Positions 1 through 36,671 of a stretch of DNA of 36,671 nucleotides are shown here, in pieces. A program made the position numbers and the translations under genes. Origin of the DNA: Acidobacteriota bacterium (GTDB lineage: Bacteria > Acidobacteriota > Terriglobia > Acidiferrales > UBA7541); NCBI GenBank assembly GCA_003140295.1, contig PLJR01000350.1, positions 10,245 to 46,915 of the forward strand. The letters are read 5' to 3'. Within the stretch, counting starts at the first letter, position 1; each line of letters opens with the position of its first letter. Below the pieces are notes generated by a model. It was not told where the DNA came from and ran no database searches. It saw nothing but the letters and a program-made list of their open reading frames with translations.

Positions 1-2
1 CG

Positions 3-629
3 AACAACGCTCGCAAGGAATTCGATAAGGCCACCAGTGACGTCCGCAGCAATCACGTGGCTTCGGCAACACAACACCTGGAAAAAGCCCTCTCTATAGA
101 TGACAAGTACGCGGCTGCATGGAACCAGCTGGGGCTGATTTACACCTCCGGTCACCAGACGGATGAGGCAAGCAAAGCCTTTGCCAAAGCCATCGAAAGC
201 GACCCGAAATACATTCCCCCTTACATGGGTCTAGCCGCCCTGCAACTTCAAGATGGGCATTATGATGACGCCTTCGAGACCGCCGGAAAGGCGCTGGCGC
301 TTGACCCGCGTATCGGGCTGGCGAGTTTCATTCAGGCTGCGGCAAGTCTTCGGCTGAATCGGCTTGATGACGCCGAGAAGAGCGGGCGGAACGCCGAACA
401 GGGGCCGCACCAAAACTTCCCGCAAGTGCACGTGGTGCTCGCGCAAATCTTCGCCGAGAAACACGACGATGCAAATGCCGCTGCGGAGATGCGCGCCTAC
501 CTCAAGGAAGCGCCGCAAGGAAACTTCGCGGCTGAGATTAAGAAAACCCTGGACGACATCGACAGGTCCACCGCCACCGCCGGCGGCGCATCTACGGCAT
601 CGCCGGGGCCGCCACAAGTGGCACCATAA
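3..629 (+). CDS. TPR-repeat protein, C-terminal part (5' end lies outside the window)
   Basis: Frame is open from base 3 (NNARKEFDKATSDVRSNHVASATQHLEKAL...), with TPR-like helices (AAWNQLGLIYTSGHQTDEASKAFAKAIESDPKYIPPYMGLAALQL). The listed start at 57 is an internal GTG. Confidence 0.8.
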   Translation, partial: NNARKEFDKATSDVRSNHVASATQHLEKALSIDDKYAAAWNQLGLIYTSGHQTDEASKAFAKAIESDPKYIPPYMGLAALQLQDGHYDDAFETAGKALALDPRIGLASFIQAAASLRLNRLDDAEKSGRNAEQGPHQNFPQVHVVLAQIFAEKHDDANAAAEMRAYLKEAPQGNFAAEIKKTLDDIDRSTATAGGASTASPGPPQVAP

Positions 630-701
630 TCGGCGGCTCATTCCCGTCTAAATGAATTTTGTTCTTTCGTCCGTCTCGAAGCAGCGATGCGTAATTTCCG
701 T

Positions 702-2021
702 CTAGCGGACTGCTCCCATCGCATAATTGAGCACTGATAGACGAGTCTGGTAGTCATAAGTGGCTCCGGCGTTACCAATCTGAGCTTGCGTCAAATTCAG
801 CTGCGCCTGGCTTAATTCGACGATGGAGCTCAAGCCGAGATTGTAGCGCGCCTGGGCCAGATTAAGAGCCTGGGTAGCCTGGGCTAACAGCTCCTTCGTG
901 ACTGCAAGGCGCTCGAATGCGGAATTCGCGTTCAACCACGCCTGGCGGACGTCGCGCACGATCCTGTCCTGCAAATCGCGCAGATATTGCTGTTCGGCTT
1001 GGGCGCGATATTTGGCCTCCGATTCTCGCGCGCCAAACAAGTGCCCGTTAAAAATGGGGATATTTACGTTAAAACCAGCCGCTGCGTAGCGGCTGGCGAG
1101 GGTGTCCTGCCGGTAAGGCGTGAGCCCCGCGACTCCGACAGCGGAGATGGTCGGGAAAAACAGATCGCGCTCCGCCGTGGCATAGCTGTTTGCCGAATTC
1201 ACCTCGAGGCGCTCGCCAATCAGTTCGGGGCGGTCCTGCAGGGCCTGGGCGATAGATTGGGCAATACTTGGAAGACTGGAAGTTGGCAACGGTTCATCGG
1301 AAAGCGTAAAGGTGCGCTGGTCCGCGTAACCCAGGGCCGTCGTGAGTTCGGCGAAGGAAACCTGCAAATCATTTTGCGCCTGGATCAAGAGCAGCCGCGC
1401 TTGCGAAAGATCGACGTTTGCAAAGCTCACGTCCAGGTCTGACTTGAGCTGGTTCCGCGCCATCACGCCAATTTGATCGGCAACCAACTGGCGATCTTTA
1501 ACGGTTTCCTGCGCAACCTGAAGCACTGATTGCGCCCGCAAGACCGCAAAGTATGCCCCATCGACCGCCAGAATTACGGACGCGCGCGAAGTGACGACGT
1601 TTTCTTCCTGTGCCTGGGCGCGAAAAATTGAACTTTTCGCAAGCTCGTGGGTGCGGCCGAAATCGGTGACCAGTTGTCCAACGCTGATGCCGTTTGCATA
1701 ACGGTCGTAAATGATCGGATTGTTGAGGCCACCCGCGGTGACGCGGCTATTGTTTTCGGCGTCGACGCCAGTCAGGCTGCCGTTGGCGAGCGGATAATAG
1801 TTCGATTGGACCTCGCGAACCTGCTGCTTAGACGCGAAAGCCAAGTCCTGTGCCGCCTGAATTGCCGGATGATTCTGCACAGCAATTTGTTCCGCTTCTT
1901 GCAGGCTCAAGCTTTGGGAAGCTTGCGAAGTCTGCGGGACTTGTGGAACCTGTCCGCGGCATGCTTGGGAGATCAGCACACCGATGCCGAACAGAAGCAG
2001 CACCCCATATCGCTTTTTCAT
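702..2021 (-). CDS. TolC-family outer membrane efflux protein
   Basis: SLSLQEAEQIAVQNHPAIQAAQ..., repeated OEP-type helical segments and LAQARYNLGLSSIVELSQAQLNLTQAQ. Likely start MKKRYGVLLLFGIGVLISQA at 2021, overlapping the RND stop codon as ATGA. Confidence 0.92.
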   Translation of the reverse strand: MKKRYGVLLLFGIGVLISQACRGQVPQVPQTSQASQSLSLQEAEQIAVQNHPAIQAAQDLAFASKQQVREVQSNYYPLANGSLTGVDAENNSRVTAGGLNNPIIYDRYANGISVGQLVTDFGRTHELAKSSIFRAQAQEENVVTSRASVILAVDGAYFAVLRAQSVLQVAQETVKDRQLVADQIGVMARNQLKSDLDVSFANVDLSQARLLLIQAQNDLQVSFAELTTALGYADQRTFTLSDEPLPTSSLPSIAQSIAQALQDRPELIGERLEVNSANSYATAERDLFFPTISAVGVAGLTPYRQDTLASRYAAAGFNVNIPIFNGHLFGARESEAKYRAQAEQQYLRDLQDRIVRDVRQAWLNANSAFERLAVTKELLAQATQALNLAQARYNLGLSSIVELSQAQLNLTQAQIGNAGATYDYQTRLSVLNYAMGAVR

Positions 2022-5000
2022 CGGGTCAACTCCGCCTCCGCAGCAGCTTCTGGCAAGCCGCGATGCCCGTACGCCAGGAGATACGCGGCGGGCACCACAA
2101 AGATAGTCAAGGCTACTGATGCTGTTAAGCCGCCGATAATGACCCGGGCCAGCGGCGCATAGGCCTCGCTTCCGGTTTCCAGCTTCAAAGCCATGGGAAG
2201 CAGGCCGACGACGGTCGCGAGCGAAGTCATCAAGATGGGGCGCAATCGGATGCGGCAAGAGTGCGAGACGGCCTCGCGAAGTCCGCGGCCCTCGGCGCGC
2301 AGGCGATTCGCGAAATCCACGATCAAGATGCTGTTCGAGACCACCATCCCGACGAGCATTACTATGCCCATCAGCGACTGGACATTCAGGCTCGTGTCCG
2401 TAAACGCCAAAGTCAACATTACGCCGATCAAGCCCGTCGGAACGGCCAGCACGATCAAAAAGGGATCGATGAATGAAGAAAACTGCGCGACGAGAATCAG
2501 ATACACAAGCAGCACGGATAAAAGCAGGCCGAAGCCAAAGCTCCTAAAGGAAGATTGCATCGTCACGACCAGTCCGCGCACGTTGACTCGGATGTTTGGC
2601 GGCAGTTTCGTCTGGGCGACGATTTTGGAGATAGCAGCGTCAGGTTTGCCCAAGTCTTCTCCCGACGGGGCCACATACACATCGATGGTTCGTTGCAACT
2701 GGTAGTGATCCACCTCGGTGGGTGTGAGAATGGGAGTTACATCGGCAACCTGGTCAAGATAAGTGGGCAGCTTCAAACTTGGCGCGTGCAGTGGCATCGT
2801 TTTCAGGTCTTCCAGCGATTTGATCTGATTTTCGGGGTATTGCACGGTGACGAAATAATTGTTCCCGTTTTTCGGATCAACCCAATAACTCGGAGCAATC
2901 ATCGCGTTCGACGTGAGAGACGTAATGACGTTATCTATAACCTCCTGCGGAGTAAGGCGAAGCTGGCTGGTCCGCTCGCGGTTCACGTTGATTCTCAGTG
3001 ACGGATAATCCATGTCCTGAGGCGTATAAACATCCGCCACGCCAGGGAGCGATTTGATTTGCTCGGCCAGTTTTTGCGCTACGCCATTTGACGCCTGTAA
3101 ATCGACTCCGCTGACCTGCACGTCAATCGGTGCAGGCATGCCTTGATTTAATACGGCGTCCACGAGTCCACCGGATTGGAAATAGGTGCGCAGCTGCGGA
3201 AGCTCCGTTTCGATGCGCTTGCGAACCTCATCCATGTAGACATAGCTGCCGACCTGGTGATCTTCCTGCAAACCCACTTGAACGAATGCGGTGTGCATGC
3301 CGGAATTGGAGGTGAACAACGCGGAGAGATCGGACATGACCCCGATATTCGAGACCACGGTGTTCAATTCTTTCGGAGGAATTACCTGGCGAACGATGTC
3401 TTCCACGGCCTTGATGTAGCCCTCGGTCACCTCGATGCGGGTGCCCGTGGGGGCTTTAACGTTGATGACAAATTGGCCCGCGTCTGTTCGGGGGAAGAAC
3501 GAAAGGCCAATCAGTGGATAGAGAACGAAGCTGAGCAGGAAAATACCCGCAAACCCCAGGAGAACCGCTTTGGGACGGTCGAGAACCTTTTGCACCCACC
3601 GGTCGTAGCCTTCCAACATGCGTTCGAATGCGGCATTAAATCGGGAATGAAATTTCGCTCCCCAGGAAAGTTCCGCAGCGTCACGATGTCCGTGACCAGC
3701 GATTCCACGAAGAACCTTCGCGCAATACAGTGGCACTACGGAAATCGCCACAAAATAGGAGGCCAGCAGCGAGATCACGACGCCCAGGGCCAACGCGGTG
3801 AATAGATAGCGGCTGACTCCATACAACAGCGTTACGGGAAAGAATACGACTACCGTCACGAACGTGATTGCCAGCACCGCCAGCGACACTTCATTCGCCC
3901 CGCGCTCGGCAGCCAATGCTGGATCTTCCCCCAGCTCAACATGGCGGAAGATGTTCTCGAGAACCACCACGGAATTATCGATCAAACGCGAAAAGGCCAG
4001 AGCCAGGCCGCTGAGCACCATGCTATCGATGGATTTGTCGCCCGAATGAAGCAGGAAAAATGTGGCCATCACCGAAAGCGGGATGGAGAGAAACACGGCC
4101 GCCGTGGCGCGTGGACTTCCGAGAAAAACCAGAATCATCATTGCCGTAAGCAGCAAGCCGATTCCGCCTTCGCGCAGCACTGTGGAGATGGCCTGTTTCA
4201 CGAATAAAGACTGATCGAAGACTACGTTGGTCTTGAGTTGCGCGGGAATATCGCGCAGCGATTGGATCGCCTTTTCGATACCATTGACGACTTGGATCGT
4301 GTTGGTATCTCCGCCTTGCTTCAGAATCGGCACGTAAACCGACCGCTGATTGTTGACACGCACGATGTTGTATTGCAGAGCGGAGCCATCGACGGCTTTG
4401 CCCACGTCCGAAAGAAACACCGACCGCTCGCCCTCGGTTTTGAGCGGAATGTCGTTTAGCGCCTCGGCATTCGCCACCTGAGCGTTGGTGTAGATGTTGT
4501 AATCCATCGGACCAATACGCACATCGCCTGCGGGCAAGATCAGGTTCGAAGAATCCGTCGCGCGCACCACGTCCATCGGGCTCAACTCATGCGCCTGCAG
4601 CTTCAGCGGGTCCACGTAGACCATGATCTGGCGGTATTTCCCGCCATAGGGCGGCGGAACCGTCGCACCGGGAACGCCTGCAATTTGATTTCGAATCTGA
4701 TACTGCAGGTAATCGTGAAGCTGAGTTTCGTCTAATCCCTGCCCTTGGACAGTAAGCAGACAGACCGGCAGACTCGAAGCGTCGACCTTCATGACTACGG
4801 GCGGCAAAGTTCCTTGGGGCAAACGGCGCAAGTCGGCCATCGCCAGATTCGATATCTGCGTCACGTCCGCGTTCGCGTCTGTGCCCGGCTGAAAATAGAC
4901 CTTGATTAGGCTCACCCCGGTCATCGACCGCGATTCCATATGGTCCACGCCACCTGCCAGAGTGAAAAAACGCTCAAACGTGTCGGTAATGTCGGCCTCG

Positions 5001-5170
5001 ATCTGTTCCGGGGGCATACCACTGTAGAACGTAGCCACGAGCACCACCGGAATATCGATCGGCGGGAACATATCGACCGGCATCTGCACCAGGCTGGTGA
5101 GACCTAAAACGCAAACAAAAAGACAGATGACCACAATCAAATAGGGGTGGCGAATAGAAAATGAAGACAT
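2018..5170 (-). CDS. RND (HAE1/AcrB-type) efflux permease
   Basis: 1050 aa; MSSFSIRHPYLIVVICLFVCVLG, FSRLIDNSVVVLENIFRH, GIVMLVGMVVSNSILIVDFANRLRAEG, typical RND topology. Confidence 0.95.
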   Translation of the reverse strand: MSSFSIRHPYLIVVICLFVCVLGLTSLVQMPVDMFPPIDIPVVLVATFYSGMPPEQIEADITDTFERFFTLAGGVDHMESRSMTGVSLIKVYFQPGTDANADVTQISNLAMADLRRLPQGTLPPVVMKVDASSLPVCLLTVQGQGLDETQLHDYLQYQIRNQIAGVPGATVPPPYGGKYRQIMVYVDPLKLQAHELSPMDVVRATDSSNLILPAGDVRIGPMDYNIYTNAQVANAEALNDIPLKTEGERSVFLSDVGKAVDGSALQYNIVRVNNQRSVYVPILKQGGDTNTIQVVNGIEKAIQSLRDIPAQLKTNVVFDQSLFVKQAISTVLREGGIGLLLTAMMILVFLGSPRATAAVFLSIPLSVMATFFLLHSGDKSIDSMVLSGLALAFSRLIDNSVVVLENIFRHVELGEDPALAAERGANEVSLAVLAITFVTVVVFFPVTLLYGVSRYLFTALALGVVISLLASYFVAISVVPLYCAKVLRGIAGHGHRDAAELSWGAKFHSRFNAAFERMLEGYDRWVQKVLDRPKAVLLGFAGIFLLSFVLYPLIGLSFFPRTDAGQFVINVKAPTGTRIEVTEGYIKAVEDIVRQVIPPKELNTVVSNIGVMSDLSALFTSNSGMHTAFVQVGLQEDHQVGSYVYMDEVRKRIETELPQLRTYFQSGGLVDAVLNQGMPAPIDVQVSGVDLQASNGVAQKLAEQIKSLPGVADVYTPQDMDYPSLRINVNRERTSQLRLTPQEVIDNVITSLTSNAMIAPSYWVDPKNGNNYFVTVQYPENQIKSLEDLKTMPLHAPSLKLPTYLDQVADVTPILTPTEVDHYQLQRTIDVYVAPSGEDLGKPDAAISKIVAQTKLPPNIRVNVRGLVVTMQSSFRSFGFGLLLSVLLVYLILVAQFSSFIDPFLIVLAVPTGLIGVMLTLAFTDTSLNVQSLMGIVMLVGMVVSNSILIVDFANRLRAEGRGLREAVSHSCRIRLRPILMTSLATVVGLLPMALKLETGSEAYAPLARVIIGGLTASVALTIFVVPAAYLLAYGHRGLPEAAAEAELTR

Positions 5171-5200
5171 TAATACTCCTGCGCCATTTCTCTCGGATGG

Positions 5201-6403
5201 CTATTCCGATATATCCACGATTTTCGGTACCACGACCTGCCCGGCCTGGTACTGCCCTTGCTCGCCGAAAACGACCAGGTCGTTTTCTTTCAGGCCGGAA
5301 GTGATTTCCACTAGTGTCGCCGTTTGTGCGCCGAGGGTAACCGATTGCTTCTCGATCTTGTGATTGTTATCCACCACCAGCACGGATCCGGTACCTTCTC
5401 CAGAAGATTGGACCGCCTGTACAGGCACGGCAAGCACGTTCTGGGCGGTGTGCAATGGAATCCGCACCGATGCATACATCCCCGGTACGAGTTCATATTT
5501 CGGGTTCGGAACTTGGACTTCAGTGTGCATCGTGCGCGTCTGCGGATCAATTTGACCGGAAACGCGGACGATTTTCCCGGGGGAAGTCCGGTTAAGTGTC
5601 GACACTTGGACGGAAATAGACTCGCCAATATGAATGTCGGGAACGGCGCGCTCGGGAACCGGAATCACCAATCGCAGCAAATCGTTTTGTGAAAGCTTGC
5701 ACAGCGTTTGATCTTTGTTGCTGGAGGTTCCTGCCGGCAGCAACGCGCCGGTGTACGCGTCGATTTCAGTCACCACGCCGTCGAACGGGGCCGTAATGCG
5801 CGCATAATCGAACATCGCTCGATCTTTTTCGAGGGCTGCCTTGGCCCCCAGCAACGCTTGTTGGGCGGATGCCAGCGAATCCTTGGCGGCGGACATTCCG
5901 GCGCTGGCCTGTAAATCCTTGCCCTGTATGGTATCTAGATCCTGTTGGGCCACCAGGCCCGGCTGTGACTTCTGAACGTCCGCGAGCCTAGTGGAACTCA
6001 GGTGTGCGACCTTATACTCAGCTTCGGATCGGTTAATCTCTTCCTGTGCGCGTTGCACGTCGCTTTCGCCTTTGTGGACTGCAGCCTCATCCTGCTGGAG
6101 CTGCTGCTGGAGTTCGGGGACCTCGAGCACCGCCAGAAGCTGACCCTGCCGCACGTGCGTTCCCCAATCGACATATAGCTTCTGGATATAGCCGGAAACT
6201 TTCGCGTAAACGTTAATTTCCTGGAAGGGCTCAAGCTCCGAAGCGATCTCCAGTTGGCTCCCCAGATTTTGGCGGGTCACCTTAACGACCGCCACTGTCG
6301 GCGCCTCCGCGGCCGCGTCCACCTGATGCGCCTTTCCGCAGCCTCCCGCAAGCGCCGCACATATCGCTAACAGCAAGAACGCCGGACAAACTTTCCGCAT
6401 CAT
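5201..6403 (-). CDS. RND periplasmic adaptor (membrane fusion protein, HlyD family), probable lipoprotein
   Basis: Start MMRKVCPAFLLLAICAALAGGCGKA (lipobox-like AGGC), VYAKVSGYIQKLYVDWGTHVRQGQLLAVLEVPELQQQ, ARITAPFDGVVTEI. The ORF track extends upstream to 6475. Confidence 0.9.
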   Translation of the reverse strand: MMRKVCPAFLLLAICAALAGGCGKAHQVDAAAEAPTVAVVKVTRQNLGSQLEIASELEPFQEINVYAKVSGYIQKLYVDWGTHVRQGQLLAVLEVPELQQQLQQDEAAVHKGESDVQRAQEEINRSEAEYKVAHLSSTRLADVQKSQPGLVAQQDLDTIQGKDLQASAGMSAAKDSLASAQQALLGAKAALEKDRAMFDYARITAPFDGVVTEIDAYTGALLPAGTSSNKDQTLCKLSQNDLLRLVIPVPERAVPDIHIGESISVQVSTLNRTSPGKIVRVSGQIDPQTRTMHTEVQVPNPKYELVPGMYASVRIPLHTAQNVLAVPVQAVQSSGEGTGSVLVVDNNHKIEKQSVTLGAQTATLVEITSGLKENDLVVFGEQGQYQAGQVVVPKIVDISE

Positions 6404-6465
6404 GAAAGCACCCCGTCGATCGCGCGAAAATGTCGCACGACCGTCGCTTTGGTTCCGTTGTGTCG

Positions 6466-7161
6466 TCATTTCCAATCCTTTACGGCTTCGCGCAGCTTAT
6501 CCAGCGTGAAATCGGCGCTTTGGCACAGTGCGATGATTTGTTTCTCCTTGCGAATGATCTCCGCGGAGACGTCCGCGACCTTGTCCGCAATCTCGAGAGG
6601 CACCTTCAAGACGCCATGGGCGTCGCCATGTAGCAGGTCTCCGGGCAGCACTTTCATTCCTCCCACGGTGACGGCGCCTCCGAATTCGAACACATGGGCG
6701 TAGGCATGGGAGACCGAAACGTTCCCCGCGAACATCTGAAATCTGAGCGCGCGCGCCGCCTGGAGGTCCCGCACGGCCCCGTTGGTGACCACGGCGACGC
6801 AGCCCAGCGCATGCAGGATGTTTGCGTGAATTTCGCCTACCAGTGACCCGATCCCTGGAGTCGCATCCACATCTTCCAAAGCGACGACTCGCGGCGAGGG
6901 AATACTCAAAATGTGATTCCACCAATCGGTACGGTCATAATAATTGTGGCCTTCCATCGGTGGAGCCGACGTCCGGATTCGGGCTGTCGCCGCGTATCCG
7001 ACGGCGGGCGGAAAATCCGGAAAAATCGAATGCACGCTGGAATTGGTGAAACCCGTATTGCGCAAGCGCACGCCAAAGGACTCTACGGCATTCGCTACCG
7101 TGCACGAGTCCAAACGCGTTAGCCGCTCAAGTTCGACCGGCGAAAGGCGAGTTACGCTCAT
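6466..7161 (-). CDS. RraA family protein (RraA-like / HMG-CHA aldolase-type fold)
   Basis: GSLVGEIHANILHALGCVAVVTNGAVRDLQAARALRFQMFAGNVSVSHAYAHV, LPGDLLHGDAHGVLKVPLEIADKVADV. Confidence 0.85.
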   Translation of the reverse strand: MSVTRLSPVELERLTRLDSCTVANAVESFGVRLRNTGFTNSSVHSIFPDFPPAVGYAATARIRTSAPPMEGHNYYDRTDWWNHILSIPSPRVVALEDVDATPGIGSLVGEIHANILHALGCVAVVTNGAVRDLQAARALRFQMFAGNVSVSHAYAHVFEFGGAVTVGGMKVLPGDLLHGDAHGVLKVPLEIADKVADVSAEIIRKEKQIIALCQSADFTLDKLREAVKDWK

Positions 7162-7253
7162 ATAGCTCCGATGCTAAATGCACGCCCCAGACGGCGAACG
7201 GGCGCGCGTTTCAAAAAACTCACAAAATGACCGGGAAAAAGCCGCAGGTTCTG

Positions 7254-7592
7254 CTAGGTAAGTGAAGCGGGGGCAGATCGGTGTTGCAGCGCAACGATGA
7301 CGCTAATACTCGGGACCTCAGGCGCCAACTCAGGTTCCTGATGCCTCCAAATTTGTGGCTGGGGAGAAATAACCTTGTCGATAAGCCGGAGCGGGCACCG
7401 GTCAAGCAGCTCAGGCGAGTGCGCCACCCTCATCTTAACGGCGCCAGTGAGATAATGCCCTGCATCGGCCTGCGGCAAATACCAGCTATTCTTCGCAAGG
7501 GTAGAAAGAGAAGGCACCGTCAGGAGGAGGAAAAGAACCGCAACGCGCTTTAGCAAGTACGGCCGGCACTGGCGTTGCGCGGAATCAATCAT
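7254..7592 (-). CDS. Small putative secreted protein, unknown function
   Basis: 112 aa ORF with a hydrophobic N-terminal segment (LLKRVAVLFLLLTVPSLSTLA); no recognised domain. Confidence 0.35.
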   Translation of the reverse strand: MIDSAQRQCRPYLLKRVAVLFLLLTVPSLSTLAKNSWYLPQADAGHYLTGAVKMRVAHSPELLDRCPLRLIDKVISPQPQIWRHQEPELAPEVPSISVIVALQHRSAPASLT

Positions 7593-8042
7593 GAATGTGA
7601 CATTTAACCACGACTGAATGAGTAAAACGGTTCCTCTCGCGATCTTCAGTGTACTCCGCGCATGATCTCAAATCAACACGCGCTTGGTGATCTGCCGCTG
7701 GCATAACTGCCCTGGTGCGAACGAATTGGGACTATGTATCTACGGGGCAAGAGAACGACGAGCCTGAGAAAGGAACTTTTCCTCACTGCGCACAACGGAT
7801 GAAGACGTTGTGGGGTTCTGCCGCCGCGCGTGCACATTTTCAGTATGATTCTTCTTCGTCAAACCGTTCCCTCACCACCTTCGGAATGGCTAAGCCATTC
7901 CACTTGATCGGTATTGGCGTATAACAGGGTGGTCAATGCTGATTTGGTGACAAGAATTTAAGGTTTGGTGGTTGAGCTTACTCTTCCCCGTATATATTGA
8001 CGGTGACCAGGAAATCGCCAAAACCGATTCGTGAGAACTAAA

Positions 8043-8240
8043 ATGAAACTCCAAAAGCCGCAATACGAGATTTTTGAACGATTACCCAATGGAGCAGTGC
8101 TGCGGGCTGTTGTTCCGGGATTGTTCGATGCGCAGCGCACGCTTTTCGAACTAGCGGAAAGAACGCCGAATGAGTGTTATGCAATATATCCTCCGACACA
8201 GGAAATCATAGCGCGTGTGAATTCTTCAGATGCTAGATAA
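8043..8240 (+). CDS. Small hypothetical protein
   Basis: MKLQKPQYEIFERLPNGAVLRAVVPGLFDAQRTLFELAERTPNECYAIYPPTQEIIARV; protein-like composition. Confidence 0.5.
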   Translation: MKLQKPQYEIFERLPNGAVLRAVVPGLFDAQRTLFELAERTPNECYAIYPPTQEIIARVNSSDAR

Positions 8241-8496
8241 AGGTTTCTGGGCGGACGTGGAAGTCGCTGGGGAACACTTGAGGCTCTTCTCCGAGCATAA
8301 CGCTCAGGGAATTCAATTCTCCGTTTATAATGTCAATTCCAAGAAGTGGATCGTTCCCTCCGAGGCGGTTGACGATATCGAGCAGGGAAAAGAAAAAGCA
8401 ACGGAATATGCCAGGTCTTACCTCCACTACTCTGGCCGTTCAGGACATCCGTCAGAATTACCGCCGTTGATCTGGAAAAGCGCGCGATCGCTGTAG
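8230..8496 (+). CDS. Small hypothetical protein overlapping the upstream ORF
   Basis: 88 aa; MLDKGFWADVEVAGEHLRLFSEHNAQGIQFSVYNVNSKKWIVPSEAVDDIEQGKEKATEYARSYL. 11-bp overlap with the previous ORF. Confidence 0.45.
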   Translation: MLDKGFWADVEVAGEHLRLFSEHNAQGIQFSVYNVNSKKWIVPSEAVDDIEQGKEKATEYARSYLHYSGRSGHPSELPPLIWKSARSL

Positions 8497-8713
8497 TATT
8501 CGCTTCGGTCCAGCCCGCAAAAAGGGGCGATCAGCCGTGGCCGTGGCATGGACCGCAGCCTGCTTCCCCTGCGTGACCTTTCTTGAATTGATCCAAGCCT
8601 AGCAGTCCTCTCAGCGATGTGGGGCACTCGTTCCCTACGTAATCCCGCAGTCGGGTCCGGCTATTTCGTCCACCGCGCAGGTCATTACCGCAGCGACCAC
8701 CGTATAGCAGGAA

Positions 8714-9505
8714 GTGACAAACTTTTTACAAAACCTCGACAGTGTGGGGACACTTCGCGACGGCGTTGGATGTAGCCTCACTCTAAAAGCTCAACAAATA
8801 GCGCGCGATTGTTGTGCTGAGACAAGCCAAGACTCAGGTGTTTCCCGTTGCATCACAGCGCGTGAAGGCGCAGTTTACAAGGGTTGCACAAGTGGCGATG
8901 TGGGGGGACAGCATTTTTTCTACGTCGCTAATTTTCGTTCTGGCCATGTCGAGGTCTACGACACCAATTTCAACCGGGCGCGTTTTTCTGAGGAACGATT
9001 CGATGATGACCAAATCCCGCCGGGCTTTGCTCCTTTCAACGTGCAGAATATAGGCGGCAGCATCTTTGTGACTTATGCCAAGCAAGACGCTGCCAAGCAC
9101 GACGACGTAGCGGGCGAAGGCCTCGGTTTCGTCGATATCTACAGCCCTTCGGGCAAGTTGGAGGCACGTCTCCAGCACGGTCCCTGGCTGAACGCACCGT
9201 GGGGAGTTGTGTGGGCTCCTCGCGATTTCGGCGAGTTCAGCAATCGGGTACTCGTCGGCAATTTCGGCAGTGGATGGATCGCCGCGTACAACGGTTTCGA
9301 TGGTAAGTTTATTGGTTTTATGAAGAACGCGGACGATTCGCGAACATTCATAGACGGCTTGTGGTCCCTGACGTTCGGCAATGGCTCAGGCGCTGGTCCG
9401 TACAATTCTCTATTTTTCACCGCTGGTCCCAACGCCGAGCAGGACGGCCTGTTCGGAACACTGACTCCCGTGCCTGCAGAGTTGGGGGACGGAGACGAAG
9501 AGTAA
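8714..9505 (+). pseudogene. TIGR03118-like protein, N-terminally truncated or degraded
   Basis: From about GAVYKG onward (HFFYVANFRSGHVEVYDTNFNR, GEGLGFVDIYSPSGKLEARLQHGPWLNAPWGVVWAP, DGLFGTLTPV) it resembles the TIGR03118 C-terminal part. The first ~55 residues do not, and no signal peptide or N-terminal part is visible upstream. Confidence 0.55.
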
Positions 9506-9531
9506 GATCCTCGGCACCAGTTGATCTGTCA

Positions 9532-9575
9532 AAAACACCGATGGCAGAGGGACGCAACTCTGCCATCGGTGTTTT
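9532..9575 (+). terminator. Rho-independent-like terminator hairpin
   Basis: Perfect 18-bp inverted repeat AAAACACCGATGGCAGAG-ggacgcaa-CTCTGCCATCGGTGTTTT with A-rich and T-rich ends, directly after the ORF ending at 9505. Confidence 0.8.
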
Positions 9576-9842
9576 ATTTAAATAAGCCTGATCGCCTTCC
9601 ATACCGTTAATTTCCTGTTTCTTCATCGTTGCGATCGTTGGTTGGCGTCGACTCACAGTTTGACAACATGGTGGCTTTCGAAAAGAATCGGAATAGAGAG
9701 CGAGCAGGAGTTATTCGCCTCGCTTGTTACCCTTCATTTTGAGCTTCCCATGGTTACACGGCCACGCTAATTACAGATTTGGCATACCTGGCGAGGCTCA
9801 AAAAAAGGGTGGATCGCAGAAATGACCGGGTTCAATAAAAGC

Positions 9843-9872
9843 GGACGACAGAGGGATCGATCTCTGCCGTCC
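9843..9872. terminator. Bidirectional terminator-like hairpin
   Basis: GGACGACAGAG-ggatcgat-CTCTGCCGTCC (one mismatch), followed by TGTTTTTTT on + and CGCTTTTATT on -. It sits just beyond the stop of the minus-strand ORF 9880-10590. Confidence 0.75.
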
Positions 9873-9879
9873 TGTTTTT

Positions 9880-10590
9880 TTAGGGCTTAGCCTTAAATAC
9901 GAAGTTAACCGGCGCGCTCTCCTCGGTGGACAAAGTTATTTCCTGCGTCTGAGTCCCGAAGGTTTCATGCCATGCCGTGATCGTGTATTTACCGGGGGGC
10001 AAATTGTTCAGCGCAAATGCACCGCTCTCTCCAGTCACCGCATAATGCGAAGTCTTCAGCACTACAAAGTAGCTGTGCATCCACGGATGGATGTTGCATT
10101 TGACAGGGATGAACTCTTCTCTCGCAAACATCTCAGAAAGCGGTGTTGTTCCCGGAGGCTGCGCTTTATTCCACTCGCGATTTGCGGTGGGCAACGGATG
10201 GATGTTGTGCGATGTGGAGTCACTGTTAATCACATTCAGCTGTTGATTCACCTGCATCGCTACGACATGCGGCGCAAAGCGGCAGCCCTTCTGCGTAATA
10301 GAAACAGGGACGTCGGGAGGCGTGCTCTCCGGGGGAGCGCCGGCGGAGACATACACTACGACGTTCTCGAGCGCGCCCCCCGGTCCAACCACTACATCTT
10401 CCGTAGTTGGGGGCGTGGAATACATCTTGGCGCAACCGGGCTCTGCGGACATGTTGATCGATTTTGGGCGAGGAGGCGCACCTTCCACAGTGACTTTACC
10501 GCTAACGCCGCCGTTAGTATGAGCACTGGAGATGGTGGTACAGCTGAACACGATCAGAGGTATCGAAATAAGGATACGGCGAATTCGCAT
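9880..10590 (-). CDS. Secreted cupredoxin-like protein with C-terminal carboxypeptidase-regulatory-like beta-sandwich
   Basis: Signal peptide MRIRRILISIPLIVFSCTTISSA; type-1 Cu-like ligand pattern SHNIHPL...VKCNIHPWMHSYFVVL (His, then CxxHxxM); GAFALNNLPPGKYTITAWHETFG. Confidence 0.8.
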   Translation of the reverse strand: MRIRRILISIPLIVFSCTTISSAHTNGGVSGKVTVEGAPPRPKSINMSAEPGCAKMYSTPPTTEDVVVGPGGALENVVVYVSAGAPPESTPPDVPVSITQKGCRFAPHVVAMQVNQQLNVINSDSTSHNIHPLPTANREWNKAQPPGTTPLSEMFAREEFIPVKCNIHPWMHSYFVVLKTSHYAVTGESGAFALNNLPPGKYTITAWHETFGTQTQEITLSTEESAPVNFVFKAKP

Positions 10591-10626
10591 CTTAATGTCC
10601 TTTCTGGTGTGACAAATTGTGAAGGT

Positions 10627-11508
10627 TTACTGCCCGCCACTGAAGCCAGCCGCCGGCCCGATCGGCTGGAGTTGGCCCGGGTGCGAAGAAATCCACGCCT
10701 TCCAGGTGGCAGCCTCTTCTGTTTTCAGAGGCTGCAGAGTTCGCAGGAAATGAACCAGATCCCAAGCGTCAGCAGGCTTGATAGAGTCGGCAAAAGAGGG
10801 CATGGGGGTGCCATCCAGCCCCGTCATAAAGATCCGGTAAAGATCCTGGTTCGTGACGCCGCACTTGAACCGCGAGCCGGTCGAAAAGTCATATGGGCGA
10901 ATGGGGTTGTTCTTTGAGTCGGTAAGTGTCGGGGCGGAGGGCCCGTCTCAGTGACCTTCTGCACCGTGGCATTTCCAGCATTCAACTTTCTGGTAGAGCT
11001 CTCGGCCGTGCAAAATCCCTTCAATCGTGACAGAAGGTTCTGGAGGAATCACGATTGGCTCGACTGGCATGTCGGTCTTCCAACGGGCCGAATAGGTCTT
11101 AATGTAAGCCACCAGGTCTGCGCGGTTGTGGTTCGTCAGTGGTTTCCAAGCCGGCATGTTTGTGGTGATAAAGCCGCGTGTTACGGAGTTGAAAAGATCG
11201 TCGTCGGTCGGTAACGTGCCCGTCGGCGTCGAACGGCATTTGAAAACAGCCGCTGTAAAGTCGCGGGGTTTTGGTTCGATCCAGGTTGCGTTTTCTCCGT
11301 TGCCGTCGCCCTGTGGGCCGTGACAGCCGATGCAATATCGACGATAAAGCTGTTTGCCCGCATCGGGACGAAGTTGCCCTCCGCCATTGGCATGGCCGGT
11401 AACATTTCCGATGTGGCTTTCCTGCGCGAATGCACTGATTCCGCCTGTTGCTAAAAGCACAACGATCATCGCGACGACCAGTGCTACCGCTGTTTTATCG
11501 TGTTTCAT
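10627..11508 (-). pseudogene. Dihaem c-type cytochrome interrupted by an in-frame TGA (codon at 10948-10950)
   Basis: Signal peptide, CIGCHG and CWKCHG motifs. 10627-11508 is a single frame (882 bp) broken only by TGA: CWKCHGAEGH-*-DGPSAPTLTDSKNNPIRPYDFSTGSRFKCGVTNQDLYRIFMTGLDGTPMPSFADSI. Confidence 0.8.
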
Positions 11509-11525
11509 CGGACCGCTGCTCCTCT

Positions 11526-13001
11526 TCAGAATGCAAAATCAAAACCGAAGAACAGGCTGTTGCTCCAAACTGCGCGAGCGGGAAGGAGCGGGGTCAGACC
11601 AACTCCATCCCCACTGAGCGGAGCGTTCCCTATGGTTTTGGTAATAGCGTATTCGTTGTGCCACGCGAGTCCCGCGCGACTAAACATAATCGGGTACCAA
11701 CGGTACCCCACTGAATATGCGGTGATATCACCCTGGTTAGCAGGAGCAGTCACGAGCGCCTGTTGCGCCATCCGGATGATCTCGTAGCGCTGGGTAACGA
11801 CGAATTGCGGGTGCACGAAGTAATGCGTTTCGATGAACCCGCCGTTCCAGGCGGGAGCGCTCGCGCCGACCGGAAGCAATTGGTTCGCTGGCGTCGAGGT
11901 TCCCAGAAACGCATTGTCGTGGCCATGCACAAAGAAAGGCAGGAATTCGAATTTGCCCAAGGATAAGTTGCCAGCGAAGCCCACCCGATAAAATGGTTTG
12001 TTGCCGGCGCCCGTCCCGGGGACCGCGGTTGTTCCGCCGGTCGGCGCTCCCGGGATCGCGCTCGAAGTCTGCGAGAATGTCGGCCTCTCACCAATGTAGG
12101 CATACACACCAAATCGTTCGAGTCCCAGCCGTCCTGCCTCGAATGCCTGGCTGAACGTAAGATAGGTGTCATAACCTCGGTTCGCGGGCAGCCCGACATT
12201 TCCGTCATTGCTGCTCAGCAAAGCCGCCCCGTAACGCGTGTAGCTATTTGCGGAATGGCCTGAGAGTTCCAGCCCTAACTGGTTGTCACCGAGCCCGAAA
12301 TTGTTTGAATCGCCCACCGGGGTGAAGTGATAGGTCTGGTAGAGCCCGCCGTTAGCCGAAAGAAACAAGAAACGCTTTTCGGAGATCACGTTATCGAGCT
12401 CGAATTTTCCGAACTTGACGTTGAGCCAGCGGCTTTTCACAAGGTTATCCAGCCGAACGAAGGCGTTCTCGAAATGGAAGTTCCCACTACTATCGGCAGA
12501 TGGGAGAACGGAAAAAGAGATGTTCTTATAGAGCGTTCCGGCGGCCCAAATGTCGATGCCCGAGAGATCAAAGCCATGGGCCTTCACGGTTCCATCTATG
12601 AGTCCGCTGGTTGGATCTCCCGAAACAGCGTCAATCGGTTGGTGGTTTGTCCTCTCGAGATGCCAATTCGGAGTGATCCGAAACGTGATCGGGAAATACG
12701 AGGGATGCTGATAGATAGGGCTGTCGCGATCATTCCCCAACTGGTATCCATCATCCCGAAAGGTTTGGCCAAAGTTGTTCAGTTCCGGCCACGCGGTGTG
12801 ACAGGCCGAACACGGCAAACCATATTTGCGAGCAAACGCGGGAATGGCTCGCACTTCGTGCAAGGGCAAGGTGTGGGCCGATTCGCTTTTGCAGAAGCAC
12901 AACAGCACAACTACACAGGCGCAGGCGAGAATCGACCTCAACAAGAACGGCTTAGAATTGCCACCGATACGCTGGCGGCATTCTAAGAAACAGTTGACCA
13001 T
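11526..13001 (-). CDS. Outer-membrane beta-barrel-like protein with N-terminal single c-haem motif
   Basis: IPAFARKYGLPCSACHTAWPELNNFGQTFRDDGYQLGND, followed by alternating barrel-like segments ending ...VWSNSLFFGFDFAF (terminal Phe). Likely start 13001; the ORF track extends to 13067. Confidence 0.75.
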   Translation of the reverse strand: MVNCFLECRQRIGGNSKPFLLRSILACACVVVLLCFCKSESAHTLPLHEVRAIPAFARKYGLPCSACHTAWPELNNFGQTFRDDGYQLGNDRDSPIYQHPSYFPITFRITPNWHLERTNHQPIDAVSGDPTSGLIDGTVKAHGFDLSGIDIWAAGTLYKNISFSVLPSADSSGNFHFENAFVRLDNLVKSRWLNVKFGKFELDNVISEKRFLFLSANGGLYQTYHFTPVGDSNNFGLGDNQLGLELSGHSANSYTRYGAALLSSNDGNVGLPANRGYDTYLTFSQAFEAGRLGLERFGVYAYIGERPTFSQTSSAIPGAPTGGTTAVPGTGAGNKPFYRVGFAGNLSLGKFEFLPFFVHGHDNAFLGTSTPANQLLPVGASAPAWNGGFIETHYFVHPQFVVTQRYEIIRMAQQALVTAPANQGDITAYSVGYRWYPIMFSRAGLAWHNEYAITKTIGNAPLSGDGVGLTPLLPARAVWSNSLFFGFDFAF

Positions 13002-13112
13002 ACGGCCTCCTCTCGCAGCGTGCGCGCGACGGCTCCGCGGATTCCAAATGCCAGCGCTGAAAATCATTTCGTTGTGAGATTAAGAATATTCTGCTCGGAA
13101 AGTGCCACAGAG

Positions 13113-13140
13113 TTGTCTGAGGCTTGTCAAAAGATTGTCA
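13113..13140. promoter_or_regulatory. Candidate response-regulator operator: three TTGTC(A/T) direct repeats with 11-bp period
   Basis: TTGTC at 13113, 13124 and 13135 (TTGTCTGAGGC TTGTCAAAAGA TTGTCA), upstream of the minus-strand haem-barrel/cytochrome/cupredoxin genes. Confidence 0.5.
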
Positions 13141-13388
13141 ACTCGTTTCATTAGTGCTGCAGTAGAAGATTCGCTTCAGATGGACAGAACGGAGAAAACC
13201 AGGTTAGTAGATTCTTAAATCAGGGGAGAATGGCGCCGGTCGCAATGTCCGATACGATAGGCAAGCCCTGGCAGCTTCCTAATTCACTTCGAAGAACAGA
13301 ATGAGGGCAACCCATTTCAGCTCATCGGCCGCACTGGTGGCGCCGTTCAGTTCCGATTACGGCGCCTTTGTGAGGAAGCGTCCGAGTC

Positions 13389-15194
13389 CTACATCACCAC
13401 AGGTTGCGCAACTTCACTCGGCGCAGGCTGCGATCTCGGCATCCTGATGAAGAATACGGTGCCCAGTTCGGAAGTGCGTTCGACCGTGATCGACCCATCA
13501 TGATCGTGAATGATCTTGCTGGCAATCGCGAGGCCTAACCCAGTGCCATTGGACTTGCCGCAGCTGACGAAGGGATCGAACAACGTGCCGCGAATTGAAG
13601 CCGGAATACCCGGACCGTTATCCGCGACGCGCACCTCGAACGAATCCGGGCTCGAAGAGATCTCGACCGTGATCTGACCTTGGCGATCGGCGGTAGCTTC
13701 TGAGGCGTTGAGCACGAGATTGAAAAAGGCGCGCTCCATTTTTCCAGGATCGAACACTCCATTCATGTCACCTTCGGTATGGATGGAGATGGCGCGTTGG
13801 CGCAATTCCGGTCGCGCCAGTACGGCCTCGGTGGCGCGATGGACGATGCGGTCCATGCTGGCCGGAACAGGCGTGATAGTGCGCTGTTCGCGCGCTAGTT
13901 CGCGGAGCGAGTCCAGGAGCTCGGTCATTTGCTCCGAGGCGGTCTTAATTTCGCTGTAGATTTCATTCTTGTCGAGCTTCAACTTTTCCGCTTCGTAGAG
14001 GAATTCGGCATTCGCCACGACGGTGGCCAGGTAATGGCGCAGATCGTGGGAGATGGAACTGGCCGCCCTCCCCAAAGCGGCGACGCGCTCGGTCTCGATT
14101 CTCTGCCGTTGGGAGACCAGCAGCTCGCCGCGCATCCTCGAAAACGCTTCGCCAAGTTCAGCAACTTCGCTGCTGCCTCGAGGCGTGATGGAGTAAGCGT
14201 AATCGCCGGCGGCCAGCGCGCGAACGCCGGCGACCAGGTTATCCACTGGGCGCGTGATGGTGTGGGAAACTGAGCTCAGCAGGAGCCAGGCAAACAGCAC
14301 GGCTGAGATTCCAAGAACCAGTATCGTGCGGTTGAGCTCATGAATGAAACTCATGGGACGCCGCAAGGATACGAGCACGTAACATTGCATCGGCGATGGC
14401 GGCCCGTCATGAAGCGCCACCGATGCCATCTGATATTCGGCGCCACTCAAAACCACTTCCTGAGGCGCTGAACTCGCGTCGAGGCGATGCAGGCGAATTA
14501 GCCGCTGCAGTTCGACTTCCTCCTGAGGAGAGAGACTCGAAGCGATTACTTTGTCGCCCGCGGCTAGCACAATCTTGCTGTCGGAAACGCGGGCAAGATC
14601 TTTGGCCACCGTGGAATCGACTTCGTAGCCGATGGCGACCAGTCCCAGCTGCTTGGCGTTGCTTCCCGCTCCGGCCGTGATGGTGCGAAAAAACACCCAG
14701 TAAAGCCGCTCAGCCGCGTACCAATAGGCGGCGTTATCGCCTTCTTTTACGGATCTGGCCAGATCGCCCTCGGCCATAGTGGAATCGAGTCCAGGCCGGG
14801 TAACGTGCAGGCCCTGAACATGGCCAGCAGGGTCCGCCAGCAGAAAAAGATCACTGCCCGCAACCTGCCAGAAAGGAAAAGAGCCATCCTGAATCGTCGG
14901 GGCGTGCTGGGTAGTCATCAACGCCTTCAGGGTAGGAAGTTGCGAAAGCATAGCGGCAGTGCGCGATAGTTCCAGCTCCCGTTCCTGCTGCACGGCTTGA
15001 AATGCGTCTACTGATGCCACGGTGCCTTCCCGCACTTGCTCGTCGATTTCCGAGCGCACGGTGTGCCGAACGATCAGAAGAATCGCGCCGGTAAGGGCAC
15101 AGATGATCAGCAAGGTAGAGATCAGAAGTTGGGTCTTTAAGCCGCAGCTGGCCCATAAAGGCTTGTCAAGGCTCCGTGAAATCTCACTTTCCAT
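13389..15194 (-). CDS. Membrane sensor histidine kinase (extracytoplasmic sensor, HAMP, HisKA, HATPase)
   Basis: N-terminal TM, extracytoplasmic region, second TM, HAMP-like ITRPVDNLVAGVRALAAGDY; SISHDLRHYLATVVANAEFL; NGTGLGLAIASKII. Start MESEISRSLDKP at 15194. Confidence 0.9.
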   Translation of the reverse strand: MESEISRSLDKPLWASCGLKTQLLISTLLIICALTGAILLIVRHTVRSEIDEQVREGTVASVDAFQAVQQERELELSRTAAMLSQLPTLKALMTTQHAPTIQDGSFPFWQVAGSDLFLLADPAGHVQGLHVTRPGLDSTMAEGDLARSVKEGDNAAYWYAAERLYWVFFRTITAGAGSNAKQLGLVAIGYEVDSTVAKDLARVSDSKIVLAAGDKVIASSLSPQEEVELQRLIRLHRLDASSAPQEVVLSGAEYQMASVALHDGPPSPMQCYVLVSLRRPMSFIHELNRTILVLGISAVLFAWLLLSSVSHTITRPVDNLVAGVRALAAGDYAYSITPRGSSEVAELGEAFSRMRGELLVSQRQRIETERVAALGRAASSISHDLRHYLATVVANAEFLYEAEKLKLDKNEIYSEIKTASEQMTELLDSLRELAREQRTITPVPASMDRIVHRATEAVLARPELRQRAISIHTEGDMNGVFDPGKMERAFFNLVLNASEATADRQGQITVEISSSPDSFEVRVADNGPGIPASIRGTLFDPFVSCGKSNGTGLGLAIASKIIHDHDGSITVERTSELGTVFFIRMPRSQPAPSEVAQPVVM

Positions 15195-15199
15195 GACGG

Positions 15200-15949
<750 letters not shown>

Positions 15950-16145
15950 AGGGGTTGGATGCAACCTGTTCCGGGTACTGCTGCACGGTGGCAGCCCTTT
16001 GAGCAACGGCTGACTCCCACACGGCGCAACAGTCTAGATGGCGTATGGTGAGAATGTACTCCCAACGAGGCCACACCCGCAATCGGCGGGAAGCCGCGTG
16101 CGCGCCTAACGGAGTCCCCAAAGTCTTGGCTGTTTCAAATCGAGG

Positions 16146-16173
16146 GGGCGGCAACCCCCGCAGATTGCCGCCC
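16146..16173. repeat. Inverted repeat / GC-rich hairpin
   Basis: GGGCGGCAA-cccccgcaga-TTGCCGCCC, perfect 9-bp arms. Confidence 0.6.
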
Positions 16174-16250
16174 TACCCGTGTGTCCCCGCGAGATAAACT
16201 CGAAATCTCTGGGGCTCACAAATGAGCTTAGCTTGGCGCGCCGGGGCATT

Positions 16251-16277
16251 TGTCACAAAAACGTCAACAATGAGTCA
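16251..16277. promoter_or_regulatory. Candidate response-regulator operator: three NGTCA direct repeats with 11-bp period
   Basis: TGTCA at 16251, CGTCA at 16262 and AGTCA at 16273, in the intergenic region upstream of the OmpR-type regulator. Confidence 0.35.
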
Positions 16278-16409
16278 TCTTTATGCAACGCAGAACGGAC
16301 CCAGCCAGATGGGTATTTGTGCGGTTTCCAGAGAAGGATACGAGCAGTGCCCGGCGTGGCCAGTTGGAGCCTGCGAACGCTCCATTAGGCTCCTGAAGAA
16401 AACTCGCGG

Positions 16410-17177
16410 TTAATAAGCGGTGGTCGCTGGAGGAACATAATCCTGCCCGTACTTGTTCTCGTGGGTAAGTTTGAAGTCGCGATTATCGGTCACCTGAATC
16501 GTTCCCAGAGAGCGCGCCGTCGGAGAAATAACCACTGGGTGATCCAGAACCTTCAGCTGCTCGACCGGGCTCCGTTCGTACCAAACGTGCATCTGGTATC
16601 GCCCATCGGGAACGTTGGAAATGAGCACACGACCCTTATTGTCGGAAAGCGCAAAGTAGGGAGTATCCACTGCTACGACCACCGCGCTCATCTCCGGGTG
16701 AATATTACAAAATAGAAAGCTGACCCCGGGTCTGCTAAAGCGCACTGAGCGCGTGGTCCCTGCTTCATAAAGGCCGAGGTCGAAACGTTTGCCATCATAA
16801 AGCGAAAAGACGTTGTGAAAGAATGGATCTTTATTGGGGAACTGGATCAAGGTGCCCACTTCGATCATCAGCACGTGCGGCTGAAAGGTCTTGTTTCGCT
16901 GGATGAGCTGCGGCGCTGGCCCGGATGGCGCAGTCCCGGCGCTTCGGGGCGTTCCGTTTTCAGAGAGAGGGGTGAGCCACACCGCCACATTGGACGCATC
17001 GGTGGTAGCGCCCGTAGATCCTCGCGAGGCCGGCTTCTCCTCATTTGTTGCGACCAGTTCTACCTTCGCTGTAACCGGCGTCAACTGCGCCTCACCCGTT
17101 GCCCCGCTTGCGAATACACACAGCATCAAGACGCGATAACACGCAACCCGAAATCGCCTAGCGACGTGCGCCATCAT
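16410..17177 (-). CDS. Secreted cupredoxin-like protein (second copy in window)
   Basis: FPNKDPFFHNVFSLYDGKRFDLGLYEAGTTRSVRFSRPGVSFLFCNIHPEMSAVVVAVDTPYF (His and CxxHxxM), then GRVLISNVPDGRYQMHVWYE beta-sandwich. Confidence 0.8.
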   Translation of the reverse strand: MMAHVARRFRVACYRVLMLCVFASGATGEAQLTPVTAKVELVATNEEKPASRGSTGATTDASNVAVWLTPLSENGTPRSAGTAPSGPAPQLIQRNKTFQPHVLMIEVGTLIQFPNKDPFFHNVFSLYDGKRFDLGLYEAGTTRSVRFSRPGVSFLFCNIHPEMSAVVVAVDTPYFALSDNKGRVLISNVPDGRYQMHVWYERSPVEQLKVLDHPVVISPTARSLGTIQVTDNRDFKLTHENKYGQDYVPPATTAY

Positions 17178-18877
17178 TAAAACGTGTACCCCACACTCAA
17201 GTTTACATGGTTTGCGGCGGTCGACCCCGTATTGAGCACAAAGGTTTGCAAACGGCGGAATTCAATGGCAATCACAATGTCGGACCGCATCTGATAGATC
17301 ACGTTCACAAACGGGCTCAGATTCTTGGACAACCATACACCATAAAATGACCCTGTCGGGCTAAAACGCCGCAGGTCACTCGCAAACGGATTATCGTCTC
17401 CGAACGCGCCATTGAGTTCCAGCTTGGGCCGGGGTTTAAATTTCAGTTGCATCCATCCGCCCATCGAATTGAGCCCCAAAACGATTGTGGTCGGATCGGT
17501 GAGGCGCCCGGACATCACTACGTCCTGCCCGACGGCCCCGCTAAGACCACCCAGGGCGCGGCCACGGTAGAATGCTCCGGTTAGTGCAAACCACTTTCCA
17601 AGCGGTACCGCCGCGTCCATAGTAGCAACCCAGCTGTCCACGTTGCGCTGTAATCCCCAGTCCTGCCGTCCATAGTAGCCACCGAATCCTACCGTCAAGT
17701 TTTGATCGGATACGTGCCGGGTCCAGGCCACGCGTGCCGCATAGGCCGGCTGGCCCGATGACTCGCCCCACGTGGGTTGCCGGTCCGGTGTTGGGCTGGG
17801 GACATCCCCGGACAACGAGTCGAGGATTCCCGCTTGAAACAGAAGATTCGAGTTCTCGGACAGATTGTGCCGGTGCTCGACGCGAACTTGAGGGGTCCAA
17901 TTCCATAAATTCCCTGCGTAGGAAAGGGCCGGAATCGCCAGCGTCGCCAGCGACGTAGGCGCAAGAGGCGCAAAGAACAGCCGATCCTGGCCGGCGACCA
18001 CCGACGTAGTTTTCCAGTCAAAGCGAATCACGCCCGTACGCAAACGCACCAGGCCCTGAGAAACTCCGTTTTCAGTACTCGGAAATCCGCCGGCGAAATC
18101 AAATTTCACGTTTGCGCTGGTGTGCGCCCCGGCAATGTCCGGACCAAACACATCCAACCCGATTTGCGACTGGCGCAGCGTTCCGCCGAAAGCACTGCGC
18201 GAATGGAGGAGTTCGAGAGGCGTGGATATCTCGGGGAAATCCTGATTATCCACCGCGCCATGATTGTCGTATAGGTTCAGCAGCACCATGCCGGAAAGCC
18301 GCAGCCGGTATTTCGATCCGCTCTCGACCTTCGTTTGGTATTGATCGGTGACCTTGGCGTCAATAAACTGCTGCTCCTCCTCAATTTTGTCGAGCCGGTC
18401 GCTGATTGCCTGCGGCCCTGCATTCGGCGTCGGCGCGGACAAATTCTGCGGCCCTGATGACGTCTGCTGAGAAGATGCCCCGGCCGCACCGGAGTCATTC
18501 GTCGGCCCGGGGTACCCCGACCCAGTGCCCGAAGTAGTGCCCTGCGGCGCTATCCGACTCAGTTCGAGGCTTAGATTCTCGCGCCGAACGCGTTCTGGCC
18601 CGGGATCGGTGGCTTGTGCGCGGGCCCGCTGCTGTTCTTCCCGCAATTCACTCACCTGCAAATTCAACGCTTCCACTTGCGCCTGAAGTGCCCGCACGGA
18701 TTCAACCAGCCCCCGCACCTCAGCGGTCTCGTCGAGCGCTGTCGCTGCGGGCGGCGTCACGTCAATCGCACCAGTTCGGGAAATACTCTGGCCTGAGACG
18801 CATCCTGACCATAGCAACAATGAACCGGCGCTCATGATGAAGGCGAGAACCAGCTTGCGGTAAACTTTGGGTCGCAT
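17177..18877 (-). CDS. Outer-membrane beta-barrel-like protein with N-terminal coiled coil
   Basis: Start MRPKVYRKLVLAFIMSAGSLLLWSGC; coiled coil TAEVRGLVESVRALQAQVEALNLQVSELREEQQRARAQ; porin-like segments ending VNLSVGYTF. Start/stop overlap (TAATG) with the downstream cupredoxin gene. Confidence 0.7.
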   Translation of the reverse strand: MRPKVYRKLVLAFIMSAGSLLLWSGCVSGQSISRTGAIDVTPPAATALDETAEVRGLVESVRALQAQVEALNLQVSELREEQQRARAQATDPGPERVRRENLSLELSRIAPQGTTSGTGSGYPGPTNDSGAAGASSQQTSSGPQNLSAPTPNAGPQAISDRLDKIEEEQQFIDAKVTDQYQTKVESGSKYRLRLSGMVLLNLYDNHGAVDNQDFPEISTPLELLHSRSAFGGTLRQSQIGLDVFGPDIAGAHTSANVKFDFAGGFPSTENGVSQGLVRLRTGVIRFDWKTTSVVAGQDRLFFAPLAPTSLATLAIPALSYAGNLWNWTPQVRVEHRHNLSENSNLLFQAGILDSLSGDVPSPTPDRQPTWGESSGQPAYAARVAWTRHVSDQNLTVGFGGYYGRQDWGLQRNVDSWVATMDAAVPLGKWFALTGAFYRGRALGGLSGAVGQDVVMSGRLTDPTTIVLGLNSMGGWMQLKFKPRPKLELNGAFGDDNPFASDLRRFSPTGSFYGVWLSKNLSPFVNVIYQMRSDIVIAIEFRRLQTFVLNTGSTAANHVNLSVGYTF

Positions 18878-18960
18878 TGTTCCCTCCACGCTGCCCACAT
18901 GCTAGCGCAGATAGGCGGACAGCAGGTATATGCGGACAGATGTCTCAGGGAGTAGGACTT

Positions 18961-21209
18961 CTAGATGGTGCAACGCTCGCTGGCCGCGCTCTTCAATGTT
19001 GCGGGGTCCCCGACCAAAACTTCTCGCACCTTTCCCAGCAGCGAATTCTTGGAAAACGGCTTTTCGATCATCAGCGCTTCCATACCGGCGGAAGGTGGGC
19101 GGGCCGAGTATTCGGAATATCCGGACATGAGTACGCCCTTGGTGCCGGGGCGGACCGACTTCAGGCGCTCGAGCAGGACTGCGCCCCCCATCCTCGGCAT
19201 GACCACGTCACTCAGTGCCAAGTGAATAGCGCCCGTGTGCCGGGCTGCTACCGCAAGTGCTTCCACTCCATCTTTGGCCTCGAGCACCGTGTATCCAGCG
19301 GCGCGTAGAAACATGCACGCGAGAGCTCGCACACCATCTTCGTCCTCGACCACCAGAATGGTCTCGCTGCCGCGAGCGCCTGCCGATGGCTTCGCTTCGG
19401 GCTCTGCCGTAATGGCGGCGTCACTGACTTGCGGCAAGTAAATTTCGAACGCCGTACCGATCCCGGAACGCTTTCCACCCAGATAAATCCCCCGCTTTGC
19501 TTAATCACGCCATAAACGGTCGCTAAGCCAAGACCAGTCCCCTTGCCAACTTCCTTCGTAGTGAAAAATGGTTCGAAAATGCGGGTCAGCGTCTCCTTAC
19601 TCATTCCATGACCCGAGTCTCTGACCGTAAGGAGTACGTAACTTCCCGGCGGCATGGGGGGACGCTCGCGTACGTCGTCATCGGACATTACGACGTTTTG
19701 CGTTCTCACTGTGAGGGTACCGCCATCGAACATCGCGTCGCGCGCGTTCACAGCCAGATTCATCACTACCTGTTCGATTTGTCCGGGATCGGCCTTGAGC
19801 AGGGCCACTTTCGGGCCGGGCACAAACGTATATTCGATGTGCTCCCCGATCAGCAGAGGCAGCATCTTGCCCATTTCCATGACCACTGCGTTCAAGTCCA
19901 GAACTCGGGGCTGCAATACTTGCATTCGGCTGAAGGCCAGCAATTGGCGCGTCATGGAAATCGCCCGGCCTGCGGCCTTGTGGATCTGGTCGACACTGTG
20001 ACGCAGCGGGCCGTCCACGTCGTTTCGATCGAGCAGCAAATCGCCGTGGCCTCGAATGATCGTCAACAAATTATTGAAGTCGTGCGCTACGCCACCCGCA
20101 AGGCGCCCCACCGCTTCCATCTTGTGCGCTCGACGAAGCCGCTCCTCCAGCAACCTTTGCTCCTCCTGCGTTTTCTGCAGGGTGATGCGCATACGATCGA
20201 ACGCTCCCGTGACTTCGGCCACCTCGTCTCCACCGGTTTTTTCGAGCGGATATGAGAAGTCGCCTCCTTCAAGCGCCCGAACGCCCGCCACCAGAGTCGC
20301 CAGCGGCCGCGTAAATGTGTCGGAGATTAGAAATGCGACTACACCTCCGGCCAGCAAGCAGAGCAGTCCGAGCGCCATCAAGAGATGATCCAGTCCGTTC
20401 AGAAACGACGTCGCCTGATCAAACGATTTCAAGACGCTCAATGACACGGGCGAGCTGCCGGCCGACGACAAACTCACCGTTTTCACCAGATAATCCTCGC
20501 TGCCAATCTGGATCTCTTTCGCGTCCGCTCCCGGCGCCGGGTTACTCCCGATTTGCCGCAGCAGTTCGGTTTTTTGTGTTTCATCCAATGTGCTGGCCAC
20601 GACAGTATTGCCGCACTCAAACGCCACTTCGCTCGAAGCGATGCTGCCGAAATCCTTGGCGGCCTGCACGTCGATTTCGTGTCCCACAGCCAGCAGGCCC
20701 GTCATTTTGTTTTCCGATGCCGCTCCGAAGTAAATGGGCTGTATCCACACTTCGTACAAATGCCCGCCGCCAAACCACCAGTCCCTCGATTGCGCTCGAC
20801 CGAGCGATCGTTGCAGCAGTTCCTCCGCCATCCCCGACGACAAGCCGGCGGTGCTGGTTCGCAGCGCCAGTACCTTTCCCGTGCGACCAGCCAACACCAG
20901 TAAGTTGCTTGCGCTCAAGCGCCAGATATCCGCCGAGGCGTCCTGAATGGTCGCCGCGTCGCGGGTGCTCATGAGCGCTCGGACGGTGGGCAGATTAGCA
21001 AGCAGTTCCGCGGATCGTGACAGCGAGTCTTCCAGCTGACGCTCGAAAGTCTGGTAGGTGTCGACGGAATTGCGCAAGTCTCCGCGAATCGATTCTCGAA
21101 CGCGCTTTTCAACGCTGTAACGCACGACGAGAAGCGTTCCAGTGGTCAATCCGGCGGAAATCACCAGAAGCGCAAAAAGAAATTTTGTACGCAGTCGGAT
21201 ATTTCGCAT
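18961..21209 (-). pseudogene. Hybrid sensor histidine kinase (sensor-HAMP-HisKA-HATPase-receiver) split by a -1 frameshift near 19461-19466
   Basis: Kinase part GGVAHDFNNLLTIIRGHGDLLL...[29 protein letters not shown] leaves frame. Adding one base restores GIGTAFEIYLPQVSDAAITAEPEAKPS..ETILVVEDEDGVRALA..DVVMPRMGG..MIEKPFSKNSLLGKVREVL in the next ORF. Confidence 0.8.
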
Positions 21210-21673
21210 TCCGCAAGTTCACTCTTGGCCTTAGTCAGGTCGCCTCAAAAAAACTCCGACTCCAAAAAACGGAAGCATAAAACGTGTTCGCCCAGAGTGA
21301 ACCTACTACGTTTCCCCGAACGCCCGCCGTGTCGTGGTCAGGAGGGGTGTCGAAACGTACATACGGTGGAGCTTAGCCCACGCTTGCCCTTGCACACTTG
21401 GATCACCGTGAATGTATTTCGATGTTCGAGCGGAAGAGTCCAAAAGAAATAAGCAAACGACCGGCAGGCAGAGAAGACAGCTTCGGGCTAACGGTTTGCC
21501 GGGCTAATAGGCCGCATTGCGGCAAAATTTCTTTCCGTGCGCCGTAGCCATCAAAGAGCACATCGGATTCAGGCGAAGCGCGTCGAAAATTTACCGCCCC
21601 TGAGTTCAAACTTAGGGCAAAATAAACCGGCGCAGCGCAACCGCCAAGACTTAACTGCATACTTCCAAACCAC

Positions 21674-21748
21674 TCCGGGGTGGTGCAATTGGCAGCACAC
21701 CAGACTTTGGATCTGGTTATCCTGGTTCGAGTCCAGGCCCCGGAGCCA
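21674..21748 (+). tRNA. tRNA-Gln (anticodon TTG), CCA encoded
   Basis: TCCGGGG TG GTGC-AATTGGCA-GCAC A CCAGA-CTTTGGA-TCTGG TTAT CCTGG-TTCGAGT-CCAGG CCCCGGA G CCA; complete cloverleaf. Confidence 0.95.
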
Positions 21749-22082
21749 AATTATTCTCCCCATCTCTTCGCTGAACAGCCATGCACTACGGCGTCAACTA
21801 GGTCATCTTGCGCCAAATCCACACAACTGTGCGGAAATGACTGGGGTATCCCAACCGGGGTCGCCGGAAGCCGGGGCGTAAATAATGCATTTTCAAGTGG
21901 ATGCTAAAAGTGTCTGGTGTGGCCCAAAGACTGCTTACTGCATGCGTGTGAATCGACGCACGCAATGGCGTAGGGGCAATGTCGTGGAAAATCGCAGGAG
22001 CAACCCGTCCGATAATTCGGGGTTAAACGGTATGAGCCCTGGACGGCCGCCCAGCATCTAAAGAACGTGACGAGGTGGAGTG

Positions 22083-22391
22083 ATGAAATCGCAGCCCGAA
22101 ATTAAAAAATCCGTCGACCATGCCTTTGATCGGACGTCGACACGGGAAGAACTGTACCAAGTCATGGAGCTGCTCGGAGGGCCGCTGGGCGCGGTCGTCG
22201 CTCCACACGGCGCCGCAGCGCAAAAGAGCGTGCCTTCGTCCGCACCCGCCGGTTCAGAACAAGGCGTCCTCGAGGAAGCGGACCTTTGGGACCTGTGGAA
22301 TGATGCCGACGGCGAGAATGAACCGACTAGCGCGTGTGACATTGAGCCGCTCGCCGACTTGTTGCACAGTAATCGGCCGCTCTTAAACTAA
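22083..22391 (+). CDS. Small hypothetical protein, C-terminally acidic
   Basis: MKSQPEIKKSVDHAFDRTSTREELYQVMELLGGPLGAVVAPHG...; SD-like GAGGTGGAG just upstream. Confidence 0.55.
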   Translation: MKSQPEIKKSVDHAFDRTSTREELYQVMELLGGPLGAVVAPHGAAAQKSVPSSAPAGSEQGVLEEADLWDLWNDADGENEPTSACDIEPLADLLHSNRPLLN

Positions 22392-22626
22392 GGCCGTTGA
22401 AACCCTTAGTTCGTAATCGGAACGAGAACCCAGCCAACAGTTCAAACTGGGACGCGGGCCAAAATCGCGTCCACCCTCTCGGAACCATGACGGCAGAAGC
22501 CCATACGTAATAATTACGGTCCATGGCCTTGGTAATTCCACGATTTTCAGCGGTTTAGACTCACCATCCCATCCTCCCACCAGAGTTTAATTGCGATGTA
22601 CAGCAGTCAGTAGGTTTGAGCTGACT

Positions 22627-22643
22627 CTGGCATCTCTCTTGCC
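22627..22643 (+). promoter_or_regulatory. Candidate sigma54 promoter
   Basis: CTGGCATCTCTCTTGCC: GG-N10-GC spacing, matches TGGCA and TTGC cores of the -24/-12 consensus. Confidence 0.4.
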
Positions 22644-22654
22644 CTACCCCTGCC

Positions 22655-24082
22655 ATGAATCCTTCTGCACTTTCGGAAGTTGCCGAACAGGTGCACGGCA
22701 AAACGGACGGTCTGACGATTTGTGTTGTAGATCCTGACAAGTCCACCGTGGTCGTGCTCGAGGAAATGCTCGAGGAGTTTGGGTTTTCGGCGGTGGCCAC
22801 TTCGGATCCGCAGGAGGCGCTCGACTATGTCAGCGGGGGCCGGTTCCGGGTAGTGCTCTGCGGCATGCAAATGCCGCGGGCGGCCGGTACCGCATTTCTC
22901 GAACAGGCACTGCAACGCGACCCTGGGATTTACGTCATCGTGATGACGGACTTTTACTCGATCGAGTCGGCCATCGATGTCATCAAGCGGGGCGCCTATG
23001 ATTACCTGCCAAAACCCATCGACAAGGCGCGGTTGAAAAAAACGCTGGACGATCTGGCCGCACAATTTCAACAACGGCGGCTCGTCCGCGAACTGGAAGA
23101 GAAACTCCTGAATAACCTGGAGTTTCACGGGATCGTCGGGCGTAGTCCGGCGATGCTCGAAGTCTTCGACCTGATGCGCAAAATATCGCGGCACTATACG
23201 AATGTCCTGCTCACCGGCCAGACGGGCACAGGCAAGGAGTTGATAGCCAACGCCCTTCACCAGATGAGCCCGGTCAGCACGCGACGACTGGCCGTATGCA
23301 ACTGCTCGGCGGTAGTGGACACCCTGATTGAAAGCGAGCTATTTGGCCACGTTCGCGGGGCTTTCACAGGCGCCACCGATACCCGACCGGGATTATTCGA
23401 ATACGCCGATGGGGGGACTGTTTTTCTCGATGAAGTCGCCGACACTTCCCTAGCGATGCAGGCCAAACTGCTGCGCGTCATTCAAAATCGCGAAATCCAA
23501 AGAGTAGGCTCGCCGGAGGTAAGCCACGTTGACGTGCGTCTCATCGCGGCGACCAATCGTGATCTGGGCGCTGAAGTCCTGGCCGGGCGCTTCCGTGAGG
23601 ACCTTTATTACCGCCTCAATACCGTGAACATACGCGTGCCGAGCCTGGCGGAGCGTCTGGAGGACATCCCTCTGCTGGTGGCGTTTTTTATAAAGAAGTA
23701 CAACGAGGAGTACCACAAGCGCATTCAGGGGCTAACACGGCGGGCTCAGACCGCCCTATTGCAACATGCGTGGCCCGGAAACGTTCGCGAACTGGAAAAC
23801 GTAATTTCTGGGGCGTCCCTGGTGGCGGCAACCGATTTTATCGACATCCACGATTTACCCATCCAAGTACAGCGGCCGCCCGGGCACCGGACGAAGGGCG
23901 ATGCCTGGCGACCGGTCCCGTTGCAGGACGTACGCAAGGAGCACATACGACGAGTGCTGGAAGTGTGCGGAGGCAACCGCGTGCGGGCTTCGCAGATGCT
24001 GGGGATCGGGCGCACCAGTCTTTATCGCTATCTGAAACGCAAAGGCAAGATTAATGGCGCGGAAGGGGCGGATGCCACATGA
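22655..24082 (+). CDS. NtrC-type sigma54-dependent regulator with atypical receiver domain (AAA+, Fis HTH)
   Basis: LLTGQTGTGKELIANALH, GAFTGATDTRPGLFEYADGGTVFLDEVADTSL, C-terminal GNRVRASQMLGIGRTSLYRYLKRKGKI; receiver-like N-terminus. Confidence 0.93.
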   Translation: MNPSALSEVAEQVHGKTDGLTICVVDPDKSTVVVLEEMLEEFGFSAVATSDPQEALDYVSGGRFRVVLCGMQMPRAAGTAFLEQALQRDPGIYVIVMTDFYSIESAIDVIKRGAYDYLPKPIDKARLKKTLDDLAAQFQQRRLVRELEEKLLNNLEFHGIVGRSPAMLEVFDLMRKISRHYTNVLLTGQTGTGKELIANALHQMSPVSTRRLAVCNCSAVVDTLIESELFGHVRGAFTGATDTRPGLFEYADGGTVFLDEVADTSLAMQAKLLRVIQNREIQRVGSPEVSHVDVRLIAATNRDLGAEVLAGRFREDLYYRLNTVNIRVPSLAERLEDIPLLVAFFIKKYNEEYHKRIQGLTRRAQTALLQHAWPGNVRELENVISGASLVAATDFIDIHDLPIQVQRPPGHRTKGDAWRPVPLQDVRKEHIRRVLEVCGGNRVRASQMLGIGRTSLYRYLKRKGKINGAEGADAT

Positions 24083-24468
24083 AAACTATACTTCCCCCGG
24101 GCAAACTTGAAGTGAAAACGCCGGACCCGAGCGACCGCCGCCAAGGGAAGCGCGTAGTGATCGCCTTTCCCATCGAGATTTCGGGGTTCGATGCCGCCGG
24201 GCGTATTTTCCGCGAGTGCTCGGTAACCTCGGATGTCAGCGAGCAGGGATGCAAATTTGATTTGCTGCGGGAACTGAAAGCCGGCGATGTGATCGCCATT
24301 CAGTTGGTGTCCCCCGGCAGAAACCGGTCCCAAAAGAGCAAGCCGCTTCTGTTCGAGGTCGCGTGGGTATGCCCGAGTATGCACGGCTGGACGCTGGGGG
24401 CCTTGAAGCTTCAGCCCGAAAACATTTGGAACCTGATCTTTCCTCCGAAAAAGTCGGCGCTGACGTAG
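24079..24468 (+). CDS. PilZ domain protein
   Basis: RQGKR (RxxxR) and DVSEQG (DxSxxG) with PilZ-like beta strands; ATGA overlap with the preceding regulator gene. Confidence 0.85.
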   Translation: MKTILPPGKLEVKTPDPSDRRQGKRVVIAFPIEISGFDAAGRIFRECSVTSDVSEQGCKFDLLRELKAGDVIAIQLVSPGRNRSQKSKPLLFEVAWVCPSMHGWTLGALKLQPENIWNLIFPPKKSALT

Positions 24469-24601
24469 TAAAACGAACGGAACTGCGCACGCACATCACT
24501 GGCGCGATCTTTTTTGCGAATACGCTCTTTGGACCCATCCTTTAACGTGCTGGAGCGCTGTGCTAGACTGCCGCCAGCGGGCCGAATTTCTGCCGATGCG
24601 T

Positions 24602-24705
24602 GGAACTTCGGGCTCTGTGCAACGATTCCCCGTGAACCCCGCCAGGCCCGGAAGGGAGCAACGGTAACGGGATCGCTTCGTGTGCCGCGGAGTACCCGAA
24701 GTTCC
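24602..24705 (+). ncRNA. ffs: Bacterial SRP RNA (4.5S type)
   Basis: Core CCAGGCCCGGAAGGGAGCAACGGTAACGGG and closing helix GGAACTTCGGG...CCCGAAGTTCC; located immediately upstream of dnaX. Confidence 0.92.
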
Positions 24706-24779
24706 TCTTATCGACGGGGGATTCGCCCGCGACACTTCAGGAGTAACCTCAGCAGTGAAAACAGTGCAATGAGCCACAG

Positions 24780-26717
24780 ATGAGCTACCAGGTTATTGCG
24801 CGAAAATGGCGGCCGCAAACTTTTGCGGATGTAGTGGGACAGCCGCACGTCACCCGTACGCTCGGGAACGCGGTGGCCACGGGCAGGGTGGCGCACGCCT
24901 ACATTTTTTCGGGCGCGCGGGGCGTGGGGAAGACCACCACGGCAAGAATCCTCGCTAAAGCGCTTAACTGCGTGCGCGGACCTGCGGCGGAGCCTTGCAA
25001 CGAGTGCGATTCGTGCCGCGAGATTGCGGCAGGCAATTCCCTGGACGTGCTCGAAATCGATGCGGCCTCGAACCGAGGCATCGACCAGGTGCGCGAGCTG
25101 CGGGAGATGGTACGTTACGCGCCCGCAGGGGGCCGGTACAAGGTAGTGATCCTGGATGAAGCTCATATGCTCACGCCCGAAGCGTCCAATGCGCTGCTTA
25201 AAACCCTCGAAGAGCCGCCGGAAAAAGTTGTTTTCGTCATGGCCACGACGCAGCCGGAAGATCTGGAGGAGACGATTCGCTCCCGCTCGCAGCATTTCCA
25301 TTTTCGCGCGCTTTCGTTCGCGGAAATTGTCGACGCGTTGAGAGCGATCGGCGAGAAGGAAGGCCTTCAGGCCGATGAAGGGGCGCTCGCCGTGATGGCG
25401 CGCTCGGCGGATGGCAGCTTGCGCGATGCGATGTCGCTGCTCGAACAGGCTCGCGCGTACTGCGGCACGGCGATCACTGAGGCACAGGTGCGGACGTTTC
25501 TGGGAGTGGTATCTGCGGAGGTCCTGGACGAGTTGGTAGGCGCTATCGAAGCTCGTTCGGCCCAGCGCGCGCTTTCCCTGGTTCACCGCCTGCTGGCGGA
25601 AGGCCAGAACCTGCAGCAATTTTGCCGCGAACTGCTCGCACATTTTCGTAATCTGCTGGTGGTCCGCGTTTGCGGTGCGGACTCGGAACTGGTGGCCGCG
25701 CCGGCGGAGGAGCGGCCGCGGCTAGCGCGGGCGGCGGCAGCTTTCAGCGAAGAAGATCTGACGCGGTTTTTCCAAATGGTGCTGGTAACCGAAGACGATC
25801 TGCGGCGCAAGCCCGATCCGCGGCTGCACCTGGAAATAGGATTGCTTCGCCTGGTCAATGCGGCAAGGCTGGCCCCATTGGAAGAGGCTCTGGCGGAGCT
25901 ATCCGGGTTGGCCGCGCCGCGAATCGTGCGAACAAATTCCGCGGAAATAAAACTCGGCACACCCGGTGCCCCGAACCCCCCGAACCCCCAGAATCAACGC
26001 TTAGACCAATCGCCAACGGTGCCGCCAGACGCTCCCGGGACGCGGTCTGCAGCCGACCGGTCAAACGCGGCGGAAGTGGCGACAGCGAATGTCGCTGCTG
26101 TGGACAAGGCCACCACGCGCAACGACGACAACTCGCCGCCAGCGGCGATGTCGGTTTCGGAGTTATCAGTGCCGGCACCGCCGGCTCCGTCGCTATTGGA
26201 CCCACTAGCGACGCCGCAGCAGTTGGCTAGCTCGCCGGAGGGCGATTTACGTGGTGCGGACGCGGGTCCAGGTCCCGTGCCGGGCTCTATGCCCAGCATG
26301 ATTGCGCGGACGGCGGATCCTTCCAGCGGACTTGAGGCTGCCCAGGTTGCCGCGATCAAGGCGGCCATTCTTTCGCAACAAAAATTTCTGGGCGAACTGG
26401 TGGATTCCGCCAGCCGCTGGGAACTTGAAGGCGGTGAAATTCGCCTTTATTTTCCTACGGAAAGCCGTGCGCTCGCGGAGTTATTGCAAGGACGCGAGTC
26501 CATGGAGAAGTTGCGAAGCATCAGCAGCCGCGTTCTCGGCCAGCAGTTGCGCGTCTGTGTTAAACTAGAGTCGGCACCGATGCTGGGCAGCACAGTGCGT
26601 GCCGCGCAAAATGCCCGCGAACTGCGCGCCAGATTCGAGCAGGATCCCATTGTCCGGGCCATGTTGGACCGGTTCGGCGGACGAATTTCCGAAGTCAAGC
26701 GCCGGAACGAGGAATAA
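24780..26717 (+). CDS. dnaX: DNA polymerase III subunit gamma/tau
   Basis: MSYQVIARKWRPQTFADVVGQPHVTRTLGNAVATGRVAHAYIFSGARGVGKTTTARILAKALNC. Confidence 0.98.
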   Translation: MSYQVIARKWRPQTFADVVGQPHVTRTLGNAVATGRVAHAYIFSGARGVGKTTTARILAKALNCVRGPAAEPCNECDSCREIAAGNSLDVLEIDAASNRGIDQVRELREMVRYAPAGGRYKVVILDEAHMLTPEASNALLKTLEEPPEKVVFVMATTQPEDLEETIRSRSQHFHFRALSFAEIVDALRAIGEKEGLQADEGALAVMARSADGSLRDAMSLLEQARAYCGTAITEAQVRTFLGVVSAEVLDELVGAIEARSAQRALSLVHRLLAEGQNLQQFCRELLAHFRNLLVVRVCGADSELVAAPAEERPRLARAAAAFSEEDLTRFFQMVLVTEDDLRRKPDPRLHLEIGLLRLVNAARLAPLEEALAELSGLAAPRIVRTNSAEIKLGTPGAPNPPNPQNQRLDQSPTVPPDAPGTRSAADRSNAAEVATANVAAVDKATTRNDDNSPPAAMSVSELSVPAPPAPSLLDPLATPQQLASSPEGDLRGADAGPGPVPGSMPSMIARTADPSSGLEAAQVAAIKAAILSQQKFLGELVDSASRWELEGGEIRLYFPTESRALAELLQGRESMEKLRSISSRVLGQQLRVCVKLESAPMLGSTVRAAQNARELRARFEQDPIVRAMLDRFGGRISEVKRRNEE

Positions 26718-26719
26718 AC

Positions 26720-27046
26720 ATGGAAGTGAAGGCACTCCAACAGCTTCTTTCCCAATTCCGGCAGGTACAAGAAAACCTGCAGAAGCATGTGGATAACGTG
26801 CACGTGGAGGCGTCCGCGGGCGGAGGCATGGTGGTCATTCGCATGAATGGCCAGAAACAGATCACCGATGTCCGGATTGATCCGGAAATTTTCGCGGGCA
26901 AAGACGCGGAGTTGCTGCAAGACCTGATTCGCGCGGCCGTCAACGATGCGTGCCGCCGGGTTGACGACGAGTTGGCCGCGCAGATGAAGGGTCTCGCCGG
27001 GGGCTTACCGGGGATCACCGGGTTGAAAATTCCCGGGCTCTTTTAA
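26720..27046 (+). CDS. ybaB: YbaB/EbfC family nucleoid-associated protein
   Basis: ASAGGGMVVIRMNGQKQITDVRIDPEIF...DLIRAAVNDACRRVDDELAAQMKGLAGGLPGI; between dnaX and recR. Confidence 0.95.
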   Translation: MEVKALQQLLSQFRQVQENLQKHVDNVHVEASAGGGMVVIRMNGQKQITDVRIDPEIFAGKDAELLQDLIRAAVNDACRRVDDELAAQMKGLAGGLPGITGLKIPGLF

Positions 27047-27142
27047 TTTTTCCGGCTGCTGAATATAGTCCGCTGACAGGCTGCTCGATTCCACAAACAA
27101 GCATACGCTTTTTTATGCTACCGCCGGGGGCGGTCCCTGCCG

Positions 27143-27742
27143 ATGCCTGATTTTGCCGAACCCGTTTCACGGCTCATTGATGAGTTGAAACACCTGCCGG
27201 GCATTGGACAGAAAACGGCGCAGCGGCTGGCGTTCCACCTGCTTCGATCCAGCCAGGAACAAGCGCTGGCGCTCGCGGATGCCATCCGCGAGGCCAAGCT
27301 GAATATTCGCGAATGCAGCGTGTGCAACAATATGACCGACGCCGATCCTTGCCTCTACTGCACCGGGCCTAACCGCGACCGTACCATCATTTGCGTAGTG
27401 GAGGAGCCTCACAACATTCTGGCGGTGGAGAAAACGCGGCAGTACAGCGGCCTTTACCACGTGCTGGGGGGCGCGCTTTCACCACTCGACGGCGTGGGGC
27501 CCGACCAGCTAAAACTGAAAAGCTTGATCGAGCGGCTCAAGGGCGGAACGGTAGCAGAGATCATCGTAGCCACCAATCCCACGGCGGAGGGGGAAGCCAC
27601 GGCGGTGTACGTGTCTAAGTTGATCAAGCCCTTGGGGGTTCGTGTGACCAGGATTGGAGTTGGCATTCCGGTAGGCGCCGATCTCGAGTACGCCGACGAA
27701 ATCACCATGTTGAAAGCCATGGAAGGCCGCCGCGACCTCTAG
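27143..27742 (+). CDS. recR: Recombination mediator RecR
   Basis: [42 protein letters not shown] zinc finger, Toprim region [35 protein letters not shown]. Confidence 0.98.
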
Positions 27743-27882
27743 GCTTCCCTCAGAAACCGTAGTAGTGCCCCGGTTTGCTGGCTTATTTCTCAAACACATT
27801 TTCAATTGTTTCCTTCCGCGCTCGACGCGAAGTGTGACGCAATGTTACGCTCACGGTTCGACGCATCGGCTCGCCCCCGGGG

Positions 27883-30288
27883 GTGGTCGTGGCAAACTCC
27901 GCTCAGTTAGAGACGCGTGAGTCGCCCAAAAGGCGCAGTTCGCGAATCGTTCAAGCGGTGCCCCTATCGGTTACCGGCGTCGATGCCTTGGGACGGCCGT
28001 TTCTGGAGCGCACCTCGACGATTGTGGTGAGCTGTCATGGCTGCTGCTATCAATCAAAGCACTACGTCCTGAAAAATATGTGGGTCACCCTGGAAGTCCC
28101 GCAGTCTGAGGGCGACCGCTCCCAGCGCCACGTTCGCGGTCGTGTGACGTGGGTTCAGCGGCCCGTGGGCGTTCGCGAACTATTTCAGATAGGCGTAGAG
28201 CTCGAAATACCCGGCAACCTATGGGGCATTGCATTTGCGCCTCCCGACTGGATCCCCTTCCCTGACATCAACCGGCAAGAAATAGCGATTCCCTCACTCG
28301 AGCCAGCGGAATCGGCTTCGCACACGGACAGTGCCGAGCAGGCGAAGGTAGATGCGGCTTCGCGGGATCACCTGCGGATGGTGCCCTCGGCTGGTGCAGG
28401 CGAACTTTCGGCGGCGCTCGCCCGGCACATGGAACTGCTGGTGGGCGAAGCCAAGCAGCACTTGCACGAAACGATTCGCGAAAGTGCGACCCGGACGCTC
28501 TCCGCAGAGGCACGACCCCTGGTTGCCGCGTTATACGCGCAGTTTCAGGAAGCCGAACGCCGAGCCATGCCCGGAAGCGACAACGCGCCCGACACGCCGG
28601 GGCCCCACACTCTGGCACAAGCGGGGATTATCGGGCCCGACTCGCTAAAAATCGGCGACGAAGTTGGCGAGGAGCTGGAATCCAGGCTTCAGGCGCTGCG
28701 CGAGCAGTGGAATCGCGAGATAAGCGAGAGCGCGCGGCAGGCCAGCGAACGCGTGGCGGCGGAGCTCGGCCAACTCGAACAGGAACGGCGTGGCCAGTTT
28801 GAGCAACGAGTCGAATCGAAGTTACGGCAAACAATCGACAATTTGGAGTGGGCGGCTGGCGAGGCACGGTCAAAAGTGGCCCACGCGCAAGAACATCTCG
28901 CCGGATTACGCAAACAGGCGGAGGAGGCGGCCGCGCCGCTGCGCGCCATCGAGGAAACCTTGCGCGCCCAGGCCGAAATATCTCGCGTGCAGCTTGCCGG
29001 CATCGAAACCGCGGCGCGGCACTTCGAGGAGCGCATCGCCTTCGCGTTAGATAAAGCCCAGTCGGACTGGCAAATGAGCCTCGAAGCGAGTTTGGGGAGC
29101 GCCGCAGGTCTGTGCAACGAGCGCATCCAGGCTTTGATCGAGAGTGAAGTGAGCCGTGCCGCGGACCTCGAACGAGAATTGGGCGCACATCTCGACCGCG
29201 CCGGTGAAGCGCTCGGACGCCTGCACGAGGGGATTCGTCACGCCGAGGCCACGCTGCACGCGCACGAAGATCGTCTTATGAAGGCCTCCGAGCGCGCGAC
29301 CGAAAACGCGATTGAGCGGCTGGAAAAAGTGGCCCACGAAGCGAAAAGCAACCTCGAGCAATCCGCTAAGGCTCTCGCAGCCAAGTCGCTGGAGGAAATT
29401 GACTCGAAAGCCACCGAGGCGACGCAGGCTACGTTCGAGGCCTTGTTCAAGACCGCCGAGTGGTATGAAAAAAAGGTGCACGCGCAGATGCAGGCAGGCG
29501 CAGAGAAAAGTCTGACGGAAACCGCCGAGAGCCTGCGCGAGAAAGCCTCGGAAACTTTCCGGCTATTTGGGGCCGAGCTCGATCACTACAGCCGGAATTA
29601 CGTGGAACATACGCAAAGCCAATTTGCAGAAGGCGCGCGCGAAAACCTGGAGCTCCTTAGCCGGCAAGCTGGCGAAATCGCCGCGACGGCGTCTGCCTCG
29701 CTGGCGGAGGAAGCTCGCGCCCATATCGAAGTGGTACTCGCGGAACTGCGCAGCAGAGCGGGCGGCGCTCTTTCTGATGTCGCGGCATCCATGGAAAACC
29801 ATGCCGCCGCTATTCGCGCAACGCTCGAGAGCGAGGCGCGCCGATTCTCCTCCGAAGTTCGGGGATCGCTTACGCAGCAAACCGATCAGGCCGCTCGCGC
29901 CCAACAAGCACTGGCCGCTGAAGCCAAGGCGTCGCGAGACGATTTGCGAATGCAGGGCGAACTTCAAGTGAGTGAATTGCGCCAGGCCGTTACCTCGATG
30001 GGAAACCAAGCTATCGACGAATTCAGCAAACGGCTGACGGATGCTTCGGATAGCTGGCTATCCGGAACCATCGTCAAGCTGAACGAAGAGTCGAAAGAAC
30101 GTATCGAATCGCTGGCAAAAACCGCGGAGTCCCGGCTGCGAGAGGCTTGCGGAACCGTGTTCGCCAGTGTCGCCGAAACGTTGCGCCGCCGTTTGCTCGA
30201 GCCCGTCATGCCGCCTGCCGATCATCCGCGGGAGGAACCAATCTCAGATAGCCAGTCGCACGGCCACGCGGAATCGGAATCGGGCTAG
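27883..30288 (+). CDS. PilZ-like N-terminal domain fused to a very long coiled-coil/amphipathic helical region
   Basis: KRRSSRIVQAVPLSVTGVDALGRPFLERTSTIVVSCHGCCYQSK...HVRGRVTWVQ...FQIGVELEIPGNLWGIAFAPPDW, then ~650 aa rich in A/E/R/Q heptads. GTG start; an alternative GTG lies at 27889. Confidence 0.8.
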   Translation: MVVANSAQLETRESPKRRSSRIVQAVPLSVTGVDALGRPFLERTSTIVVSCHGCCYQSKHYVLKNMWVTLEVPQSEGDRSQRHVRGRVTWVQRPVGVRELFQIGVELEIPGNLWGIAFAPPDWIPFPDINRQEIAIPSLEPAESASHTDSAEQAKVDAASRDHLRMVPSAGAGELSAALARHMELLVGEAKQHLHETIRESATRTLSAEARPLVAALYAQFQEAERRAMPGSDNAPDTPGPHTLAQAGIIGPDSLKIGDEVGEELESRLQALREQWNREISESARQASERVAAELGQLEQERRGQFEQRVESKLRQTIDNLEWAAGEARSKVAHAQEHLAGLRKQAEEAAAPLRAIEETLRAQAEISRVQLAGIETAARHFEERIAFALDKAQSDWQMSLEASLGSAAGLCNERIQALIESEVSRAADLERELGAHLDRAGEALGRLHEGIRHAEATLHAHEDRLMKASERATENAIERLEKVAHEAKSNLEQSAKALAAKSLEEIDSKATEATQATFEALFKTAEWYEKKVHAQMQAGAEKSLTETAESLREKASETFRLFGAELDHYSRNYVEHTQSQFAEGARENLELLSRQAGEIAATASASLAEEARAHIEVVLAELRSRAGGALSDVAASMENHAAAIRATLESEARRFSSEVRGSLTQQTDQAARAQQALAAEAKASRDDLRMQGELQVSELRQAVTSMGNQAIDEFSKRLTDASDSWLSGTIVKLNEESKERIESLAKTAESRLREACGTVFASVAETLRRRLLEPVMPPADHPREEPISDSQSHGHAESESG

Positions 30289-30505
30289 GAACATCCGGTT
30301 ACGCACGCGAACCGAAGTCCACTACGTCCTCTTGAGGTGTTCATTTTCCCTTTGGCCGATTCGCGACGCCAGCTATTCATGGTATCCCGCACGTTACCCC
30401 TGGCGCCGGCACTTCCACACTGGATCTCATCTTGCAGGATTTCATTTAACGTCCGCGTGCCCCCGCTTGCGAGCCCGCGCATGCGAAGCGGTATAATCTT
30501 TGGAT

Positions 30506-31189
30506 ATGGCTAACCGCGCCTATGTGCGATTTTGGACCCGCAACGATTCCGTCGACCCGCGCAGGGAGCGGTTGTTTGAGCAATTCGAGCGGCTGCTTGA
30601 GACTGTGCCATTGTCGGCGGCCCGGCCGGGCTTTTCGAGTCTGGTGATCCGCGCGGTCAACTTCAGCGAAATTCCACTGGCCGAGCACGATTTGCGCGGG
30701 GCGAACGCCAGCGCAGCGGATGTGATGGCGCTCGCGCGTGAATTAAGCGATGACGACACCGCCTGCGAGGTGGGCGCCTACTGGGATTTGTGGGGTCGGG
30801 ATGCCGATGAGGGGATCTGGAAGCTGGCTCCCGAGCCGCTCCTGCTGACCTGCCACGGCCCAACGTACGATGACGGGGTAGCGGCGGAGTCCGGGGATTT
30901 TCTCGCCGACCTTGGATTCGAGCATTTTTTTACGGGGCACGCCGGGCTGCTGGGCTCTCACGGAGCACGAAGCGCGCCCGCTGATCCGGTCGAAGCGGAA
31001 TTTCTGGCGTTGATGCTGCACGAAGAGCACCTACACGAATACTACGAGAGGACCCGGGAGAATATCCAAACGCTGCTGAAATGGGTGCGGGCCGCCGAGC
31101 AATCTCTGCCTATCGAGCGCTATCAGTTGTGGTCGGAGGGAGAAGAAAATTTTGAAGCGCGTCTGGACGAAATTCTCGCCGTACGCTAG
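30506..31189 (+). CDS. Hypothetical protein
   Basis: MANRAYVRFWTRNDSVDPRRERLFEQFERLLETVPLS...GAYWDLWGRDADEGIWKLAPEPLLLTCHGPTYDD; no shared function recognised. Confidence 0.7.
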   Translation: MANRAYVRFWTRNDSVDPRRERLFEQFERLLETVPLSAARPGFSSLVIRAVNFSEIPLAEHDLRGANASAADVMALARELSDDDTACEVGAYWDLWGRDADEGIWKLAPEPLLLTCHGPTYDDGVAAESGDFLADLGFEHFFTGHAGLLGSHGARSAPADPVEAEFLALMLHEEHLHEYYERTRENIQTLLKWVRAAEQSLPIERYQLWSEGEENFEARLDEILAVR

Positions 31190-31799
31190 CACTGCCGTGT
31201 GTGTCGCCCTGCTGTTGGCGACCTTTTCGCCAATCGTGTGCAGCCAAACCACCTCACAAATTCCTGGTCAAACTAAAGACACGGCGCCGCGGGTCAACGA
31301 ACTTACGTTGGCCGGGTTGCGCCCCGGACGCGATTCACTCGGCGACGCCCTGAAACATTTCAAGGCCAAATATTCCTCGTCTTCCTCGCCGAGGGGACCT
31401 GACCAAACCGAAAGCCCGGAGATGAAGGAATGGGGCGACGCGTGCACTGGCCATTCACTCAAGGTGGAACTTGATGGCCATGGGCTCATAGAAGCCATTA
31501 CGCTATCGTCACTTGTCCCTCAGGATGGAAAATGCGTGAACCGGCGAATCGATGCTCTGAACATGAAGGATTGGGCTACCGGGCACGGTTTGCGAATCGG
31601 TGATCCACGCAACCGCGTGACCGAAACCTACGGAGAACCGGATTCGAGCGGCCCATCGATGCGCGACACCAAGGAACTCGAGATACTGCGCTATCGTTTC
31701 GGTTGGGCGGGAAGCGAAGTTCCCCAGGACATGACCATTTATTGCGCGCGCGAGAGCGGCCGCGTACTGGAAATTACTTTGGCTCGCCCAGCCCGTTAG
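31152..31799 (+). CDS. Hypothetical secreted protein
   Basis: Signal-like MKRVWTKFSPYASTAVCVALLLATFSPIVCSQ, then a folded-looking globular region. Overlaps the previous CDS by 38 bp unless a later start is used. Confidence 0.7.
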   Translation: MKRVWTKFSPYASTAVCVALLLATFSPIVCSQTTSQIPGQTKDTAPRVNELTLAGLRPGRDSLGDALKHFKAKYSSSSSPRGPDQTESPEMKEWGDACTGHSLKVELDGHGLIEAITLSSLVPQDGKCVNRRIDALNMKDWATGHGLRIGDPRNRVTETYGEPDSSGPSMRDTKELEILRYRFGWAGSEVPQDMTIYCARESGRVLEITLARPAR

Positions 31800-31824
31800 G
31801 CGGCTCTTACGAATACAACCACGC

Positions 31825-32538
31825 TTGCCACTCGTTAAAATGGCACAATTTGCTATACCATGGCTGTTCGAGCATCGGGTTCTGTCACGATTGCGGGTTT
31901 TCGTGCTGCTGGCGGCAGTGAGCCTGGCATGTGCGTGCGGCAAGTCAGGTAGGGCGCCGGGCCGGCAAGAGGCCGACAGAGGTTCTACGCCGGCGGAGGA
32001 TGCTTCGCAAACGAGTTCGTCGCGTACGGGTCCAGTGTCGACCGATATTCAGGCGGTGGCCTCGCTGCTTCTAGGAAGCAACGCGGAAGTGCTGGCTTTC
32101 GGTAATCTCGCGCGAAATGGGCATGCGCAGGCGCTGGTGGTCAACCGCGCTCTTACATCGCAGTCCCGCGCAGGCGAAGCGGCCCCGATCGGAGCGCAGG
32201 TTGTGCCCTTCACGCGCGCCTCCGTTATCGAACGGGATGGTACGAGGTGGATCGAAGTGCTGCGGTGCGACGAGCATTTGACGAATTCCAAAGGTTTCCT
32301 GGCGGGTGCGCCGCTCTCTCCGGTGACGGGGTGGCTGGTGCAATGGAGCCAGCAAGAGGATGGCTCGGTGCAGGCGATGTATTTTACGCCGGGCCGGGCG
32401 CCAGGTGAGGTGTCCCCGGCACCTATCGCCGTGCGATGGAATCCGAGCGTTAAGCGATACCAATCCGTCGATCGCACAAACAATCAATTCCTTAGTGAAC
32501 TGGCCTTGCTCGAGACGCCGACGTCGATATTGAAATGA
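31825..32538 (+). CDS. Putative lipoprotein, unknown function
   Basis: RLRVFVLLAAVSLACACGKSGR (lipobox-like); stop overlaps the ABC transporter start as ATGA. Alternative start at 31840. Confidence 0.7.
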   Translation: MPLVKMAQFAIPWLFEHRVLSRLRVFVLLAAVSLACACGKSGRAPGRQEADRGSTPAEDASQTSSSRTGPVSTDIQAVASLLLGSNAEVLAFGNLARNGHAQALVVNRALTSQSRAGEAAPIGAQVVPFTRASVIERDGTRWIEVLRCDEHLTNSKGFLAGAPLSPVTGWLVQWSQQEDGSVQAMYFTPGRAPGEVSPAPIAVRWNPSVKRYQSVDRTNNQFLSELALLETPTSILK

Positions 32539-34607
32539 GCACTAAATCTCATTTTCCCGCCGGTGCCAAAAAAGGCGAGCCGGCAAAAAAACCCCATTCG
32601 CCAGCACCCGCCGGAGCCGTAAATTCGCCGGCCGACCGGCCGCAATCGAAACCGGTGCGAGGTTGGAGACAGCTGCAAAAGCTACTGCCTTACATGGCTC
32701 GATGCAAGGGCCAAGTGGCTATTGGCTTAGTTATACTCGCCGCGATGGGCATCGTGGGATCGCTGCAGCCATTGGCCTTCGGCGTCATCCTCGATTGCCT
32801 TTCCGGCAATGCCCAACCGCTCGGGCGTCTCAGCCGGATGTCGCCGCGCTTAATTCACCGGCTAATTCCGGCGTACCAGCCCTCGAGCGGCCGCACGCTG
32901 GTGATCTACTGCCTGGCCGCTCTCGCGATTGTGGCCGTGAAGGGTGTGTTCTCATTCTGGTCGCGTTGGATTCTGATCGGCCTTTCGCGGGACATCGAGT
33001 ACGACCTGCGCAACGATCTGCTCGACAGGTTGCTGCTGATGGAACCTGAATTTTATGTGCGCAACCGTACCGGCGAGCTGATGTCGCGAGCCACCAATGA
33101 CCTGAACCAGGTGCGCATGGTGCTGGGACCCGGCATCATGTATAGCGCAACTACCCTGGTAACGATGCTGCTGGCCGTCCTGCTGATGGTCCGCCTTTCG
33201 CCAACGCTGAGCTTTTGGGTGCTGATTCCCGTGCCCATTGTCGCCGCAATCGTTTGGTATTTCGGGCGCGTGATTCACTCGCTCTACGAAACCATCCAGG
33301 CGGCGTTGGCGACTCTATCCGCGAAGGCCCAGGAAAACCTGGCGGGCGTTCGGGTCATCCGGGCCTACGCGCAGGAAGAAGCGGAGATTCACGGCTTCGA
33401 CGCTCCCAATCGCGATTATGTCACGCGTAACTTGAAGTTGATTGCCGCGTGGAGCATGTTCATGCCCGCGCTGACTGCGCTGATCGGTTTGACCTTTGTG
33501 CTCGTGCTGTGGTTCGGCGGGCGCCAAGTGATTGCAGGACAGATTTCGCTGGGTGAATTTGTCGCGTTTTACGCTTACATGGTGCAGCTCGTATTTCCCA
33601 TGATTGCGCTGGGATTCGTAACCAACATTTTTCAGCGCGGCGCAGCTTCCATGGGGCGGCTGAATTATATTCTCGAAGCACAGCCGGCGATCTATGACGC
33701 TGGGGCACATTTGGCCACATCTGCGGACCGGCATAAAATCGACGGCAACGATTCCAGTGCCTCGACCACGCGAGTCACCACTGCTTCCGACGGAGAAACG
33801 AACATCCGCGGCGAAATCGAATTTCGCCATCTCGATTTCACCTATCCCACGACGCGCACCGATTTACCGGGCAATGGCTCTTCCAACAACGCCCACGCAC
33901 AAACGGGAACGCCGGTGCTCTACGACATCAATTTGCACATACCGGCAGGCTCGACTCTGGCGATCGTGGGTCCCACGGGCAGCGGAAAGAGCACGTTGGC
34001 GGCCCTTGTGGCGCGCTTGTGGGAGGCTCCGCCAGGCGCGCTGCTGATCGACGGAAAGTCCATTCGAGACTGGCCGCTGATCCACTTGCGGCGCGCGATC
34101 GGCTTTGTGCCCCAGGATACCTATCTCTTCAGCGAAACGGTGCGCGAAAACATCGCCTTTGGAGTGGAAAGCGCCGAAGAGACAGCCATTCTGCAGGCGG
34201 CGGAAACCGCCAGCATCGCGGGAGAGATTGCGGAATTCCCGGCGCGCTACGAAACCATGGTCGGAGAGCGCGGCATCACTCTTTCCGGCGGGCAGAAGCA
34301 ACGCGCCGCGCTCGCTCGCGCCGTGGTGCGTAATCCGCGAATCCTGATTTTGGACGACGCGCTCTCCAGCGTGGATACCGACACCGAAGAGCGCATCTTG
34401 CGCGGCTTGAAGGAAATGATGAAGCAGCGCACCACCATCTTGATTTCGCATCGCGTCTCGACCGTCCGCCATTCGGATCTGATCATCGTTCTCCGTGAGG
34501 GACGCATCGTCGAACGCGGCACGCACGACGAGTTACTGGCGCTGGGCGGCTATTACGAAGACCTGTATCAAAAGCAGTTGCTCGAGGAAGAGCTGGAACG
34601 CGCATGA
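32535..34607 (+). CDS. ABC exporter half-transporter (TMD-NBD), degenerate Walker-B subunit
   Basis: Walker A GPTGSGKST; signature LSGGQKQR; Walker B ILILDDALSSVD; H-loop ISHRVST. Confidence 0.95.
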   Translation: MSTKSHFPAGAKKGEPAKKPHSPAPAGAVNSPADRPQSKPVRGWRQLQKLLPYMARCKGQVAIGLVILAAMGIVGSLQPLAFGVILDCLSGNAQPLGRLSRMSPRLIHRLIPAYQPSSGRTLVIYCLAALAIVAVKGVFSFWSRWILIGLSRDIEYDLRNDLLDRLLLMEPEFYVRNRTGELMSRATNDLNQVRMVLGPGIMYSATTLVTMLLAVLLMVRLSPTLSFWVLIPVPIVAAIVWYFGRVIHSLYETIQAALATLSAKAQENLAGVRVIRAYAQEEAEIHGFDAPNRDYVTRNLKLIAAWSMFMPALTALIGLTFVLVLWFGGRQVIAGQISLGEFVAFYAYMVQLVFPMIALGFVTNIFQRGAASMGRLNYILEAQPAIYDAGAHLATSADRHKIDGNDSSASTTRVTTASDGETNIRGEIEFRHLDFTYPTTRTDLPGNGSSNNAHAQTGTPVLYDINLHIPAGSTLAIVGPTGSGKSTLAALVARLWEAPPGALLIDGKSIRDWPLIHLRRAIGFVPQDTYLFSETVRENIAFGVESAEETAILQAAETASIAGEIAEFPARYETMVGERGITLSGGQKQRAALARAVVRNPRILILDDALSSVDTDTEERILRGLKEMMKQRTTILISHRVSTVRHSDLIIVLREGRIVERGTHDELLALGGYYEDLYQKQLLEEELERA

Positions 34608-36511
34608 GTGATTTTCGCGAAGAAGAAGCATTAGGCAAGATCTACGACTCGCACCTGGCGCGCCGGCTGTTCGGCTATTTGCGTCCGTACAAGGGCTGGG
34701 TGGCGATCGCGGCCTTACTGACCATCCCCGTAGCGCCGCTGGCCGCCGCAGGCCCCAAGCTGTTCGAAATCGCGGTGGACCGCTACATCGTGCCCGCACT
34801 GCATCACGAAATTCTTGCGCCCGTGGCCGCTCGCGGCCTGGGATGGGTATCGCTGCTATTCCTGGCCACCTTGGCGCTGGGATTCGCGTTTCAATACCTG
34901 CAGGTGCGGGTGATGCAAAAAGTCGGCCAGGAGACGATGTACGACCTGCGCCGTGAAGTGTTCGAACGCCTGCAGCGCCTGCCCATGACCTTTTACGACC
35001 GCAGCCCGGTGGGGCGGCTGGTGACGCGCGTGACCACCGATGTAGATGCACTGAACGACCTGTTCGCCTCCGGAATCAGCGCGATGGTCAACGACGCCTT
35101 CCTGCTGCTGGTGTTCGTTTTCATCATGCTGCGGATGAACTGGAGGCTGGCTCTGGCCACCTTCGCGGTACTGCCCTTTATTTTTGTGGTCACCTGGATT
35201 TTTCGGAACAAGGTTCGCGATGCCAATCGCCGCATCCGCACCGCCATCGCGCGCATCAATTCGTTCCTGCAGGAACACATCAGCGGAATGAGCGTGGTGC
35301 AGCTTTTCAACCGCGAGCGCAAATCGCGCGCGCAGTTCGCCGAGCTGAACCGCGTGCACATGGAAGCCTATAAAGACGCCATCCTGGCATATGCCCTGTT
35401 TTTCCCCGGCGTGGAATTCATCGGCGTCGTGGCCATTATCACCGTGTTTTGGTACGGCGGCTTCCTGGCGTTGGCCGGCGTAGTGCCCGTCGGCGTGCTC
35501 ATCGCGTTCATGCAGTACGCGCAGCGATTCTTCCAGCCTATCCAGGATTTGAGCGACAAGTTCAATATACTGCAGGCCGCCATGGCCGCCTCCGAACGCA
35601 TTTTCAAGCTGCTGGACGAGCCGTTGCCGCCGGCGGCAGCTGGTGCGGGACGCCACCTTGGCACCATCAAAGGCGAGATTGAATTCCGCAACGTGTGGTT
35701 CGCGTATGCCGGCAGCCCCAAGGGCGCGGAGCCTAAAGAAGAGGATTGGGTGTTGCGCGACGTTTCTTTCCGCGTCGACCCCGGCCAAACCATCGCCATC
35801 GTCGGCCACACGGGCGCCGGAAAAACCACCACCATCCAGCTTCTGCTCCGCTTTTACGACATACAGCGCGGCCAAATCCTTCTCGACGGCGTCGATATCC
35901 GCGAGCTGAACGTGCAGGATTTGCGCCGTCAATTCGGAATCGTGCTGCAGGATCCGTTTTTGTTTTCGGGAACCCTCGAATCGAACGTGCGCCTCGGCAC
36001 CGAAACCGTGGATCGCGAGGCCGTCGCGAACGCCCTGCGCGAGGTGGGACTCGAGCATTTTCTCGATTCGCTGCCGGAGGGTCTGGACACAATTGTCAGC
36101 GAGCGCGGCGCGACTTTTTCAGTAGGCCAGCGCCAGTTGGTGAGTTTCGCGCGGGCCCTGGCCCACAATCCCAAGTTTCTGATCCTTGATGAAGCCACCT
36201 CCAGCGTGGACACCCGCACCGAGTTGATGATTCGCGCGGCGCTCGATCGGCTGCTTACCGGCCGCACCGCCATTGTCATCGCACACCGCTTGAGCACCAT
36301 ACAGCACGCCGATCGCATCCTCGTATTTCACAAGAGCCGCCTGCGCGAGCAAGGCACGCACCAGGAACTCCTCGCACAGCGCGGCATTTATTACCGCCTG
36401 TACCAACTGCAGTACAAAGACCAGGAATTGCGCGTCGCCGTGCCTCCCGAATCGATTCGCGATGCCCTGGCCGGCTCCGGTGCCGGAGCACCTCGGCCCG
36501 CCGACGATTAG
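34604..36511 (+). CDS. ABC exporter half-transporter (TMD-NBD), catalytic Walker-B subunit
   Basis: Walker A GHTGAGKTT; signature FSVGQRQL; Walker B FLILDEATSSVD; H-loop IAHRLST; ATGA overlap with the upstream partner. Confidence 0.95.
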   Translation: MSDFREEEALGKIYDSHLARRLFGYLRPYKGWVAIAALLTIPVAPLAAAGPKLFEIAVDRYIVPALHHEILAPVAARGLGWVSLLFLATLALGFAFQYLQVRVMQKVGQETMYDLRREVFERLQRLPMTFYDRSPVGRLVTRVTTDVDALNDLFASGISAMVNDAFLLLVFVFIMLRMNWRLALATFAVLPFIFVVTWIFRNKVRDANRRIRTAIARINSFLQEHISGMSVVQLFNRERKSRAQFAELNRVHMEAYKDAILAYALFFPGVEFIGVVAIITVFWYGGFLALAGVVPVGVLIAFMQYAQRFFQPIQDLSDKFNILQAAMAASERIFKLLDEPLPPAAAGAGRHLGTIKGEIEFRNVWFAYAGSPKGAEPKEEDWVLRDVSFRVDPGQTIAIVGHTGAGKTTTIQLLLRFYDIQRGQILLDGVDIRELNVQDLRRQFGIVLQDPFLFSGTLESNVRLGTETVDREAVANALREVGLEHFLDSLPEGLDTIVSERGATFSVGQRQLVSFARALAHNPKFLILDEATSSVDTRTELMIRAALDRLLTGRTAIVIAHRLSTIQHADRILVFHKSRLREQGTHQELLAQRGIYYRLYQLQYKDQELRVAVPPESIRDALAGSGAGAPRPADD

Positions 36512-36553
36512 CGAGCACTTGCCGGCCTCATGATTCTCAGCCGTTTCACCGGG

Positions 36554-36577
36554 TGCGGGCTCTACTTGGAGCCCGCA
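36554..36577 (+). terminator. Hairpin downstream of ABC operon (weak terminator candidate)
   Basis: TGCGGGCTC-tacttg-GAGCCCGCA perfect 9-bp stem; not followed by a T tract. Confidence 0.35.
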
Positions 36578-36671
36578 TAATAAAATGAACACTGGCAAAA
36601 CCACACCTCCGCCTTTTTACACAAACAGCTTAACGTCACCCGGAGTGGCCCATTTTTGCGCTTTCCGCAAA

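Follow-up and report, generated by a model that had tools for sequence, protein, structure and literature searches.

Tandem TGACA half-sites of 11-bp period as a candidate operator joining an OmpR/PhoB-family two-component pair to a Cyc2-like operon in Acidobacteriota

In a 36,671-nucleotide stretch of an Acidobacteriota genome (hereafter the window), a short direct repeat lies between the genes of a two-component system and an operon for a predicted barrel protein, a cytochrome and a cupredoxin-like protein, which raises the question of whether it is the operator by which the first controls the second. The original prediction was that it is, on the strength of three TTGTC repeats of 11-bp period, and we recovered these at the same positions of the plus strand (13113, 13124 and 13135; period exactly 11 bp). 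Because the surrounding genes run on the minus strand, the functional reading of the array, termed operator A (13103–13140, minus strand), was taken from that strand; the 11-bp repeats stood, and the half-site became TGACA, with a fourth copy added. The half-sites are TGACA (13136–13140), TGACA (13125–13129), AGACA (13114–13118) and TGGCA (13103–13107), the last being imperfect (TGCCA on the plus strand). Thus, operator A reads TGACAATCTTT-TGACAAGCCTC-AGACAACTCTG-TGGCACTTTCC, three good half-sites and one imperfect half-site, all at 11 bp and in line with the family consensus. The exact triplet TTGTC-N6-TTGTC-N6-TTGTC occurred once in the 4.1 Mb genome, at operator A; this and other genome-wide counts for the genome rest on pattern searches in a fragmented assembly that is 73% complete. 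The search pattern proposed with the original prediction gave, with two mismatches, a second match on the minus strand (8716–8742), which is operator C (see below) read in reverse. In dinucleotide shuffles, 3 of 3000 versions of the intergenic region (13068–13388) and 10 of 60 versions of the whole window contained some 5-mer three times at a period of 10 or 11. Judged after the fact, the repeats are therefore only moderately rare, and the reality of operator A rests on comparative evidence.

The gene downstream of the array encodes a Cyc2-like fused cytochrome-porin (11526–13004, minus strand) with a signal peptide, an AIPAFARKY...CSACH...PEL motif and 16 predicted strands. Its start is most likely ATG 13004, after GAGAGGAGG, rather than 13067, which places the repeats approximately 100–135 bp upstream of the coding sequence. 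It has been reported that Cyc2 proteins show AXPXFAR[Q/K][T/Y], then one CXXCH and then PXL, in at least 365 aa (PMC8406198); we found AIPAFARKY-GLP-CSACH-TAW-PEL with a single CXXCH in 492 aa. The 16 strands come from an AlphaFold2 model of moderate confidence (pLDDT 61, pTM 0.66), whose closest PDB fold was OprP. The protein is thus probably a Cyc2-like porin-cytochrome, with moderate confidence for a 16-strand outer-membrane barrel, and membership of the family suggests that it may oxidize iron. The second gene of the operon encodes a cytochrome c (Pfam Cytochrome_CBB3; 10948–11508, minus strand) and the third a probable cupredoxin-like protein with a carboxypeptidase-regulatory-like domain (9880–10590, minus strand), whose Cupredoxin_1 match was weak (E 0.07).

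On the other side of the array, Pfam bore out the adjoining kinase and OmpR-family regulator that had been called at 13389–15949. The sensor histidine kinase (13389–15203, minus strand) has HAMP, HisKA and HATPase_c domains and an extracytoplasmic sensor region with a weak dCache_3 match. The OmpR/PhoB-family response regulator (15200–15949, minus strand) consists of a receiver (Response_reg) and a winged-helix Trans_reg_C domain (E 2e-28 and 2e-26), the latter with the recognition-helix region TRTVDNHILRLRQKLE. Two further minus-strand genes at 16410–18898, g16410 (possibly cupredoxin-like) and g17177 (coiled-coil start), are usual neighbours of the pair in relatives. A second histidine kinase, approximately 30–34% related to the first, lies beside g17177 (19248–21209), and a relative of it also adjoins g17177-g16410 in locus L135.

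Conservation of the repeats in orthologous barrel intergenic regions had been put forward as a check of the predicted link. Among approximately 40 barrel orthologs (Acidobacteriota, mostly Candidatus Acidiferrales), the barrel-cytochrome-cupredoxin operon was conserved, the repeats were missing from nearly all promoters, and close relatives of the two-component pair were likewise missing from these loci. Taken alone, this comparison fails, since conservation of the operator goes with the regulator rather than the barrel; therefore, we set aside the refutation that it seemed to offer and turned to the two-component pair, which the operator tracks.

For this purpose, 21 loci containing orthologs of the kinase were compared (309 kb, window excluded), many of the genomes used being incomplete assemblies; motif scores and thresholds were chosen from the motif of the window and then applied to the relatives. 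At a score of at least 20, TGACA triplets occurred 34 times at period 11, versus 0, 0, 3, 2, 1, 3, 1, 0 and 0 times at periods 7, 8, 9, 10, 12, 13, 14, 15 and 16, respectively; at a score of at least 22, the counts were 15 at period 11 and 0 at the other periods. At least one site was present in 18 of the 21 loci, the remaining three having none at the threshold. Similarly, six more distant loci had 10 triplets at period 11 and 0–2 at other periods. In 298 kb of background from the same clade, there were 6 at period 11. Almost all sites (46 of 51) fell outside long ORFs. Positions that had not been used for selection were also conserved, namely an A after the last TGACA (76% of sites) and an ACAA-like half-site one turn upstream. 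Recurrent targets in relatives were a gene of the TIGR03118 family, a second propeller-like gene, an ECF sigma factor gene, g17177-g16410 and the regulator gene itself. Sites were oriented toward the nearest gene more often than away from it, and some pointed away from the sole nearby gene, particularly upstream of g17177 in the same genus. Together, these sequence comparisons make a convincing case that the putative operator is conserved with the two-component pair and not with the barrel operon.

The sites also showed a fixed geometry with respect to a predicted promoter. A -10-like hexamer formed a sharp peak at offset 47 from half-site 1, or 25 bp counted from where half-site 3 starts; 16 of 49 sites had it there, compared with 0–2 at most other offsets, and a minor -10 peak was seen at +58. 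Triplets combined with a -10 at the fixed spacing numbered 24 in the loci of the pair and 0 in the 298 kb of background, and periods other than 11 gave 0–2. With the -10 at this spacing, the centre of half-site 3 falls near -35, and those of the other two near -46 and -57. Operator A accordingly overlaps the -35 region of the predicted barrel promoter, where two -10 registers are possible: the candidate CAGAAT (13088–13093, minus strand) shows the 25-bp spacing to half-site 3 that is found throughout the family, and the alternative TAATCT (13077–13082, minus strand) shows the same spacing to half-site 4. Matches to the -10 at barrel promoters were weak (CAGAAT, CAGTCT, CACTCT and AACTCT). The best reading of this layout is an activator-type operator overlapping the -35 region (class II). 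At the level of sequence, the anatomy of the operator, its period, the -10 spacing and its association with the regulator are well established.

How far the barrel promoter shares in this system was assessed from the position of the operon. Among the genomes searched, it adjoins the pair in the genome of the window and in G061, G062 and G069, and in all of the latter three the operator is present immediately before the barrel. In each of them a strong copy (scores 21–22) faces a divergent lipoprotein gene with its -10 in register, and the copies facing the barrel (scores 17, 19 and 21) also have a -10 in register, that of G061 (L160) being weak with two good half-sites. Where the pair was present and the barrel located elsewhere (e.g., G002, G003, G022, G088, G092, G098 and G102), the barrel promoter was without the operator, and one marginal site was found in G080. 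Thus, the predicted link between pair and operon gained strong support, in that triplets cluster at orthologs of the pair, have a fixed -10 and occur at the barrel only beside the pair. In a maximum-likelihood tree, the barrel of the window and those of G061, G062 and G069 formed two well-supported separate clades; therefore, the linkage of pair and barrel arose, or was kept, in two lineages. A barrel ortholog of Gemmatimonadota also had an 11-bp TGACA triplet in its promoter (L047, 7808–7834, score 24). We rejected it as support, as TACAAT lies 16 bp from TTGACA, an ordinary sigma-70 spacing; a related two-component pair was not found within the 8 kb seen around this barrel.

The window carries two more such operators. 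A relaxed-motif search of the genome found three sites on the contig of the window, at 13114, 8715 and 16251. Operator B (16225–16277, minus strand), upstream of the regulator gene, contains TGACT, TGACG and TGACA at 11 bp with the -10 TAAGCT in register (16225–16230). In genomes of the same genus, the ECF sigma gene has an operator similar to it. We looked for a remnant of such a gene in the interval from operator B to the regulator gene and found none. Operator C (8715–8778, plus strand) contains TGACA, TTACA, CGACA and GGACA with the -10 TAGCCT in register (8773–8778), upstream of a shortened TIGR03118 gene. This gene (8714–9505, plus strand) matches profile positions 135–335 of 336; it is without the first approximately 134 positions, yet has an intact four-unit operator at its 5' end. 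It looks like a decaying member of the regulon, and in other genomes full-length TIGR03118 relatives stand behind such operators. A composite pattern (triplet plus -10, up to three mismatches) gave 6 matches in the genome versus 0 for the reversed control. Four of the six fell in the window and represent the three operators: two of the three matches with two mismatches were operators A and B, and operator C (composite span 8726–8778) was also among the matches. Other hits in the genome, at C210:8880 and C346:2893, had no convincing context and were discarded. An operator-like site, GTGACAAAGTTTTCACGAATCCTTGACA, was located at C344:3845–3871 (L097, genome G000), approximately 90 bp before a short ORF that encodes a signal peptide; this secreted-protein ORF is a plausible target. 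In three same-genus loci (L090, 2744–4328; L091; L092), an ECF sigma gene and a gene for a small secreted glycine-rich protein each have their own operator; in this genus the predicted regulon may thus comprise a two-component system controlling a sigma factor.

We considered the possibility that PhoB binds operator A as a true pho box, which would place the operon in the phosphate regulon. The 11-bp tandem layout is alike and the regulator and PhoB belong to one family, and to this extent the pho-box-type operator of the original prediction was apt as an analogy at the level of the OmpR/PhoB family. In the same genomes, however, pstS promoters carry GTAACA-N5-GTAACA-N5-GTAACA, with identical spacing but another half-site, so that operator A is not a PhoB box. 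The pst loci contained 21 exact adjacent TAACA pairs at 11 bp and the loci of the pair none; for TGACA pairs the counts were 0 and 10, respectively. The recognition-helix region also differs, being TVDNHILRLRQKLE versus SVDVYVRRLREK(V/I)E, with TRTVDNHILRLRQKLE in the regulator orthologs and PR(S/A)VDVY(V/I/M)RRLREK(V/I)E in PhoB of the clade. The regulator scored 188 bits against TIGR02154 (cut-off 296), and better PhoB candidates were present elsewhere in relatives, in several on the pstS contig. Based on these data, a pho box at this position is highly improbable.

The repeats could also be a product of chance, or belong to an ordinary sigma-70 promoter as overlapping TTGACA hexamers of the -35 type, given that TTGACA is the -35 consensus, that about one-sixth of shuffled windows contain a 5-mer triplet at period 10–11, and that the last unit of the Gemmatimonadota triplet has ordinary sigma-70 spacing. 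The strict 11-bp periodicity over 21 loci and its scarcity in the background make this extremely unlikely, as does the distance of 20 bp between TTGACA and the -10, which is too long for an ordinary -35. It is rather unlikely, too, that the regulator represses the operon here or that another OmpR-family regulator of the same cell uses the array. Overlap with the -35 is compatible with steric repression, and the genome has many OmpR-family regulators by first-look counts; however, half-sites on one face upstream of the -10 and a non-optimal -35 spacing are the usual geometry of activators, as for BqsR (PMC4682146), and the sites track specifically the adjacent two-component pair. We consider it very probable that the repeats are an operator of the adjacent OmpR/PhoB-family regulator, most likely activating the Cyc2-like, iron-oxidase-like outer-membrane electron-transfer operon of this uncultured soil Acidobacterium.

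In the mechanism that we propose, the histidine kinase would phosphorylate the regulator, which would then line up head-to-tail on three to four half-sites (TGACA), with a subunit at each 11-bp turn of the helix. As the downstream half-sites overlap the -35 region, the bound regulator would recruit sigma-70 RNA polymerase to the -10 that follows at 25 bp from where half-site 3 starts, and the genes for the Cyc2-like porin-cytochrome, the cytochrome c and the cupredoxin-like protein would then be transcribed. Operator copies before the regulator gene and the TIGR03118 gene would form a small local regulon, with probable autoregulation. We infer binding, its dependence on phosphorylation, activation rather than repression, and the signal from these features; the signal is probably periplasmic because the sensor region of the kinase lies outside the membrane.

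Tandem operators of this kind have been described in other bacteria. The BqsR operator of Pseudomonas aeruginosa, TTAAG-N6-TTAAG in up to five copies, is bound by an activator whose system responds to ferrous iron, and its most downstream TTAAG overlaps the -35 (PMC4682146). Operator A likewise has pentamers with a 6-bp spacer and a downstream unit at the -35, known here from sequence, but differs in half-site (TGACA instead of TTAAG), genes and phylum. PHO boxes of PhoB/PhoP consist of 11-nt direct-repeat units bound head-to-tail (PMC4415409); the repeat length and regulator family are shared, whereas the half-site is not and phosphate genes are absent near operator A. PhoP of Mycobacterium tuberculosis recognizes 7-bp direct repeats with a strict 4-bp spacer, again an 11-bp period, and binds three or four motifs more tightly than two (PMC4832192), but its motif is TCACAGC and its regulon is another. 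With regard to function, RegB/RegA of Acidithiobacillus ferrooxidans controls the cyc2-containing rus operon, where the authors identified no motif and binding was mostly upstream of the -35 (PMC5506826). Two-component control of a Cyc2-containing electron-transfer operon, predicted in our case, is common to both, whereas here the regulator is of the OmpR/PhoB family with a clear tandem site. A literature search found no published description of the present regulator-operator system; although the layout of the operator is of a known kind, neither the switch nor its targets seem to have been described before.

Sequences of Cyc2-type iron oxidases are widespread. Regulation of a Cyc2 operon was found described in Acidithiobacillus, without a definable RegA motif, whereas here sequence alone suffices to name the regulator, a predicted operator, its -10 distance and several targets, and the operator pattern can be used to search uncultured soil Acidobacteria for the regulon. 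It is possible, if on balance doubtful, that an undescribed envelope-signal pair of Acidiferrales with its own TGACA/11-bp code captured the Cyc2-like conduit operon at least twice, with an iron- or metal-linked signal controlling electron uptake. If so, such a signal would directly control extracellular electron uptake in these organisms. PhoB boxes of the same genomes provide an internal control, in which two regulators of one family have a common spacing and different half-sites. The pstS promoters (L164–L177) showed clear PhoB boxes of the clade, which give a usable definition of the Acidiferrales Pho box.
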